From Alicyclobacillus contaminans DSM 17975 (GTDB lineage Bacteria > Bacillota > Bacilli > Alicyclobacillales > Alicyclobacillaceae), in assembly GCF_000429525.1 (NCBI RefSeq), contig NZ_AUCA01000005.1, forward strand, positions 1-64,000: DNA of 64,000 nt, given 5' to 3'. The number at the start of each line of letters is the position of its first letter. Position 1 is the first letter of the stretch. The notes below the pieces were generated by a model. It saw only the letters and a list, made by a program, of their open reading frames with translations, was not told the DNA's origin and did no database searches. A program made the translations under genes and the position numbers. Below are positions 1-64,000 of this stretch, in pieces.

Positions 1-228
1 AAACAACGGATGGCACGGAAGCTGATGACCAAACGAGGGCGGGCGATATACGCCAAGCGGAAGGTCATCGTGGAGCCTGTGTACGGCCACATCAAGGCGT
101 GCATGGGGTTTGTTCGCTTCTCCTTGCGTGGGCTGGCTAAGGTGCGAGGGGAATGGTCCTTGGTAGCGATGTGCCACAACCTCCTGAAGATATTCCGGTA
201 TGGACGGTCCAAGCCGGCCACCGTGTAA
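1..228 (+). CDS. Transposase, C-terminal fragment (IS1182-like), cut by window start
   Basis: The reading frame is open from the first base of the window, so the gene begins upstream and only about 75 C-terminal residues are visible. The fragment contains VEPVYGHIK followed by a helical tail ending in MCHNLLKIF. This matches the end of DDE transposases of the IS1182/IS1380-like group, where the glutamate of the VEP-F/Y-G motif is the third catalytic acidic residue. No clear terminal inverted repeat is recognised downstream, so the right end of the element is not placed. Whether the full transposase is intact cannot be judged. The AT-richer lipoprotein and MerR genes that follow may have arrived with or near this element. 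Confidence 0.7.
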   Translation, partial: KQRMARKLMTKRGRAIYAKRKVIVEPVYGHIKACMGFVRFSLRGLAKVRGEWSLVAMCHNLLKIFRYGRSKPATV

Positions 229-312
229 CTCCGATGTGGCGGACATAGGACATACAGGACAAGAGCCGCGAACCCAGTCGGCGCCAACATTCACCATTAC
301 CACAAGACACCC

Positions 313-351
313 AGGAGCGTGCCCTTCGGTCGATTACTCGGACACGCTCCT
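313..351. terminator. Hairpin at the 3' end of the lipoprotein gene
   Basis: A perfect 9-bp inverted repeat (AGGAGCGTG / CACGCTCCT) brackets the stop codon of the minus-strand lipoprotein gene. There is no convincing U-tract on either strand, so it could be a weak terminator or an element end. Confidence 0.35.
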
Positions 352-657
352 AGAGAATTTCACGGCTACAGCTTGTGTTACATCGATGCCGGGGATAGCA
401 TAAATCTCAATTTGGTTGATGTCTGTAATATCAGATGACCATCCACTGGGTCCTTGACTCATGCTTTTCGGATTGAACGAGACTATAAAGTTTCCAACAG
501 TTTGTACTTCCTCACCTGTGGAAAAATAATACACAGTTGGTGTTCCAACCGCATAGGACGCAACCCAAGGTGGTTTCGTTGCTGGAGCTGGTTGTGCTGT
601 TTTGTCGCATCCAACTAGCAATAAAGCAATTACCGCGATTTCAACAATCTTCTTCAT
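334..657 (-). CDS. Small hypothetical lipoprotein
   Basis: A 107-residue protein of unknown function. The start is the ATG at 657, which has AGGAGG eight bases upstream; a GTG nine bases earlier lies against that site and is less likely. The N-terminus has a basic KK pair, a hydrophobic stretch and the lipobox LVGC, so it should be a lipid-anchored surface protein cleaved by signal peptidase II. A short Pro/Ala-rich linker follows, then about 80 residues with alternating polar and aromatic positions, probably a small beta-rich domain. No catalytic motif is visible. It stands alone between the transposase fragment and a divergent MerR gene, in locally AT-rich DNA, suggesting a laterally acquired gene. 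Confidence 0.7.
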   Translation of the reverse strand: MKKIVEIAVIALLLVGCDKTAQPAPATKPPWVASYAVGTPTVYYFSTGEEVQTVGNFIVSFNPKSMSQGPSGWSSDITDINQIEIYAIPGIDVTQAVAVKFSRSVSE

Positions 658-898
658 GAAGCTCACCTCCTATAATGTGACGTTGCGAAACTTTGAATCG
701 TTACCTTCACCTGAAAAGATGCATGATGACGTTCAAATTGGACTTTCTACTTTACATGGGGTTAAGACCAAACTCTGCGCAAATTCAGGCATACTGGCGG
801 GGGGGAGCGAGCACCACGACGTAATCCAACGTACACGAAGGGCACTTGAATACGACGCAGCGTAATACTCTATGTTTGTCATGGAAGGGGGCTCAGAC

Positions 899-1711
899 TT
901 GGATCGAAAATTTTATCGCATCAATGATTTTGCGAAGAAATCATCCGTGTCCGTGCGTACACTCCAGTTCTATGACAAGAAGGGATTACTTTCACCTTCA
1001 CAGTACACACCGGCTGGGCACAGATTATATTCGGACGACGATCTGGTTCGATTGCAACAGATTTTAGCTCTCAAGTATCTTGGATTCTCTCTAACAGAAA
1101 TCAAGAATCTTATTGAAGAAGGAGCTAGTGAGCTTTCTTCTGCACTCAGAGCGCAGAAGAAAATGTTGCTTGATAAACGGCAACAGATTGACTCCATCAT
1201 TCATGCAATTGAGAAGATTGAAAAACTGGAAACAGAAACGCTGGACTTTCAAGCCATAACTAAAATCATCGAGGTGATGCAAATGGATTTGAAGCCAGAA
1301 TGGGTCAGTAAGTATTTGGCCCCTGATGAACGGAGAACGTTGCGGGATATTGCATTGCAATCGTTTTCGAAGGAAGCTTTGAGGAGATTGGCACAGCACG
1401 ATTTCACGGAAGAAACACATCAGCAATACAGCTATTTTTATGATGAACTGAGAAGACTCGTGGCACAGAATGAAGATCCGGCCAGTGAGGCGGCGCAGCG
1501 TCTTGCTGAGTATTTGACGGACCTAAATAGACGGCGATCCCAAGGGTGGGATCAGGAAATACTCTCTGGAATGATGGCAGCTTGGGAGAACTTCAACGCA
1601 TTGCCTGAAGACAAGAAACCGCAAATGTATGTTTTGACAACAAAGGAAAGAGAGTTCATCAAACAAGCTTGTTCAATCCTTCATGCACGACGTAGCCGTG
1701 AGAGCCATTAG
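899..1711 (+). CDS. MerR-family regulator with TipAS-like ligand domain
   Basis: A transcription regulator of about 270 residues. The N-terminal MerR helix-turn-helix is clear: YRINDFAK, then SVRTLQFYDKKGLL and GHRLYSDDDL. A coiled dimerisation helix follows (roughly residues 80-125), then a C-terminal alpha-helical half with W- and Y-rich segments like the TipAS antibiotic-recognition domain. I favour the TTG at 899, preceded by a GGAAGGGGG site; an ATG at 872 is in frame but has no ribosome binding site. MerR proteins normally activate promoters with long spacers. The ligand is unknown. It lies about 240 bases upstream of the FrnE-like gene, which could be a target. Base composition is lower in GC than the bulk of the window. 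Confidence 0.8.
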   Translation: MDRKFYRINDFAKKSSVSVRTLQFYDKKGLLSPSQYTPAGHRLYSDDDLVRLQQILALKYLGFSLTEIKNLIEEGASELSSALRAQKKMLLDKRQQIDSIIHAIEKIEKLETETLDFQAITKIIEVMQMDLKPEWVSKYLAPDERRTLRDIALQSFSKEALRRLAQHDFTEETHQQYSYFYDELRRLVAQNEDPASEAAQRLAEYLTDLNRRRSQGWDQEILSGMMAAWENFNALPEDKKPQMYVLTTKEREFIKQACSILHARRSRESH

Positions 1712-1741
1712 GTGGGAAACCTGTCCAGCCCTTCGGGCATA

Positions 1742-1757
1742 ATACCTGAAAAGGTAT
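1742..1757. repeat. Short palindrome downstream of the MerR gene
   Basis: ATACCT-gaaa-AGGTAT is a perfect 6-bp inverted repeat in the gap between merR and the FrnE-like gene. It may be part of a terminator or an operator; its role is not known. Confidence 0.35.
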
Positions 1758-1783
1758 CGAAGTATTTGTCACCAAGGAATGCA

Positions 1784-1813
1784 TTGACAAAGGTGTGGAA
1801 ACTGAGGTATTGT
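1784..1813 (+). promoter_or_regulatory. Possible promoter for the FrnE-like gene
   Basis: A perfect -35 box TTGACA (1784-1789) is followed 18 bases later by a weak -10 TATTGT (1808-1813). Suboptimal spacing with a good -35 fits promoters remodelled by MerR proteins, and a MerR gene lies immediately upstream. Assignment is tentative. Confidence 0.4.
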
Positions 1814-1951
1814 AATCTGCGAATTAAAGCTTACAAATAATAAGTTGATGAATTATCGGAAGAATAACTGTGCCGGATATGGATGCAACCAAGGATGGAA
1901 TGCCTGACGTGAATGTTTATTGCTTAAGTGAACTGGTTTGGAGGTCGTCGG

Positions 1952-2590
1952 ATGAAAGTCGAAATTTGGTCTGATTTCGTTTGTCCGTTCTGTTACATGG
2001 GGAAACGCCATTTCGAACAGGCGTTGGAACAGTGGCCGGATAAAGACAAGGTGGAAATCATTTATCGCAGCTTTGAGCTCGATCCGTCGGCGCCGCGCAA
2101 TACCGGAAAGAGTTTGCACAGTGTTCTGGCCGAGAAATTCGGCATCACCGTGGAACGCGCGCGGGCCATGAACGCGGATGTCGCGCGACGGGCGAAGGCG
2201 GTTGGGCTGGATTACCACATGGATACCATCATTCCCACCAATACCTTTGACGCGCACCGTCTGATGCACTTCGCCGCGGGCAAACATCGGAGCGTGGAAA
2301 TGGTGGAGCGGTTGTTCCGCGCGTACTTCACCGATTGTAAAGACATCGGGGACCGGGATACACTGGCGGAACTGGCTGGCGAGGTCGGGCTGCCGCAGGC
2401 GGACGTCCGCGACATGCTGGAACGGGGCGACTACACGCGGGAAGTTCGTCAGGATGAGCGTGAAGGGCAAGCGCTGGGGATTCACGGCGTGCCCTGCTTT
2501 GTCGTGGATAGAGTGGTTGCCGTCTCCGGTGCACAGCCGGTGGAAGTGTTTTTGGACGCGTTTCGCCGGGCGGAGGCGGCCCATCAGTAA
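1952..2590 (+). CDS. FrnE-like DsbA-family thiol oxidoreductase
   Basis: A 212-residue thioredoxin-fold protein starting at the ATG at 1952, which has GGAGG seven bases upstream. The first strand runs into DFVCPFCYMGKRHFE; the CPFC pair is the redox active site of the FrnE/2-hydroxychromene-2-carboxylate isomerase branch of the DsbA superfamily. The helical insertion follows, and the cis-proline loop GIHGVPCFVVD lies near the C-terminus. There is no signal peptide, so it acts in the cytoplasm, probably in disulfide isomerisation or oxidative-stress defence as known for FrnE. It is a single gene ending at a bidirectional terminator shared with the convergent aconitase gene. Confidence 0.88.
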   Translation: MKVEIWSDFVCPFCYMGKRHFEQALEQWPDKDKVEIIYRSFELDPSAPRNTGKSLHSVLAEKFGITVERARAMNADVARRAKAVGLDYHMDTIIPTNTFDAHRLMHFAAGKHRSVEMVERLFRAYFTDCKDIGDRDTLAELAGEVGLPQADVRDMLERGDYTREVRQDEREGQALGIHGVPCFVVDRVVAVSGAQPVEVFLDAFRRAEAAHQ

Positions 2591-2630
2591 CGTCGGAAGG
2601 GCGACGTGGAGCTTTGTGCTGCACCAATTT

Positions 2631-2683
2631 AAAAAGGCCGGGGCGTCGCTGCGTTCAGCGACGCTCCAGCCTTTTGTCTTTTT
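2631..2683. terminator. Bidirectional terminator between the FrnE-like gene and acnA
   Basis: A long GC-rich hairpin (GGCCGGGGCGTCGCTG paired with CAGCGACGCtCCaGCC) is flanked by an A-run on the left and a T-run on the right. It can therefore end transcription from both convergent genes. Confidence 0.85.
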
Positions 2684-2701
2684 GCACAACTTGCGTTTAC
2701 A

Positions 2702-5422
2702 TTACTTCGCTTCTTCCGCCAAGAAGCTGCGCAGCACCGTCTGCAGGATACCACCATTGCGGTAGTACTCGATTTCGATGCCGCTGTCGAGGCGGACCGT
2801 CACCGGGAAGGTGAACGTGCTGCCATCTTCACGCGTTGCCTTGACCTGCAGTTCCTGACGCGGTTGCAGATCGCCGCTAAGTCCGCGGATTTCGAACGTT
2901 TCACGGCCGGTGATACCGAGCGACTGCCAGCTGTCTCCGTTCTTGAACTGCAGCGGGAGCACGCCCATGCCAACCAGGTTGCTGCGGTGGATGCGTTCGA
3001 AGCTTTCCGCGATGACCGCCTTCACCCCGAGCAGCGTGGTCCCCTTTGCCGCCCAGTCGCGCGAAGAACCGGTGCCGTATTCTTTGCCCGCGATGACCAC
3101 GAGCGGTACGCCGTTTTCCTGATACTTCATGGACGCATCGTAAATCGGCATCACTTCGTCGGTCGGCAGGTACTTGGTCACGCCGCCTTCCGTACCGGGC
3201 GCCACCTGGTTGCGAATGCGGATGTTTGCGAATGTACCGCGCATCATCACTTCGTGATTGCCGCGGCGCGATCCGTACGAGTTGAAGTCCACCGGGCTGA
3301 CGCCATGTTCCGTCAGGTATTTGCCTGCCGGGCTGGTGGGCGCGATGGATCCGGCCGGAGAAATGTGGTCCGTGGTCACCGAGTCTCCGAGCAGTGCGAG
3401 CACTTTCGCGCCCACAATGTCGCCGGAGTCCGGCAACGCTGCGGACAGGCCGACGAAGAACGGCGGCTCCTGAATGTAGGTGGACGCCTTGTCCCATTCG
3501 TACAGGTCGCCCTCCGGCGTGGTCAACGCGTTCCAGCGTTCGTTGCTGGTGAACACGCCCGCGTACCGTTCCTTGAACAGGTCGGCGGTCAGGAAGCTCG
3601 CGATGGTCTCCTCAATTTCCTTGGACGTCGGCCAAAGGTCCTTGAGGTAGACCGGTTGCCCGTTCTTGTCCGTTCCGAGCGGATCATTGACAAGGTCGAT
3701 GTCCACCGTTCCGGCCAGTGCGTACGCGATAACGAGCGGCGGCGACGCCAGGTAGTTCGCGCGCACCAGGGAGTGGATGCGGCCTTCGAAGTTCCGGTTG
3801 CCGGACAACACGGCCGACACCAACAGGTCGTTGTCGCGTACAGCGTTGCTGATTTCATCCGGCAATGGACCGGAGTTCCCGATACAGGTTGTGCAGCCGT
3901 ACCCGACCACATCGAAACCGACCGCCGCCAGCGGTTCAAGCAATCCTGCCCGTTCCAAGTAGTCGGTGACCACTTTGGAACCGGGGGCCAAGCTGGTCTT
4001 GACGTAGCTCGGCGGTGTGAGACCGCGTTCCACCGCCTTTTTCGCCACCAAACCTGCGCCCACCATCACGGACGGGTTGGAGGTGTTGGTGCAGCTCGTG
4101 ATGGCAGCAATGACCACCGCGCCGGGTTTCATGGTGCTCTCCTTGCCATCGCGCACGACGGGGACAGACTTGTTCAGCTGCTCGTCGGTGAGTCCGAAGC
4201 CGCCTTTGTCAATCGGCTTTTGCAACGCCTCGCGGAACGTAGACTTCATGTTCTTCAGTTCAATCTTATCCTGCGGGCGTTTCGGGCCAGCCATCGTCGG
4301 AGACACGGTGGACAAATCCAGCTCCAGCGTGTCGGTGAATACCGGATCCGGCGTGCTGTCCGTGCGGAACAGCCCGACGGCCTTGGTGTACGCTTCGACC
4401 AATTCCACCAGCGCTTCGTCGCGGCCGGTATTGCGCAGGTAATTGAGCGTTTCCGCATCGACCGGGAAGAAGCCCATGGTTGCACCGTACTCCGGTGCCA
4501 TGTTGGCCACCGTCGCGCGGTCCGCCAAGCTGATGGAGCTCAGGCCGGAACCGTAGAATTCCACGAATTTGCCGACGACGCCCTTCTTGCGCAGCATATT
4601 GGTCACCGTCAGTGCGAGGTCGGTCGCCGTCGCGCCTTCCGGGAGCTGGCCGGTCAGCTTGAAGCCAATGACTTCCGGCATCAGCTGATACAGCGGCTGT
4701 CCAAGCATGCAGGCTTCGGCTTCGATACCGCCAACGCCCCAACCAAGCACGCCAATGCCGTTGATCATGGTGGTGTGGGAGTCCGTACCCACGAGGCTGT
4801 CCGGGAAAATCACGGTTTCGCCGTCGATTTCCCGCTGTTGCACAACCTTGGCGAGATATTCTAGGTTCACTTGGTGAACAATACCCGTTCCGGGCGGAAC
4901 CACGCGGAAGTTGTCAAACGCCTTTTGCGCCCAGCGCAGGAACTTATAGCGTTCTTCGTTGCGTTCAAATTCCTTTTGGATGTTGAACTCGAGCGCTTCT
5001 TTCGAGGCAAACGCGTCGACCTGCACGGAGTGGTCAATGACCAGGTCCACCGGAATCAGCGGATTGATGCGTTTCGGGTTGCCACCCGCCCGCTGCATGG
5101 CGGCACGCATGGCAGCCAAGTCGACGACGGCGGGGACGCCGGTGAAGTCCTGCAGCAAAATGCGCGCCGGCTTGAACGGAACTTCATTCGGAGCCGGAGC
5201 TGCCGCGTTCCAATTGGCCAGGTCGCGAATGTGCTGTTCGAAGATGGCCTTGTTGTCGAGCTGCCGAACTACGGCTTCGAGCAGGATTTTGATAGAGAAG
5301 GGAAGCCGGGAAACAGGGCCCACGCCTTTCTCTTCGAGCGCTGCGATGTCGTAGTAGGTGTACGACTTTCCGCCGACGGAAAGCGCAGCGCGGACGCCGA
5401 ATGGATCGCGTCTGTCTGTCAT
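2702..5422 (-). CDS. acnA: Aconitate hydratase (citrate/isocitrate, TCA cycle)
   Basis: A 906-residue AcnA-type aconitase, the usual length. It interconverts citrate and isocitrate in the TCA cycle. The three cysteine ligands of the [4Fe-4S] cluster are visible in [10 protein letters not shown] (about residue 443) and [10 protein letters not shown] (about 509 and 512). The substrate-binding [20 protein letters not shown] and the swivelling C-terminal domain with [10 protein letters not shown] are intact. The frame extends 70 codons further upstream, but the ATG at 5422 gives the canonical MTDRRDPFG start behind GGGGGA. The gene is monocistronic, ending at the shared terminator. A 20-bp perfect palindrome lies about 155 bases upstream of the start and may be a control site. 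Confidence 0.97.
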
Positions 5423-5736
5423 CTTGATTCCCCCACTCTCTTTGTTGCATGTGCGGTTTCTAGAGGATGATTTTCGCAAATTTGATGCAGTGTGTCGAAC
5501 CCTGATCAGATTTGCCGATGGAAGAATTCCAATTTCCGATGTCCATTCGGACAAGGGAAGGGAGCCGACCGCATCCTGTGGAATTGATTCCACAGACACG
5601 CGTCGTCCCGGCGACGAGATGATTGCAGTCATTTGACACTCTACTACCGAATGCAGGCAGATTGCAAGTTCGCTGACCGAGCCAGCCGTCGGAAATTCTG
5701 GACGACCTTACACGTTCTAATGAAGGAGAGACTGTA
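5423..5736. other. Divergent intergenic region, acnA / alaX-like gene
   Basis: These 314 bases between two divergent starts contain no credible gene. The notable element is the palindrome listed separately. Promoters for acnA (leftward) and the editing protein (rightward) must lie here, but no near-consensus pair stands out. Confidence 0.6.
5576..5595. promoter_or_regulatory. 20-bp perfect palindrome, possible operator
   Basis: CTGTGGAAT-TG-ATTCCACAG is perfectly symmetrical. Its size suits a dimeric regulator and its place in the acnA leader region suggests control of aconitase, but it resembles no operator I can name. Confidence 0.45.
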
Positions 5737-6963
5737 TTGAGTATTCGAGAAGAACGTCTGTACTATTCGGACAGTTACCTATGGGAGTTTTCAGCAAAGG
5801 TTGAAGAAGTGGAGCAGGACGGGGATCGGTGGCACGTGCGGTTGAATCAAACGGCGTTTTATCCGACCTCCGGAGGTCAGCCGCACGATTTGGGCTGGTT
5901 GGACGAGGCGGAGGTGGTGGACGTGTGGATTCGCGACGACCACATCTATCACACGGTTCTGGCGCCGTTGGTGGTGGGCTCGGAGGTGCATGGCCGTATC
6001 GATGGCCGGCGTCGGTTCGATTTCATGCAGCAGCACTGCGGCCAGCATATCCTGTCGCGGACCATCGAGGAACTGCTTGGTGTGGACACGGTGGGATTTC
6101 ACCTCGGTCCGCAGTGGGTCACCATTGACCTGGCCGCACCGCGCCTGACCGACGCCGAGGTGGCGGCGGTCGAGCGGAGAGCGAACGAAGTGGTATGGGA
6201 AAACCGGCCAATCCGGGCCCGTTTTGTGGATGCGGCGGAACTGCCGTCGTTCAACTTGATAAAGGCACCCAGTGTCGAGAAGGACATCCGCATTGTGAGC
6301 ATCGAAGGGTTTGACGACAATGCGTGTGGAGGCACACATCCAGCGGCAACCGGCGCTGTGGGTCTCATTAAAATTGTGCGAACGGAAAGTGTGCGTGGCT
6401 GCGTGCGGGTCACGTTTGTCTGCGGCGGGCGGGCGCTCTGGGATCATCAGCGAAAGACCCAGGTGGTGAAAGAAGTGGGGGCTCTGTTGTCGTGCGGGCT
6501 GGACGAACTGCGGCCGACGGTGGAGAAGCTGCAGGCTTCGACCATCCATCTGCAAAAGCAGCTCGATGCGGCAAGAGATGCTCTGGCGGACGCCTGGGCG
6601 GCGGCGCAGATGGCATCGGTCGAGCAGTCGGCTGACGGCTCCGTGCAGCTGGTGACTGCGGTCGACGCATGCGACAGTCCCGCGGACTTGCGGCGGTACG
6701 CCCTGCACCTGCAGGAACTGCTGAACCCGAGGCCGCACGCGATAGCGTTGGTGGCCGAGACCGACAATGGCTGGTTTGTCCATCTCGCCACCCATCTATC
6801 GCTGCCCGCCAAGCAATGGTTTCAGCGGGCACTGGCGCCGTATTCCGCGAAGGGAGGCGGCAGTGCCATCGCCGCCCAGGGGGCCGTTCCGGCTCGTGCC
6901 GGGATGACGACCGACACTCTGCTTCAGGCCTTGCGCGCGGAACTGGCTGCGGCCCGCGTCTAG
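5737..6963 (+). CDS. Alanyl-tRNA editing protein (AlaX-type with DHHA1 domain)
   Basis: A 408-residue stand-alone homologue of the editing half of alanyl-tRNA synthetase. Such proteins hydrolyse Ser-tRNA(Ala) or Gly-tRNA(Ala) in trans. The order is an N-terminal barrel (TAFYPTSGGQPHD), the zinc-binding editing site with QQHCGQHILS near residue 100 and NACGGTHPA near residue 197, a coiled linker (about 250-290), and a C-terminal DHHA1 domain with the glycine-rich SAKGGGSAIAAQG. All four zinc ligands (H, H, C, H) appear present. The start is the TTG at 5737, preceded at six bases by AAGGAGAG. It is longer than minimal AlaX, matching the AlaX-L class. It stands alone, divergent from acnA. Confidence 0.9.
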   Translation: MSIREERLYYSDSYLWEFSAKVEEVEQDGDRWHVRLNQTAFYPTSGGQPHDLGWLDEAEVVDVWIRDDHIYHTVLAPLVVGSEVHGRIDGRRRFDFMQQHCGQHILSRTIEELLGVDTVGFHLGPQWVTIDLAAPRLTDAEVAAVERRANEVVWENRPIRARFVDAAELPSFNLIKAPSVEKDIRIVSIEGFDDNACGGTHPAATGAVGLIKIVRTESVRGCVRVTFVCGGRALWDHQRKTQVVKEVGALLSCGLDELRPTVEKLQASTIHLQKQLDAARDALADAWAAAQMASVEQSADGSVQLVTAVDACDSPADLRRYALHLQELLNPRPHAIALVAETDNGWFVHLATHLSLPAKQWFQRALAPYSAKGGGSAIAAQGAVPARAGMTTDTLLQALRAELAAARV

Positions 6964-6992
6964 CCGCCGCAACGTGCCAGATTTCCTTGGTA

Positions 6993-8135
6993 TCACGGCT
7001 CCTTGCGGGGTGGCAGCGGACCCAAGTATTGATAGAACTGCGTCTCAATCCGTCCGTTGTACAATTTCCGGCGTTTGTCGGCGCGGCGTCCGAACAGGGA
7101 CTCAAACCGGGGGTGAGACGTGATGACGAAGGTCGACCACGTGTCCAACCGCGCCATCACGCGCCCCAAGCTGCGGTACAGCGCCTCGACCTCGCGCTGG
7201 TCGCCGAGGCGTTCCCCGTATGGCGGATTCGTGACGACGCAGCCGTACGCGGTGCTGGGGTGAAAGTCGCGCACATCCTGTTGGACAATCCGAACGTCCA
7301 GATCCACGCCGGCAGCTTCGCAGTGGCGCGCGGCCAGGCGGAGCACGTTCGGATCGACATCGCTTGCGGTGATGTCCAGTTCGACGTCTTGGCGAATGGC
7401 AGCGTACGCCGCTTTTCGCTCGTCGGCCCACGCCGAATCCGGCAGCAGCCCCCAACCCTCCGCAGCGAAGCTGCGCTGCAGCCCTGGCGCGATATTGCGG
7501 CCGAGCATCGCCGCTTCGATGGCGATGGTGCCGCTGCCACAGAGCGGATCGGCAAAGGGACGGTGGGGCTTCCACCAACTGAGAAGCACGAGCGCGGCGG
7601 CCAGCGTCTCCTTGATGGGCGCGGCCGCGAGGCCGGTCCGGTAGCCTCGTTTGTGCAAACCGGCACCGCTGGTGTCCACGGTCAGCAGGGCGCGATTGTT
7701 GTGCAGCGCCACCTCCACAGCGTACGTGGCGCCTGACTCGGGAAAGGTGTGAACGCGGTACGCTTGAGACAACCGGTCCACAATCGCCTTTTTGACAATC
7801 CGCTGACAGGCAGGGACGCTCGCAAGCTGTGATTTCACAGATCTGCCCTCGACCGGGAAATGGGCGGTGATGGGCAGGAGGTCGGGCCACGGCAAGGCTT
7901 TCGTGCCTTCGAACAATTCATCGAAGGTGGTGGCCTCAAATTCGCCCATCTTCAACAGCAGCCTGTCGGCTGTCCGCAGCCACAGGTTGCAGCGTGCGAC
8001 AGTGGTTTCGTCGCCGGTGAACTCCACATAGCCATTGAAGGCCCGGGCATCTTCGAAGCCCAGGCCCAACAGTTCTCGTTTGAGCACGGCCTCCAGTCCC
8101 ATGGGGGTGGTGGCCACAAAGGTGAATGCAGTCAT
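6993..8135 (-). CDS. THUMP-domain 23S rRNA guanine-N2 methyltransferase (RlmL/YpsC-type)
   Basis: A 380-residue class I RNA methyltransferase. The N-terminal ferredoxin-like and THUMP region (to about residue 155) precedes a Rossmann methyltransferase domain. That domain has the SAM-binding DPLCGSGTIAIEAA and the catalytic motif NPPYGERLG near residue 305, typical of N2-guanine methylation. Relatives include E. coli RlmL (G2445) and B. subtilis YpsC. The second (RlmK-like) domain of E. coli RlmL is absent, as is usual in Firmicutes. The ATG at 8135 follows GGAAAGGG. It lies 22 bases after the TagO-like gene on the same strand and probably shares its transcript. Confidence 0.9.
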   Translation of the reverse strand: MTAFTFVATTPMGLEAVLKRELLGLGFEDARAFNGYVEFTGDETTVARCNLWLRTADRLLLKMGEFEATTFDELFEGTKALPWPDLLPITAHFPVEGRSVKSQLASVPACQRIVKKAIVDRLSQAYRVHTFPESGATYAVEVALHNNRALLTVDTSGAGLHKRGYRTGLAAAPIKETLAAALVLLSWWKPHRPFADPLCGSGTIAIEAAMLGRNIAPGLQRSFAAEGWGLLPDSAWADERKAAYAAIRQDVELDITASDVDPNVLRLAARHCEAAGVDLDVRIVQQDVRDFHPSTAYGCVVTNPPYGERLGDQREVEALYRSLGRVMARLDTWSTFVITSHPRFESLFGRRADKRRKLYNGRIETQFYQYLGPLPPRKEP

Positions 8136-8157
8136 GGTTCAGCCCTTTCCGCACGCG

Positions 8158-9120
8158 CTAGTGCTGCAGCAACACAAGGATCATGGATGCCAACGAAAAG
8201 CAGGCACTGACCAGGTACATGAAGGTCACCGCCTGGACCTGCGAAAATCCGGAGTTCAACAACCGGTGGTGGCCGTGCGTCTTGTCCGGCTTGTACACCG
8301 GTTTTCCAGCCATGGCCCTTCGTATCACCACGTGAATGGCGTCGAAAATGGGGACGCCGAGGGCGAGGACGGGGACGAAAATGGAGATGACCGTCGCCGA
8401 TTTAAACGCGCCAACCACGGAAATGGTCGCGAGCAGAAAGCCGAGCAGGGTCGATCCGGCATCGCCCATGATAATGCGTGCCGGATGGAAGTTGTGGCGC
8501 AGGAAGCCGAGCGCAGACCCGGTCACTGCCGCAGCCCAGATGGCCGACGTGACATCCCCTTTGACCAAGGCCACGAACAGGAGCGTCACGGCGGAAATCG
8601 AGGCGATGCCGGCCGCCAGTCCGTCCAACCCGTCCAGGAAGTTGAACACGTTGATCACGCCGACAATCCACACGATGGTCACGAATGTGGACAGCCAATA
8701 CGGAAATTGAACGTATGCAGGGTGATGGAGCGGAATGGAGAAGCCGTGAACCGTTCCGCCGGAGAATACGACCGCTGCCGCGGCCACAATTTGGGTGACC
8801 AAGCGCGGCCACGGCGAAAAATCGCGCCCTCGAGACTTGCAGTAGTCATCCACCAAGCCGATGCCAAACAGCAGCGCCGCGCCGCACAGAATGCCCGGGT
8901 ACACCTTTGGCGCGCTGCCTTGGATGTAGGTGATGACCGTGGCCGCGACGACGAAGGCGACGAACATGGATACTCCGCCCAACAGCGGCAGGGGAGCCTT
9001 GTGCACCTTGCGCTGGTTGGGGCGGTCAAGGAATTGCCAGCGAAACGCCAAGCGTCTCACATACGGAACGGTTGCCCAGGCGATGACAAACGCCAGGATC
9101 CCGCTCATCCATACAAACAT
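8158..9120 (-). CDS. tagO: Undecaprenyl-phosphate GlcNAc-1-phosphate transferase (TagO/WecA family)
   Basis: A 320-residue polytopic membrane enzyme of the MraY/WecA/TagO family. These transfer a sugar-1-phosphate from a UDP-sugar to undecaprenyl phosphate, the first step of wall teichoic or teichuronic acid and related glycans. Family signatures are in order: GLVDDY (about residue 86), NVFNFLDGLDGLAAG (about 160, the catalytic Asp-rich loop), MGDAGS (about 220) and HGHHRL (about 283), all on predicted cytoplasmic loops between about ten membrane helices. The HGHHRL motif favours TagO/WecA over MraY. The gene lies between a small membrane protein and an rRNA methyltransferase. It could supply the lipid carrier used by the envelope operon at 58.9-61.7 kb, but this is inference. 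Confidence 0.88.
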   Translation of the reverse strand: MFVWMSGILAFVIAWATVPYVRRLAFRWQFLDRPNQRKVHKAPLPLLGGVSMFVAFVVAATVITYIQGSAPKVYPGILCGAALLFGIGLVDDYCKSRGRDFSPWPRLVTQIVAAAAVVFSGGTVHGFSIPLHHPAYVQFPYWLSTFVTIVWIVGVINVFNFLDGLDGLAAGIASISAVTLLFVALVKGDVTSAIWAAAVTGSALGFLRHNFHPARIIMGDAGSTLLGFLLATISVVGAFKSATVISIFVPVLALGVPIFDAIHVVIRRAMAGKPVYKPDKTHGHHRLLNSGFSQVQAVTFMYLVSACFSLASMILVLLQH

Positions 9121-9164
9121 CTGTCGATGCCTCCCATGGCAGTGAAAGGCCTGCTTGGCCAGGC

Positions 9165-9641
9165 CTACCAGTTTTCACGGAGAACCGCTGACCGCGTCTG
9201 CCCATCGTCCAAGTGCACAGACAGACTGACACGCCCGTCCACCGGATTGTAGTGAGCTTCTCCGATGGGGGTTTGCGTGTGGCCGTCCGGGTGCACATAG
9301 ACGACTGTGAGGACTGTGCCGCGGTCATCTTCCACGTATTTTTCCATGTACTGAAGGAGCAGTGATTGTTTGTCCGCGTCAGCCACCGGGTGGCTGAGTT
9401 CAAGCACATAGGACATGGGGTCCAACCCCGTCCCGCTGTCGATTTCAACCAGCTTGCCGATATGGTTTTCCGTCACATATCCCATGAAAGAGTGCTTGTG
9501 CTGCGCCATCCTCTGTGCCGTAATCTGTTTCATACTGACATATAGGAATACCATCACAGCGGCGATGCAGACGACCGTCACCACCATGTAGATTCGGCTG
9601 CGCCGGCGGCGCTTTGCCGCGGTAAGTTCAGCAGGCAACAT
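9165..9641 (-). CDS. Hypothetical single-span membrane protein
   Basis: A 158-residue protein that I do not recognise. A short basic N-terminus (KRRRRSR) is followed by one membrane helix (about residues 18-37). An exported domain of about 115 residues then holds repeated Thr/Val/Asp-rich strands and a charged C-terminus. The topology should be N-in with the bulk of the protein outside. It sits 44 bases upstream of tagO on the same strand and ends without an obvious terminator, so it is probably cotranscribed with the envelope gene. Confidence 0.75.
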   Translation of the reverse strand: MLPAELTAAKRRRRSRIYMVVTVVCIAAVMVFLYVSMKQITAQRMAQHKHSFMGYVTENHIGKLVEIDSGTGLDPMSYVLELSHPVADADKQSLLLQYMEKYVEDDRGTVLTVVYVHPDGHTQTPIGEAHYNPVDGRVSLSVHLDDGQTRSAVLRENW

Positions 9642-9858
9642 GCAGGAAGACGCCCTTTCTCATGGAGAATGGTCAGCCATATCCTTCCGGTTTGTCGCGC
9701 ACGTCCGAGGATGATTATACTGCAACCACCCGCGGGCAGCTAGACATGGACGCGCGATTCCACATCATCTTCACAGGTTCGCAATGCCTGGGGAGATTAC
9801 TTTCAGCGGTCCGGTGGGCCGTGCTATGCTGTGAACGGATGGGGAGGAATCCGCATTG

Positions 9859-11022
9859 ATGCGAAAACTCAGTGTCATTCTGCTCATGTTGGTAACAGTC
9901 TTCATGGGTTTTGGGCTGATTATCCCGGTGCTTCCGGTCATGGTGCAGAACGCGGGCGCGCAGCCGTTTCAACTCGGTTTGATGCTGGCCGTGTATTCCG
10001 CCGTCGGTTTCTTCATTTCACCGTGGTGGGGCCGGTTGTCTGATCGCATGGGCCGAAAGCCGGTGCTGCTGATGGGACTTTCCGGATTCGCGGTGAGTTT
10101 TTTTGTATTTGGCCTGGCGTCGCATCACCTGTGGCTGATGTATGTGTCACGCCTTGTCGGTGGCGGATTTTCCGGTGCGGTCACCGCCACCGCCATGGCG
10201 TACATCGCCGACGTGACCGGGGTGGAGGACCGGACCAAGGGCATGGCGTTTGCCGGAATGGCGATTGGCACGGGCTTCGTGTTGGGGCCGGGCATTGGCG
10301 GAGCACTTAGTGTCTTCGGCCCGGAGGTTCCTTTCTTTGTCGCGGCTGGGCTTGCCATTGCCAATGCGCTCTGGGGATGGGTGGCCCTCAAGGAATCCCA
10401 CCATCCCGTCACGGGCGGGGAGAACACGTCTGTCGAACACCGTTTCGCCGGGTTCACCGGACCGCTCAAATACCTGTACATCGTGGACTTTGTGGCCCAG
10501 TTTTCCATTTCGTGCTTGGAAGGGTGCTTTCAGTATTACGAGATGGACCGGATTGGCGTCACGTCGTTTCAGGTGGGCATGATGTTTTTCATCTCCGGCA
10601 TTGTGGGCGCGCTCCTGCAGGGGGGAGTGGTGCGGCGGGTGAAGCCCGGCGAAGAACCTCGCATGATGACCGCGGGACTGGTCATTTCCGGGATTGGGTT
10701 GGTGGCCATTCTATTTTCCAGCAACTTCTTCACCGCCGCGCTGTTCATGACCGTTTTCGGCGCTGGGAACACGGTCATCAAGCCGACGCTGCAGTCCGTC
10801 ATCACCAAGGAGACGACCGTCGGGCAAGGGTTGGCGTCAGGATTGATTTCTTCGATGGACAGTCTGGCGCGCGTCGTGGGTCCTCTGGTGGCCACGCTGC
10901 TGTATCAATTGCAGCACGCCGTTCCCTTCATCGTCACGGGTGCCATTGCGCTGGCAGCGACGGGACTCGTCTATGCGTATACACGGGCCAAGCAGCGGCT
11001 GGAAGGGACGCTGTTGTCATAG
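9859..11022 (+). CDS. MFS transporter, multidrug/tetracycline exporter type (DHA1)
   Basis: A 387-residue, 12-helix major facilitator of the drug:H+ antiporter-1 group. The loop 2-3 signature is visible as GRLSDRMGRKPVLL, and the antiporter motif in helix 5 as GFVLGPGIGGALS. These two motifs together mark proton-coupled exporters of the TetA/Bmr/NorA kind. The actual substrate cannot be told. The site GGGGAGG lies eight bases before a TTG at 9856 and eleven before the ATG at 9859; I give the ATG but either is possible. The gene is divergent from the tagO group and monocistronic, with the oxidase operon nearly 400 bases downstream. Confidence 0.87.
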   Translation: MRKLSVILLMLVTVFMGFGLIIPVLPVMVQNAGAQPFQLGLMLAVYSAVGFFISPWWGRLSDRMGRKPVLLMGLSGFAVSFFVFGLASHHLWLMYVSRLVGGGFSGAVTATAMAYIADVTGVEDRTKGMAFAGMAIGTGFVLGPGIGGALSVFGPEVPFFVAAGLAIANALWGWVALKESHHPVTGGENTSVEHRFAGFTGPLKYLYIVDFVAQFSISCLEGCFQYYEMDRIGVTSFQVGMMFFISGIVGALLQGGVVRRVKPGEEPRMMTAGLVISGIGLVAILFSSNFFTAALFMTVFGAGNTVIKPTLQSVITKETTVGQGLASGLISSMDSLARVVGPLVATLLYQLQHAVPFIVTGAIALAATGLVYAYTRAKQRLEGTLLS

Positions 11023-11406
11023 CGCGGATACCATCCCGCGTCCATTTCGGTTCCTCGTGCGGGGCCCGGTGCCGTCTCGTCCCTGGCGCCGGTGCGTGTG
11101 GCGGCGACCTGGTCCGGCCGCGTCCCGAGGGATGCTGGTGTCTTGACGTGTGGGCGAGGAGCTATGGTAAACTGTACCTGTAGCTCGGGACGAAGGTCCC
11201 GTTCCGTCGGCCGGACAGGTTTGCGCCAGGGCAGCCTGGCCCCAGCGCAGCACGGATATCGAACCGGATGGCGCAGCCCCTACCATCGCACTCATTATAG
11301 TTCGAATATTTAGAAGTGTATGCGCTGTTGTTTGCGGGCGGCTTCGCGTGATGATTCGTTGGTGACTGTCGGCGACACGGTGAAACCAGGCCGAGGAGGG
11401 TGTGAC
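11023..11406. other. Long leader region upstream of the oxidase operon
   Basis: No gene is supported in these 384 bases. A TTGACG box at 11143-11148 followed by an A/T-rich stretch near 11166-11173 may be a promoter, giving a transcript with a leader over 200 bases long. The leader holds several GC-rich inverted repeats around 11180-11260 and the symmetrical AT-rich element around 11296-11311. It matches no riboswitch that I can recognise. Confidence 0.4.
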
Positions 11407-12075
11407 GTGGTTGCAATTGCATCCTGGCTGCCAACGGAATTGACGCAGATGTCCCATCAGGTGGACCGTTTGTTCTACATCATGCTGGGGATTATCGCCT
11501 TTTTCTTTGTCCTCGTGGAAGTGCTGTTGATCACATTTCTCGTCCGCTACCGACGATCCCGGCTCAACGCGGTGGGGGCCAATGTGCACGGAAACAACAA
11601 GCTGGAATTGTTGTGGACCCTTGTTCCCGCAGTGGTCCTCGTGTTCATGGGCGTCAGCTGTGTGAAGTACGTCTACGCCATGCAGACGCCGCCGGCCAAG
11701 CCGGAGGTGATTCAGGTGACGGGGCACATGTGGGCTTGGGAATCCCAGTATCCGAACGGGCTCAAAACACGGGACGACCTGCGCGTGCCCGCCGGGGAAA
11801 ACGTGCTCTTTAAAATTACTTCCACCGACGTGGTGCATGGTTTCTACATTCCGGCCGTACGTATTCAACAGGATGCCCTGCCCGGGCGCCAGACGGAGTT
11901 CTGGATGAAGGCGGATGCGGCGGACGTCGGCAAAGTGTTTGACGTTCCCTGCGATCAGTACTGTGGACTTCAGCACTCCCTGATGGATGCCAAAATGACC
12001 GTGATGACGCCCGCCGACTACGAGCGCTGGAAACAGTCGGAACTTGCCAAGCAGCAACAGTCGTCCGGGCAATGA
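11407..12075 (+). CDS. ctaC: Cytochrome c oxidase subunit II (CuA)
   Basis: A 222-residue CuA subunit of a heme-copper oxidase, which takes electrons from cytochrome c. The frame opens upstream, but the GTG at 11407 has GAGGAGGG six bases before it and gives a normal N-terminus. Two membrane helices (about residues 22-46 and 67-90) anchor an external cupredoxin domain. All CuA ligands are present: H144, C182, C186, H190 and M193, in the motif CDQYCGLQHSLM. The central residue is Q184 rather than the common Glu, recalling CuA sites of ba3-type enzymes. There is no lipobox, signal peptide or fused cytochrome c domain, unlike B. subtilis CtaC. It is the first gene of the operon. Confidence 0.92.
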   Translation: MVAIASWLPTELTQMSHQVDRLFYIMLGIIAFFFVLVEVLLITFLVRYRRSRLNAVGANVHGNNKLELLWTLVPAVVLVFMGVSCVKYVYAMQTPPAKPEVIQVTGHMWAWESQYPNGLKTRDDLRVPAGENVLFKITSTDVVHGFYIPAVRIQQDALPGRQTEFWMKADAADVGKVFDVPCDQYCGLQHSLMDAKMTVMTPADYERWKQSELAKQQQSSGQ

Positions 12076-12149
12076 AACCGCGCTGAAACTGTCCATGCGA
12101 TTTCTGGGAAGTCAGTCAATGACAGATTGTCCTGAAGGTGGTGGAATCG

Positions 12150-13763
12150 ATGGAGGCTGTGCTGCCGGTGCGTGCGTCGAGCAAATCGTGGATCCGCGAT
12201 TGGGTGCTCACGGTTGACCACAAGAAAATCGGCATCATGTACGGCGTCACGTCCATTTTCTTCTTTCTCGTCTCCGGCTTGTTCGCGTTGTTGGTACGCA
12301 CCGACTTGTTGGTTCCTTCCGGCCTGTTCTCCATGCAAACCTACAACGAATTTTTCACCATGCACGCGACGATCATGATTTTCTCGGTGATTATCCCGCT
12401 GTTGACCGGCGCGTTCGGAAACTACCTCGTCCCACTCATGATTGGTGCCCGGGACATGGCGTTTCCCCGCATGAACGCCCTCAGCTACTGGTTGTACTTG
12501 GCGTCCGGCATCGTGCTGATTCTGAGCATGTTCTTCGGCATGCCGGACGCAGGATGGACCGCCTACCCACCCTACAGCATTCAGTCCACGGGTCCAGGCA
12601 TTGACCTGTGGGTCATGGCCATTCACATCGCGGGCCTGTCGTCGATTCTCGGCGCCATCAATTTCGTCGTGACCATTCACAAGATGCGCGCGCCGGGAAT
12701 GACGTACAATCGAATGCCGCTGTTCGTGTGGAGCATGCTGGTCACCGCGTACATGCAGATCTTTGGTACGCCAGCTCTGGCCGGCGCCGTCACCACCCTG
12801 CTGGCGGACCGGCATTTTGGCACAGTCTTTTACGACGCCACGGCGGGCGGCGATCCGATGCTCTACCAGCACCTGTTCTGGTTTTACTCCCACCCTGCGG
12901 TATACATCATGATTCTTCCGGCGTTCGGCATCATTTCCGAAGTGCTGCCGGTGTTTGCGAGGAAGCCCATTTTCGGTTACCACGCCATCGCCTATTCCAG
13001 TGTGGCCATCGGCTTTCTCGGGTTCTTCGTGTGGGCACACCACATGTTTGTGGCGGGGATGGCGATGTCTGCAGGGATTCCGTTCATGATCTCATCGCTC
13101 ATCATCGCGGTGCCGACGTCGGTCAAGATCTTCAATTGGCTGGCCACCCTGTGGCGCGGCGCGGTGGAGTACACCGTGCCCATGATGTACGCGTCGCTCG
13201 GATTCATCGGATCGTTCATCATCGGCGGATTCAGCGGCGTGATTGTTGCCGCAGTGCCGCTGGATATGCATCTGCACGATACGTATTTCGTGGTGGCCCA
13301 CATTCATTACGTATTGTTCGGCGGCAGTGTGATGACCATCATGGCCGGTTTGCACTACTGGTTTCCGAAAGTGACGGGCCGCATGTTCAACGAGCGCCTG
13401 GGGCATGTCTCGTTTTGGTTCTATTTCATTGGAACGCAGGTCACATTTTTTCCGATGCATCTGTTGGGTTTGGCCGGAATGCCGCGGCGGTACGCGACGT
13501 ATGCACCGGAGTTTCAGTTCTGGAATGATGTCGCGACCATTGGCAGCTACATTCTCGGCATCGGCACGCTGATCATCGTGTTCAATCTGTTTTACTCGGC
13601 CAAATACGGGAAGAAGGTGGGGAACAATCCCTGGCGGGCGCGCACACTGGAGTGGACGGTCAGTTCACCCCCACCCGCCCATAACTTTTCGAAACTGCCC
13701 GTGGTCACGCAGAACCCGTATCAGGCGTACACAGTGGAGGAATTGGAGGGGACTGTGGGATAG
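12150..13763 (+). CDS. ctaD: Cytochrome c oxidase subunit I, A2-type (YS motif)
   Basis: The 537-residue catalytic subunit, with 12 membrane helices. Heme a ligands are H72 and H386, the heme a3 ligand is H384, and CuB ligands are H248, H297 and H298, with the cross-linked Y252. D-channel residues N91, D102 and N109 and the K-channel K326 are all kept. The usual helix-VI glutamate is replaced by the Y246-S247 pair in FWFYSHPAVY, which defines A2-type oxidases of the Thermus caa3 and Rhodothermus kind. The ATG at 12150 follows AAGGTGGTG; a GTG at 12138 is an alternative. The enzyme reduces O2 and pumps protons. It lies 74 bases after subunit II in the same operon. Confidence 0.96.
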   Translation: MEAVLPVRASSKSWIRDWVLTVDHKKIGIMYGVTSIFFFLVSGLFALLVRTDLLVPSGLFSMQTYNEFFTMHATIMIFSVIIPLLTGAFGNYLVPLMIGARDMAFPRMNALSYWLYLASGIVLILSMFFGMPDAGWTAYPPYSIQSTGPGIDLWVMAIHIAGLSSILGAINFVVTIHKMRAPGMTYNRMPLFVWSMLVTAYMQIFGTPALAGAVTTLLADRHFGTVFYDATAGGDPMLYQHLFWFYSHPAVYIMILPAFGIISEVLPVFARKPIFGYHAIAYSSVAIGFLGFFVWAHHMFVAGMAMSAGIPFMISSLIIAVPTSVKIFNWLATLWRGAVEYTVPMMYASLGFIGSFIIGGFSGVIVAAVPLDMHLHDTYFVVAHIHYVLFGGSVMTIMAGLHYWFPKVTGRMFNERLGHVSFWFYFIGTQVTFFPMHLLGLAGMPRRYATYAPEFQFWNDVATIGSYILGIGTLIIVFNLFYSAKYGKKVGNNPWRARTLEWTVSSPPPAHNFSKLPVVTQNPYQAYTVEELEGTVG

Positions 13764-13833
13764 CGCCGTGGTTCATCCGTGAGGCGTGCCGAGCGGCAGC
13801 ACCGCGGAAGGTGGAGAAAGGGGGCGTTGCTCC

Positions 13834-14757
13834 ATGACAGTCCAGCCGGTGACGGCCAGTCGAGCGGTGACGGCGTCGTCCCCCAAGTCCCTGAAAGATT
13901 GGCTCACGCTCACCAAACCGGGTATCACGCTCGCCAATCTGTTGGCCGCTTCGGCTGGCCTGTGGCTCGGGGGAGAAGGGCCGCCCCACTGGACAACGGC
14001 GTTCTGGACGCTGTTGGGCACGGCCTTGGTCGTCGCCTCCGGGGCCGCCCTCAACAACGTCGTGGATGTGGATATCGATGGGAAAATGACGCGGACACGG
14101 CATCGCCCGCTGGTCAATGGGCGATTGCACCGGCAGCGGGCGCTGATCGTGGGACTGCTGCTGGGTGTGGCCGGTCTGGTCATGCTGATGGTTTTCATCC
14201 ACTGGACGGCCTTCTGCTGTGCTGCGGTGGGGCTTGGCATGTACGCAGGTCTGTACAGCCTTTGGCTGAAGCGGAAAACTGCCTGGAGTACGGTCATCGG
14301 CGGGGTGGCCGGCGCCATGCCGCCGATGGTCGGGTACTTTGCAGGTTCCGGCGGACGGCTGGAGTGGGCGGGGGTACTCCTGTTCCTCACGTTTCTCAGC
14401 TGGCAGCCGTCCCACTTCTACCCGCTGGCGCTGAAGCGGGCAGACGAATATCGAGCGGCCGGCATCCCCATGTGGCCTGTGGTTCACGGCGTGCCCTCGA
14501 CGAAACGTCAAACGATTGGTTTTTGTATGTTGTTGGCCGGATTTTCGGTGGGCCTGTATCAGAACGGCCTGCACAGCGCGCTGTATCTGTTCGCCGCAGG
14601 CAGCCTGGGCATCGGCTTTCTCGCTCTGGCCATCCAGGGCGTCTTCACGCGCAACGATGTTCGCTGGGCGCACCGAATGTTCACCTATTCGCTGCTGTAC
14701 ATGCTGGCGCTCTGCGCGGCCATGGTTGCGAGCGCGTCCACGCTACACGGGATTTGA
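13834..14757 (+). CDS. ctaB: Protoheme IX farnesyltransferase (heme O synthase)
   Basis: A 307-residue UbiA-family prenyltransferase that adds a farnesyl group to heme B to make heme O for the oxidase. The first Asp-rich motif NVVDVDIDGKMTRTRHRPL is intact, and LSWQPSHFYPLALKR matches the second conserved region. About eight membrane helices are predicted. The ATG at 13834 is preceded by AAAGGGGG; the 16 codons upstream are in frame but not needed. It is inserted between subunits I and III, which couples cofactor synthesis to enzyme synthesis. No heme A synthase (ctaA) is in the window, so the oxidase may carry heme O or ctaA may lie elsewhere. Confidence 0.93.
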   Translation: MTVQPVTASRAVTASSPKSLKDWLTLTKPGITLANLLAASAGLWLGGEGPPHWTTAFWTLLGTALVVASGAALNNVVDVDIDGKMTRTRHRPLVNGRLHRQRALIVGLLLGVAGLVMLMVFIHWTAFCCAAVGLGMYAGLYSLWLKRKTAWSTVIGGVAGAMPPMVGYFAGSGGRLEWAGVLLFLTFLSWQPSHFYPLALKRADEYRAAGIPMWPVVHGVPSTKRQTIGFCMLLAGFSVGLYQNGLHSALYLFAAGSLGIGFLALAIQGVFTRNDVRWAHRMFTYSLLYMLALCAAMVASASTLHGI

Positions 14758-14772
14758 CGGGGAGGGAGCATT

Positions 14773-15399
14773 GTGTCCGACATGCACGCGAACTCGGATG
14801 CACACATCGATCATCATGAAAATATCGATCCGCAGGGCAACGCGAACCTGGCGGTATGGCTCGGGCTGGTGTCCCTGACGTTCATGACCGCGACATTCGT
14901 GGGATCGAACGTGTATCTGCGGAAATGGTCGCCGAGCAAATTTCAACTGGACAACAGCTTGCTGCGCAATCTGCCGTATGTGACCGTTCTGCTGTCGGTG
15001 CTGGCCGTGCTGTTGTTGTTTGTGGCGGCGGCTTTCTTCAAGCGGGATCGGTGGCGGCCCTTTCGCGCCGTGCTGGCTTTGACCACACTGGTGTACCTGG
15101 CACAGGTCATCGTGCAGTTCAACCTGATGCTGTGGTTCGCCGGCTACAGCAAACAGGTGGCCACCATCTATGCACCGACTGCCGTCATGGAATTTCTGTT
15201 GAGCGTGGTGTGCATTGTCTTGTTGGCTGGCGTCGGGTGGTACTCTGCCTACGGGAACAAGCGCATGGTCAACGGTTATTTTCCGGTGGCGATGAACGTC
15301 TGGTTGTACACGGCCTTTTCGAATGTGGTGATTCTCTTGGTGGAAAACGTGGTATCGGTCAGTCAGTTCGCCGCATGGTGCGGGCAGCATCTCACCTAG
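14773..15399 (+). CDS. ctaE: Cytochrome c oxidase subunit III
   Basis: A 208-residue subunit III with five predicted membrane helices, the short form common in Firmicutes. It starts at a GTG (14773) behind GGGAGGGAG. The N-terminal 25 residues are hydrophilic and His/Asp-rich (DAHIDHHENID) and could bind metal or lie at the surface. Subunit III stabilises subunit I and keeps the D-channel active; it has no redox centre. Sequence conservation with classic CtaE is modest, so the call leans on length, topology and operon position 15 bases after ctaB. Confidence 0.82.
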   Translation: MSDMHANSDAHIDHHENIDPQGNANLAVWLGLVSLTFMTATFVGSNVYLRKWSPSKFQLDNSLLRNLPYVTVLLSVLAVLLLFVAAAFFKRDRWRPFRAVLALTTLVYLAQVIVQFNLMLWFAGYSKQVATIYAPTAVMEFLLSVVCIVLLAGVGWYSAYGNKRMVNGYFPVAMNVWLYTAFSNVVILLVENVVSVSQFAAWCGQHLT

Positions 15400-15420
15400 G
15401 TGCAGACGGACAGGAGGCGG

Positions 15421-15525
15421 ATGAACATGCAGTTGATAGCATTTGCGCTGGGACTCTTCGTCTTTGTCGGGTTATGTCTATTCATCCTTGCGTACACCAC
15501 ACGGTTGTTGAACGCCAAGCGGTGA
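15421..15525 (+). CDS. 34-residue membrane peptide in the oxidase operon
   Basis: A very small frame, M-N-M-Q-L-I-A-F to L-L-N-A-K-R-stop, with a strong ACAGGAGGCGG site directly upstream. One hydrophobic helix of about 23 residues is followed by a basic end (TTRLLNAKR), so the C-terminus should face the cytoplasm. It lies 21 bases after subunit III in the position of subunit IV or assembly-factor genes. Its size and place resemble the tiny accessory subunits found in other terminal oxidases (CydX in bd oxidase, subunit IV of ba3). It could be an unrecognised oxidase subunit. Confidence 0.72.
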   Translation: MNMQLIAFALGLFVFVGLCLFILAYTTRLLNAKR

Positions 15526-15662
15526 AGGTCAGGGGGGCACTTGCATGTCCCCCTGATGGATGGAGTTCCGTTCGCGGACCACGCGGACGCTTCCGTGGGT
15601 TGTGCGGGAGCGCCTGTACGCATAAACTGTAAGCGTATTCATGTTTGAGGGAGCCATGTGGC

Positions 15663-16055
15663 ATGGACACGTTTCCCGCTTTGTTGGTGGCGCTCCTGTG
15701 CGCCTGCTTCGCGGTGCACGTCGGAGCACGGTACCTGCGCAATCGAGCGCTCAGCCATGCGTTTTGGGCCGGTTCGCTGGGTATCGCGGCGACGGCGTCA
15801 CTGGCGTACTGCATCGCGCTGTGGCTCGTTCCGCATTCATCATGGTGGTTCAAATTGTACTATCTGTTCGGCGCGCTCTGGATGCCCGCGGTGATGGGAC
15901 TCGGCAGTCTGACGCTGGTCTGGCGGCGGAGCGTTGTGCTGTGGGTGGCTACCGCCGTTGCCGTGGTCGGTTTCATCGGCAGTGTTTTGCTGGTGGTCAG
16001 TCCCCTGTCCATCGGAGCCCTTCAAACATTGCACGGGGGCGCTGGAACCGGATAG
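15663..16055 (+). CDS. Hypothetical four-helix membrane protein
   Basis: A 130-residue very hydrophobic protein with about four membrane helices and few charged loops. The ATG at 15663 has GAGGGAG upstream. I do not recognise the family. It follows the oxidase genes by 137 bases in the same direction and may be the last gene of that operon or a separate unit. The tail LQTLHGGAGTG is short and soluble. It converges on the minus-strand yjzC-like gene with only five bases between stop codons. Confidence 0.65.
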   Translation: MDTFPALLVALLCACFAVHVGARYLRNRALSHAFWAGSLGIAATASLAYCIALWLVPHSSWWFKLYYLFGALWMPAVMGLGSLTLVWRRSVVLWVATAVAVVGFIGSVLLVVSPLSIGALQTLHGGAGTG

Positions 16056-16060
16056 GTCAT

Positions 16061-16246
16061 TTATTGATTGCGGTTGCGGGTCCACTTTCGATTGGGATGG
16101 CTCGTCTCCGGGAATCGGTCGCCCTTTTTCAGCCGCACCTTCTTTGGCTTCCGCAGGTTTCCGCTGTCCGGATGTTCACCCACTTCCACATATTCTCCGT
16201 CATTCGGCACTTCCCAACCGGGTTCGAATTGGTTTTCCTGTCCCAT
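16061..16246 (-). CDS. yjzC: YjzC-family small protein
   Basis: A 61-residue protein beginning MGQENQFEPGWEVPNDGEYV, which closely follows the YjzC pattern (MGQ-x-x-x-F-x-PG, P-N-x-G-x-Y-V-E-x-G, then KPKKVRLKKGDRFPET and a terminal RKWT). The family is known in Bacillales and has no assigned activity. The ATG at 16246 is behind GGGGGTGA. The frame runs 15 codons further upstream but that part has no site. It is monocistronic, next to the DNA glycosylase gene. Confidence 0.85.
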   Translation of the reverse strand: MGQENQFEPGWEVPNDGEYVEVGEHPDSGNLRKPKKVRLKKGDRFPETSHPNRKWTRNRNQ

Positions 16247-16300
16247 GCGGTCACCCCCAGTGCATAGTATGGGCGATTTGCGCGCCATCATCCGGTGGCG

Positions 16301-16870
16301 TCATTCCCGTGCCAGTTGCGCGTGGCGGAAACAGGGGACAATGTGGTCCATCACCACTCCGACGGCCTGCAGGTACGAGTACACGATGGTGGTGCCGACG
16401 AAGTTGAACCCCCGGTGTTTCAGGTCCTTGCTGATGGTGTCAGACAGGTTCGTGCTCGCCGGCACGTCCTGCAGCGTTGGCCAGTGATTGACCACCGGAC
16501 GCCCATCCACAAAGCCCCACAGGTAGTTCGAGAACGATCCGTACTCCGCCCGAACCTGCTGAAAACAGCGGGCGTTGCGAATCGCTGAGGCGACCTTGAG
16601 TCGGTTGCGCACAATGCCTGAGGACGGAGACAGCAGTTGTGCCACTTTGTCGTCGCCGTACTCCGCCACCCGGTCGACATCGAACTGATCAAACGCTGCT
16701 CGGTAGTGTTCGCGTTTGCGCAAAATGGTGTACCAGCTCAGCCCCGCCTGCGCGCCCTCGAGAATTAAAAATTCAAACAGCTTGCGGTCATCGCGCACCG
16801 GGACGCCCCATTCCTCGTCGTGGTACGCGACGTACAGCGGATCTTCGTTCACCCATCCGCATCGTTGCAT
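16301..16870 (-). CDS. tag: DNA-3-methyladenine glycosylase I
   Basis: A 189-residue Tag protein, the constitutive base-excision enzyme that removes 3-methyladenine. The start MQRCGWVNEDPLYVAYHDEEWG is the family hallmark, with the first zinc cysteine and the recognition glutamate. ILEGAQAGLSWYTILRKRE is the conserved base-binding helix, and the C-terminal H/C zinc ligands lie in VVMDHIVPCF. The ATG at 16870 has GGAG nine bases upstream. An ATG at 16885 is in frame but is less like relatives. Confidence 0.94.
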   Translation of the reverse strand: MQRCGWVNEDPLYVAYHDEEWGVPVRDDRKLFEFLILEGAQAGLSWYTILRKREHYRAAFDQFDVDRVAEYGDDKVAQLLSPSSGIVRNRLKVASAIRNARCFQQVRAEYGSFSNYLWGFVDGRPVVNHWPTLQDVPASTNLSDTISKDLKHRGFNFVGTTIVYSYLQAVGVVMDHIVPCFRHAQLARE

Positions 16871-16956
16871 GGTGTTTGTCTCCATTTCGTGAGAATTGTG
16901 CTTATCCTGGCATCAGCATGCCTGGAACGGTCCGACGAGAGGCCGGTGTTTGAGAC

Positions 16957-17008
16957 AAAGCGGGGACTGTCCCTCGCCGACGAACGGCTGCCGGAAACAG
17001 TCCCCTTT
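16957..17008 (-). terminator. Probable terminator of the aldolase gene
   Basis: AAAGcGGGGACTGT pairs with ACAGTCCCCtTTg across a 26-base loop that can itself fold. It lies just past the aldolase stop codon on the minus strand. The U-tract is poor. Confidence 0.5.
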
Positions 17009-17017
17009 GAGCTGGAC

Positions 17018-18085
17018 TCAGGCAATGGTGATGTCTTCGCAGAGATACACGTCCTGAATGACGTTGAGCAGCTTCACGCCTTCGTCCATCGGACGCTGGA
17101 ACGCTTTGCGGCCGGAAATCAATCCCATGCCGCCCGCGCGCTTGTTGATCACGGCCGTCTTGACCGCTTCGGCGAAGTCGTTTGTCCCCGATGGACCGCC
17201 GGAGTTGATGAGACCGACGCGGCCCATGTAGCAGTTGGCAACCTGGTAGCGCGTCAGGTCAATCGGATGCGGGCTGGTCAGCTCGGTGTAAATCCGTTCG
17301 TCGGTTTTGCCGTAGCTGCTGCCTTCCATGTTGAGCGCTTTGAAGCCGCCATTGGTTTCCGGCAACTTCTGTTTGATGATATCCGCTTCAATGGTGACGC
17401 CGAGATGATTGGCCTGTCCCGTGAGATCTGCGGACGTGTGGTAGTCGACGCCGTCCTTCTTGAACTTCGGATTGCGCAGATAGCACCAGAGCACCGTGAA
17501 CATCCCGAGTTCGTGCGCGAGCGCGAACGCTTCGCTGACTTCCTGGAGCTGCCGGGTGGACTCCTCCGAGCCGAAGTAAATTGTGGCGCCAATGCCGGCC
17601 GCGCCCATTTCCCAACACTGGCGGACGTTCGCGAACATCACCTGGTCGAACTTGTTGGGGTAGGTGAGCAGCTCGTTGTGGTTGATTTTCACAATGTATG
17701 GAATCTTGTGCGCGTACTTGCGAGAGGTCAACGCGAGCACTCCGAGGGTGGACGCCACGGCGTTGCACCCGCCTTCGATGGCCAGCTTCACGATATTTTC
17801 CGGATCGAAATAGGCGGGGTTCTTGGCGAACGAGGCGCCGGCGGAATGTTCAATGCCCTGGTCAACCGGCAGAATCGAAACGTAACCGGTGTTTGCCAGG
17901 CGGCCTGTACTCATCATCCATTGCAGGCTGCGCAGGACTTGGTTGTTGCGATTGGAGGCCGCAAACACCTCGCTGACCGAGTCGGGCGAGGGCAGCGTCA
18001 ATGCGCTCTTCGGAATCGTTGTACAGGTGTGGTTCAAAAGGTCCTCCGCTTCCGAACCGAGGTAGGACGTAATTTGGTCCAGCAC
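17018..18085 (-). CDS. fbaB: Class I fructose-bisphosphate aldolase (DhnA/FbaB type)
   Basis: A 355-residue Schiff-base aldolase of the DeoC/DhnA group, which splits fructose-1,6-bisphosphate to DHAP and glyceraldehyde-3-phosphate. Family blocks are visible: [13 protein letters not shown], the Schiff-base region [12 protein letters not shown], the phosphate-binding INSGGPSG, and [12 protein letters not shown] near the end. The length matches E. coli FbaB. The GTG at 18085 has AGAGGTG seven bases before it. The gene is divergent from ispG and single. Metal-independent class I aldolases of this group are common in thermophilic and acidophilic bacteria. Confidence 0.93.
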
Positions 18086-18198
18086 GATTTTGCACCTCTT
18101 CTTTCAAAATGAATGAATTCTGCGTCACATGACTGTATCACTGTTACGCTCCCTACTGTACCAATTCGCGGCCGAAAACGCGAATCCTAAATTGGTGT

Positions 18199-18204
18199 AT
18201 AATG
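18199..18204 (+). promoter_or_regulatory. Likely -10 box of ispG
   Basis: A perfect TATAAT lies 50 bases before the ispG start. No good -35 is present at the right distance, so activation or another start site is possible. Confidence 0.4.
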
Positions 18205-18253
18205 TGTCGTGGTGCAAAAATCAATCAAAATGAACAACTTGGGGAGAATCAAT

Positions 18254-19342
18254 ATGTTCCATCGACAAGAAACGCGGCCGGTGAAGGTCGGCGATTTGAC
18301 CATTGGCGGATCGAACCAAGTGATTATACAGAGCATGACCACCACCAAGACGGCGGACGTACAGGCCACCGTTGCGGAAATTCACCGCCTGGAGGAAGCT
18401 GGCTGTGAGATTGTCCGCGTCACGGTGAATACACTGGAAGCTGCCGAGGCCATCAAAGAGATTAAGCGGCAGATTCACATTCCGCTGGTGGCGGACATTC
18501 ACTTTGATTATCGGTTGGCGCTCCGGGCCATTGAGAATGGCGTGGATAAAGTCCGCATCAATCCGGGCAACATTGGCAAGCGCGACAGAGTGGAGGCGGT
18601 GGTCCAAGCGTGCAAGGAGCGCGGCATTCCCATTCGCATTGGCGTCAACGCGGGATCGCTGGAGCGGCACATCCTGGAGAAATACGGGTATCCGACGCCG
18701 CAGGGGATGCTAGAGAGCGCGCTGCATCACATTCAGATTCTCGAAGAACTGGATTTCCACGATATCATCGTGTCCATGAAGGCATCGGATGTGCCGATGG
18801 CCATTGAAGCCTACCGTTTGGCGGCGGAAACGTTCAATTATCCCCTGCATCTTGGCATCACGGAGTCGGGCACGCTGTTCAGCGGCACCATCAAGAGTTC
18901 CGCTGGACTGGGGACGCTGCTCTCCATGGGTATTGGCAACACCATCCGAGTGTCTCTGAGCGCGGATCCGGTCGAGGAAGTGAAGGTGGCGCGAGAATTG
19001 TTGAAGACGTTCCATCTCATTTCCAACGCGGCGACGCTGGTGTCCTGTCCGACGTGCGGGCGGATTGACATTGACCTCATCTCCATCGCCAACGAGGTGG
19101 AGGAATATCTGCAGACCATCAAAGCGCCCATCAAGGTGTCGGTGCTGGGCTGCGCGGTGAACGGTCCGGGCGAAGCCCGCGAGGCGGACATCGGGATTGC
19201 CGGTGCGCGCGGCGAAGGTCTCCTGTTTCGGCGGGGGGAAGTGGTTCGCAAAATCCCGGAAGCGGACCTCGTATCCGAACTGAAAAAGGAGATCGATTTG
19301 ATGGCCAAGCATTACCAAGAGACGGGGCGACTGCACGACTGA
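18254..19342 (+). CDS. ispG: 4-hydroxy-3-methylbut-2-enyl diphosphate synthase
   Basis: A 362-residue IspG (GcpE), the penultimate enzyme of the MEP isoprenoid pathway. It reductively opens the cyclic diphosphate MEcPP to HMBPP. The TIM barrel ([28 protein letters not shown]) is followed by the iron-sulfur domain, with cysteines in [12 protein letters not shown] (near 265 and 268) and [10 protein letters not shown] (near 300) binding the [4Fe-4S] cluster. The ATG at 18254 follows GGGGAG. A longer frame from 18209 is possible but lacks a site. This is the short bacterial two-domain form. It is followed 37 bases later by the MOSC gene. Confidence 0.96.
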
Positions 19343-19379
19343 TTGTGCGCGGTGGCTGCCCGCATGCGGAGGGGGAACC

Positions 19380-20039
19380 ATGGAAGCGCGCATTGTGTCC
19401 ATACAGGTCGGCTTGCCGAAGAGGTACGGCGGTTCGGAAACCGACAAAACGGGGGAGCGGGAGTGGGTTTCCGGCATTGCCAAACAGCGCGTGGACGGAC
19501 CGGTGTTCGTCGGGCGATTGAATCTGGCCGGCGATGGCCAGGCGGATCTGGTGTACCACGGTGGGCCGGACAGACCGGTCCTGATGTACGCGGCGGATCA
19601 TTATGCGCAATGGCGCGAGGAGCTGCCACGTCCTTTCGAGTATGGCGCGTTCGGCGAAAATCTGACGGTCACCGGCTTGGAGGAGTCCTCCGTATGCATC
19701 GGGGATATCTACCGCATCGGCGACTTGGTTCTGGAAGTGTCGCAGCCTCGAAATCCGTGTTGGAAACTGGCGAGCCGCCACGGGATTCCGGATTTAGCGG
19801 CGCGGGTGGAGGCGACGAGCCGGACGGGATGGTACCTGCGCGTGCTGCAGGAGGCGTTCGTCGAAGCGGGGATGATGCTCGAGCGCGTGGCCAGGCCCTA
19901 TCCGGAGTGGACGATTGTGCGGGCGCGGCAGGTTTACCGCGCGCGCCGTGAACAGAAGCGCGAAGCGGCCATGCTGGCGGAGTGCCCGGCGTTGTCGGCC
20001 GATTGGCGGGAAGCGCTGCGCGCTGCGCTCAAACATTGA
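19380..20039 (+). CDS. MOSC-domain protein (YiiM-like)
   Basis: A 219-residue MOSC protein, a domain that binds molybdenum-cofactor-related ligands and sulfur. Typical blocks are HGGPDRPVLMYAADHY, YGAFGENLTV and VSQPRNPCWKLA, where the single conserved cysteine is the likely ligand. The last 60 residues are the basic helical tail of the YiiM group. YiiM acts in molybdenum-dependent detoxification of N-hydroxylated bases, with reductase partners. None are adjacent here. The ATG at 19380 is preceded by GGAGGGGG. It is probably cotranscribed with ispG. Confidence 0.87.
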   Translation: MEARIVSIQVGLPKRYGGSETDKTGEREWVSGIAKQRVDGPVFVGRLNLAGDGQADLVYHGGPDRPVLMYAADHYAQWREELPRPFEYGAFGENLTVTGLEESSVCIGDIYRIGDLVLEVSQPRNPCWKLASRHGIPDLAARVEATSRTGWYLRVLQEAFVEAGMMLERVARPYPEWTIVRARQVYRARREQKREAAMLAECPALSADWREALRAALKH

Positions 20040-20048
20040 ATACGGGAA

Positions 20049-20105
20049 CGCAAACGGGCTGTCCAACGGTGAGTACAGATCACCGGTACGGACAGCCCGT
20101 TTGCG
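20049..20105. terminator. Large double hairpin after the MOSC gene
   Basis: A perfect 16-bp stem (20049-20064 with 20090-20105, CGCAAACGGGCTGTCC and complement) encloses a second 6-bp hairpin (CGGTGA / TCACCG). The T-tract is weak. It most likely ends the ispG-MOSC transcript. Confidence 0.6.
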
Positions 20106-20332
20106 GGAGTTACAGAGTGTTCTTCGACATCAGCAAGGGGGTTGAGTTGCAGGCTCCGCCTTCGCCTGCAACGCTGGCGGCCACGTGTGCCGCCCTGCCT
20201 ATGGCTACAGTGTACAAGCAGAATGTGGAGAAAATGTGGTGCGCATATGTAGAGATTGTGCAGGTCACCGGATGAGGCGGTCCGTGGCCTGCCGGCGCCC
20301 GCCCGTCCGCGTCTCCGCGTTGTCGGGCACGG
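20106..20332. other. Intergenic stretch upstream of the his promoter
   Basis: No credible gene is present; short frames here have no ribosome binding site or protein-like composition. It contains a purine-rich patch and GC-rich short repeats near 20150-20200 and 20280-20320, but no known RNA motif was recognised. Confidence 0.4.
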
Positions 20333-20361
20333 TTGACGATGACTGGCGGAACGGCTACAAT
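20333..20361 (+). promoter_or_regulatory. Sigma-A promoter of the his operon
   Basis: TTGACG (20333-20338) and TACAAT (20356-20361) are separated by exactly 17 bases, a near-consensus housekeeping promoter. The leader to hisZ is about 75 bases and shows no T-box or terminator, so an attenuator is not evident. Confidence 0.82.
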
Positions 20362-20442
20362 CAACCCTATACTTTATCTTATTAGCAAACTAAAGCAACA
20401 CTGCAGAAACGGGAACAACAACGAATCGGGACGTGATGGAAC

Positions 20443-21540
20443 GTGACATGGGGTCTGCCGCACGGATTTGCCGAACAACCGGCGGGCATGCGCGACGTAT
20501 ATCCGGAACAGGCGCGCGTTCGGCGCGATACGGAATCCAGGTTATTGGAATTCTTCGAGAATCACGGATACCAGATGGTATCGAGTGGCGCGTTTGAATA
20601 TGTGGAAACGCTGCTGCGGGGACGCCGCGCAGAGGAAGCGGACGACTGGATGCGGTGGTTCGATATCAACGGCCGCATGGTGGCGCTGCGTCCGGACATG
20701 ACGCCGTCCATCGCGCGGATGGCCGCTCCCCTCATCGCCAATGGACAGCCCGAAGTGCGCTGGTGCTACGCTGAGAAGGTGTTTCGAAGGTCCACGGCCC
20801 CGGCGTCACTGTCGTGGGCCAGCGGCAAAGCGGCGGAATCCACGCAGGTCGGCGTGGAGTGGATTGGCCCGCCCGCCGGGGCGGCCGACGTGGACATCAT
20901 TGCGCTCTGCCAGCATGCCATGGGGTTGTTCGAGTTGGAGGATTGGCAGATGGTGGTGAGTCATGCGCAGCTGACAGAAACGCTGCTGGCTGCACAAGGA
21001 CTGGCCGATGACGTTCGGGAGCGAATTATGGACTGTCTGCTGCGGGGGGATTACGTGGGGGTTCGTCAGGCCCACGTGGACCAGGCGGCCGGTGACCACA
21101 TGCTGTCGCGGTTTGCCCGGCTCACCCCTCTGCGGCCGGACTCGATTGAATCCTTGCTCGATCCGCTGGGTGTGTCGGCAGCGGCGGATGTGGAAGATCA
21201 TTCACAGCGGCTGCGGGCGATGCAGTTCGCGCGAACGCTCTGGGCGGAATTGACAGACTTTGCGAAGATGCTGCAGGCGCGCGGCTTGACGCATCACCTC
21301 TCGTTTGATTTCACATTAACGCGAAATTTGCCGTATTACACGGGCATTGTGTTTGAGGTGTTCGTGCCCGGAGTCGGCGCGCCGGTGGCGCTCGGCGGCC
21401 GGTATGACCAACTGCTCGCCCGATTTGGCGCGCCGGCGCCGGCGGTGGGGTTCACGTTTGAGGTGGAGCGGCTGCTCGCCGCGCTCACCGACGGACGCTG
21501 GCTCGGCGCGGAAACCGGTGGAAAGGAGACGGAGCGGTGA
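20443..21540 (+). CDS. hisZ: ATP phosphoribosyltransferase regulatory subunit
   Basis: A 365-residue paralogue of histidyl-tRNA synthetase catalytic domains that lacks the anticodon domain. It forms the octameric regulatory partner of short-form HisG. Class II synthetase-like motifs remain: RDTESRLLEFFENHGYQ, the motif-2 region LRPDMTPSIARM and FTLTRNLPYYTGIVFEV. Start is the GTG at 20443, giving MTWGLPHGF; the ribosome binding site is weak. It is the first gene of the operon and overlaps hisG by four bases. It senses histidine for feedback control. Confidence 0.93.
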   Translation: MTWGLPHGFAEQPAGMRDVYPEQARVRRDTESRLLEFFENHGYQMVSSGAFEYVETLLRGRRAEEADDWMRWFDINGRMVALRPDMTPSIARMAAPLIANGQPEVRWCYAEKVFRRSTAPASLSWASGKAAESTQVGVEWIGPPAGAADVDIIALCQHAMGLFELEDWQMVVSHAQLTETLLAAQGLADDVRERIMDCLLRGDYVGVRQAHVDQAAGDHMLSRFARLTPLRPDSIESLLDPLGVSAAADVEDHSQRLRAMQFARTLWAELTDFAKMLQARGLTHHLSFDFTLTRNLPYYTGIVFEVFVPGVGAPVALGGRYDQLLARFGAPAPAVGFTFEVERLLAALTDGRWLGAETGGKETER

Positions 21541-22175
21541 TTACGGTGGCGTTTGCGAAAGGGCGGACCATGGAGGGCGTGCTGCCACTGTGGCAGCGCG
21601 CAGCGCTGCCGGTTCCCACAGATTTGGATGAGAGTCGGGCCCTGGTGTTTGAGGAACCGTCGGACACGTATGGCACGGTGCGCTTTCTGCTCGCCAAGCC
21701 GGCCGACGTTCCCACGTATGTGTCGTTTGGCGTGGCGGACATCGGCGTGGTGGGCAAGGACGTCTTGTATGAGAATCCGCGCGATGTCTATGAATTGCTC
21801 GACCTGCAGGCTGCGGCGTGCAAGCTGTGCGTCGCCGGGCCGCCTGCGGAACGGGAGAAGCGGCCGCGCCGCGTGGCCACCAAGTACCCCCGGTTGGCGG
21901 ATCAATACTTTCGCAGCCAGGGAGAATCGGTCGAATTGGTGGGGTTGTCCGGGTCCATCGAATTGGCCGCAGTGATTGGCCTGGCCGACAGAATTTTTGA
22001 TCTGGTCCAGACCGGCGCCACTCTGGCCGCGAATGGACTGGTGGTGTTCGACGAAGTGCTCGATGTTTCCGCTCGGCTGATTGCCAATCGCTCGAGCTAT
22101 CGTCTGAAGAAAGCCGCCATAGATCGCATCACCAGCGGTTTGAAGACAGCGCTGGAAGGAGGATGGAAGGCATGA
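21537..22175 (+). CDS. hisG: ATP phosphoribosyltransferase, short form
   Basis: A 212-residue HisG_S catalytic subunit. It joins ATP and PRPP in the first committed step of histidine synthesis. The lack of the C-terminal regulatory domain fits the presence of hisZ. Visible features are FAKGR at the N-terminus, GVADIGVVGKDVL, and the PRPP loop DLVQTGATLAANGL. The GTG start overlaps the hisZ stop (GTGA) with AAAGGAG upstream. The 3' end overlaps hisD by four bases. Confidence 0.95.
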   Translation: MITVAFAKGRTMEGVLPLWQRAALPVPTDLDESRALVFEEPSDTYGTVRFLLAKPADVPTYVSFGVADIGVVGKDVLYENPRDVYELLDLQAAACKLCVAGPPAEREKRPRRVATKYPRLADQYFRSQGESVELVGLSGSIELAAVIGLADRIFDLVQTGATLAANGLVVFDEVLDVSARLIANRSSYRLKKAAIDRITSGLKTALEGGWKA

Positions 22176-23470
22176 GACTGAAACGCGTGCCGGCGTCCGA
22201 GTGGCAATGGCAACGCACGCAGGGCGCGGACACGACGCGCCAGGATGCGGTGCGAGCGGTGATTCAAGCGGTTCGGGTCGAGGGTGATGCGGCGGTTCGG
22301 CGGTTCACCGCGAAGTATGATGGGGTGGCCGGAGCAACCAACCCGGATTTCTCCCTTCGCGTGTCCCCCGATGCGATGGCCGCGGCGTATGCGGCATTGG
22401 CTCCCGCGATTCGGGAAGCTTTGGAGCGCGCCGCGGATCGGATTCGGAACTTTCACGCACTGCAGAAACGGTCGGACATCACACGCACCGGAACGGATGG
22501 GGAGCGGTTGGGGCTTGTGTGGCGACCGCTGCAGCGCGTCGGCGTGTATGCGCCGGGCGGTCGCGCGGCGTACCCGTCGACCGTGCTGATGAACGTCATT
22601 CCGGCGCAGGTGGCGGGCGTGCCGGAGATTGTGCTGGTGTCGCCACCGCAGTCCGACACGGGATTGCCGCATCCGCTGGTGTTGGCGGCCGCGCACCTGC
22701 TCGGCGTAGACGAGGTGTACCGCATGGGCGGCGCTCAGGCGGTCGCGGCGCTGGCGTACGGCACGGAGAGCATTCGCAAAGTGGACAAGATTGTCGGGCC
22801 GGGCAACGCGTATGTGGCGCATGCGAAACGCTGGGTCAGCGGAGATGTGGGGATTGACAACATCGCGGGGCCAAGCGAGGTGTTCATCGTCGCGGACGAA
22901 ACGGCCAACCCGGCCTATGTCGCGGCTGACATGCTGGCTCAGGCGGAGCACGATCCGGACGCAGGCGCGGTCTGCGTGACGACGCATGAACCTCTGGCGG
23001 ACGCGTTGGACAAAGCGCTGGCGCAGCAGTTGGCGGCCCTGCCCCGCCGCGATGTGGCGGCCGCTTCGCTGGAGGCCTGGGGCGCCGTGGTGGTGGCGAA
23101 GAGCATGGACGAGGCGCTCGCGGTGGTCAACAGGGCGGCGCCGGAGCACGTGGAGCTGCTGGTGGCACAACCCGACCGGTGGTTGGCGCGGGTGCACACG
23201 GCCGGCGCGGTGTTTCTCGGTTCGCACACCCCGGAGCCGGTGGGCGATTACTACGCGGGGACCAACCACGTGCTGCCCACCTTTGGCACGGCCCGCTTCG
23301 CCTCGGGACTGGGCGTGGACGATTTTGTCCGGCGCATGTCGTGGGTGGAGTACACGCCGGCGGCCCTTCGGGCGCACGCGGCGGACATTCGCGCGCTGGC
23401 GGAAGCGGAAGGGCTGCAGGCGCACGCGGCGGCCGTCGCGATTCGAGAACAGGAGGAGGAAGGCCCGTGA
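22172..23470 (+). CDS. hisD: Histidinol dehydrogenase
   Basis: A 432-residue HisD, the zinc enzyme that oxidises histidinol to histidine with two NAD+ in the last steps of the pathway. Characteristic blocks are VGVYAPGGRAAYPSTVLMN-like (residues near 120-140), GGAQAVAALAYGTES, KIVGPGNAYVAHAKR, IAGPSEVFIVAD and AQAEHDPDAGAV. The late segment GSHTPEPVGDYYAGTNHVLP closes the active site. The ATG at 22172 is placed nine bases after AAGGAGG and overlaps hisG (ATGA); an ATG at 22163 sits right on that site. Confidence 0.96.
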   Translation: MRLKRVPASEWQWQRTQGADTTRQDAVRAVIQAVRVEGDAAVRRFTAKYDGVAGATNPDFSLRVSPDAMAAAYAALAPAIREALERAADRIRNFHALQKRSDITRTGTDGERLGLVWRPLQRVGVYAPGGRAAYPSTVLMNVIPAQVAGVPEIVLVSPPQSDTGLPHPLVLAAAHLLGVDEVYRMGGAQAVAALAYGTESIRKVDKIVGPGNAYVAHAKRWVSGDVGIDNIAGPSEVFIVADETANPAYVAADMLAQAEHDPDAGAVCVTTHEPLADALDKALAQQLAALPRRDVAAASLEAWGAVVVAKSMDEALAVVNRAAPEHVELLVAQPDRWLARVHTAGAVFLGSHTPEPVGDYYAGTNHVLPTFGTARFASGLGVDDFVRRMSWVEYTPAALRAHAADIRALAEAEGLQAHAAAVAIREQEEEGP

Positions 23471-24066
23471 TGGATGGAAAACGGAAGCGGGAGTTCGCGG
23501 TGCAACGAACCACGGGAGAGACGTCCATCTCGCTGAACCTGGACCTGGATGGCGGCGGTGAAGCCAACCTCGACTTCCCCGTGCCCTTCCTGCGGCACAT
23601 GCTGCACCTGTTTGCGGCACACGGACGGTTCAACCTGTCCATCACCGCAACGGGGGATGTGGACGTGGACGACCATCACCTGGTCGAAGACATCGGCCTG
23701 TGTCTGGGGCGCGCGCTGCATGGCGCCCTCGGAGACAAGGCGGGCATTCGGCGCTATGGAGAGCGCCATACGCCGATGGACGAGACGCTGGCGAGGGCGG
23801 TGGTGGATCTGTCGGGGCGGCCGGCGTTCGTGCTGCAGGGGAAAATCCCGGCGGAGCGCATTGGCACATTTCCGACCGAACTGGTGCACGAGTTCTTCAA
23901 GTCGTTTGCGAATGAAGCCCGGATGGCACTCCATTTGGCTATCCTGTACGGCGAAAACAGCCATCATATGGCAGAGGCGCTGTTCAAAGCGGTGGCCGCC
24001 GCCCTTCGCGAAGCGGTGGCGCCGGATGCGGGCGGCGTGCCGAGCACGAAAGGGGTATTGGAGTGA
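23470..24066 (+). CDS. hisB: Imidazoleglycerol-phosphate dehydratase
   Basis: A 198-residue monofunctional HisB that dehydrates imidazoleglycerol phosphate. The paired manganese-binding motifs are present as DVDVDDHHLVEDIGLCLG and GENSHHMAEALFK. The stretch RRYGERHTPMDETLARAVVDLSG matches the family and holds conserved substrate contacts. The histidinol-phosphatase domain of enterobacterial HisB is absent. The ATG at 23470 overlaps the hisD stop by one base, with a GTG three bases earlier as an alternative; GAGGAGGAAGG lies upstream. It overlaps hisH by four bases. Confidence 0.95.
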   Translation: MDGKRKREFAVQRTTGETSISLNLDLDGGGEANLDFPVPFLRHMLHLFAAHGRFNLSITATGDVDVDDHHLVEDIGLCLGRALHGALGDKAGIRRYGERHTPMDETLARAVVDLSGRPAFVLQGKIPAERIGTFPTELVHEFFKSFANEARMALHLAILYGENSHHMAEALFKAVAAALREAVAPDAGGVPSTKGVLE

Positions 24067-24764
24067 TTGCGGTTCTCGATTTGGGCATTGGCAACCTATC
24101 CAGCGTCCGCAGCGGGTTTGCTCGGGTCGGCGAGGATACTGTGGTTGTGGATAAAGGGGAGGTTTACACAGCGCTCGCAGCCGAGCGAAAGGATTTGACG
24201 GGCATCCTGTTGCCTGGCGTGGGTGCGTTTGGAGACGCCATGTTCCAACTTCGGGTTTCCGGTCTGCTCGGCGTGGTGCGGCAAGCCATCCGCGAAGGGC
24301 GTCCGCTGCTCGGCATTTGTCTTGGCATGCAGCTGTTGTTCTCAATCAGCGAGGAGCACGGCAGCAACGTGGGGCTCGGCGTGTTTCCCGGCCGGGTGGT
24401 GCGGTTCCCGAACAGTGTGAAGGTACCTCATATGGGTTGGAACGATTTGACGGTAGTCAAGGACCACCCGCTGCTCCGGGGCGTTCGCCGCGGCGACTAC
24501 GTGTACTTCGTGCACTCGTACTACGCGGTGCCGCAGGAACCGGAGCACCTTCTGGCAGCGGCGCAGTACGGCAATACGCAGGTTCCTGCCGTGATGGCCA
24601 AAGGCAGCACCTTCGGCGTTCAGTTTCACCCGGAGAAGAGCGGCAGTGTCGGCGGATTGATTCTGGCCAATTTCGTGGAGATCTGCCGGGCTTGGTACGC
24701 CGCCCATGGAGAGGAGGGACGGCCCGATGCAGGTGGCGGAATTTCACTTGTTTCCCGCGATTGA
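24063..24764 (+). CDS. hisH: Imidazole glycerol phosphate synthase, glutaminase subunit
   Basis: A 233-residue class I amidotransferase that releases ammonia from glutamine for HisF. The oxyanion loop LPGVGAFGDAM, the nucleophile elbow GICLGMQLLF (catalytic Cys) and the catalytic His/Glu pair in FGVQFHPEKSG are intact. About 25 residues after the normal end ([17 protein letters not shown]) are read within the hisA start region, giving an unusually long 38-base overlap with hisA. That tail may be dispensable. The GTG start overlaps hisB (GTGA). Confidence 0.95.
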   Translation: MIAVLDLGIGNLSSVRSGFARVGEDTVVVDKGEVYTALAAERKDLTGILLPGVGAFGDAMFQLRVSGLLGVVRQAIREGRPLLGICLGMQLLFSISEEHGSNVGLGVFPGRVVRFPNSVKVPHMGWNDLTVVKDHPLLRGVRRGDYVYFVHSYYAVPQEPEHLLAAAQYGNTQVPAVMAKGSTFGVQFHPEKSGSVGGLILANFVEICRAWYAAHGEEGRPDAGGGISLVSRD

Positions 24765-25476
24765 CATCTTGGATGGCCGCTGTGTTCGGTTGCTGAAGGG
24801 CGATTACAATCAGCAGACCGAGTACGGAGACAACCCGGCGGCGATGGCGGAACGCTGGATTCAGGAAGGGGCGCGCTGGCTGCACGTGGTGGACCTCGAC
24901 GCGGCCAAAGTGGGCAAGCCTGTCAACACGGCCGCCATCTCCGAAGTGGTGCGCGTGGCCCGGGCTGCGGGAGTGGCGGTCCAGGTGGGCGGCGGCATTC
25001 GCGACCTCGATACGCTGCGTCGCTGGCTCGATCTCGGGGTCCACCGCTGCGTGGTGGGAACCGCGGCGCGCCAGCCGGACTGGGTGAACCAGGTGGTGTC
25101 CAGCGTGGGCCATGACGCGCTGGTGGTTGGGTTGGACGGTCGTCAGGGAAAATTGGCCGTCAATGGTTGGCTGGATCAGACGGAGATTCCGCTGGTCAAG
25201 CTGGCCGAACAGCTTGCGGCCGCAGGTGCCAGGCACGCGCTGGTGACCGACGTGGATAGGGACGGCACGCTGCAGGGGGCCAACCTGGTGTTGACCCAGG
25301 CGGTGCAGGCGGCGGGGCTGCTCTCCATTGCGTCCGGGGGCATTCGCAATCTGGCTGACGTGTTGGCCGCGAAAGCCGCCGGTTTGGCTGGCGCCATTGC
25401 CGGCCGCGCCATTTACGACGGTCGTCTGTCGGTTCGGGAAGCCATTGCGGCTTTGGAGGAGGGGCAGGCATGTTGA
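24727..25476 (+). CDS. hisA: ProFAR isomerase
   Basis: A 249-residue (beta/alpha)8 barrel that carries out the Amadori rearrangement of ProFAR to PRFAR. The half-barrel symmetry is visible: the N-terminal [19 protein letters not shown] carries the catalytic Asp, [11 protein letters not shown] carries the second, and phosphate-binding loops GGGIR and ASGGIRN mark each half. The ATG at 24727 follows GAGGAGGG. It overlaps hisH by 38 bases and hisF by seven. Confidence 0.96.
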
Positions 25477-26252
25477 CCAAACGGATCATTCCCTGCTTTG
25501 ATGTGTTGGACGGACGCGTGGTTAAGCACGTGGGCTTTTTGGAGAACCGTCGCGACGCGGGAGACCCGATTGAACTGGCTGAGGAGTACTCTAGGGAAGG
25601 CGCGGACGAGCTGGTGCTGCTCGACATCTCGGCTTCGGAAGAGGGGCGCTTGGCGACACACCGCGTGGTGTCGGAAGTGGCGAACCGCATCAATATTCCG
25701 CTGACGGTGGGGGGAGGCGTCTCCACTGTGGACGACGTGCGCGCCCTGTTGCTGGCCGGCGCGGACAAGGTCTCCATGAACACGGGCGCCGTGCGCAATC
25801 CGCAATTGATCAAGGAGGCGGCGCATCGCTTCGGAGAACAGTGCGTGGTGGTGGCCATTGACGCCAATCTGAACCAGCACATGGGGAAGTACGAAGTCAT
25901 GATTCAGGGCGGCAAGGTGGGCACCGGCATGGATGTCATCACCTGGGCGAAACGCGTGGCGGAACTCGGCGCCGGTGAAATTCTGCTCACCAGCTTCCGA
26001 CAGGATGGCACCCGGAACGGGTATGACCTGATTCTCACCCGCCTGGTCTCGGAAGCGGTCAATGTGCCCGTGATTGCCAGCGGCGGCGCCGGCAAGAAGG
26101 AGCACTTCTGGCAGGTGTTAACCGACGGCAAGGCGGACGCGGCGCTCGCGGCCAGTGTGTTTCATTTCGCCGAGACGTCCATCGGCCAAGTGAAATCGTA
26201 TTTGCGACAGAAAGGAGTCCCGGTGCGATGGAGCGCGGTGAACGCGGGGTGA
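25470..26252 (+). CDS. hisF: Imidazole glycerol phosphate synthase, cyclase subunit
   Basis: A 260-residue barrel that closes the imidazole ring, producing imidazoleglycerol phosphate and AICAR with ammonia from HisH. Landmarks are [18 protein letters not shown] (catalytic Asp), [13 protein letters not shown], a second Asp in [15 protein letters not shown], and [13 protein letters not shown]. The usual Asp in the 'SMDRDGT' segment is read here as SFRQDGT, which still places the Asp. The ATG at 25470 overlaps hisA by seven bases and has GAGGAGGGG upstream. Confidence 0.96.
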
Positions 26253-27007
26253 CGGCAGCGTTGGACGTGGTGCGCTACGACGCGGCGACCGGACTGGTGC
26301 CCGTGGTGGTGCAGGATGCAGAGGACGGGCGCGTGCTCATGCTGGCCTACGCCAACCGGGAGGCGTTGAAGCGAACACTCGCGACCGGGCAGGCGTGGTT
26401 TTGGAGTCGGTCGAGACAGGCGTACTGGCGCAAGGGCGCGACCAGCGGCAATACGCAACAGGTGGTGGAGGTCCGCGTCGACTGCGACGGAGACGCCGTG
26501 CTGTATCGGGTCCTCCCGAACGGCCCAGCGTGCCACACGGGAGAGGACACGTGTTTCTACCGGCAGGTGGACCGCGTGGCGGATGTGCCTGGATCCATGG
26601 CCAATCCGCAAGCGACCGGGGGCAGAACGCCCGCGGCGGACGCTGTATCTTCTTCCCGCGAGACTGTGGAGACTTCGAAAGGCAATCGGGATGCCGATTC
26701 CATATCCGGGCTGTTGGACACCCTCGCAGATCTGTGGGGCGTGGTGGATCACCGGTGGCGGGAGCGGCCGAACGGATCGTACACGACGTACCTGTTCACC
26801 CAGGGCGTGGACAAAGCCGCAAAAAAATTGGGCGAAGAGGCGGTTGAAACAGTGATTGCTGCGAAGAACGCCGTCGAATCGGCCGCTGGTCAGGCGGAGT
26901 TGGCTGCCGAAAGCGCCGACTTGTTGTACCACCTGTTGGTTCTCTGGAAGACGGCCGGACTGTCTCCGGCCCAGGTCCGGGCGGTCTTGAAAGCGCGGGC
27001 CCAGTGA
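26228..27007 (+). CDS. hisIE: Bifunctional phosphoribosyl-AMP cyclohydrolase / phosphoribosyl-ATP pyrophosphatase
   Basis: A 259-residue fusion for the second and third steps of histidine synthesis. The N-terminal HisI domain (about 1-120) shows [19 protein letters not shown] and the zinc and magnesium ligands in VDCDGDA and [15 protein letters not shown] low-complexity Ser/Thr/Ala linker of about 40 residues follows. The C-terminal HisE helical domain has [26 protein letters not shown] and [12 protein letters not shown]. The ATG at 26228 has AAAGGAG ten bases upstream and overlaps hisF by 25 bases. It is the last gene of the his operon. Confidence 0.95.
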
Positions 27008-27029
27008 GCGTAGAAATGGAGCGGAGAGT

Positions 27030-27374
27030 ATGAAAATTCACGGAGTGGACGTGGCGGGGCGGTTGGTCGACGGCGAGACGCGTTGCGTGCATTACCATAC
27101 TGACCGCGACATCATCGCCATCAAATTCGCCTGTTGTGGAACGTATTATCCTTGCTACGAATGCCACGCGGAAACGGCGGACCACGAGGCTATGCCGTGG
27201 CCGAAGGAGCGCTTCGATGAACGCGCCGTGCTGTGCGGCCATTGCGGGCGCGAGTTGAGCGTCCGCGAGTACCTCGCGTGCGGATATCGCTGCCCGGCGT
27301 GCGATGCGGCGTTCAATCCCGGCTGCAAACGGCATTATCCACTGTATTTTGGCATCGAATCCAGTTCACACTGA
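27030..27374 (+). CDS. CHY zinc-finger protein
   Basis: A 114-residue protein with the CHY-type zinc-binding pattern. It runs from RCVHYHTDRD and KFACCGTYYPCYECHAE through LCGHCGRE to YRCPACDAAFNPGCKRHY, together about a dozen Cys/His ligands for three zinc ions. The family includes yeast Hot13 and small bacterial proteins of unknown role, possibly metal handling or redox. It begins 22 bases after hisIE and may be read through from the his operon. The ATG is preceded by GCGGAGAG. Confidence 0.85.
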   Translation: MKIHGVDVAGRLVDGETRCVHYHTDRDIIAIKFACCGTYYPCYECHAETADHEAMPWPKERFDERAVLCGHCGRELSVREYLACGYRCPACDAAFNPGCKRHYPLYFGIESSSH

Positions 27375-27477
27375 CTTGTGTGGCTGGATTTTTGTTCTGC
27401 GGCGTGTAACGTGGAAACCGGTTGCATCGTCTAAGAATATAAATATACAGGACAATCGAGAAAAGGAGGAAGCCTGG

Positions 27478-27645
27478 ATGGAATGGGATTTCAATCACAT
27501 GGTCAATGAAAAGGAGGCGTATTGCGTCTGCCCGTATTGTGAAGAGTCCTTTCGCATCAGTCCCTTGAAGCTCCAGAGCGGGTTGCCCATCGCCGAATGT
27601 CCCCACTGTCTGCGCCGCGTTGAAGTATCCAGCACCGATGTATGA
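27478..27645 (+). CDS. Small zinc-ribbon protein
   Basis: A 55-residue protein starting at the ATG at 27478, eight bases after AAAAGGAGGA. Two cysteine pairs, CPYC and CPHC, are separated by 22 residues and make a minimal zinc ribbon. No function is known. The frame is open further upstream but that part is not coding-like. It lies between the CHY gene and the PTS regulator. It is one of several mini zinc proteins in this window (see 38347 and 43619). Confidence 0.75.
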   Translation: MEWDFNHMVNEKEAYCVCPYCEESFRISPLKLQSGLPIAECPHCLRRVEVSSTDV

Positions 27646-27692
27646 GCACGGTTTTGACTTCGTTCCACCATTCCGTAGAATGAGAGGGATGG

Positions 27693-29588
27693 ATGGCGGA
27701 ACGGAGCGGTGAAACAGCGTTGAATGATCGACAAATCCGATTGTTGCGATTGCTCTATGAAACCTCCGAATATCTCCCGGTCCACAGCTTGGCTGAGGAA
27801 TTGGGCTGCAGCGAGCGCACGGTGCGCAGCGACCTTCACGCGTTGGCGTCGTGGCTGCAATTGCAAGGCGCTCATCTCGAGCGCAAGCCGAACGCGGGTA
27901 TCCGCGTGCAGGCCGGCCCCGCAGCGCGATGGGCCATGGACGCGTATCTGAAGGAACGGACCCGGAACACAGGCGGTGCGACGCGCGGATTGGATGTAGA
28001 GCCAGAGCGGCTGCACCTGCAGATGTGCGCGTACTTCCTGGAGCAGACCGCCGCCGTGACGATTCAGGACGTGGCGTCCCGGTTTTATCTCTCCCGGCCC
28101 TCGGTTCGAGCGAGGTTGGACGAGGTGAGCGCTTGGTTGGCCGTGCGGGGATTGACGCTGCTCCGCAAGCGGCACACGGGACTGCAGGTGGTGGGACCGG
28201 AGCGCAATCGCCGTCTGGCGATGGCGGAAGTGGCGAAGGCGCTCGACGGACTGTTCCCGATGCACGATGTGAACCTCGTTCGCCATCAGTTGGAAGTCCA
28301 TCAGGGACACCCACCCTACGCCGAAGAGGCGCTTCAGAATTTGGTCATTCACATCCTCGTGTCTGTGCGCCGGATCAAGCAGGGAGGCGCCATCGTGATG
28401 CCCGCCGTGGAAGTGGAGCCGTTGCGGTCGTTGCCCGAGTATCAACAGGCGGAAGCGTTGACGCGGGCTTTGTCAGAGTCCTTCGCGGTGTCGTTTCCGC
28501 CGCACGAAGTGGCGTACATCGCCCTGCACCTGGTCGGCGCCAAGCGCCGGTACGGCGATGGCTTGGCCGACGGCTTCACCGTGCCTACGCATGTTTTGAC
28601 GTTTTGTGAAACCCTCATCGAACGCATGCAGGAATTGACGGGCTACCCGTTCACCACGGATGGCGCGCTGTATTCCAATTTATCCGTTCACCTGTACTCA
28701 GCCATGCATCGGCTGCAGCATGGCCTCGGGGTGCACAATCCACTCTGTCGGGAGATCAAACGGCGATTTCCGTACCTGTTTGATCTGTTGGCGTCCCTGT
28801 TGCCAGCGTTGGCCGCCGACTATTCCATGGGCGTTTCGGAGGATGAAATCGCCTATCTCGTGCTGCACTTCGAAGCATCGCGGGAACGCATGAACGCCGC
28901 GAGTCCGCAGCCGAAGCGGGTGCTTGTGGTGTGTTCCTTCGGCATCGGCATGGCCCAGCTGCTGGCCGTGAAATTGGAACAGCGGTTTCCGGAACTGCGA
29001 ATCGTCGGGGTGGTCGGTGAGGCGGAGGCTCAGCGCGCGCTGCGACAGCATCACCCGGATTGCCTCGTGACGACCGTTCCCTTGCCCAATCTGACCGTTC
29101 CCTGCTTCGTGGTATCCCCGTTCTTCACCTCGGACGAACAGGCGCAACTGCAGCAGTTCCTGGCGGCGTCCACAGTGTCGGTTCCGTCCGGGGCGGCGAA
29201 GTATCCGGTGCTCAACGCGCTCCTGAACCGGGAGCTCACGTTTGACCTGGACGCTGCGGGAAAAGACGAAATCATCTTGCGCATGGCCGAGGCGCTGGAG
29301 CATGCGGGACATGTCAAATCCGGGTATGCCGCAGAATGCCTCGCCCGCGAACAGGTTTCTCCCACCACCATCGGCGGTGGTTTGGCCCTACCGCACGGCA
29401 ATCCAGCATCGGTGATGAAACCGTGCGTCGCCATGGCCCGGTTGCGCCACCCGGTCGACTGGTTCGGGGAAGCGGTCCACACGGTGTTCATGCTGGCTCT
29501 GAACCGGCAGGTGCAGGAGAACTGGAAAACGTTATTCTCCGAGTTGGCCCGGTTGTCCGACGCCCCGGAAGATCTGCGGTACCTCTGA
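27693..29588 (+). CDS. PRD-containing transcriptional regulator with EIIB and EIIA domains (MtlR/LicR-like)
   Basis: A 631-residue sugar regulator. The domain order is HTH_11 (about residues 10-65), a second Mga-like winged helix (about 95-170), and two PRD domains (about 190-400) with conserved histidines in HLVGAKRRYG and HFEASRERMN. An EIIB-Gat-like domain with VVCSFGIGMAQLL and a C-terminal EIIA domain with GGGLALPHGNP (phosphorylatable His) complete it. Such proteins activate PTS operons when phosphorylated by HPr and shut down when the cognate EIIB phosphorylates them. The ATG is behind GAGAGGG. It directly precedes EIIBC and EIIA genes, its likely targets. Confidence 0.93.
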   Translation: MAERSGETALNDRQIRLLRLLYETSEYLPVHSLAEELGCSERTVRSDLHALASWLQLQGAHLERKPNAGIRVQAGPAARWAMDAYLKERTRNTGGATRGLDVEPERLHLQMCAYFLEQTAAVTIQDVASRFYLSRPSVRARLDEVSAWLAVRGLTLLRKRHTGLQVVGPERNRRLAMAEVAKALDGLFPMHDVNLVRHQLEVHQGHPPYAEEALQNLVIHILVSVRRIKQGGAIVMPAVEVEPLRSLPEYQQAEALTRALSESFAVSFPPHEVAYIALHLVGAKRRYGDGLADGFTVPTHVLTFCETLIERMQELTGYPFTTDGALYSNLSVHLYSAMHRLQHGLGVHNPLCREIKRRFPYLFDLLASLLPALAADYSMGVSEDEIAYLVLHFEASRERMNAASPQPKRVLVVCSFGIGMAQLLAVKLEQRFPELRIVGVVGEAEAQRALRQHHPDCLVTTVPLPNLTVPCFVVSPFFTSDEQAQLQQFLAASTVSVPSGAAKYPVLNALLNRELTFDLDAAGKDEIILRMAEALEHAGHVKSGYAAECLAREQVSPTTIGGGLALPHGNPASVMKPCVAMARLRHPVDWFGEAVHTVFMLALNRQVQENWKTLFSELARLSDAPEDLRYL

Positions 29589-29601
29589 CCTCCATGGGTG
29601 C

Positions 29602-29651
29602 GATTAAGTCCACTTTTTCCGGAGTTTCCGGCAACAAATTGTGACTTAATC
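29602..29651. promoter_or_regulatory. Inverted repeat, possible operator of the PTS genes
   Basis: GATTAAGTC (29602-29610) and GACTTAATC (29643-29651) are exact inverse copies 32 bases apart, in front of the PTS genes. Spaced half-sites like this suit a dimeric PRD activator. It may also loop out a T-rich stretch that follows. Confidence 0.5.
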
Positions 29652-29684
29652 CGCGCTTTTTTTGAGCCATCATTGGAGTGTGCC

Positions 29685-29698
29685 TGAAAGCGTTTTAT
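29685..29698 (+). promoter_or_regulatory. Cre-like site before the PTS genes
   Basis: TGAAAGCGTTTTAT matches the CcpA cre pattern TGWAANCGNTNWCA except for the last two bases. Its position upstream of a sugar PTS gene fits carbon catabolite control. Confidence 0.45.
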
Positions 29699-29745
29699 GC
29701 AAACTCTCCAGTGGCAGAAAGACAATGGGAGGTCAGGTGATTTCT

Positions 29746-31188
29746 ATGAAATTGTTGGCTGTCACATCGTGTCCCAACGGCATTGCCCATACGTATATGG
29801 CGGCGGAGAAACTGTCCAAGGCTGCAGAGGCCATGGGTGTGGACATGAAGGTGGAAACTCAGGGGTCCATCGGGGTGGAGAATGAGTTGACCGCCGAAGA
29901 GATTGCGGCGGCAGACGGCATCATCATAGCCGCCGACAAAACGGTGGACAAGTCCCGCTTTGTGGGGAAGCGCTTGCTGGAAGTCGCCGTCTCGGACGGC
30001 ATCAGGCGGCCGGAAGAGCTGATCCGCGCGTTTTCTGAGGGCGACGTGCCCGTTTACGGGCAGGGACAGGCGGATGCCGGATCGCGGTTGAAGACGATAC
30101 AGGAGATCAAACAGGCCCGCAAGTCCCGTCAAAACCCGGTCTATCGCCACCTGATGAACGGCGTCTCCTACATGATCCCGTTCGTCGTCGTGGGCGGGCT
30201 GTTGATTGCGCTGTCGCTCGGGTTTGGCGGGCATCCGACGGCGCATGGGATGGCGGTGACGCCCGGATCGTTCTGGGATCACGTTCTGCAGGTGGGCACC
30301 GCGTCTTTCAGCTTCATGGTTCCCATTCTCGCGGGCTTCATCGCAGTGAGTATCGCGGATAGGCCCGGATTGGTACCGGGTATGATTGGCGGCTACATTG
30401 CCGCAAACGGCAGTTTCTACGGAAGCACCGCAGGCGCCGGCTTTCTCGGCGGGATTGTCGCTGGTTTTCTCGCTGGTTACGTGGCAAAGTGGATTAAGAC
30501 GTGGAAAGTGCCGCAGATGATTCAGCCCATCATGCCCATTCTCATCATCCCGATTCTGTCGAGCGCGGTGGTGGCGGCCATCTTCATCTGGATCATTGGA
30601 CATCCGATTGCCATCGTGTTCTCCGACCTGCAATCGTGGCTGCAGAGCATGCAAGGAGCCAGCAAAGTGGTGCTGGCACTGATTCTCGGCGCCATGATCT
30701 CGTTCGACATGGGGGGACCGGTCAATAAAGTGGCGTTCCTGTTCGGGGCCGCGATGATTCAGAGTGGACAATACTTCATCATGGGACCGATTGCCGTGGC
30801 CATCTGCATTCCGCCGCTCGGCATGGGGCTCGCGACGTTCATCGGTCGCCGGCGGTACACCAAGGATGAGCGCGACGCGGGGAAAGCGGCGTTTGCAATG
30901 GGCCTTGTGGGAATTACCGAAGGTGCGATTCCGTTCGCCGCCGCCGATCCGCTCCGCGTCATACCGAGCATCATGATTGGGTCCATGTGCGGCAGTGTCA
31001 TCGCCATGTTGTCCGGCGTCACCGACCACGTGCCGCACGGCGGTCCGGTGGTTGCTGTGGTGCGGGCTGTGGACAATGTTCCAATGTTCTTCGTGGCCAT
31101 TCTCGTCGGGATTGTGATCACCGCATTGATTGTCAATCTGTTGAAGAAGGAAATTCCAGCAGACGAAGAGACAGAAGGAGTGGCGTGA
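29746..31188 (+). CDS. PTS fructose-family EIIBC component
   Basis: A 480-residue membrane permease. The EIIB domain (about 1-100) has the phosphorylated cysteine C9 in TSCPNGIAHTYMA. A linker leads to the EIIC domain with about nine membrane helices, MNGVSYMIPFVVVGGLL, GFIAVSIADRPGLVPGMIGG, the substrate motif FDMGGPVNKVAF and GITEGAIPFAAADP. These are family features of fructose/mannose-type (FruA) permeases. The ATG at 29746 has AGGTGA upstream; earlier in-frame codons lie inside the control region. There is no 1-phosphofructokinase gene next to it, so fructose itself is not certain as the substrate. EIIA is encoded separately just downstream. Confidence 0.92.
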   Translation: MKLLAVTSCPNGIAHTYMAAEKLSKAAEAMGVDMKVETQGSIGVENELTAEEIAAADGIIIAADKTVDKSRFVGKRLLEVAVSDGIRRPEELIRAFSEGDVPVYGQGQADAGSRLKTIQEIKQARKSRQNPVYRHLMNGVSYMIPFVVVGGLLIALSLGFGGHPTAHGMAVTPGSFWDHVLQVGTASFSFMVPILAGFIAVSIADRPGLVPGMIGGYIAANGSFYGSTAGAGFLGGIVAGFLAGYVAKWIKTWKVPQMIQPIMPILIIPILSSAVVAAIFIWIIGHPIAIVFSDLQSWLQSMQGASKVVLALILGAMISFDMGGPVNKVAFLFGAAMIQSGQYFIMGPIAVAICIPPLGMGLATFIGRRRYTKDERDAGKAAFAMGLVGITEGAIPFAAADPLRVIPSIMIGSMCGSVIAMLSGVTDHVPHGGPVVAVVRAVDNVPMFFVAILVGIVITALIVNLLKKEIPADEETEGVA

Positions 31189-31189
31189 G

Positions 31190-31645
31190 TTGAAATTGAC
31201 AGACTTGGTGAGTCGGGAATTGGTGAATTTGCATCTGCAGGGTTCCACGCGGGACGAAATCCTTCGGGAGATGGCGGACGTGCTGGCGGCCAACGGGCGT
31301 CTGTTGGACAAGGACGCCTACCTGGACGCGGTGTTCGCGCGGGAACAGGAGGGCAGCACGGGCATTGGCTTTGGCATTGCGATTCCGCACGGAAAGTCCG
31401 CAGCCGTCAAGACGCCGAGCGTGGCATTCGGCAAGAAGCCGGAGGGCGTGGACTGGAACAGCTTGGACGGAGAACCTGCGCATTTGGTCTTTCTGTTGGC
31501 GGTACCGGAAACAGCGGAGGGAAATGAGCATCTGAAGATTTTGCAGATGCTCTCCCGAAAGTTGATTGACGATGAATTCCGGCAGGGACTGCTCCAGGCA
31601 GCCAACGTGGACGAAGTGATGGCGCTTCTCGAAACCGTGGAATAA
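31190..31645 (+). CDS. PTS fructose-family EIIA component
   Basis: A 151-residue EIIA of the fructose/mannitol type, which relays phosphate from HPr to EIIB. The active His67 is in GFGIAIPHGKSAA. The conserved acceptor region VFAREQEGSTGIG precedes it. The TTG start at 31190 has AAGGAG nine bases upstream and is one base beyond the EIIBC stop. A terminator follows, ending the PTS operon. Confidence 0.92.
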   Translation: MKLTDLVSRELVNLHLQGSTRDEILREMADVLAANGRLLDKDAYLDAVFAREQEGSTGIGFGIAIPHGKSAAVKTPSVAFGKKPEGVDWNSLDGEPAHLVFLLAVPETAEGNEHLKILQMLSRKLIDDEFRQGLLQAANVDEVMALLETVE

Positions 31646-31669
31646 TCCAAGAAAAATAAAGGTGAGAAC

Positions 31670-31706
31670 GGGCGGATCTCGATGGGAGAATCCGCCCCTT
31701 GTTTTG
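31670..31706 (+). terminator. Terminator of the PTS operon
   Basis: GGGCGGAT and ATCCGCCC form an 8-bp stem followed by CCTTGTTTT. Confidence 0.75.
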
Positions 31707-31789
31707 CCGAAGCAGCCGTGCATGCACCGTTGGTGAGGGAGAGTGGGGCAGAGAGGCCAAGGAAGACACGAGGTCCCTGGACCTTGGCG

Positions 31790-32863
31790 TCAGTTCAACT
31801 TTTTGACCACCACTGGTCCCAGAAACACAATGGCGAACAGGCGAACGGTTTGCAAAGAGACGACCAGGGCGACATTGGCGCCGCTGCCGAGCGCCATGAG
31901 GGTCACGGAGTCGAGGCCGCCCGGACTGGTGGCCAGGAACCAGGTCAGAAAGGAGTCCGACGTCAGCCATGTGAGCACCCCGCCAATGGCGGCGCAGGCG
32001 ATGACCAACGCGACATTCGACAATACGATGGTCGGCAGGAGCCGGCCCGCGTGCAAGATGGATGCACGGTCAAACAGCAACCCCACATAGATGCCCATCA
32101 CGCCGTACGCGATGGCGGTGAGGAATGGGGGGACCGAGACTGCCACCACGCCGCTCAGGTTGGCGACGAGCCCCAGCGCCATGGATCCGAGCAGAGCGCC
32201 CGCCGGGAGACGCAGTCGCAGACCCAAAACCGATCCCACGCCACCGATGCACAGCGATAACAGCACCTGGAGCCATCCAGCATGGACTTGGGCGCCTCCG
32301 GCCTGTGACGTACCGATGACGGATGCGGGCGCGAGCCATTTGGTGACCAATGACGCGCTCACGATGACCGTGAGCAGGCGAACGTATTGCATCAGAGCAA
32401 CCATTTTTGGATCAGCGTCGATGTCGGAACTCATGGCAACCATACCCGAGGCTCCGCCGGGCATGACGCCGAGAAATGCGGTGGGGCGGTCCATCAAGCG
32501 CCGCCGCGCCATGGAAAACCCTATCAGCACGCTGACGAGCAGCGTTCCGATACTGACCAGCAACACCGCGTACCAGTGCGCGACGAGCAATGGCATATCG
32601 CTTCGGCGAAACGTCCCCGCAATCAGCACGCCGATGACCGTCTGTGCGGCCGCAAAGACACGTTTCGGCAGGCGAATGGGGCGGCGGGACGAAACGGAAA
32701 AGACCAGGCTGACCAGCATGGGGCCCACCATCCAAGCGGCTGGAAGCTCTGCGGCAGACGCGGCCAACCCGGCGAGTGCAGAGAGGATGATCAATCCCAA
32801 CCAGCGCCCGGCGCCGTTTCGGATACCGGGAAAGTTCTGTCGAGGTTCGTCATGCCGTTGCAC
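31790..32863 (-). CDS. AbrB-family membrane protein (putative ammonia monooxygenase family)
   Basis: A 357-residue polytopic protein with two similar halves. Each carries the AbrB-duplication pattern: AAELPAAWMVGPMLVSLVFS in the first and RLPAGALLGSMALGLVAN in the second. The central MPGGASGMVAMSSDIDAD and terminal SPGGLDSVTLMALGSGAN are the conserved loops. The family name is historical; these are probably transporters and not the AbrB transition-state regulator. The GTG at 32863 has AAAGGAGG eight bases before it. It converges on the PTS operon and lies downstream of the exonuclease gene on the same strand. Confidence 0.85.
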   Translation of the reverse strand: MQRHDEPRQNFPGIRNGAGRWLGLIILSALAGLAASAAELPAAWMVGPMLVSLVFSVSSRRPIRLPKRVFAAAQTVIGVLIAGTFRRSDMPLLVAHWYAVLLVSIGTLLVSVLIGFSMARRRLMDRPTAFLGVMPGGASGMVAMSSDIDADPKMVALMQYVRLLTVIVSASLVTKWLAPASVIGTSQAGGAQVHAGWLQVLLSLCIGGVGSVLGLRLRLPAGALLGSMALGLVANLSGVVAVSVPPFLTAIAYGVMGIYVGLLFDRASILHAGRLLPTIVLSNVALVIACAAIGGVLTWLTSDSFLTWFLATSPGGLDSVTLMALGSGANVALVVSLQTVRLFAIVFLGPVVVKKLN

Positions 32864-32917
32864 AGGGACAGCCTCCTTTCCGGTTGAGGGGCTCGTCGGG
32901 ACGCGTCGAGAACCGAT

Positions 32918-33793
32918 TTACGCCAAGCTGCGCAGTGGCGCAACGAACCGCTGGAGTTTCCAGGCGGTCAAGGTGGCTTCCGCCGCGTCCACGTCCATGG
33001 TCAGACGACAATCCGCCGGAGATAACGCGATGGGAACATCGGTCACGATGGTGGCAAGCCGTTGACTCAGCAAAGCGCTCTCGTGGTGTTCACACAGCCT
33101 TCGGCCCACGGCTCCGGGAAGGGAAGGGGCTGCAGCCAACAGCTGCTGGAGCGTGTGGTGCTCTGACAGCAGTTTGAGCGCGGTCTTCTGGCCGATGCCG
33201 GGAACGCCGGGAATGTTGTCACTGCGGTCCCCCATCAGCGCCTTGAGATCTATCCACTGCGCGGGGGTGAGGCCAAACCGTTCTTCCAGGGTGGTCGGTG
33301 TATACAGATCCACTTCCGTGATGCCCCGGCGCATGATGGCGACGGTCACATCAGGACCGACCAACTGGAGCGCATCGTGATCACCGGTGAGAATCAGGAC
33401 CTTCAGGCCCGCTTCGGCCGCGCGGACGGCGAGCGTGCCCATGAGGTCGTCCGCTTCATACGCTTCATGCCGAACCTGTGCGATGCCGAGATCGCTTAAC
33501 AGTTTCTGCATCAGTGAAAACTGAGGGTGCAGGTCTTCCGGCAACTCCGCGCGGGTTCCTTTGTACGCAGCGTAGAGGGTGCGTCGAAACGTATCGCGTG
33601 AGACGTCCCAGGCCACGCATGCGTGGGAAGGCCGCACGCGCTGCAGTGCTCCGGTCATCAGGTTGAGAAATCCGAACAGGGCGTTTGTCGGGTGCCCCTC
33701 TTGCGTCCGGGGCCATCGGCCGCCCGCGCTGGCGAAGAACGCTCGCACCAACATGGCGCTGCCGTCCATAATCAAGAAATCTGCAGGTATCAC
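32918..33793 (-). CDS. 5'-3' exonuclease (PolA N-domain / ExoIX-like)
   Basis: A 291-residue FEN-family nuclease, the stand-alone counterpart of the 5' nuclease domain of DNA polymerase I. Metal-binding acidic residues are visible in FLIMDGSAMLVRAFF, YEADDLMGTLA, ILTGDHDALQLV and LMGDRSDNIPGVPGIGQKTA, the last being the helix-hairpin-helix. I chose the GTG at 33793, which has AAAGGAG upstream; the ATG at 33823 lies before that site. The likely role is Okazaki primer or flap processing. It is divergent from the thiamin locus. Confidence 0.92.
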   Translation of the reverse strand: MIPADFLIMDGSAMLVRAFFASAGGRWPRTQEGHPTNALFGFLNLMTGALQRVRPSHACVAWDVSRDTFRRTLYAAYKGTRAELPEDLHPQFSLMQKLLSDLGIAQVRHEAYEADDLMGTLAVRAAEAGLKVLILTGDHDALQLVGPDVTVAIMRRGITEVDLYTPTTLEERFGLTPAQWIDLKALMGDRSDNIPGVPGIGQKTALKLLSEHHTLQQLLAAAPSLPGAVGRRLCEHHESALLSQRLATIVTDVPIALSPADCRLTMDVDAAEATLTAWKLQRFVAPLRSLA

Positions 33794-33845
33794 GAATATC
33801 CCGTCTCCTTTACACTCATTCATTCAGTATAGCAAACGAGGTGGA

Positions 33846-33874
33846 TTTACACGGTCTGAAAATCGTGGTACAGT
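33846..33874 (+). promoter_or_regulatory. Promoter of the thiamin transport operon
   Basis: TTTACA (33846-33851) and TACAGT (33869-33874) are 17 bases apart, with the TPP riboswitch beginning about 25 bases downstream. Confidence 0.75.
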
Positions 33875-33899
33875 GAGGGCGTCAATTGCAAAGCAAGGG

Positions 33900-33990
33900 C
33901 GCTAGGGGTGCCAGAATGGCTGAGAAGCGAAGGATTCGCTAACCCTTCAGGACTCGATCTGGGTAATACCAGCGGGAGGAAGTGCCACGA
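33900..33990 (+). ncRNA. TPP riboswitch (THI element)
   Basis: The aptamer core is clear: GGGGTGCC near 33905, GGCTGAGA, ACCCTTC, then GATCTGGGTAATACCAGCG and the closing GGAAGTGCC. This is the thiamin pyrophosphate-binding element. It is followed 20 bases later by an intrinsic terminator, so TPP should cause early termination and reduce expression of the downstream transporter. Confidence 0.95.
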
Positions 33991-34009
33991 ACCAATACGT
34001 TGGCTGAAC

Positions 34010-34051
34010 GCCTCGACAACGCGCCATTTGGGAGTTGTCGAGGCTTATTTG
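34010..34051 (+). terminator. Riboswitch-controlled terminator
   Basis: GCCTCGACAAC pairs perfectly over 11 bp with GTTGTCGAGGC (34034-34044) and is followed by TTATTTG. Its position after the TPP aptamer identifies it as the expression platform. Confidence 0.85.
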
Positions 34052-34102
34052 CATTGTTCGTGGTGACAGCGGGCGCCAAAACGCTGCAGGGGGGAAACAC
34101 AG

Positions 34103-34669
34103 ATGTGGAAGTTGAGAGACATTGTGCTGGCTGTGATTTTTTCGGTCGTCTGCGGGGCGGTGTACATGGGATGGGACTGGCTGTCGACGCTGACCACTAG
34201 CCTTGCTCCATGGGTGCAGGGACTGATGAACGGCGTATGGTGGATTGCCTCCATTTTGGTGGCCTACATTGTGCGGCGGCCGGGTGCGGCGCTGCTGGCC
34301 GGATTCGCCAGCGCGGTGTTTGAGTGGGCGTTTGGCAGTCCGTGGGGGGTGAATGTGCTCATCTCCGGTTTGCTGCAGGGCGGTGGTACGGAGCTCGGGT
34401 TGTTGCTGTTCGGATGGAAGCGGTATGGAACCGGCGTTTTGATGCTCGCCGGCGCCATCGGCGGGGTGGGCAATACGGTGCAGTGGCTGACGCAGTACGG
34501 CGGCGCTTCGTACTCGTTTGGCAATATCGTCGGTTACACCGTCGCGACGCTGCTGAGCGGCGCCATTTTGGCGGGGCTGCTGCCGAAATGGATTGACGAT
34601 GCTCTGTTCCGAACCGGCAGCCTGCGCAACTTCGAAATTGGCAAGCAGAAGCGGGCGTTCGACCAATGA
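34103..34669 (+). CDS. ykoE: ECF transporter S component for thiamin/HMP (YkoE)
   Basis: A 188-residue membrane protein with about six helices, the substrate-binding S component of an energy-coupling factor importer. The sequence WVQGLMNGVWWIASILVAYIV and the downstream ASAVFEWAFGSPWG pattern are typical of YkoE. YkoE is known to bind thiamin or its hydroxymethylpyrimidine precursor. The TPP riboswitch in front of it supports this. The ATG at 34103 has GGGGGAAA upstream. Its stop overlaps the next gene by four bases (ATGA). Confidence 0.92.
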   Translation: MWKLRDIVLAVIFSVVCGAVYMGWDWLSTLTTSLAPWVQGLMNGVWWIASILVAYIVRRPGAALLAGFASAVFEWAFGSPWGVNVLISGLLQGGGTELGLLLFGWKRYGTGVLMLAGAIGGVGNTVQWLTQYGGASYSFGNIVGYTVATLLSGAILAGLLPKWIDDALFRTGSLRNFEIGKQKRAFDQ

Positions 34670-37104
34670 TGGAGGTGGAGCGGCGGCGGGAGCACCAGAT
34701 GGAGCGGCGAGGCGCGCCGCTGCTCCGGCTTTCGGATGTGACCATCGCGTATCCGGACGCGCCCAAGCCGGCGGTGCGAGACGTGTCGTTGACCATTCGC
34801 GCCGGTGAAACCTGGCTGTTGCTCGGACCCAGTGGATGCGGCAAGAGTACGCTCGCGATGCTTTGCGGCGGACTCATTCCGTCCGCTGTGGAGGCGCGGG
34901 TGGAAGGTCATGTGGAGAAGCATCCCGGATTGGCCGCGACGGGTGCGGTGGGATATGTGTTTCAAGATCCCGAGGCACAGTTCTGCATGTTCCACGTGGA
35001 TGACGAAGTGGCGTTTGGGCTGGAGAACCAACGCTGTCCAGCAGATGAGATGCCGGATCGAATCCGCCGGGCGCTGGCCGCGGTGCGGTTGGATGTACCC
35101 ATGACGGCAGAGCACGCGGTGTTCTCCGGGGGAATGAAGCAAAAACTGGCGATTGCCTCCGCGCTGGTGATGCAACCGCAACTCCTGATTTACGATGAGC
35201 CAACGGCAAATCTCGATCCTGCTTCGTCCAAGTTGGTGTTTGAACAGTTGGTGCGCCTGCGTGAGGCGGGGCAGACGCAACTGATCATTGAGCACAAGTT
35301 CATGCCGTTGCTGCCGCATGTGGACGGAGTGGTTCTGTTTGCAGCGGATGGTCGCGTGCGGCGGTGCGGACCGGCGCGCGAGGTGCTGGCTGCGGAGTGG
35401 CCATGGCTGAAGGAGGCGGGAGTGGTTCCTCCGTGGCAATCTTCGCCGTATGACGCGGCGCCGCAGCCACGGGTTTCGCGGCGTTTCACGCCACTTTGCG
35501 AGCCTGCGGCAGCAAGCTTCGCAGAGGGCCTGGATGCGGACAGCCCGGCAGAGGAGCCGCTGATATCCGGGCACGGACTGTCTCTGAAATACGGTGACCA
35601 CATCGTTTGGCGAGATGTGGATGTCACGGTGCCGGCGGGGGCGTTCATTGCGATTGTGGGGCCGAATGGCGCGGGCAAATCGTCGTTGCTTCAGGTGTTG
35701 GCCGGATTGACGAGACCAAGCCAGGGCCAGCTCCTGTGGCGCGGTCGCCCGTTGGAGCAATGGCCGCAGCGGGCGCGGCAGTCCTTTCGTGCCTTCGGCT
35801 TCCAGAACCCGGAACACCAGTTCATCTACGAGCGGGTCGGCGATGAGTTGGCGAATCGGGTGTTGCAGGACGGCGTTCCGCCAGACGTGGCGTCTCTGTT
35901 GGAGCAGTTCGGGTTGTCCGGATTGGCGGATCGGAGTCCATACGCGCTGAGCCAAGGACAGAAACGGCGGCTGAGTGTGGCGGCGATGATCAAAGATCCG
36001 CACGAGGTCTATCTGTTGGATGAGCCCACGTTCGGTCAGGACGCGAAAACGCAGGCCGCGATGATGGAATCGTTGAAACGCCTCCAACAAGCGGGAAAGA
36101 CCGTCGTGATGACGACGCACGATATGGACCTGGTGCGCGCCCACGCGACCGAGGTTTGGGTGATGTGCGACGGGCGATTGACATTTTGCGGCCCGCCCAG
36201 CACTCTGTTTGAACGACCGGACGTGATGGCCGAAGCGCACCTGCTAGCGGAAGTGGAAGAGATCCCGCGAACCGACTTGGAAGTCCGGCCAGTTGAGGCA
36301 GAGGAGCAGACACCCCCCGGTCAGTCGGTTGGGCCCGGTGTGGTATCGCGGGGCGTGCGGGGGGTGGCGCGACGGTTGAATCCGTCGGTGCACCTGCTGG
36401 CGGTTCTTGCTGCTGTCCTGCTGGAAGTGGGAGCGCACACGCTTACCCAGACCGCAGGGTTGTTCGCCTGGTCCCTCGTCCTGCTGGTGATGGTTCCGCG
36501 TTTGGGGCCGCTGGCCATTCTGAAGCGGCTCTCTCCATTTATCGGATTCTATGTCTTATACGTGTGGTCGTTTGTGGCGTTTTCCGCCGTACCGCCAGGC
36601 GTACCGACGTTCCATCTGCTGTGGTTTCACCTCAGCTGGACGGGGCTTCACACCGGCGTTGTGCTCGCGTTTCGCATGCTGGCGGCGGTGGGGCTCGGCC
36701 TCCTGTTGGTGTCCAGCACGGAGATAACGGCGATGATCCTCAGTCTGTGCCAAAACCTGCGCTTGGCGCCCAAGTTCGCCTATGGACTGTTGGCCGGTCT
36801 CCGGCTCGCTCCCCTGTTTCAACAGGAGTGGATAAAACTCCATCAGGCGAGACAACTGCGGGGGAAAGATGCACGTTGGTCATGGCTTCGCCCGGTCACG
36901 TACGCGCTCCCGCTGTTGACTCAGGCTGTGCGCATGAGTGAGCGGATTGCCACGGCGATGGAGGCGAGGGGATTTGTTGGAGCGGCCTCCACGTCCGTGG
37001 CCGGCCGTACGTTCTATCGTCCGATTTGCGTTCGAATGTGGGATGTATGGTACGGTCTGTGTGTACCCGGTGTGGCGCTGATTCTGGTGCTGTGGCTTCA
37101 TTGA
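34666..37104 (+). CDS. Fused ECF transporter ATPases and transmembrane T component (YkoD-YkoC fusion)
   Basis: An 812-residue protein joining three modules that are normally two proteins. The first ABC domain has Walker A GPSGCGKST (about residue 54), signature FSGGMKQKL and DEPTAN. The second has GPNGAGKSS (about 331), ALSQGQKRRL and DEPTFGQD. A linker at about 530-555 leads into a T domain with about five membrane helices and the MEARGF motif that couples to the ATPase grooves. B. subtilis YkoD ends after the second ATPase and YkoC is separate. The frame runs without interruption, so this looks like a true fusion. The ATG at 34666 overlaps ykoE; an ATG at 34699 with GGGAG is an alternative. 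Confidence 0.92.
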   Translation: MMEVERRREHQMERRGAPLLRLSDVTIAYPDAPKPAVRDVSLTIRAGETWLLLGPSGCGKSTLAMLCGGLIPSAVEARVEGHVEKHPGLAATGAVGYVFQDPEAQFCMFHVDDEVAFGLENQRCPADEMPDRIRRALAAVRLDVPMTAEHAVFSGGMKQKLAIASALVMQPQLLIYDEPTANLDPASSKLVFEQLVRLREAGQTQLIIEHKFMPLLPHVDGVVLFAADGRVRRCGPAREVLAAEWPWLKEAGVVPPWQSSPYDAAPQPRVSRRFTPLCEPAAASFAEGLDADSPAEEPLISGHGLSLKYGDHIVWRDVDVTVPAGAFIAIVGPNGAGKSSLLQVLAGLTRPSQGQLLWRGRPLEQWPQRARQSFRAFGFQNPEHQFIYERVGDELANRVLQDGVPPDVASLLEQFGLSGLADRSPYALSQGQKRRLSVAAMIKDPHEVYLLDEPTFGQDAKTQAAMMESLKRLQQAGKTVVMTTHDMDLVRAHATEVWVMCDGRLTFCGPPSTLFERPDVMAEAHLLAEVEEIPRTDLEVRPVEAEEQTPPGQSVGPGVVSRGVRGVARRLNPSVHLLAVLAAVLLEVGAHTLTQTAGLFAWSLVLLVMVPRLGPLAILKRLSPFIGFYVLYVWSFVAFSAVPPGVPTFHLLWFHLSWTGLHTGVVLAFRMLAAVGLGLLLVSSTEITAMILSLCQNLRLAPKFAYGLLAGLRLAPLFQQEWIKLHQARQLRGKDARWSWLRPVTYALPLLTQAVRMSERIATAMEARGFVGAASTSVAGRTFYRPICVRMWDVWYGLCVPGVALILVLWLH

Positions 37105-37141
37105 ACGGATGCCGTCTCTGGGTGGAAACTGGATGACCTGG

Positions 37142-37173
37142 CCCGCACCTCGATGGTGCGGGTCTTCGTTTTT
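37142..37173 (+). terminator. Terminator of the thiamin transport operon
   Basis: CCCGCACC-tcgat-GGTGCGGG is followed by TCTTCGTTTTT. Confidence 0.85.
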
Positions 37174-37209
37174 CACCGGGCGGTGTGGACAGTTCGCTGC
37201 CTGTAGGTG

Positions 37210-37239
37210 TTGCAAACTTAAGATCATGTGAGCTACACT
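37210..37239 (+). promoter_or_regulatory. Promoter of the AHSA1-ArsR pair
   Basis: TTGCAA (37210-37215) and TACACT (37234-37239) are 18 bases apart. The predicted start falls within the palindrome that follows. Confidence 0.6.
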
Positions 37240-37240
37240 C

Positions 37241-37266
37241 AAAACAACACCTTTTGGTGTTGTTTT
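37241..37266. promoter_or_regulatory. Palindrome at the AHSA1-arsR transcription start, possible operator
   Basis: AAAACAACACC-tttt-GGTGTTGTTTT is a perfect 11-bp inverted repeat directly after the -10 box and 23 bases before the first gene. As an operator for the ArsR-type repressor encoded in the same unit it would give autoregulation. As RNA it would fold to a hairpin with a U-run. Confidence 0.6.
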
Positions 37267-37289
37267 GGAAATATTGAGGAGGAGATTCT

Positions 37290-37736
37290 GTGGGAGTAAG
37301 CATACCGGAAATCCGGAAGACGGTTGTGATTCACGCGCCCGTCGAGAAAGTTTGGCAGGCGGTGGCCACTCAGGAGGGCATCGCCGCTTGGTTCATGCCG
37401 AATACCTTCGAACCCGTTCTCGGGCAGGAATTCGTGCTGCATGCCGGTCCGTTCGGCGACTCTCCGTGCAAGGTGACGGAACTGAGTCCGCCGTATCGCC
37501 TGGGCTTTGATTGGGATGAGGATTGGCATGTGGTGTTTGAACTGCGCGAGCTGGCGGACGGCGCCACCGAATTCACGTTGATTCATTCCGGGTGGGACGC
37601 GGACAAGGTCACCCGCTTCGGGCAGCCCCATCCTGTCGTTCGCAATGTTATGGATGATGGATGGGAAAAGAAGGTCAAACAGACGTTGCGTTCGTTTGTC
37701 GAAGGTGCGGCGATGGACCATGGCAGCCAGACATGA
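37290..37736 (+). CDS. AHSA1-like SRPBCC-domain protein
   Basis: A 148-residue START-like (Bet v1 fold) protein of the activator-of-Hsp90 homologue family. It opens with RKTVVIHAPVEKVWQAVATQEGIAAWF, the usual first strand and helix, and ends in the long C-terminal helix DDGWEKKVKQTLRSFVEGA. Bacterial members bind small hydrophobic ligands and are often paired with ArsR regulators. The GTG at 37290 follows GAGGAGGAG. It overlaps the arsR gene by 17 bases; in most genomes the regulator comes first, here it is second. Confidence 0.9.
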   Translation: MGVSIPEIRKTVVIHAPVEKVWQAVATQEGIAAWFMPNTFEPVLGQEFVLHAGPFGDSPCKVTELSPPYRLGFDWDEDWHVVFELRELADGATEFTLIHSGWDADKVTRFGQPHPVVRNVMDDGWEKKVKQTLRSFVEGAAMDHGSQT

Positions 37737-38079
37737 TGTGTTTCACGCCATCGCCGATCCGACGCGCCGCCGGATGATGCAATTGCTCGCCGAGCAGGAA
37801 ATGTCCGTGGCGGCGATGGTGGATTGTTTTCCCATCAGCCGCTCGGCGGTGGCGAAGCATCTGCAGATTCTTACGGACGCCGGCTTGGTTCGGTGCCGAC
37901 GGGTCGGCCGTGAAGCTCGCTATCAACTCCAGCCTGAACCATTGTCCTGGGTCGCCGATTGGCTTTCGTACTTCGAACGATATTGGGACAACAAGTTGGC
38001 TCTCCTGAAGCAAACGGTGGAACAAGGCCCCTCCACCGCATTTCCATCCTCTCGCACGGACTCCGCGTCTGAATCCTAA
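37720..38079 (+). CDS. ArsR-family transcriptional repressor
   Basis: A 119-residue winged-helix regulator: HDVFHAIADPTRRRMMQLL is the typical ArsR first helix, and DCFPISRSAVAKHLQILTDAGLV is the recognition helix-turn-helix. No cysteine pair of the metal-sensing ArsR/SmtB type (CxC) is found, so it is probably a metal-independent member of the type that partners with SRPBCC proteins. The ATG at 37720 overlaps the upstream gene, implying translational coupling. The tail after residue 100 is Ser/Thr-rich. It likely controls its own operon through the palindrome at 37241. Confidence 0.9.
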   Translation: MAARHDVFHAIADPTRRRMMQLLAEQEMSVAAMVDCFPISRSAVAKHLQILTDAGLVRCRRVGREARYQLQPEPLSWVADWLSYFERYWDNKLALLKQTVEQGPSTAFPSSRTDSASES

Positions 38080-38092
38080 CCATTACGGCGAC

Positions 38093-38127
38093 AAGGTGCG
38101 GTCAGCGATGCTGCCGCACTTTGTTTT
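38093..38127 (+). terminator. Terminator after arsR
   Basis: AAGGTGCGGTCAGC and GCTGCCGCACTTT pair with one bulged base, followed by GTTTT. Confidence 0.75.
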
Positions 38128-38241
38128 CGGACATCCTCGTCACGTCGGGATCGGAATTTCCAAATTTTATAAATGCTGTGTGAGCATATTCCGGCGTGTA
38201 CGGGACAAACCACAAATGGACCGCACTTGCACGAAGACGAT

Positions 38242-38253
38242 GTGATCGATCAC
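38242..38253. repeat. 12-bp palindrome in the leader of the 46-residue gene
   Basis: GTGATCGATCAC is perfectly symmetrical and lies about 95 bases before the start at 38347. It may be an operator or chance. Confidence 0.25.
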
Positions 38254-38346
38254 GGAGGTGGTTGCGCCGGAGGTTCAGGCAACGCGGAGCGCTCAACATC
38301 CCGTCTCCCTGAGATGATCTGAGGAATCGTTGAGGAGGTTCGAGCA

Positions 38347-38487
38347 ATGGCTGAGAAATGCTACTACTGTGAACACGACATCGACATGAGACCCCATTAT
38401 GTCACGTTCTACGAGGTGGACGATGAACATGACGAGCCATTGTGTGATACGTGTTACGCCGAATGGCTCGAATCTCTCAAAGGATGA
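38347..38487 (+). CDS. 46-residue double CxxC protein
   Basis: A very small gene with a GAGGAGG site seven bases before the ATG. The product starts MAEKCYYCEHDIDMRPHYV and has a second pair CDTC near residue 33, so CYYC and CDTC could hold one zinc ion. The middle is strongly acidic (EVDDEHDEP). Function is unknown. It is a single gene between arsR and a minus-strand hypothetical gene, behind a leader of about 200 bases without other genes. Confidence 0.7.
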   Translation: MAEKCYYCEHDIDMRPHYVTFYEVDDEHDEPLCDTCYAEWLESLKG

Positions 38488-38542
38488 TGCGGCAACACAC
38501 GCCCCGGCGGAGGCGAGCTGCCGGGGCGCATGGTGTGAGGGT

Positions 38543-38950
38543 TCACCAACAGAACCACGGAAAGATGAAGAGGATGATGATAATCGGAAGCCAACACCAG
38601 CACCATGGGCCCCGGTGGCGAAAGGGCACGCATCCGTCGTCGAAGCCATCGAACGAAACGGGACGAACATCCGTCTCTGACCCCCTCAGGTAATTGAGCA
38701 GCCCGCGGGTCGCGTACTGTTTGGGCATTTTCACAAGCACCCTGTCGCGCTGCACCGATTCCACAATGCCCCTGTGTTTTCCCCATGGCGTTTTGAATTC
38801 AATCCATTGGCCTCGGTGTCTGTCAAAGTCGCGCGCCGCGTACGGTGCATCCGGACGAACCGAGACCGGAATATCGAGCGGCTTATCTTCAAAGATCACG
38901 GGAATGCGTAGACCCAAACGGTTGCGCGCTGGCTTAAACCGCTTGTTCAT
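38543..38950 (-). CDS. Hypothetical protein with a Trp/Cys-rich hydrophobic tail
   Basis: A 135-residue protein that I cannot assign. The first 110 residues are basic and contain a small beta-rich part (GQWIEFKTPWGKHRGIVESV), like an SH3-type or KOW-like barrel. The last 25 residues switch abruptly to CWCWLPIIIILFIFPWFCW, an aromatic and cysteine-rich membrane-type tail. A C-terminal tail of this kind suggests a tail-anchored or spore-surface protein. The ATG at 38950 has GGGGAGG ten bases upstream. It is convergent with the 46-residue gene and divergent from tkt. Confidence 0.7.
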   Translation of the reverse strand: MNKRFKPARNRLGLRIPVIFEDKPLDIPVSVRPDAPYAARDFDRHRGQWIEFKTPWGKHRGIVESVQRDRVLVKMPKQYATRGLLNYLRGSETDVRPVSFDGFDDGCVPFRHRGPWCWCWLPIIIILFIFPWFCW

Positions 38951-39124
38951 TTGCACCCAGCCTCCCCTGGCAGCAAGCGTAATGCAACGTATGCTTATCC
39001 GCTGTGCCCTGTGTGGACAAACCGGCTGGGCATCTGATGTCCTCCGCGCGTATCAGCAGAGACATCTCCGGAACAAACAGACCCGCCGGTGGACCGAGTG
39101 GTTCTTGCAATCTCAGGACCACCT

Positions 39125-39154
39125 TTGGAGACAATGCGCATGAAGTGCTATCAT
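39125..39154 (+). promoter_or_regulatory. Possible tkt promoter
   Basis: TTGGAG (39125-39130) and TATCAT (39149-39154) are 18 bases apart, about 40 bases before the tkt start. Confidence 0.4.
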
Positions 39155-39193
39155 ACAAAAAGCAATCCTAGTTGGTGGCGAGGAGTGGAGATT

Positions 39194-41185
39194 GTGGAGT
39201 TTGGAAAGATTGACCAACTGGCTGTAAACACCATTCGAACACTTTCCATTGATCAGGTCGAAAAGGCGAATGCGGGGCACCCCGGCCTGCCCATGGGGGC
39301 CGCTCCCATGGCGTATGTGCTGTGGTCCAAATTTTTGAATGTGAATCCGAAAAACCCGGGGTGGGTGAACCGTGACCGCTTTGTGTTGTCGGCGGGCCAT
39401 GGTTCCGCGCTGCTGTACAGCCTGCTGCATCTGGCGGGGTATGACGTGTCGTTGGAGGATCTGAAACAGTTCCGGCAGTGGGGATCGAAAACGCCTGGGC
39501 ATCCGGAGTTCGGCCACACGCCTGGGGTGGACGCGACCACCGGGCCGCTCGGCCAAGGGATTTCGATGGCTGTCGGCATGGCCATGGCGGAGCGGTATCT
39601 GGCGGCCATGTTCAACAAACCGGACATCGAGCTGGTCAACCATTACACGTATGTGCTGTGCGGTGATGGCGACCTGATGGAAGGCGTGGCGTACGAAGCG
39701 GTTGCGCTGGCTGGCCACCTGAAGCTGAACAAACTGATTGTGCTCTATGATTCGAACGACATTTCGTTGGATGGTCCGCTGGAGTGGTCCTCGACGGAAA
39801 ACGTGGCCGCCCGGTTCCGCGCCTGTGGTTGGAATGTGCTGCGCGTGGAGGACGGCAACGACCTGGCGGCGATTCATGCGGCGATTGCCGAGGCGCGCAC
39901 CGTCACGGACAAGCCGACGATGATTGAAGTGAAAACGGTCATCGGCTATGGGGCTCCATCCAAGCAGGGAACGGCAGCGGCGCACGGCTCACCGCTCGGC
40001 AGCGAAGAAGCGGCAAAGGCGAAGGAGATGTACGGTTGGACGCTGCCGCCGTTCACGGTGCCGGAAGAAGTGCGGACGCACATGTTGGAAATTGGCAAGC
40101 GGGGCGCTGCGCTGGAGGCGGAGTGGAATTCGCGGCTGGAGGCGTATGAACGCGCCTATCCGGACGACGCAAAGAGGTTCCAGCAGGCGCTCGGTGACAA
40201 AGTCTCGGTGGATTGGGACAAGGTTCTGCCAACCTTCGAGGGCGCTGTGGCGACCCGCGACGCATTTGGGAAAATCGTGAACGCGATTGCGCCGCATGTG
40301 CCGCAGTTGGTCGGCGGTTCGGCGGATCTGTCCGGATCGAACAAAACGCTGCTGAAAGACCTCGGCCATTTCAAGCCCGGCAACTACAGCGGACGAAACT
40401 TCTTCTTCGGGGTGCGGGAACACGCCATGGGCGCCATGCTCAACGGTATGACGCTGCACGGCGGGGTCATGCCGTTTGCCGGCACGTTCCTCGTGTTCTG
40501 CGACTATCTGCGGCCGGCGCTGCGGTTGGCGGCATTGATGAAGCAACCGGTGCTCCATATCTTTACGCACGACAGCATCGCGGTGGGCGAGGACGGACCG
40601 ACCCACGAGCCGATTGAGCAACTGGCATCGCTGCGGGCGATTCCGGGCTTCAAGGTGTTCCGTCCCGCCGACGCGACGGAAACGGCGCTCGCTTTCAAGT
40701 ACGCGCTGGAACACCGCGATGGTCCGGTTGCGCTGGCGTTGACGCGTCAGAAAGTGCCGACGCTGGCGGAGGTGCAGGCGAATCGGGCTCAGTTCGAGCG
40801 CGGCGGATACGTAATCTTCCAGCATGGCCAGGGAGATGCGCTGATTCTGATGGCGAGCGGCTCCGAAGTGCAGTGGGTGCTCGGTGCCGGCAAAGCTTTG
40901 GCCGAACGCGGAGTGGCGGTGCGCGTGGTCAGCATGCCGTGCCTGGACCTGTTCAACGAACAGGACGAAGCGTACAAGGAGAGTGTGCTTCCGAAACGCG
41001 TGACGAAGCGGCTTGCGGTTGAAATGGCCAGCCCGATGCCTTGGTATCAGTACGTGGGATCGGAAGGGGAAGTGTTTGGCATTGACCGTTTCGGCGCCTC
41101 GGCACCTGGGGACATCGTGGTGGAGAAGTACGGCTTCACGCTCGAAAATGTCCTGAAGTTGGCCGAATCGGTTTTGAATCGGTAA
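39194..41185 (+). CDS. tkt: Transketolase
   Basis: A 663-residue thiamin diphosphate enzyme of the non-oxidative pentose phosphate pathway. It moves two-carbon units between ketoses and aldoses. N-terminal landmarks are [18 protein letters not shown] and the cofactor motif [13 protein letters not shown]. The pyrimidine domain carries [17 protein letters not shown] with the catalytic Glu, and [16 protein letters not shown] with conserved histidines. The GTG at 39194 has GAGGAG eight bases upstream; earlier in-frame codons lie in the promoter. It is monocistronic with a strong terminator. zwf and 6-phosphogluconate dehydrogenase are within 10 kb. Confidence 0.96.
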
Positions 41186-41238
41186 GTGAAGCTCGGAATG
41201 GTTTGCACCGAGCGCGATGCAATCCCACCGACAGCCAG

Positions 41239-41273
41239 CCTGGGGCCCACCTGCGGGGCCCCAGGTTTTATTT
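41239..41273 (+). terminator. tkt terminator
   Basis: CCTGGGGCCC pairs with GGGCCCCAGG and is followed by TTTTATTT. Confidence 0.88.
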
Positions 41274-41314
41274 GTATGGACTGGGGTAAGATTGTACCGA
41301 GGGGGGGCGGTTCG

Positions 41315-41815
41315 TCAGCTCCGCTGACCCATGATGACCCGGCGCAAAATGTTGTCGATCGCGCGTTTCGGCAGGGCCGCTTTGGCCACGGGCATCAGCT
41401 TTGCGTCCCAGGGTATGGCGTAGCGCGCCTTCGGCCGCGGGGAACGTACGGCGCGCAGGATGGCCTGTGCAATCACTGTCGGTTCTGCGCCGCGGTCGGA
41501 CAACCGATCTGACCGCATCTGTTCGTATGCTGCTCGGTACGGTGAGTCCGGCCTCAGCCAATTCAGCGTCTGTGTCAAGGTGCTTCCGAAGTTCGTCCGG
41601 ATGCTGCCGGGAGCGATGGTGATGACGTCGATGCCGATTGGCTTCAGTTCCATGCGCAGCGCGTCGGACAGAGATTCCACCGCGTGTTTGCTGGCAGTGT
41701 AGGCACCCATCAAGGGAATGGTAACCTGACCGAGCACCGACGAGATGTTCACAATTTTTCCGCTCCTCGTGCCGCCATGCCAATGGCCGTCGCACGAGTC
41801 GTGCTCACGCGTTTG
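41315..41815 (-). pseudogene. Remnant of a short-chain dehydrogenase/reductase gene
   Basis: The 3' half of an SDR gene is clear: GKIVNISSVLGQVTIPLMGAY, the catalytic YTASKHAVE, and GIDVITIAPGSIRTNF, ending at the stop at 41315. The first half is missing: no TGxxxGIG nucleotide-binding motif or NNAG block exists, because the tetR gene ends right upstream. The bases at about 41765-41815 read TTRATAIGMAARG in one frame and continue as GKIVN in another, so the residual upstream part also carries a frameshift. A 185-codon frame spans this region, but its start lies within tetR. It is most likely inactive. Confidence 0.75.
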
Positions 41816-42446
41816 GTTCCGATCCCGCGCGCAGCAGGGGAGCGAGATGTTCCTTGACGCCGGCCACCACAAAGCGGACCAAGCTGGCTTCGAACAGCGA
41901 CCGCTCTTCCGGTTGGATGTAGTGGGCGGCGTAATGCGTCATGTTCGCCACCAGGGAAATCAGCATCGCCACTGTCCATCCGACTCTTGGCAGGTCGCAC
42001 GGTTTGGCGTGTCCGTACAATTTCTCATGCCGGCGTTCCAGCGCCTGCACCAACAGGCCGCCCAATTGCTTGTACATCGCCTCTTCCCGTTTGCGCAGAA
42101 ACCTCTCTCCGCCGCCCGAGAAGAACACGCTGATCATCGATTCATCGTCGTTGTCGAACATGCGGAACACGGCGTGCACGACTTCCACCGTGCAGGCCTC
42201 CACGTCATCCACCTCTTCCAAAATGGGCGCGATGCGCCGCCAAGTTTCGGACACCACTTCGTCAAACAGGGTGGACAACAGGTCCTCCAGCGAGGAAAAG
42301 TGCAGGTAAAACGTCCCCCTGGCAATATTGCTCCGCTTGATCACGTCGGCGATGGTGACGTGGTCATATCCCTCTTCCTGAAACAGCGCCTTGGCGGTGC
42401 GCAGGATGTGTGCCCTGCGCTGTTCCTTGGTCATGGGTTGTCGCAT
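41805..42446 (-). CDS. TetR-family transcriptional regulator
   Basis: A 213-residue TetR repressor. The N-terminal helix-turn-helix is plain: ILRTAKALFQEEGYDHVTIADVIKRSNIARGTFYLHFSS. The C-terminal all-helical ligand and dimerisation domain is about 150 residues with no recognisable ligand signature. The ATG at 42446 overlaps the end of the lysR gene by 16 bases, so the two are probably one operon; an ATG at 42434 is also possible. The gene abuts the SDR remnant, which may once have been its target. Confidence 0.9.
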   Translation of the reverse strand: MRQPMTKEQRRAHILRTAKALFQEEGYDHVTIADVIKRSNIARGTFYLHFSSLEDLLSTLFDEVVSETWRRIAPILEEVDDVEACTVEVVHAVFRMFDNDDESMISVFFSGGGERFLRKREEAMYKQLGGLLVQALERRHEKLYGHAKPCDLPRVGWTVAMLISLVANMTHYAAHYIQPEERSLFEASLVRFVVAGVKEHLAPLLRAGSEPNA

Positions 42447-43363
42447 GGCAGTTGTACACCATCCTTGTTGCGGCTGGAGTGGGGGATTCTCTCCAGATCC
42501 TGATAATACCCAGAAATGAGCTCAAGCACCTGCCGCGTAATGGGCTGGTTCTCCATGGCGTCCGGATAAGCTATGTACGTTGGCCGCGTCCACGCGGGAT
42601 GATTCATCGGAATCACCGCAATTCGTTTGAACGCCGCATCGCCCAGTGTCCTGCGAGGCAGAAATGACACGCCCAGTCCATGAGCCACCATGGCTTTGAT
42701 CCCGTCGATGCTGTCCAATTCGGCGCGAACGTTGGGATACACGTTCTCCTTGGCGAGCAGGTTCATCACGCGCTTGCGAAAGGGCGATGACGACCGGCCG
42801 AACGCGACAAACGGTTCGTTGGACAGCGCCCGAATCCCCGGGAAGTTGTGGACGAAGTGATGCCGCTCCGGAACCACCAAATCAATGGCGTCCGGCAGGA
42901 ATTCCACCAACTTGACGTGGGGGTGATATATCGGTTCACCGAGAAAACAAAAGTCGACCTGGTGGGTGAGCAGGGCGTTCAGCATGTCGTCGTACAACCC
43001 CATTCGGACTTTCAGGTGCACCTGCATGTGCCGCGAGATCCGAAGCAGGCATTGGGGGACATCCACGGACACGAAGGCCCGGCCGGACATGAAGCGAAGA
43101 ATGGGGGTCTCCGTGACGTCGGGATGGAGCATTCGCTGCTCAATTGACACCAGCTGTTCTGCCAGCGGCAGAAATCGCTGACCCGGTCCGGACAATTGCA
43201 CGCCGTTCGCGGTGCGGATGAACAAATCGTAGCCGAGCGCCCGCTCGAGACGCTGCAGGCGCGTGGTCACGGTGGATTGAGACATGTACAGTTGTTCGGC
43301 GGTTCGGGAAATGGATCCGAGCCGCGCGATGGCAAGAAACAAGGCAATATCTTTGGTTTCCAA
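42431..43363 (-). CDS. LysR-family transcriptional regulator
   Basis: A 310-residue LysR regulator. The winged helix-turn-helix ALFLAIARLGSISRTAEQLYMSQSTVTTRLQRLE occupies the first 60 residues, followed by a linker helix and a two-lobed inducer-binding domain from about 90 to 290. The effector is unknown. The start is a TTG at 43363 with GAGG upstream. The region upstream is AT-rich and carries no divergent target gene within 250 bases other than a mini zinc protein. It is cotranscribed with tetR. Confidence 0.92.
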   Translation of the reverse strand: METKDIALFLAIARLGSISRTAEQLYMSQSTVTTRLQRLERALGYDLFIRTANGVQLSGPGQRFLPLAEQLVSIEQRMLHPDVTETPILRFMSGRAFVSVDVPQCLLRISRHMQVHLKVRMGLYDDMLNALLTHQVDFCFLGEPIYHPHVKLVEFLPDAIDLVVPERHHFVHNFPGIRALSNEPFVAFGRSSSPFRKRVMNLLAKENVYPNVRAELDSIDGIKAMVAHGLGVSFLPRRTLGDAAFKRIAVIPMNHPAWTRPTYIAYPDAMENQPITRQVLELISGYYQDLERIPHSSRNKDGVQLPCDNP

Positions 43364-43559
43364 GCGAATTCCTCACTGTTCGGCACTTCCTCGCTTCCCA
43401 TGCGATGAGCGCGAGAAGCGCACAATATCAATAAGCATGATATCATGCCATCTGTCTGCTGGCTATATGGTAATTGAAAGCTGTTTCAAACACAAGCCGA
43501 CCCGCGTCAGCGTCACGGCCAACGTGTGTTAAATTTTTATGAATAGTTAGAATTTTTAT

Positions 43560-43588
43560 TGCCGACTGCGCTCCCGCTCCGTATAATG
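43560..43588 (+). promoter_or_regulatory. Promoter of the 42-residue gene
   Basis: TTGCCG (43560-43565) and a perfect TATAAT (43583-43588) have 17-base spacing. This strongly supports the tiny gene that follows. Confidence 0.78.
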
Positions 43589-43618
43589 GCACGTATACGA
43601 AACGGGAGGCGGTCCAGG

Positions 43619-43747
43619 ATGCATGCAGCGGAGTCTACGAATTGTACGATTTGCGGAGAAGCGTTGTCGAATGAAAAGGAACGCGACCTCGCGCTGTGCG
43701 AACAGTGCACCGATGCATGGACGCGGGACAGAGAGTGTCCCTGGTGA
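43619..43747 (+). CDS. 42-residue double CxxC mini protein
   Basis: A tiny product from the ATG at 43619, with GGAGG nine bases upstream and a consensus promoter in front. Cysteine pairs CTIC (about residue 9) and CEQC (about residue 28), plus a terminal ECPW, suggest a single zinc site. The rest is acidic and hydrophilic. Function is unknown. Its layout (CxxC, about 15-25 acidic residues, CxxC) resembles the 46-residue protein at 38347. It converges on mnmA with 23 bases between stop codons. Confidence 0.72.
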   Translation: MHAAESTNCTICGEALSNEKERDLALCEQCTDAWTRDRECPW

Positions 43748-43770
43748 CTTCCCGCAGGGGAACTCGCGGC

Positions 43771-44901
<1,131 letters not shown>

Positions 44902-44963
44902 TCACCTCCTCGTTCGCGCGTGCCCTCGTCGGAGAAAAACGGTACAATAGGGTTGGCCGCTCG

Positions 44964-45626
44964 TCAACCGTGCAGGGATAGAGTGGACTGTCCTGCTGGA
45001 AACAGGTCCAGCAGTTCGGTCAATTGGTGAATGACGCACACCGCGCCCGCCAACTCGGTGGGATCCCCAAAGTCGACAAAGTGGCAGCCGATGCACGGAA
45101 TGCCGTGTGCTTGGGCCGCCTCCACGTCGGTGGCGCGATCACCCACCATGACCGCTGTGTTTTTCTCGAACCGTTCAAAGTGCCGCGCGAGAATGTCCGC
45201 TTTGCGCTGTCCCCCCACGCCGCCCAAGCACAGCGGCGCGGTAAAATACGGTCGCAGTCCCTGGCTATCCAGCACTGCGTCCAGATAGGCTTGGCCGCAA
45301 TTGCTGGCCGTGGTCAGTGTATGTCCACGTTGCTGCAGCTCCGCTAACACATCGCGTGCGTGCGGCAACAGAAGGTCCACTGTACATAGGTTGTTTCCGA
45401 CCCACTGCTCGGTGTACTCGTACGCTGCCTGGCGAACACTCTCTGTGGCGCCGGGCAACAGGGTTGCCCAAATGTCCGCGTCCGGAAGGCCGAACGTCCG
45501 TTTCATGACCGCCTCGTTCGGCGGCGGCGTCTGCGCCACGGTGCGAATGGCCTGTCGATACGCGGGCAGGACAATCTTCGTGGAGTCAATGAGTGTGCCA
45601 TCTAAATCGAATATAATGGTCGCCAT
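44964..45626 (-). CDS. HAD-family phosphatase (Gph/PpaX-like)
   Basis: A 220-residue HAD hydrolase: the nucleophile motif FDLDGTLIDST at the N-terminus, a helical cap, TTASNCGQAYLDAVL for motif II, and MVGDRATDVEAAQAHG for motif IV. It is similar in size and layout to phosphoglycolate phosphatase Gph and pyrophosphatase PpaX, but the substrate is not settled. The ATG at 45626 is the start; the frame is open far upstream but overlaps the divergent dehydrogenase gene. The ribosome binding site is weak. It ends 68 bases before mnmA. Confidence 0.88.
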   Translation of the reverse strand: MATIIFDLDGTLIDSTKIVLPAYRQAIRTVAQTPPPNEAVMKRTFGLPDADIWATLLPGATESVRQAAYEYTEQWVGNNLCTVDLLLPHARDVLAELQQRGHTLTTASNCGQAYLDAVLDSQGLRPYFTAPLCLGGVGGQRKADILARHFERFEKNTAVMVGDRATDVEAAQAHGIPCIGCHFVDFGDPTELAGAVCVIHQLTELLDLFPAGQSTLSLHG

Positions 45627-45671
45627 GGAAACAGTATAAGGTCTGATTTCAGGCGACGCAAAAAGGTGGAG

Positions 45672-46574
45672 ATGAACGTGAAGATCGGTTTGATTGGACT
45701 TGGGAAAATGGGGTACAACCTGGGGCTGAACCTGATGGAGCATGGGCACCAGGTTGTGGCATATGACGTGAGTGCTGACGCCGTCAAGCGGTTTGCCGGA
45801 GAAGGCGGGACCGGTGTCGACAGCGTGGAGGTGTTGGTATCGTCGCTGCCCACACCAAAAATTGTATGGTTGATGGTTCCGGCCGGGAAAATTGTCGACG
45901 ACCTGCTCGATATCCTGGTTCCGCTGCTGAAGGCCGGAGACATTGTGATTGAGGGCGGAAACTCCCACTATAAAGATACGCTGCGGCGCTCGGAGCGGCT
46001 GGCGGCGAGCGGCATCCACTATATGGACGTGGGCACGTCCGGCGGCATGGAGGGAGCGCGCCACGGTGCTTGCTACATGATTGGCGGCGACGCGGATGTG
46101 TTCCCGGTGGTGGAGCCTCTTTTCCGTGACACCGCTGTGCCAGGCGGTTATTTGTACACGGGCAAGCCGGGCAGCGGGCACTATGCGAAGATGGTGCACA
46201 ACGGTATTGAATACGGGATGATGGCGGCCATTGGCGAGGGCTTCGAGGTGCTGGAACAGAGTCCGTTTGACTACGACTACGAGAAGCTCGCCCATGTCTG
46301 GTCCCATGGCTCCGTGATACGCGGTTGGCTGATGGAACTGACCGAGCGGGCGTTCTCGAAGGATCCGAAACTGGAGAGCATTCGCGGCGTGATGCATTCC
46401 TCGGGTGAAGGGAAGTGGACGGTGGAAGAGGCGCTGGATTTGCAGGTGCCCGTGCCGGTGATTGCGTTGTCCCTGCTCATGCGGTACCGCTCTTTGAAGG
46501 ATGATACGTTCACCGGAAAGGTCGTCGCCGCGCTGCGCAACGAATTCGGCGGTCACGCGGTGGAGAAGAAGTGA
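45672..46574 (+). CDS. gndA: 6-phosphogluconate dehydrogenase, short GndA/YqeC-type
   Basis: A 300-residue decarboxylating dehydrogenase that makes ribulose-5-phosphate and reduced cofactor. The N-terminal Rossmann motif is GLIGLGKMGYNLGLNLMEHG. Catalytic blocks are EGGNSHYKDT, DVGTSGGMEGARHGACYMIGG (substrate binding) and GHYAKMVHNGIEYG, with the catalytic Lys and His. This is the short subclass lacking the last C-terminal repeat of classic Gnd, often NAD-using. ATG at 45672 has AAAGG at good spacing; GTG at 45678 is an alternative. It is divergent from the HAD gene; a small membrane protein follows by one base. Confidence 0.93.
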   Translation: MNVKIGLIGLGKMGYNLGLNLMEHGHQVVAYDVSADAVKRFAGEGGTGVDSVEVLVSSLPTPKIVWLMVPAGKIVDDLLDILVPLLKAGDIVIEGGNSHYKDTLRRSERLAASGIHYMDVGTSGGMEGARHGACYMIGGDADVFPVVEPLFRDTAVPGGYLYTGKPGSGHYAKMVHNGIEYGMMAAIGEGFEVLEQSPFDYDYEKLAHVWSHGSVIRGWLMELTERAFSKDPKLESIRGVMHSSGEGKWTVEEALDLQVPVPVIALSLLMRYRSLKDDTFTGKVVAALRNEFGGHAVEKK

Positions 46575-46575
46575 C

Positions 46576-46836
46576 ATGATCATCGGTTTTGGATTCGGCA
46601 ATCCGCTGACAGCCTTGGTGATGCTGCTGGCAACCAGCGCCATCAGCTATGGATTGTATCGGTGGTTCAGCGGGCGGCGCGTTCGGGAGGAATCTCCCGA
46701 ACGGCGCCGCGAGGCGCTGCGCCGCTATTACCGGGAACAAAGAGAACTCGCCCGCCGGATGGCGAGCGAGTTCGACATTTCCGATGAGGAAATCGAGCGG
46801 CGCATCGAAGAAGAGCTGCGCCGCGATGATCGGTAG
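46576..46836 (+). CDS. Small membrane-anchored charged protein
   Basis: An 86-residue protein of unknown function, beginning MIIGFGFGNPLTALVML. One membrane helix (about residues 8-30) is followed by a highly charged amphipathic helix rich in Arg and Glu (ERRREALRRYYREQREL to the end), likely a coiled coil on the cytoplasmic side. It starts one base after the gndA stop and must be cotranscribed with it. Its ribosome binding site lies in the end of gndA. Confidence 0.72.
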   Translation: MIIGFGFGNPLTALVMLLATSAISYGLYRWFSGRRVREESPERRREALRRYYREQRELARRMASEFDISDEEIERRIEEELRRDDR

Positions 46837-46853
46837 CCGTCGGCCCCGGTGCA

Positions 46854-47501
46854 TCAGGTGTTGACCGGGTTTGCCTCCTCAGCCAGCAAGAGGACGCGCG
46901 CAGGCGCCGCGTCCAGCCCCTGCAGCGCGATGGGAGCCGCCACCATCAAATATTGTCCCGCAGGCACATCGGCCAGACGGAGCCCCTCGATGACAATCGC
47001 CCCGCAGGCGAACAACGCCTTGTGCGTGGGATGGCCCGGCTGGCTCCGCTCGATGCCGAGCGCGTCAATCCCCACGCCCGCGACGCGCCGCTCCGCCAGG
47101 AAGCGGGCGCCATCTTCCTTCAAATAGATGAACTCAGGATTGAATGTCGTATCCCACGAATTCTTCGTTTTGAACAGCAGAAAATCCCCGGCCGATATGG
47201 ACAAAGATTCGAGATCCTGCGCCGTGATGCCGTCGACGACGTGGGTCAGATCCACCACTCGGCAGGGCCGCACCAACTCGTTCAGGGCGATGGTATCGAT
47301 GGTGGCGCCGTTTTCCACCATGTGCAGCGGGGCGTCCACGTGCGTGCCGCAGTGGACGTCCAGCGCAACGCGGGTTTCCCGTACGGAGCCATGGGAGAAG
47401 TCGCTCGTGATGGTGAATGACGGCTGTTTTTCCGGTTTGTTCTTGTATACAGGCATCCCTTCGTAAATCGGCATGGAAATATCGTAAACCAGACGATGCA
47501 T
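46854..47501 (-). CDS. Cyclase-family metal hydrolase (kynurenine formamidase-like)
   Basis: A 215-residue member of the cyclase/KynB family. The metal-binding motif HCGTHVDAPLHM (HxGTHxDxPxH) and the later catalytic GVGIDALGIERSQPG segment are present. Family members hydrolyse N-formylkynurenine, isatin or related cyclic amides. No other tryptophan-degradation gene is near, so the substrate is open. The ATG at 47501 has GTGAGGTGATT upstream. The gene is nine bases downstream of zwf and shares its transcript. Confidence 0.9.
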   Translation of the reverse strand: MHRLVYDISMPIYEGMPVYKNKPEKQPSFTITSDFSHGSVRETRVALDVHCGTHVDAPLHMVENGATIDTIALNELVRPCRVVDLTHVVDGITAQDLESLSISAGDFLLFKTKNSWDTTFNPEFIYLKEDGARFLAERRVAGVGIDALGIERSQPGHPTHKALFACGAIVIEGLRLADVPAGQYLMVAAPIALQGLDAAPARVLLLAEEANPVNT

Positions 47502-47510
47502 GGAATCACC

Positions 47511-49067
<1,557 letters not shown>

Positions 49068-49159
49068 ACCTATTCACCCTTTGCGGAAGTCCATTTGACT
49101 CGGGTAGTATTGTAACCATTTCATGACCATTGTACCACCCTTCGCCGCCAGCACGAATT

Positions 49160-49483
49160 CTACAGCTCCGTCACATCCTGCACCACCCAGATGCCGCGCT
49201 GGCCCTGCCGCTCCGGTTGATACAGATGCACCAGGTACGTGCAGTTGCGATGCTTCACCCGGACAACGGCATTCTGCAGACCCGAGCCCGGATCGTAATA
49301 CTGTTCCACAAACGTGTACACATCGTCCGGGCGCAGTCCCAAGTTGCGACTGCCGACTTCCTGCGCGGTCCGCACGGGGCTCAACCGCCACAGGTTGCGG
49401 CCCGCATCCGCTTCCGCCTGAATGCGCTCGTAGTTCTCTCCCGGCAGTTCCACGAAGCCTGTGCTCACCTCTGGACAGGGCAT
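49160..49483 (-). CDS. Hypothetical protein of 107 residues
   Basis: An unassigned small soluble protein. It starts MPCPEVSTGFVELPGENYER and contains two likely beta-sheet stretches near the end (QNAVVRVKHRNCTYLVHLYQ and GIWVVQDVTEL). A Trp/Leu-rich middle helix is present. The ATG at 49483 has AAAGGTGG six bases before it; an ATG at 49489 overlaps that site. The longer frame upstream is antisense to the SDR gene and is not coding. It ends just after the start of zwf on the same strand. Confidence 0.6.
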   Translation of the reverse strand: MPCPEVSTGFVELPGENYERIQAEADAGRNLWRLSPVRTAQEVGSRNLGLRPDDVYTFVEQYYDPGSGLQNAVVRVKHRNCTYLVHLYQPERQGQRGIWVVQDVTEL

Positions 49484-49611
49484 GGTCATCCACCTTTCTC
49501 GTGATCCACATTCCACCTGTGGCCGCATGGCGTGGTACATTGTATGTAGCAATACCGGGCGCGGTCCCGGGCAGGTGCCCAGCTCGCCCGGCGCAGGAGG
49601 TTGGATGACGA

Positions 49612-50397
49612 ATGGCAATTCGTGGAGACGGCAAGGTGGCAGTGGTGACCGGCGCCAGTTCTGGAATTGGCGCCGCGACTGCGGTGGCGTTGGCGGACGC
49701 CGGATTTCGCCTGGCGCTCGGGGCCAGGCGGGTGGAGAAACTCGAGGATTTGGCGGACCGCATCGCGGAGCGTACCGGGGAACAGCCCTGGATTTCCGCG
49801 CTGGATGTGACATCGCCGACATCGACACAGGCGTTCGTCGACGGGGCGTTGGCGGCGTTTGGCCATGTGCACGTGCTGGTCAACAACGCGGGATTGGCGC
49901 GGGGCACCGCGCATGTGGCGGAGGCCAGCGACGCGGATGAAGCGGACTGGCGGGAAATGGTGGAGACCAACGTGCTCGGCTTGCTCCGTGTCACGCGCCT
50001 GTTGCTGCCGCACCTGCTCGCGACGGACGGCGCACATATCATCAACGTGGGATCGATTGCCGGCCGCGAGGCGTACGCCGGAGGCTCGGTGTACTGCGGG
50101 ACCAAGTTTGCGGTTCGCGCCATCACCGAAGCCCTGCGCCAGGAACTGCTCGGCAAACCGGTGCGCGTGACCACGGTCGATCCGGGCATGGTCGAGACCG
50201 AGTTTTCCATCGTCCGCTATCACGGGGATACGGCGAAGGCGAGCGACGTGTACGCCGGCATGACGCCGCTCACGGCGGAGGATATTGCCGACTGCATCTG
50301 TTTCGCCGCGACGCGGCCGCAACACGTGAACATTGACGCCATCATCGTAAAACCGCTGGATCAAGCCGGCGCCGGGAAGGTCGCGCGGCGGTCGTAG
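49612..50397 (+). CDS. SDR-family NAD(P)-dependent dehydrogenase (YdfG-like)
   Basis: A 261-residue classical short-chain dehydrogenase. The cofactor motif VVTGASSGIGAATAVAL, the structural VLVNNAGLARG, and the active site NVGSIAG with YCGTKFAVRA (Ser, Tyr, Lys) are complete. The C-terminal half carries VDPGMVETEFSIVRYHGD, typical of the YdfG/serine dehydrogenase branch that oxidises 3-hydroxy acids. Actual substrate is unknown. The ATG at 49612 has GGAGG eleven bases upstream. It precedes the sulfurtransferase by 18 bases and the two are likely cotranscribed. Confidence 0.9.
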   Translation: MAIRGDGKVAVVTGASSGIGAATAVALADAGFRLALGARRVEKLEDLADRIAERTGEQPWISALDVTSPTSTQAFVDGALAAFGHVHVLVNNAGLARGTAHVAEASDADEADWREMVETNVLGLLRVTRLLLPHLLATDGAHIINVGSIAGREAYAGGSVYCGTKFAVRAITEALRQELLGKPVRVTTVDPGMVETEFSIVRYHGDTAKASDVYAGMTPLTAEDIADCICFAATRPQHVNIDAIIVKPLDQAGAGKVARRS

Positions 50398-50415
50398 CGA
50401 GCCATGGGGGGAGGA

Positions 50416-51252
50416 ATGGGTGTGCTGTTGACAGCGGAGGCGCTTTACGAACGTCTGCAGGACGCGGACGTGGTGGTGTTCGACTGCCGGTTCCAGCTGG
50501 GGGATGCTGCGGCAGGGCGGACCCAGTACCTGGCGGGGCATATTCCCGGCGCTTACTATTTGGATTTGGAGCAGGACTTATCCGGTCCGGTGTCCGTTCA
50601 CGGCGGGCGGCATCCGCTGCCGGATCCGGCGGAACTGGCGGCGAAGCTCGCCGCAGCCGGCGTGACGGAGTCGTCGCAGGTGGTCGTCTATGACGTCGGC
50701 GGCGGCATGGCGCCGCGAGCGTGGTGGTTGATTCGCTACCTCGGCCATGATCGATGCGCCGTTCTCGACGGTGGCTTCAGCGCCTGGCAGCGGGCAAACC
50801 TGCCGGTGGAGACGGATGTCCCGGCGCCAAAACCGGGACATCTGGAACCGCGTGTCCGCCACGACTGGATTGTCAGCACGGCGGATGTGGAGGCCGCCAT
50901 GTCCGGGCGTTTGCCGCTTACCCTGGTGGATGCCCGCGCGCCCGAACGTTACCGGGGCGACGTCGAACCGCTCGATCCGGTCGCGGGCCATATTCCCGGC
51001 GCCCACAACCGCCCCTGGACGGACGGAGTTCGTGCTGATGGGACGTGGAAGTCAGCCGCGGAACAGGCGGCGCGGTTCGCCGGTCTCGTGGACACCGGGA
51101 TTCCCGTCATGTATTGCGGATCGGGTGTCACCGCGTGTGCCAACCTGTTTGCGTTGGCTCTGGCGGGCGTCTCCGGCGCCAAACTGTATCCGGGCAGTTG
51201 GAGCGACTGGTGCTCTTATCCCGAGCATCCGGTTGCCACCGGGGAGGGCTGA
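50416..51252 (+). CDS. Two-domain sulfurtransferase (rhodanese/SseA-like)
   Basis: A 278-residue tandem rhodanese. The inactive N-terminal domain shows VVFDCRFQL, GHIPGAYYLDLEQDLSG and VVVYDVGGG. The active C-terminal domain has LVDARAPERYRGDVEPLDPV, GHIPGAHN and the cysteine loop MYCGSGVTAC. A CGSGVTA loop is the type seen in 3-mercaptopyruvate sulfurtransferases (SseA), as opposed to CRKGVT in thiosulfate rhodanese. It moves sulfane sulfur to thiols. ATG at 50416 or GTG at 50422, both behind GGGAGGA, are possible. A terminator follows at 51302. Confidence 0.92.
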   Translation: MGVLLTAEALYERLQDADVVVFDCRFQLGDAAAGRTQYLAGHIPGAYYLDLEQDLSGPVSVHGGRHPLPDPAELAAKLAAAGVTESSQVVVYDVGGGMAPRAWWLIRYLGHDRCAVLDGGFSAWQRANLPVETDVPAPKPGHLEPRVRHDWIVSTADVEAAMSGRLPLTLVDARAPERYRGDVEPLDPVAGHIPGAHNRPWTDGVRADGTWKSAAEQAARFAGLVDTGIPVMYCGSGVTACANLFALALAGVSGAKLYPGSWSDWCSYPEHPVATGEG

Positions 51253-51301
51253 TTGGACGGCCATCCGACGTTCTGTTCAGAATCCACAAGGGATTTCGAC
51301 A

Positions 51302-51338
51302 AGGGCTCGCGAATACGGTCGTGAGTCCCTGTTTTTTG
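51302..51338 (+). terminator. Terminator after the sulfurtransferase gene
   Basis: AGGG-CTCGCGA and TCGTGAG-TCCCT form a near-complete stem, followed by GTTTTTT. Confidence 0.8.
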
Positions 51339-51414
51339 TCGAAGTTCTCGAATGCCGTGGTGTCACAGGACGGTCCGATGCTTCATCTCAATCAGCAACG
51401 AAGGAGGCGGTGCA

Positions 51415-52491
51415 GTGGCACAACCGAGTCCGAGTCCGGCCGCCGTGGGCGGTCTTCGCAAACATCGCCGACTTCAGCGCAAGCAGCGCCGACGTCGCAG
51501 GATTCTCCGCTGGTTGGTGGGAAGCCTGGCGACGCTCGCCGTATGGACTGTGGCGTTGGTGGGCATCGGCTTTTATACCCCCTTCGGGCGCAACCTGCGG
51601 TTGACGCTGGCTGAGACCATTCTCAGCACGCGCCACTATATGTACGCCCACTTTTTGACGACGCCATCCGAGTACAATCAACTGGTCACGATGCAGCACC
51701 AGAAGGTCCAAAATACCGGCGTGTCAGAGGCAGTTCGAGTGGTGACGCCGGTGTCGGGGCCCCCCGAACTGCAGTTGCTGCCGGTGTCCGGCGCGGGGTG
51801 GAAGGGGTACGCGCTGCTCGTGCACAACCCGAAGCTGGTACGGCTGGTCACCGCCGAGGTGCACAATGGCATGGGAGAATACATCACCGCCATGGGACAG
51901 CGCACGGGAGCCATTGCGGGAACGAACGCCAGCGGATTCGAAGATCCCAAGGGCGATGGGTGGGGCGGTGTGCCCGTGGGTCTGGTGATGATTGGAGGCC
52001 GGGTGATACAATGGCCGAAAGGCACCAATGACTGGACCACCGTGGGATTCACGACCGACGGCGTGATGGTGATGGGGCAGTACACGGTGGCCCAGTTGCA
52101 GCAGATGGGCGTCCGGGATGCCATGCAGTTCCACCCGGAACTGGTGGTGAACGGCCAACCCATGATCACCTCGGGCGACGGCGGTTGGGGACAAGACCCG
52201 CGCACTGCCATCGGCCAACGAAAGGACGGCACGGTCATCTTTCTGGTCATCGACGGACGCTTTCACGGCGGCAGCGCGCTTGGCGCGAGTCAACGCCAGG
52301 TGCAGGACGAAATGATTCAACTCGGCGCCGTGAACGCGTGCGCGATGGACGGAGGCAGTTCCAGCGTGCTGTACAAGGATGGGCAGGTGGTGAACCACCC
52401 GTCCACCATCGATCCGAACCACCAACGTCACCTGCCGGACGCGTGGATGGTGTTTTCTTCCGTCGCGGCGGCGAATGCGTACGCCCCATGA
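51415..52491 (+). CDS. Phosphodiester glycosidase (NAGPA-domain) exported protein
   Basis: A 358-residue protein with a highly basic N-terminus, one membrane anchor (about residues 30-55), and an extracellular NAGPA domain of about 230 residues. Domain signatures are AGTNASGFEDPKGDGWGG, FHPELVVNGQPM, DPRTAIGQRKDGTVIFLVIDG and the terminal catalytic region NACAMDGGSSSVLYKDG. The family cleaves GlcNAc-phosphodiesters; bacterial ones act on cell-wall or capsular polymers. The GTG at 51415 has GGAGG seven bases upstream. It is a single gene. It may trim the phosphodiester-linked polymers made by the envelope genes here, which is inference. Confidence 0.88.
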   Translation: MAQPSPSPAAVGGLRKHRRLQRKQRRRRRILRWLVGSLATLAVWTVALVGIGFYTPFGRNLRLTLAETILSTRHYMYAHFLTTPSEYNQLVTMQHQKVQNTGVSEAVRVVTPVSGPPELQLLPVSGAGWKGYALLVHNPKLVRLVTAEVHNGMGEYITAMGQRTGAIAGTNASGFEDPKGDGWGGVPVGLVMIGGRVIQWPKGTNDWTTVGFTTDGVMVMGQYTVAQLQQMGVRDAMQFHPELVVNGQPMITSGDGGWGQDPRTAIGQRKDGTVIFLVIDGRFHGGSALGASQRQVQDEMIQLGAVNACAMDGGSSSVLYKDGQVVNHPSTIDPNHQRHLPDAWMVFSSVAAANAYAP

Positions 52492-52527
52492 GTCCCTTCA
52501 TCTTGGGATTTCGGAAATGGAGACGAG

Positions 52528-54042
52528 ATGATGTCAAACGTGGAGCAAATTGTAGCAGCGTTTCAAGACGAAATGAGGAAGATTCTGCATTATCAAGAGG
52601 CGTTGGAGCTGCTTGAATGGGATCTGCGCACCGGCGCGCCGAAGCGCGGCGTACCGTTGCGTGCAGAGGCCATCGGCACGTTGAGCGGAGAAATTTTCGA
52701 CCGCGTCACGTCGGATCAGATGGCCGAATATCTGCAGGAACTGAGCGATCCGTCGGTGTATCCGACACTGACCCCGGTGCTGCAGGCGAGTGTTCAAGAG
52801 ATGAAGCGACAGGCGGATTGGATTCGAAAAATTCCGCGGTCGCGGTACAAGCAGTACGTCACATTGACGCGCGAAGCGGAGTCGGTGTGGGAGGACGCCA
52901 AACAGGATGACGATTTCGCGCGCTTCCAGCCGTACCTGGAGCGGATTGTGGATATGAATATTGAATTCGCGGGCTACCGTGGGGGAGAAGGGAACCCGTA
53001 CGACGCGCTGCTGGACCACTATGAGCCGGGCGTGACGGTGGCGCAATTGGATGCGGTGTTCACTCCGCTGCGCAAGGAGCTCACAGAATTGGCGCAACGG
53101 ATTGCCGCGTCCGGGCACCGGCCGGATGTCCGCCCGCTGCTGCGGCCGGTGGCCAAGTCCACACAGCGCGAGGTCTGCGAAGCGATGCTCGGGGTCCTCG
53201 GCTTTGACTTTTCGGCCGGTCGGTTGGATGAAACGGTGCATCCGTTCCAAATCACCTTGAATCACTATGACGTGCGCGTCACCACCCACTACCGCGAGGA
53301 GGACCTGCGCGTCGCGTTGTTCGGGGTCATGCATGAGTGCGGGCACGCCCTGTACGAGCAGGGCGTTTCCGAAACGCTGGTGGGCACGCCGCTGTGCGGC
53401 GGGGTCTCCATGGGGATTCACGAGTCCCAGTCGCTGTTCTTCGAGAACATCATCGGGCGCTCCCGCGCGTTCTGGGAGGCCAACTACGGGTGGCTGCAGC
53501 AGAGGGTGGATACGCTCGCCGACGTTTCGTTGAACGCGTTTTACGCCGCCATCAACGATGTTCATCCATCGCTCATCCGCATTGAGGCCGACGAGGTGAC
53601 GTATCCTCTGCATATCATTGTCCGGTATGAACTGGAAAAGGCCTTGATCAACGGGCAATTGTCGGTTCGCGACCTGCCTGAAGCGTGGCGCCACAAAATG
53701 CAGGAATACCTCGGCGTGGCGCCGGACACCGATCGCGACGGAGTGCTTCAGGACGTTCACTGGTCCGCGGGACTGATAGGGTATTTTCCGTCGTACGCGC
53801 TCGGCTACATTTACTCCGCCCAATTCCGGCATGCGCTGTTGCAGCAAATGCCGGACTTCGAGGAGCGGCTGCAGAGCGGCCGGGTGACGGACGTGCGGGA
53901 TTGGCTGCGGGAACAGATTCATCGCCACGGAAAGCTGCGGACACCGGGCGAACTTGTGCAATCCGTCACCGGGGAAGCGATGAACCCGACGTATCTGTTG
54001 AATTATCTCTACGAGAAATACACACCGCTTTACGCACTGTGA
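52528..54042 (+). CDS. M32-family metallocarboxypeptidase (Taq type)
   Basis: A 504-residue thermostable-type carboxypeptidase that removes C-terminal residues with broad specificity. The zinc motif HECGHALYEQG (HExxH) lies near residue 270, followed by the third ligand Glu in GIHESQSLFFENIIG. The conserved ends DVHWSAGLIGYFPSYALGYIY and WLREQIHRHGKL fit. It has no signal peptide and acts in the cytoplasm. The ATG at 52528 (or 52531) follows GGAG. It is typical of thermophilic Bacillales. Confidence 0.95.
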   Translation: MMSNVEQIVAAFQDEMRKILHYQEALELLEWDLRTGAPKRGVPLRAEAIGTLSGEIFDRVTSDQMAEYLQELSDPSVYPTLTPVLQASVQEMKRQADWIRKIPRSRYKQYVTLTREAESVWEDAKQDDDFARFQPYLERIVDMNIEFAGYRGGEGNPYDALLDHYEPGVTVAQLDAVFTPLRKELTELAQRIAASGHRPDVRPLLRPVAKSTQREVCEAMLGVLGFDFSAGRLDETVHPFQITLNHYDVRVTTHYREEDLRVALFGVMHECGHALYEQGVSETLVGTPLCGGVSMGIHESQSLFFENIIGRSRAFWEANYGWLQQRVDTLADVSLNAFYAAINDVHPSLIRIEADEVTYPLHIIVRYELEKALINGQLSVRDLPEAWRHKMQEYLGVAPDTDRDGVLQDVHWSAGLIGYFPSYALGYIYSAQFRHALLQQMPDFEERLQSGRVTDVRDWLREQIHRHGKLRTPGELVQSVTGEAMNPTYLLNYLYEKYTPLYAL

Positions 54043-54063
54043 GCCATGAGCGCCGATGCCGCG

Positions 54064-54099
54064 GGCTTCCCGGGATGTCACCGGGGGCCTTCGTTTTTT
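54064..54099 (+). terminator. Terminator after the M32 gene
   Basis: A GC-rich hairpin (GGCTTCCCGG with CCGGGGGCC) precedes TTCGTTTTTT. Confidence 0.8.
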
Positions 54100-54196
54100 G
54101 ACAGCGGATTGGGATTGGATTACAGTTTGTTTGGAGCCTTCTGGCGCACCGCGCCGGACGCAGGCAAACCATGACACATATCGCGAATCAGCGGGG

Positions 54197-55507
54197 ATGG
54201 GAAGGGCAGTGAGACACGTGGAAGCAACGGATCGTCCCGTGCGTTCGCGGTACCGCTGGGTGGTGTTTGCGGCCCTGGCACTCACCTACCTGTTGGTTTT
54301 CACGCAACGTACAGGGCCAGGCGTGATTTCGAATCAGCTGCAGGCGCGCTTTGGCGTGTCGTCTGCGGTGCTCGGCACCATGGCGAGCGTGCAATACTTT
54401 CTCTACATGATTTTGCAGGTGCCGATTGGGGCGTTCGCCGATAGATTGGGGCCGGAACGGCTGTTCATTACGGGGGCGGTGCTGGACGGCCTTGGCACGG
54501 TGGTCTTTTCAGGCGCGCCCGATTTTGCCTGGTTGCTCGTGGGGCGGGCGCTGGTCGGCGCGGGAGACGCGCTCATCTGGATCAATATCGTTTTGATTGT
54601 CGGACGTTGGTTCGCTGCTCAGGAGTTTGGGGGCATTCTCGGTTTCATAGGAACCTTCGGCAACGTCGGCGCATTGCTGGCGACCATTCCGTTTGCCGCC
54701 TGGGTCTCCGCGTCCGGATGGCGGGGGCCGTTCTGTCTGCTCGGGGTGTTGCTGCTGTTGGTCGCAGCGAGTGACCTGTTGGCCCTGCGCCCCGGAGCGC
54801 GACGCCGGCGGCCGGTGGAGTCTTCTCTGCATGTGGAGCGCATCCCGCTGTCCCAGACCCTGAACATCGTAGTGCGGGAGCGCATCTCGTGGGCCACGTT
54901 TCTCTGCCATTTTGGCGTGATGGGCAGTTATTTGGGATTCACCGGGCTGTGGGCGGTGCCCGTGTTCATGGATATGTACCACATCTCGCGGCCGACGGCG
55001 GCGCAGTTTGTGCTGGTGGGATTCATCGGTGCCATCCTCGGTGGTCCGGTGGTCGGGTACATTTCGGATCGATTTGGGGAGCGGAGGCGGCCCTACATCG
55101 TGCTGCAGGCGCTCGCGACGTTGGCCTGGTTGGTCGTTCCGCTGTGGGGAGGGCATCCGCCACAGTGGATGTCCTACCTCGTGCTGTTCGTGCTCGGATT
55201 TGGATGTGGCGGCAGTCTGTTGACGTTCGCGACGATTCGCGATGCGACTCCGGCGAGCAGATCTGGCGTCACGTCCGGGTTTGCCAATATGGGTGGATTT
55301 CTGAGCGCCGTGCTTTTGCCGGTTTTGTTTGGCGCCGTGCTCGATGCGGTGAATCCAACCCACGTCGTCCCGGGGCCGGCGCGCGGCTACGCACTGGCGT
55401 TTCTGGCGCCCGCGCTGTTTTCGGCATGTGGGGTTTTGGGCAGCTGTCTGCTGCCGAAGTCGCAGCGGGCCGGACGGCGCGTGCTGGAAGCAGAGGAGGG
55501 AGTTTAA
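54197..55507 (+). CDS. MFS transporter
   Basis: A 436-residue, 12-helix major facilitator. Loop motif GAFADRLGPERLF is the degenerate form of the MFS signature, with GYISDRFGERRRPYI in the second half. The helix RTGPGVISNQLQARFGV resembles the OPA/anion-cation-symporter branch (sugar-phosphate and organic-anion carriers), but the substrate is not clear. The start is uncertain: ATG at 54197, GTG at 54209 and GTG at 54218 are all in frame near GGGAAGGG. It overlaps the thioredoxin-like gene by one base (TAATG), so they are coupled. Confidence 0.88.
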   Translation: MGRAVRHVEATDRPVRSRYRWVVFAALALTYLLVFTQRTGPGVISNQLQARFGVSSAVLGTMASVQYFLYMILQVPIGAFADRLGPERLFITGAVLDGLGTVVFSGAPDFAWLLVGRALVGAGDALIWINIVLIVGRWFAAQEFGGILGFIGTFGNVGALLATIPFAAWVSASGWRGPFCLLGVLLLLVAASDLLALRPGARRRRPVESSLHVERIPLSQTLNIVVRERISWATFLCHFGVMGSYLGFTGLWAVPVFMDMYHISRPTAAQFVLVGFIGAILGGPVVGYISDRFGERRRPYIVLQALATLAWLVVPLWGGHPPQWMSYLVLFVLGFGCGGSLLTFATIRDATPASRSGVTSGFANMGGFLSAVLLPVLFGAVLDAVNPTHVVPGPARGYALAFLAPALFSACGVLGSCLLPKSQRAGRRVLEAEEGV

Positions 55508-55854
55508 TGCAAGAGATTCGAACACTGGATGAATATTTCACCGTTGTACGGCGAGAGCAGCCCAGCGTGATGCTGTTTTCCGCGGGCTGGTGTCCCGACT
55601 GCCGGTACCTGGATCGATTTATCGACGAGGTGGTCGACGCCTATGCGGATCGGGCAACGTTTTACAAGGTTGACCGGGACGCGTTTCCGGAGCTCTGCGA
55701 GACGCTGGACATCCTAGGCATTCCGAGCTTCTTGGCGTATCGCAATGGGCAGGTGATTGGGCGGTTCGTCAGCAAACTGCGGAAGACGCGCGATGAGGTT
55801 GAGCGGTTCTTGGACGAGGTGCTCTCCACTGACGATGCGTCGAAGAAAGCCTGA
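55507..55854 (+). CDS. Thioredoxin-like protein
   Basis: A 115-residue thioredoxin-fold protein. The active site is AGWCPDCRYL, a WCPDC variant with Pro-Asp in place of the classic Gly-Pro. The cis-proline ILGIPSFLAYRNGQ follows as expected. The start overlaps the MFS stop, behind GAGGAGGGAG. CPDC thiols are found in bacilliredoxin-like and YtpP-type proteins, which reduce mixed disulfides; YtpP of Bacillus is similar in size. The following acyl-CoA dehydrogenase gene starts 29 bases later. Confidence 0.9.
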   Translation: MQEIRTLDEYFTVVRREQPSVMLFSAGWCPDCRYLDRFIDEVVDAYADRATFYKVDRDAFPELCETLDILGIPSFLAYRNGQVIGRFVSKLRKTRDEVERFLDEVLSTDDASKKA

Positions 55855-55883
55855 GCGAGTTGGCGGCGGAGAGGGGATGAGTG

Positions 55884-57068
55884 ATGAGGACGGAGAACTG
55901 GTTTGCGACCACGGAGGACATGCGCCAACGGCTGGAAGTGACGCAACGTCTGGCCGACGCGTTTGCCAAGACCGCGCCGCACTATGACGAGACCAACATG
56001 TTTCCGCACGCACACATCGACGCATTGCGCGAATCCGGCTACGTGACTTGGACGGTGCCCAAGGCGTATGGAGGACTCGAAATTTCGTTGTACGAACTGC
56101 TTTTGCATCAGGAGCAGTTGGCGAGAGGGGACGGATCGACCGCGTTGGCCATCGGCTGGCATGTCGGAATGATGTTGAACCTGCGCGCCAGCCGGGCGCT
56201 GCCGGAACCGGTGTTTGCGGAAATCTGCGAGAGTGTCGTGACGCAGGGTAAGCTCATCAACAGTTGCGCCAGCGAGCCGGCCACCGGCAGCCCGAGCCGC
56301 GGCGGACGTCCGGAGACGACCGCCGTGCGGGTGGACGGCGGGTACCGCTTGACCGGCCGCAAAACGTTCAGTACCCTCAGTCCGGCATTGGGCTGGATTC
56401 TGGTGACTGCGGGCATCGCCGATACGGAGGAAAGCGGAGAATTTTTGGTGCGCGGCGAAGCCGTGGAAGTTGTTGAGACGTGGAACATGATGGGCATGCG
56501 CGGCACGGGAAGCCACGACATTGTGCTTCGCGATGCGTTCGTCCCCGAGCACCACCTGGTGGGGCGCTACAGGCCCGGCGAACGTTCGGTGCGCAATCGC
56601 GACGGCGGTGGCTGGCAACTGCATATTCCAGCCTGTTATCTGGGCATCGCGTTGAATGCGCGTGACGTGGCGGTCCGCTATGCGTCGACTTATCAACCGA
56701 ACAGCCTGCCGCACCCCATCGCCAAGGTGGAGCACGTGCGGCAGAAAATCGGAGAGATGGAACTGAAGCTGTTGACCGCTCGCACGTTGATGTACGATGT
56801 GGCGCGCCGCTGGGACGCTGCATCGCCGGATGATCGGATGGCGCTCAAGCCCGCGCTGGCGGCGGCCAAGATGCACGCCACCAACACGGCGCTGGAGGTG
56901 GTGGACCTCGCCATGCGCGTGGTGGGTGCGCGAAGTTTGTCCCGCGACATGGTGCTGGAGCGGCTGTATCGGGACGTGCGGGCCGGTCTGCACAATCCGC
57001 CAATGGACGATGTGACGCTCAAACTGCTGGCGGAGCGGGCGGTGGACCAGGTGATGAATCAAGAGTAA
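55884..57068 (+). CDS. Acyl-CoA dehydrogenase family protein
   Basis: A 394-residue flavoprotein of the acyl-CoA dehydrogenase superfamily. The three-domain layout is present: helical N-terminal domain, central barrel with [17 protein letters not shown] and [20 protein letters not shown], and C-terminal helices. The catalytic Glu of classic enzymes is not obvious, which recalls the DszC/NcnH flavin-monooxygenase-like branch, including sulfur-compound oxidases. The segment [13 protein letters not shown] is conserved in that branch. The start is ATG 55884 (a GTG at 55881 is in frame). It ends at a strong hairpin. Confidence 0.85.
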
Positions 57069-57077
57069 CCGCGCGGT

Positions 57078-57104
57078 GAACGGCGACGCGACGCGTCGCC
57101 GTTC
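57078..57104 (+). terminator. Hairpin after the acyl-CoA dehydrogenase gene
   Basis: GAACGGCGACGC pairs perfectly over 12 bp with GCGTCGCCGTTC around a three-base loop. The T-tract is weak. Confidence 0.65.
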
Positions 57105-57134
57105 GCTTGTGTGTGCGTTGAATCCTCCCAATGG

Positions 57135-57164
57135 TGGACTTTTCGGAATTATCACGGATAAAAT
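57135..57164 (+). promoter_or_regulatory. Possible promoter of the acyl-CoA synthetase gene
   Basis: TGGACT (57135-57140) and TAAAAT (57159-57164) are 18 bases apart, about 50 bases before the start codon. Confidence 0.5.
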
Positions 57165-57212
57165 AGAGTAGCATTGGATGTTTGTGAGATTCCATCAGGG
57201 GGAGAGGATGGC

Positions 57213-58796
57213 ATGGGCTTCAACTTTGCCCGCGAGGTGGACAGAATTGCTGAACAGGCACCGGACAGGCTGGCGGTGCTGTGCGTTTCGGCCGATGGCG
57301 AGGAGGTGCGCGTCCGCTACGATGAACTGCGGCGGACAACCAATCGGCTGGCCCGCGGCCTGGCTGAACATGGGCTGCAGAAAGGAGACAGGGTGCTCGT
57401 TCTGCTGCCGCGCGGAACGCAGGCGTACATCGTCTATCTGGCGCTGATCAAGTTGGGCGCGGTGGTGATTCCCGGATCGGAAATGCTCCGCAAATCGGAC
57501 ATCGCCTATCGGCTCCAGCACGCACAGAGCGTGGCGGTGATTGCGCACAGCACATTGACCGGCGAAGTCGATCTCGCGCGAGGAGAGTGCCCCAGCCTGC
57601 GGCAGTGTTACATTGTGGATGGACGTCAGGAGGGCTGGACGTCACTCGATGCGGTGGCCAGCGACGACGACAGCGCATTTGTGGTGGACACGGACGATGA
57701 CGATCTCGCGTTCCTCTCGTACACCAGCGGAACCACGGGAGGTCCGAAGGGCGTGATGCACCGGGCTGCCTGGCCGCGGGAACACCTGAAGATGGCGGGT
57801 ACCTATTGGTTCGACGCGCAGGCGGGGGAGCTGGTTTGGGCCACGGCGGGACCGGGATGGGCAAAGTGGATCTGGAGCCCGTTTGTCTCCACGCTCGGCA
57901 ATGGGGCAACCGCTTTCGTCTACCAGGGTCGGTTCCAGCCGGAGACGTACCTCGAATTATTGCAGCGCTATCAGATCTCGCTGCTGTGCGCCACGCCGAC
58001 GGAGTACCGGTTGATGTCCAAGGTGAAAGACCTCGGGCGCTTTCGGCTTTACCTCAGGTCCGCGGTGTCAGCGGGGGAACCGCTGAATCGCGAGGTGATT
58101 GACACCTTTCAGCGGCAATTTGGCATCGCGGTGCGAGATGGTTACGGACAGACAGAGAATACCCTTCTGGCAGGGACGTTGCAGGGGATGGAAATCCGTG
58201 CTGGGTCCATGGGGAAAGCGTTTCCAGGGATGCCGGTGAGCATTGTCGACGACAACGGCGTGGAATTGGGCGTCGGTGAAGTGGGGCACATCGCCGTCCA
58301 CAGGTCCCACCCGGCGCTGTTCCGGGGATATCTCAATGACTCGGAGCGCACCGAGCGGGCGTTCCGCGGCGAATGGTACATCACCGGGGACAAAGGGCGG
58401 AAGGACGAGGAGGGGTACTTCTGGTTTGAGGGGCGGTCGGACGACATCATCATCTCCGCCGGCTACACCATCGGACCGTTTGAGGTTGAAGATGCCTTGG
58501 TGAAACATCCCAAGGTTGCGGAATGCGCTGTGGTTGCCAGCCCCGATGCGGAGCGCGGCCACATCGTCAAGGCGTACGTGGTGCTGCGGAATCCCGAGGA
58601 CGCGGCGGATCCGGAGCTGGTTGGGGAGCTGCAGGAGCACGTCAAGCGGGTCACGGCCCCGTACAAATACCCTCGAGCCATCGCGTTCGTGGACAGTTTG
58701 CCAAAGACGACCAGCGGCAAAATCCGCCGGGTTGAACTGCGGGAACGGGCCGAGCAGGAGGCGGCGGTCGAAGCGGCCACCAGCGAGGAACGTTAG
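57213..58796 (+). CDS. AMP-dependent acyl-CoA synthetase (MbcS/ACSM-like)
   Basis: A 527-residue ANL-superfamily ligase that activates a carboxylic acid through an acyl-adenylate. The P-loop YTSGTTGGPKGVMH lies near residue 170. The adenylate motif GYGQTEN, the hinge WYITGDKGRKDEEGYFWFEGRSDD and the C-terminal catalytic lysine in PKTTSGKIRRVEL are all present. It resembles medium-chain or branched-chain acyl-CoA synthetases such as B. subtilis MbcS. The ATG at 57213 follows GGGGGAGAGG. It may feed the adjacent acyl-CoA dehydrogenase-like enzyme. Confidence 0.93.
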   Translation: MGFNFAREVDRIAEQAPDRLAVLCVSADGEEVRVRYDELRRTTNRLARGLAEHGLQKGDRVLVLLPRGTQAYIVYLALIKLGAVVIPGSEMLRKSDIAYRLQHAQSVAVIAHSTLTGEVDLARGECPSLRQCYIVDGRQEGWTSLDAVASDDDSAFVVDTDDDDLAFLSYTSGTTGGPKGVMHRAAWPREHLKMAGTYWFDAQAGELVWATAGPGWAKWIWSPFVSTLGNGATAFVYQGRFQPETYLELLQRYQISLLCATPTEYRLMSKVKDLGRFRLYLRSAVSAGEPLNREVIDTFQRQFGIAVRDGYGQTENTLLAGTLQGMEIRAGSMGKAFPGMPVSIVDDNGVELGVGEVGHIAVHRSHPALFRGYLNDSERTERAFRGEWYITGDKGRKDEEGYFWFEGRSDDIIISAGYTIGPFEVEDALVKHPKVAECAVVASPDAERGHIVKAYVVLRNPEDAADPELVGELQEHVKRVTAPYKYPRAIAFVDSLPKTTSGKIRRVELRERAEQEAAVEAATSEER

Positions 58797-58830
58797 AAAT
58801 ATCTCCTAGGGTTTGTTTGAGGGGATGGAA

Positions 58831-58869
58831 AACCTCCGCTCCGCACGATTGCGGGAGCGGAGGTTCTTT
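58831..58869 (+). terminator. Terminator of the acyl-CoA synthetase gene
   Basis: AACCTCCGCTCC pairs with GGAGCGGAGGTT (58854-58865), followed by CTTT. It also lies at the 3' side of the minus-strand glycosyltransferase gene. Confidence 0.8.
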
Positions 58870-58928
58870 CCGTGCAATCGCGCCGCCGCAAGAGCTAGAA
58901 TGAGCCCTTTGGGCCACCCCATGTGCCG

Positions 58929-60134
58929 TCAGTCAGCCGCTCGCTGGCTGTTGGCGGCCGGCAGCAAGCCGAAGAGCGCCTCGTGAAGCGTGTCCACGCG
59001 CGCCGACCAAGTGTTCGCGCGAAGGAAGTTGGCCACGTCTTCCGCTTTGGCGCGTCGGCGTCCATTCAGAATCTCAAGCAGCGCTGCCACGCCCTCATCC
59101 GCGTTACGCGCCAACCAAACGTAGTCGGACATGCGAGACGTGATTTCGTGGATGGGCGTGGACACAACTTCCCGGCCCGCGGCCAGGTACTCGTAGACCT
59201 TGATGGGATTCACCGCCTGCGACAGTTCGTTGTTCCGAAACGCCACCAAGGTGGCCGCAAAGCCCGCCAGGAATTGCGGAAGTTCTGCGTAGGGCTGGAG
59301 TCCCAAAAAGTGCACGTTCGGCTGTTGTTGCAGCGCTTCAACCGACGTTTCCACCGGCCCAATCAGGACGAAGTGAATATCGGACAACTGCTGCGCCAGG
59401 CCGGCGATGAACGCCTGGTCGACCCAGGAGCCAATGCCGCCGACAAATCCGACGCGCGGTCCGGGGATGTTTTTCAGCAATGGATGCTCCGCCGCGGTTG
59501 CGGCGGTTGCAAAATGGTCGACCTCGGCGGCGTTGGGGAGCAGCCGGACATCGCAATGCCACTGCTCCATCCGCTGTTTCAACCGGTCTGCGGTGGCGTA
59601 CACAAATCGGCTCTGGTACACCAGCGCTCGCTCCATGCCATCGACGACGTCCGCCGCAATCCACCCTTCGAAATGCGCGTGGAAATCCACGCAGTCGTAA
59701 ACCACGGCCACCGGGGACAGGTGAGGGATGAGATCCACGGAGGTCGGCAGCATCGGCAGCAGAATGTATGGCCCTGGACAAGCGGTCCGAATCTGTTGCG
59801 CAAGCAGCGCCTGATTCCATCGATTCACGGTCCGGTACATGTTTCCGAACGGAAGCACGGCGACGGGGGAAAGAACGCGCACCTGACCGCGCCCGCCGTC
59901 TGAATTCATGGTTTCGGCGGCCGGCATTGTCCCAGCCATCGCATGCAGGGATTGCCGTGGCAACAGCCGCTGGCGCAGCGATGGGTTTTTCAGTGGACTC
60001 AGCCAGGTCACCGGCGGATTGACGAATAAGACATTCCAACCGCGTTCGGCCAGACCGCGCGCGAAGTGCTGCGGCCGGGCTGTCGTCCCGCTCCAGGGGA
60101 CGGCCGATGTCAAAACAATGGTGGGTCGTGTCAT
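58929..60134 (-). CDS. Glycosyltransferase, TuaH-like (GT-B fold)
   Basis: A 401-residue transferase. The N-terminal half has IVLTSAVPWSGTTARPQHFA, and a DxD-like VVYDCVDFHAHFEGW. The C-terminal domain shows GPRVGFVGGIGSWVDQAFI, LIGPVE and NPIKVYEYLAAGREVVSTP, the donor-nucleotide loop of GT1/GT4 enzymes. It most resembles TuaH of teichuronic acid synthesis. The start is uncertain: ATG 60134 gives a normal N-terminus but its AAAGGAG is 14 bases away; ATG 60191 adds 19 residues. It is the last gene of the three-gene envelope operon (gap 28 to 84 bases). Confidence 0.85.
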   Translation of the reverse strand: MTRPTIVLTSAVPWSGTTARPQHFARGLAERGWNVLFVNPPVTWLSPLKNPSLRQRLLPRQSLHAMAGTMPAAETMNSDGGRGQVRVLSPVAVLPFGNMYRTVNRWNQALLAQQIRTACPGPYILLPMLPTSVDLIPHLSPVAVVYDCVDFHAHFEGWIAADVVDGMERALVYQSRFVYATADRLKQRMEQWHCDVRLLPNAAEVDHFATAATAAEHPLLKNIPGPRVGFVGGIGSWVDQAFIAGLAQQLSDIHFVLIGPVETSVEALQQQPNVHFLGLQPYAELPQFLAGFAATLVAFRNNELSQAVNPIKVYEYLAAGREVVSTPIHEITSRMSDYVWLARNADEGVAALLEILNGRRRAKAEDVANFLRANTWSARVDTLHEALFGLLPAANSQRAAD

Positions 60135-60218
60135 GGACGAGGTGCCTACTCCTTTGTCTGTCTTTTGACCGCTCGCGTTGTGGGCGGACATGGGAACGCC
60201 GCTCGGTCCATGGGTTCC

Positions 60219-60947
60219 TCAGGCCGTGAGCCGCCGCCATTTGTACAGACTCACGGCAATGCGGTAGAACACCATCAACAGGCCGAGGGCACTCACGAAA
60301 GCAAAGAATGGCGGAATCGCCAAGAACGCGATGAACACCAGCATGGTGAAGTACTGCTCGCCGATGATAAAGCTGCGGAACGGCACCAAGGCGCGAAGGC
60401 GCTGCAGGCGTGAAAATCCGTCGTTCGGCGTCGAATGCGCGGCGGTTCGCTGCGCGTCCTGGCCACCGGATCCATTCAACTTGCGAAGGAAGTCCACCTG
60501 GCCCAAGTATTCCAGCATGTACAAGGCGAAGAGGGCCACCATCGCCCAAATCCAGATGTCCTGTCGATCCGGATGGTGCTTCGTGTAGCCCCAGGCCAGG
60601 CTGAAATACACTGCGAATTCCTTGATTCGATCCGCCACTTGGTCCAGCCATCCGCCGATGGGCGAGAACTGCTGGCGATAGCGCGCCAACTGGCCGTCCG
60701 CGCAGTCCACCACGTAGGACAGCTGCACGAGTATGAGGCCAATCCAAACCGCCGTACATCCGCCCATCGCGAACGCTGCGCATCCAATCAACGCCATTCC
60801 CAACGAGGAAAGGGTCAACCCGTTTGGGGTGACCCCAGTGTTGCGCAGCAGATAGACCAGGCGGATGGACAACGGGTAGTACAGGTAGTTGGTCCAGATA
60901 TCAATGGGTCGTTTGGCGCATGCGTCAATGCGTTTCAGTTCTGACAT
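60219..60947 (-). CDS. CDP-alcohol phosphatidyltransferase family enzyme
   Basis: A 242-residue membrane enzyme with about six helices. The catalytic motif is complete: D-x2-DG-x2-AR-x8-G-x3-D-x3-D, seen as DCADGQLAR followed by GGWLDQVADR. It moves a phospho-group from a CDP-activated alcohol to an acceptor alcohol. Classical phosphatidyl-glycerol or -serine synthases are smaller and lack the long N-terminal and central cytoplasmic segments seen here. The Gly/Ser/Asn-rich loop (NGSGGQDAQRTAAHS) at about residue 160 is unusual. It lies between the nucleotidyltransferase and the glycosyltransferase. The acceptor and donor are unknown. Confidence 0.88.
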   Translation of the reverse strand: MSELKRIDACAKRPIDIWTNYLYYPLSIRLVYLLRNTGVTPNGLTLSSLGMALIGCAAFAMGGCTAVWIGLILVQLSYVVDCADGQLARYRQQFSPIGGWLDQVADRIKEFAVYFSLAWGYTKHHPDRQDIWIWAMVALFALYMLEYLGQVDFLRKLNGSGGQDAQRTAAHSTPNDGFSRLQRLRALVPFRSFIIGEQYFTMLVFIAFLAIPPFFAFVSALGLLMVFYRIAVSLYKWRRLTA

Positions 60948-60974
60948 ATGATTCACTCACTCATTTTCACTGCT

Positions 60975-61712
60975 TCACTGCAGAGTTTGAAATGTCCGCA
61001 CCACTTCGTTCACGGCATACTCGTAGTCTTCCGGGAAATCGACTTCGACGCAGGGCAATCCAGTGATGTCGACCGCGAGCAACTGGGACTTGTCCTCCAT
61101 CGCGTCGAGGGCGTGTTCAAAAAACTTCATTTCGTTGCCGGCGTGGGCTTCGCGATGCACCGTCTCTCGGAACCTGCACGCGAGCGCTCCGGTAAACTTG
61201 GCCACACCGATGAATTCGCCATAGCACACTTCCGGATTGAGGTGCTTTCCAATATCGGTGATCTGCGATCCCGAGACTATCACCTTCACCTCTTCTTCCC
61301 GGCACTGCTTGCGATCAATGGCCAGGTGACCGCCGTCGCTGCAGGGCACCAGACGCTCGAGGATTTGATGGTCAAACACCACGTCGGCGTTGAGGTAATA
61401 GAAGTCTCCGGTGTATTCGGTCAAAGCGTGGTTTAAGGAGAACAGCGTATTGGTGGTGGCGAAGTCGGGGTTTTCCACATACGTGACGCGCACGTCCGGG
61501 TGGTGAGCCGCGATGTGCTCTTGGATCATATCTTTGCGGTAGCCCACCACCATCACGATGTCTTTCACATCGATATGTTTCAGGGCTTCCAACTGCCAGT
61601 CCAGAATCGTTTTGGAGCCCATGGGCAACAGACACTTCGGCTTATCGTTCGTGAGCGGGCGCAGCCTCGTGGACATGCCCGCGGCAAGAATGACGGCATG
61701 AATGGGTTGCAT
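60975..61712 (-). CDS. NTP-transferase family cytidylyl/nucleotidyltransferase
   Basis: A 245-residue enzyme of the sugar-nucleotidyltransferase superfamily. The N-terminal signature ILAAGMSTRLRPLTNDKPK matches GxGxR-x7-PK, and GDFYYLNADVVFDH provides the metal-binding Asp. It belongs to the group containing phosphocholine, inositol-phosphate and glucose-1-phosphate cytidylyltransferases. Pairing with a CDP-alcohol transferase points to a CDP-activated product. The ATG at 61712 has a strong GAGGAGGTTTACTG site. It is first in the operon and divergent from the S-box region. Confidence 0.87.
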   Translation of the reverse strand: MQPIHAVILAAGMSTRLRPLTNDKPKCLLPMGSKTILDWQLEALKHIDVKDIVMVVGYRKDMIQEHIAAHHPDVRVTYVENPDFATTNTLFSLNHALTEYTGDFYYLNADVVFDHQILERLVPCSDGGHLAIDRKQCREEEVKVIVSGSQITDIGKHLNPEVCYGEFIGVAKFTGALACRFRETVHREAHAGNEMKFFEHALDAMEDKSQLLAVDITGLPCVEVDFPEDYEYAVNEVVRTFQTLQ

Positions 61713-61845
61713 CAGTAAACCTCCTCAAGGGCATTGAGGGAATTTGGACATTCATCTTATTAAAACAATTGCCATCCCGGCGAGTCAAGCGCACTGTCCC
61801 ATTCTCCCATTCATCCATCGTCTGGCTGCGTCTGCAATTTGTTGG

Positions 61846-61874
61846 TTGACAGCACAGATGGCCGATGATATAGT
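61846..61874 (+). promoter_or_regulatory. Promoter of the metY-metX operon
   Basis: TTGACA (61846-61851) and TATAGT (61869-61874) have a 17-base spacer, directly ahead of the S-box. Confidence 0.85.
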
Positions 61875-61908
61875 AACGCCATCAAAAATTACAGATGATT
61901 CACCACAC

Positions 61909-62029
61909 TCTTATCCAGAGCGGCGGAGGGACTGGCCCAATGAAGCCCGGCAACCACCAGGAGAACAACCTGGAGAGGTGCCAATTCCTGCAGGACGGTG
62001 CGAGCAGCGATGTCCTGAGAGATGAGAGA
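61909..62029 (+). ncRNA. SAM-I riboswitch (S-box)
   Basis: The leader carries the S-box core: CTTATCCAGAG, GGCGGAGGGACTGGCCC, TGAAGCCCGGCAACC, GGTGCCAATTCCTGC, then GAGAGATGAGAG. SAM binding should favour the terminator that follows and shut off the sulfur/methionine genes when SAM is plentiful. Confidence 0.95.
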
Positions 62030-62057
62030 CGTGTCCGGAGTTCCTTGTGATCTACCG

Positions 62058-62085
62058 AACCGCTCCTCTCAGGAGCGGTTTTTCA
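62058..62085 (+). terminator. S-box terminator
   Basis: AACCGCTCCT pairs with AGGAGCGGTT around a three-base loop, followed by TTTCATTT. It is the expression platform of the SAM riboswitch. Confidence 0.9.
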
Positions 62086-62107
62086 TTTGGCGGCGCGCGG
62101 GCGCTGA

Positions 62108-63424
<1,317 letters not shown>

Positions 63425-63479
63425 CCGTTGACAAAATGCACTTCGGCCGTCTCACGTGTGGAAAGGGGGATGGATTCGC

Positions 63480-64000
63480 TTGGAGTCGACCGTGGATCTC
63501 GCAAGCGTTGATACGGCGTTCTCGAACCGCTTCGTCGAGTGGTGCGAGGACTCAGAGCATGAGCACGTCCGTGGGCTGTTGGGGATACCCGAATTTCGCA
63601 CGGAAGCGGGCGAACGCCTGACGAATGCGGTCATTCGCTTCGAGACCTGGGGTAGGTTGAACGCTGCCGCGGATAATGCGGTGGTGATCTGTCACGCGCT
63701 GACCGGGGATGCCCACGCCGCCGACAGCAGCGCCGGACCGGGGTGGTGGTCCGGGCTGATTGGCCCCGGGCGGCTGGTGGACACCCGTCGTTACTATGTG
63801 ATTGCGACCAACGTGTTGGGCGGCTGTGCAGGGTCCAGCGGCCCAGCGTCCCAGGCGCCCGATGGATTGCCCTATGGGCTGCGGTTTCCCCTGGTCACCA
63901 TCCGTGACATGGTGCGTGCGCAGCTGGAGGTGGTGCGCGCGCTTGGCGTGCGAGAGGTGTATGCGGTCATCGGTGGTTCGATGGGGGGCATGCAGACCTG
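63480..64000 (+). CDS. metX: Homoserine O-acetyltransferase, 5' part (window ends)
   Basis: An alpha/beta-hydrolase that activates homoserine with acetyl-CoA; about 173 residues are visible before the window ends. Typical blocks are ETWGRLNAAADNAVVICHAL, then TGDAHAADSSAGPGWW, NVLGGCAGSSGPAS and the nucleophile elbow IGGSMGGMQT with the catalytic Ser. I place the start at a TTG (63480) behind AAGGGGG; the GTG at 63492 is an alternative. It makes the substrate for MetY, 55 bases upstream in the same operon. Confidence 0.92.
   Translation, partial: MESTVDLASVDTAFSNRFVEWCEDSEHEHVRGLLGIPEFRTEAGERLTNAVIRFETWGRLNAAADNAVVICHALTGDAHAADSSAGPGWWSGLIGPGRLVDTRRYYVIATNVLGGCAGSSGPASQAPDGLPYGLRFPLVTIRDMVRAQLEVVRALGVREVYAVIGGSMGGMQT

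Follow-up and report, generated by a model that had tools for sequence, protein, structure and literature searches.

Near one end of the 64,000-nucleotide stretch of Alicyclobacillus contaminans DSM 17975 DNA analysed here (the window; genome G000), three adjoining genes code for a nucleotidyltransferase (NTP), a CDP-alcohol phosphotransferase (CDP-AP) and a glycosyltransferase (GT), and we asked which phospho-alcohol the first two enzymes, referred to below as the pair, may activate and transfer, and what the third may contribute. A literature search found no paper on this gene set.

Gene organization of the locus

Analysis of the region 58929-61712 revealed three intact genes on the minus strand, separated by intergenic gaps of 27 nt and 84 nt with the preferred starts (Table 1). 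The ORF coordinates, together with the alignments described below, bore out the original prediction of three minus-strand genes with gaps of 27-84 nt and complete catalytic motifs. The NTP start is the ATG at 61712, which is preceded by a strong ribosome site, GAGGAGG. The CDP-AP start is the ATG at 60947 (MSELK...), with a GTG 9 nt upstream as the alternative, while for GT the start at 60134 (MTRPTIV...) is best matched by the orthologs and an alternative ATG at 60191 would give a protein of 420 aa. The hairpin located 3' of GT, with a minus-strand folding energy of -32.1 kcal/mol (z -6.4) that none of the shuffled sequences reached, is the probable terminator of the three-gene operon.

Table 1. 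Coordinates of the three genes and the adjoining hairpin within the window
Feature	Position	Strand	Description
NTP (GT-A-fold cytidylyltransferase, 245 aa)	60975..61712	-	Pfam NTP_transf_3/NTP_transferase; predicted CTP:glycerol-phosphate cytidylyltransferase
CDP-alcohol phosphotransferase (CDP-AP), membrane protein, 242 aa	60219..60947	-	Pfam CDP-OH_P_transf
GT4-type glycosyltransferase (GT), 401 aa	58929..60134	-	Pfam Glyco_trans_1_4
Hairpin, probable terminator	58818..58876		Between operon and convergent AMP-binding enzyme gene

Outside the operon and divergent from it, a SAM riboswitch (Rfam RF00162, 88.1 bits) was identified at 61908-62028 on the plus strand, upstream of a gene for a Cys/Met-metabolism PLP enzyme at 62126. 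A gene coding for a phosphodiester glycosidase (NAGPA, PF09992) is located on the plus strand at 51352-52491, about 6 kb from the operon; NAGPA-type enzymes split sugar phosphodiesters. The genes flanking the pair differ between lineages, are unrelated (luciferase-like, globin, oligopeptide transport, glutamine synthetase) and give no clue to the substrate.

Distribution among Alicyclobacillaceae

The survey of 41 Alicyclobacillaceae genomes showed orthologs of CDP-AP in 35, of NTP in 32 and of GT in 27, and NTP adjoins CDP-AP in every one of the 32 NTP-bearing genomes, an adjacency far beyond chance. The two proteins very probably form a two-enzyme module of cytidylyltransferase and CDP-alcohol phosphotransferase. 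The expected conservation of the three genes together was confirmed in 22 of the 41 genomes and, in the shuffled order GT-NTP-CDP-AP, in two genomes of a sister family; no additional carrier came to light when the sister-family transferase was searched for across the phylum. The pair without GT occurs in ten genomes, all of one genus (the A. acidocaldarius-type group), CDP-AP and GT without NTP in three (G020, G021 and G022), and GT only in two, one of which is 72% complete, while four genomes carry none of the three genes.

GT is thus not an obligate partner, since the pair occurs without GT in the A. acidocaldarius-type group and GT without the pair in two genomes. In most lineages GT shares the locus with the pair, and the decoration of the pair's product, originally envisaged as its task, is a putative role. 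No membrane segment was detected in GT by hydropathy. The TuaH-like character assigned to it originally stood as a resemblance only: the match to the TuaH profile (NF047676) is partial, and its score of 78.5 bits is far from the cut-off of 550.

Family, fold and catalytic residues of the nucleotidyltransferase

Structures were compared by means of AlphaFold models and Foldseek searches against the PDB, and a sequence profile was built from 28 NTP relatives. The NTP model (pLDDT 94.9) best matched PntC, LicC and IPCT, ahead of MurU, RmlA and GalU. With the profile, LicC and PntC were matched over their full length at 102.6 and 90.5 bits, while UDP-glucose enzymes reached about 30 bits in the N-terminal part only; none of the NCBIfam models scored above its own cut-off for any of the three operon proteins. 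Profile and Foldseek results place NTP firmly in the COG1213-type phospho-alcohol cytidylyltransferases (the LicC/PntC/IPCT/CpgD group) and not, in agreement with the original prediction, among the plain UDP-glucose or dTDP-glucose enzymes.

The NTP motifs are complete (GxSTRLRPLT..PK, N-A-D110 and E223-x-D225), and Arg16, Lys26, K156 and the metal-site residues Asp110, Glu223 and Asp225 are conserved without exception in the alignment of 28 sequences. R16, K26 and K156 align with PntC R15, K25 and K153, which are required for activity (PMC6697681). Residue S92 stands at the position of CpgD Thr93, which reads cytosine (PMC13228409); the serine is kept and would be compatible with the use of CTP. 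Lysines 135 and 143 are invariant among the NTP orthologs.

The CDP-alcohol phosphotransferase

All eight residues of the signature D1xxD2G1xxAR...G2xxxD3xxxD4 were found in CDP-AP and its relatives (31/31 aligned sequences), and the P(D/N)xx(T/S) motif that precedes the signature is present as PNGLT. The Foldseek search with the CDP-AP model (pLDDT 89.9) retrieved AF2299 first, followed by DIPPS and then by CDP-diacylglycerol-using PIP synthases, and AF2299 was the top match by sequence as well. The donor of AF2299 is CDP-glycerol (Clarke et al., PMC4634129); the place taken by a lipid groove in PIP synthase is, in AF2299 and DIPPS, a hydrophilic pocket of small size for the donor (PMC4634129).

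More distant CDP-AP relatives (about 35-44% identity) adjoin a fusion of NTP with a PhnW-like aminotransferase and a second NTP. Operons of this kind, with a CDP-alcohol phosphotransferase, a PntC-like NTP/aminotransferase fusion (~612 aa) and a second NTP, were observed at loci L064-L067 and L070-L072. Since a PepM match is absent from several of the genomes that carry them (G139, G149, G169, G073 and G129), AEP may not be the substrate of the fusion in these cases. A second AF2299-like paralog, 30% identical, was found in the window's genome (contig C26, L055 8024-8764) with no NTP adjoining, and such a paralog is also present in about ten relatives.

Residue 108 and the choice of substrate

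In PntC and LicC the head group is contacted by E104 and D105, respectively, and the counterpart in NTP is residue 108. It is Asn in 22 of 22 window-type orthologs and coincides with N110 of CpgD, an enzyme that activates phosphoglycerate and whose N110 touches the glycerate (PMC13228409). Asn108 was also found in three homologues with glycerol-type neighbours, namely L106 (Solidesulfovibrio carbinolicus plasmid), whose gene overlaps that of a CDP-glycerol glycerophosphotransferase (PF04464), L103 (Streptomyces fungicidicus plasmid), which adjoins a glycerol-1-phosphate dehydrogenase, and L116 (Cobetia phage Carin-5), which adjoins GpsA and a glycerophosphodiesterase (GDPD), as well as in L108, L110 and L111, loci without a decisive partner gene. 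Asp or Glu occupies the site in all seven amine-context lineages (LicC, PntC, three PepM loci, one PhnW locus and the aminotransferase fusions), and also in the second NTPs of the aminotransferase-fusion operons and in two loci with no evident partner gene; Tyr is found in two loci of presumed amide type. Asn108 in three glycerol contexts against none of the seven amine lineages gives p = 0.008, a value to be read with the caveat that L103 and L106 had already been seen before the residue rule was fixed; among the loci examined later, L116 as a glycerol context and three loci with PepM fitted the rule. The Fusobacterium homologue L118 was left out of this comparison.

The gene neighbourhoods themselves are as follows. 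At L106 (4781-6678) the glycerophosphotransferase gene overlaps the start of the cytidylyltransferase gene, which is annotated as phosphocholine type. At L116 (2963-6674) GpsA, a window-like GT-A cytidylyltransferase, a glycosyltransferase and the glycerophosphodiesterase are encoded side by side in the phage, possibly as a glycerophosphate modification cassette. L103 (4518-9771) codes for a DUF5941/CDP-alcohol phosphotransferase fusion, a cytidylyltransferase, a glycerol-1-phosphate dehydrogenase-like protein, a second CDP-alcohol phosphotransferase and a GT2 enzyme.

A head group of choline, ethanolamine or AEP type as the product of the pair might be argued from LicC and PntC, the closest solved structures to NTP, and from the PntC-like fusions beside CDP-AP relatives in other families, but we regard it as very unlikely, given that the amine-binding acid at position 108 is replaced by Asn in all orthologs and that no aminotransferase adjoins the pair. 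In the window's genome PepM (PEP mutase) gave no match at all, on which the phosphonate reading was rejected, and the choline kinase family gave weak matches only, here and everywhere else searched, so that choline, one of the products originally envisaged, was likewise dropped.

An inositol phosphodiester (a DIP-like solute or an inositol lipid) had been envisaged as well. IPCT has the fold of NTP and an ExxK...IGKxL motif in common with it, and DIPPS is the second-closest fold for CDP-AP; inositol-1-phosphate synthase, however, was found in 0 of the 41 family genomes, with six control genomes positive, and IPCT carries Met at 108. Inositol was rejected on the absence of the synthase, and this alternative is extremely unlikely. 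CDP-ribitol was also rejected: genome G035, which has a TarI/TarJ-type cluster by ORF reading, still has NTP.

Because Asn108 is also present in CpgD, some probability, albeit a small one, attaches to phosphoglycerate, a universal metabolite that NTP would activate as CpgD does, the pair then making a glycerate-bearing lipid or solute to be glycosylated by GT. The asparagine would make the glycerate contact, and the invariant lysines 135 and 143 could hold the carboxylate. On the other hand, Glu199 is found in the window type and in all three glycerol-context homologues, whereas L108, L110 and L111, which by our own assignment would be CpgD-like, have Leu at this position. The phylogenetic tree showed that L106 and L116, and not L108, L110 and L111, form the sister group of the window-type NTP (support 93/84), a grouping of moderate support; the glycerol-type neighbourhoods are few, and their functions are predicted. 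Near the metal site, C-x-E-x-D-F is likewise common to the window type, L106 and L116. The phosphoglycerate reading moreover leaves the distribution of TagD, described below, unexplained. The marks proposed for a GT-A glycerol-phosphate cytidylyltransferase, Asn108 together with Glu199 and relatives beside glycerol-phosphate genes, were observed for NTP, in a small sample.

Distribution of TagD

The distribution of TagD is considered the most telling substrate test. Among the 41 genomes TagD was found in exactly G020, G021 and G022, which are the only CDP-AP-bearing genomes without NTP, and there it is part of a teichoic-acid cluster that also codes for two glycerophosphotransferases. No match over the cut-off of the TagD model (TIGR01518) was obtained in the window's genome, and TagD is absent from both NTP-bearing sister-family genomes. 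In the CDP-AP tree the sister family is positioned outside and G020/G021 inside the Alicyclobacillaceae, and loss of NTP where TagD is present is therefore the simplest reading. The weight of the pattern is limited because it represents one clade, so that at genus level the chance of it is about 1 in 13. PF04464 glycerophosphotransferases are absent from the window's genome, which makes a classical teichoic polymer unlikely there.

In the CDP-AP of the G020-G022 clade, the Arg at aligned position 190, otherwise invariant in the orthologs, is changed to Ser or Cys, and it may instead be the substrate of these enzymes that changed. This replacement and the single clade behind the pattern, together with the sugar-1-phosphate enzymes of the same fold, would suit an activity of NTP on another sugar or polyol phosphate (e.g. 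erythritol, mannitol or hexose 1-phosphate) with the TagD pattern as a coincidence. We consider this rather unlikely, as sugar enzymes match mainly the N-terminal half with fewer bits and the neighbourhood evidence favours glycerol.

Proposed function

Because of the TagD pattern, Asn108 and the grouping with L106 and L116, NTP is probably of the glycerol-phosphate type. Glycerol phosphate, which the original prediction did not name, is a universal metabolite, and genome content cannot confirm this reading. The soluble NTP would couple CTP with a small phospho-alcohol that carries no amine, most likely glycerol phosphate, and thereby form CDP-glycerol. The AF2299-like CDP-AP would then pass the glycerophosphate group on to an acceptor on the cytoplasmic side of the membrane, and the outcome would be either a lipid (glycerophospho-lipid or glycolipid) or a small phosphodiester solute. 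Where it is present, the cytosolic GT, dispensable for the pair, would probably build or lengthen a glycoside of this envelope compound. Intact genes, family membership, conserved adjacency, catalytic residues, the lack of inositol-1-phosphate synthase and PepM and the complementarity with TagD are computed results, from which the substrate, the transfer reaction, the acceptor and the role of GT are inferred; the complete scheme we hold to be just about probable. A broader proposal is more tentative, namely that the GT-A NTP replaces TagD in a second, non-homologous bacterial route to CDP-glycerol, which would lead to a glycosylated glycerophosphate lipid or solute as yet undescribed in Alicyclobacillaceae; the phage and the Solidesulfovibrio plasmid would carry the same type of enzyme.

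Comparison with known systems

Both protein families are already known, and loosely similar pairs of NTP and CDP-AP are annotated in public plasmid records; new are the conserved module of Alicyclobacillaceae, its mutual exclusion with TagD and the residue-108 rule. The pair is a widespread (32/41 genomes) and uncharacterised envelope-type module of a family living in hot, acidic places.

The IPCT/DIPPS system of hyperthermophiles (Archaeoglobus fulgidus 2xme and 4mnd; Thermotoga maritima 4jd0) likewise combines a GT-A cytidylyltransferase with a CDP-alcohol phosphotransferase of similar fold, but here the genes are separate, the family has no inositol-1-phosphate synthase and residue 108 is different. 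AF2299 (4o6m, 4o6n and 4q7c), the closest solved relative of CDP-AP by sequence and fold, has its own N-terminal cytidylyltransferase-like domain, while CDP-AP has a separate GT-A partner. PntC and LicC (6pd1 and 1jyk), the closest solved relatives of NTP, have the same catalytic Arg and Lys but an amine-binding acid in place of Asn108, and no amine pathway was found in the genome. The likeness of GT to TuaH is confined to a partial profile match, and this operon contains no other Tua gene.

CpgD (PMC12275187, PMC13228409) resembles NTP as a GT-A cytidylyltransferase acting on a three-carbon phosphate with Asn at the same site; it belongs to the Caulobacter ceramide pathway, and glycerol-1-phosphate is not its substrate (PMC12275187). 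If the glycerol reading is true, Asn versus Asp/Glu at position 108 would be a useful mark, applicable to many genomes, for telling enzymes of the glycerol type from those of the choline and phosphonate types. TagD/TarD are unrelated to NTP in fold and have the same proposed product, CDP-glycerol, and in the Alicyclobacillaceae the two kinds of enzyme are mutually exclusive; on the same reading, this textbook intermediate would have a second origin, in an enzyme whose homologues now bear the annotation phosphocholine cytidylyltransferase.
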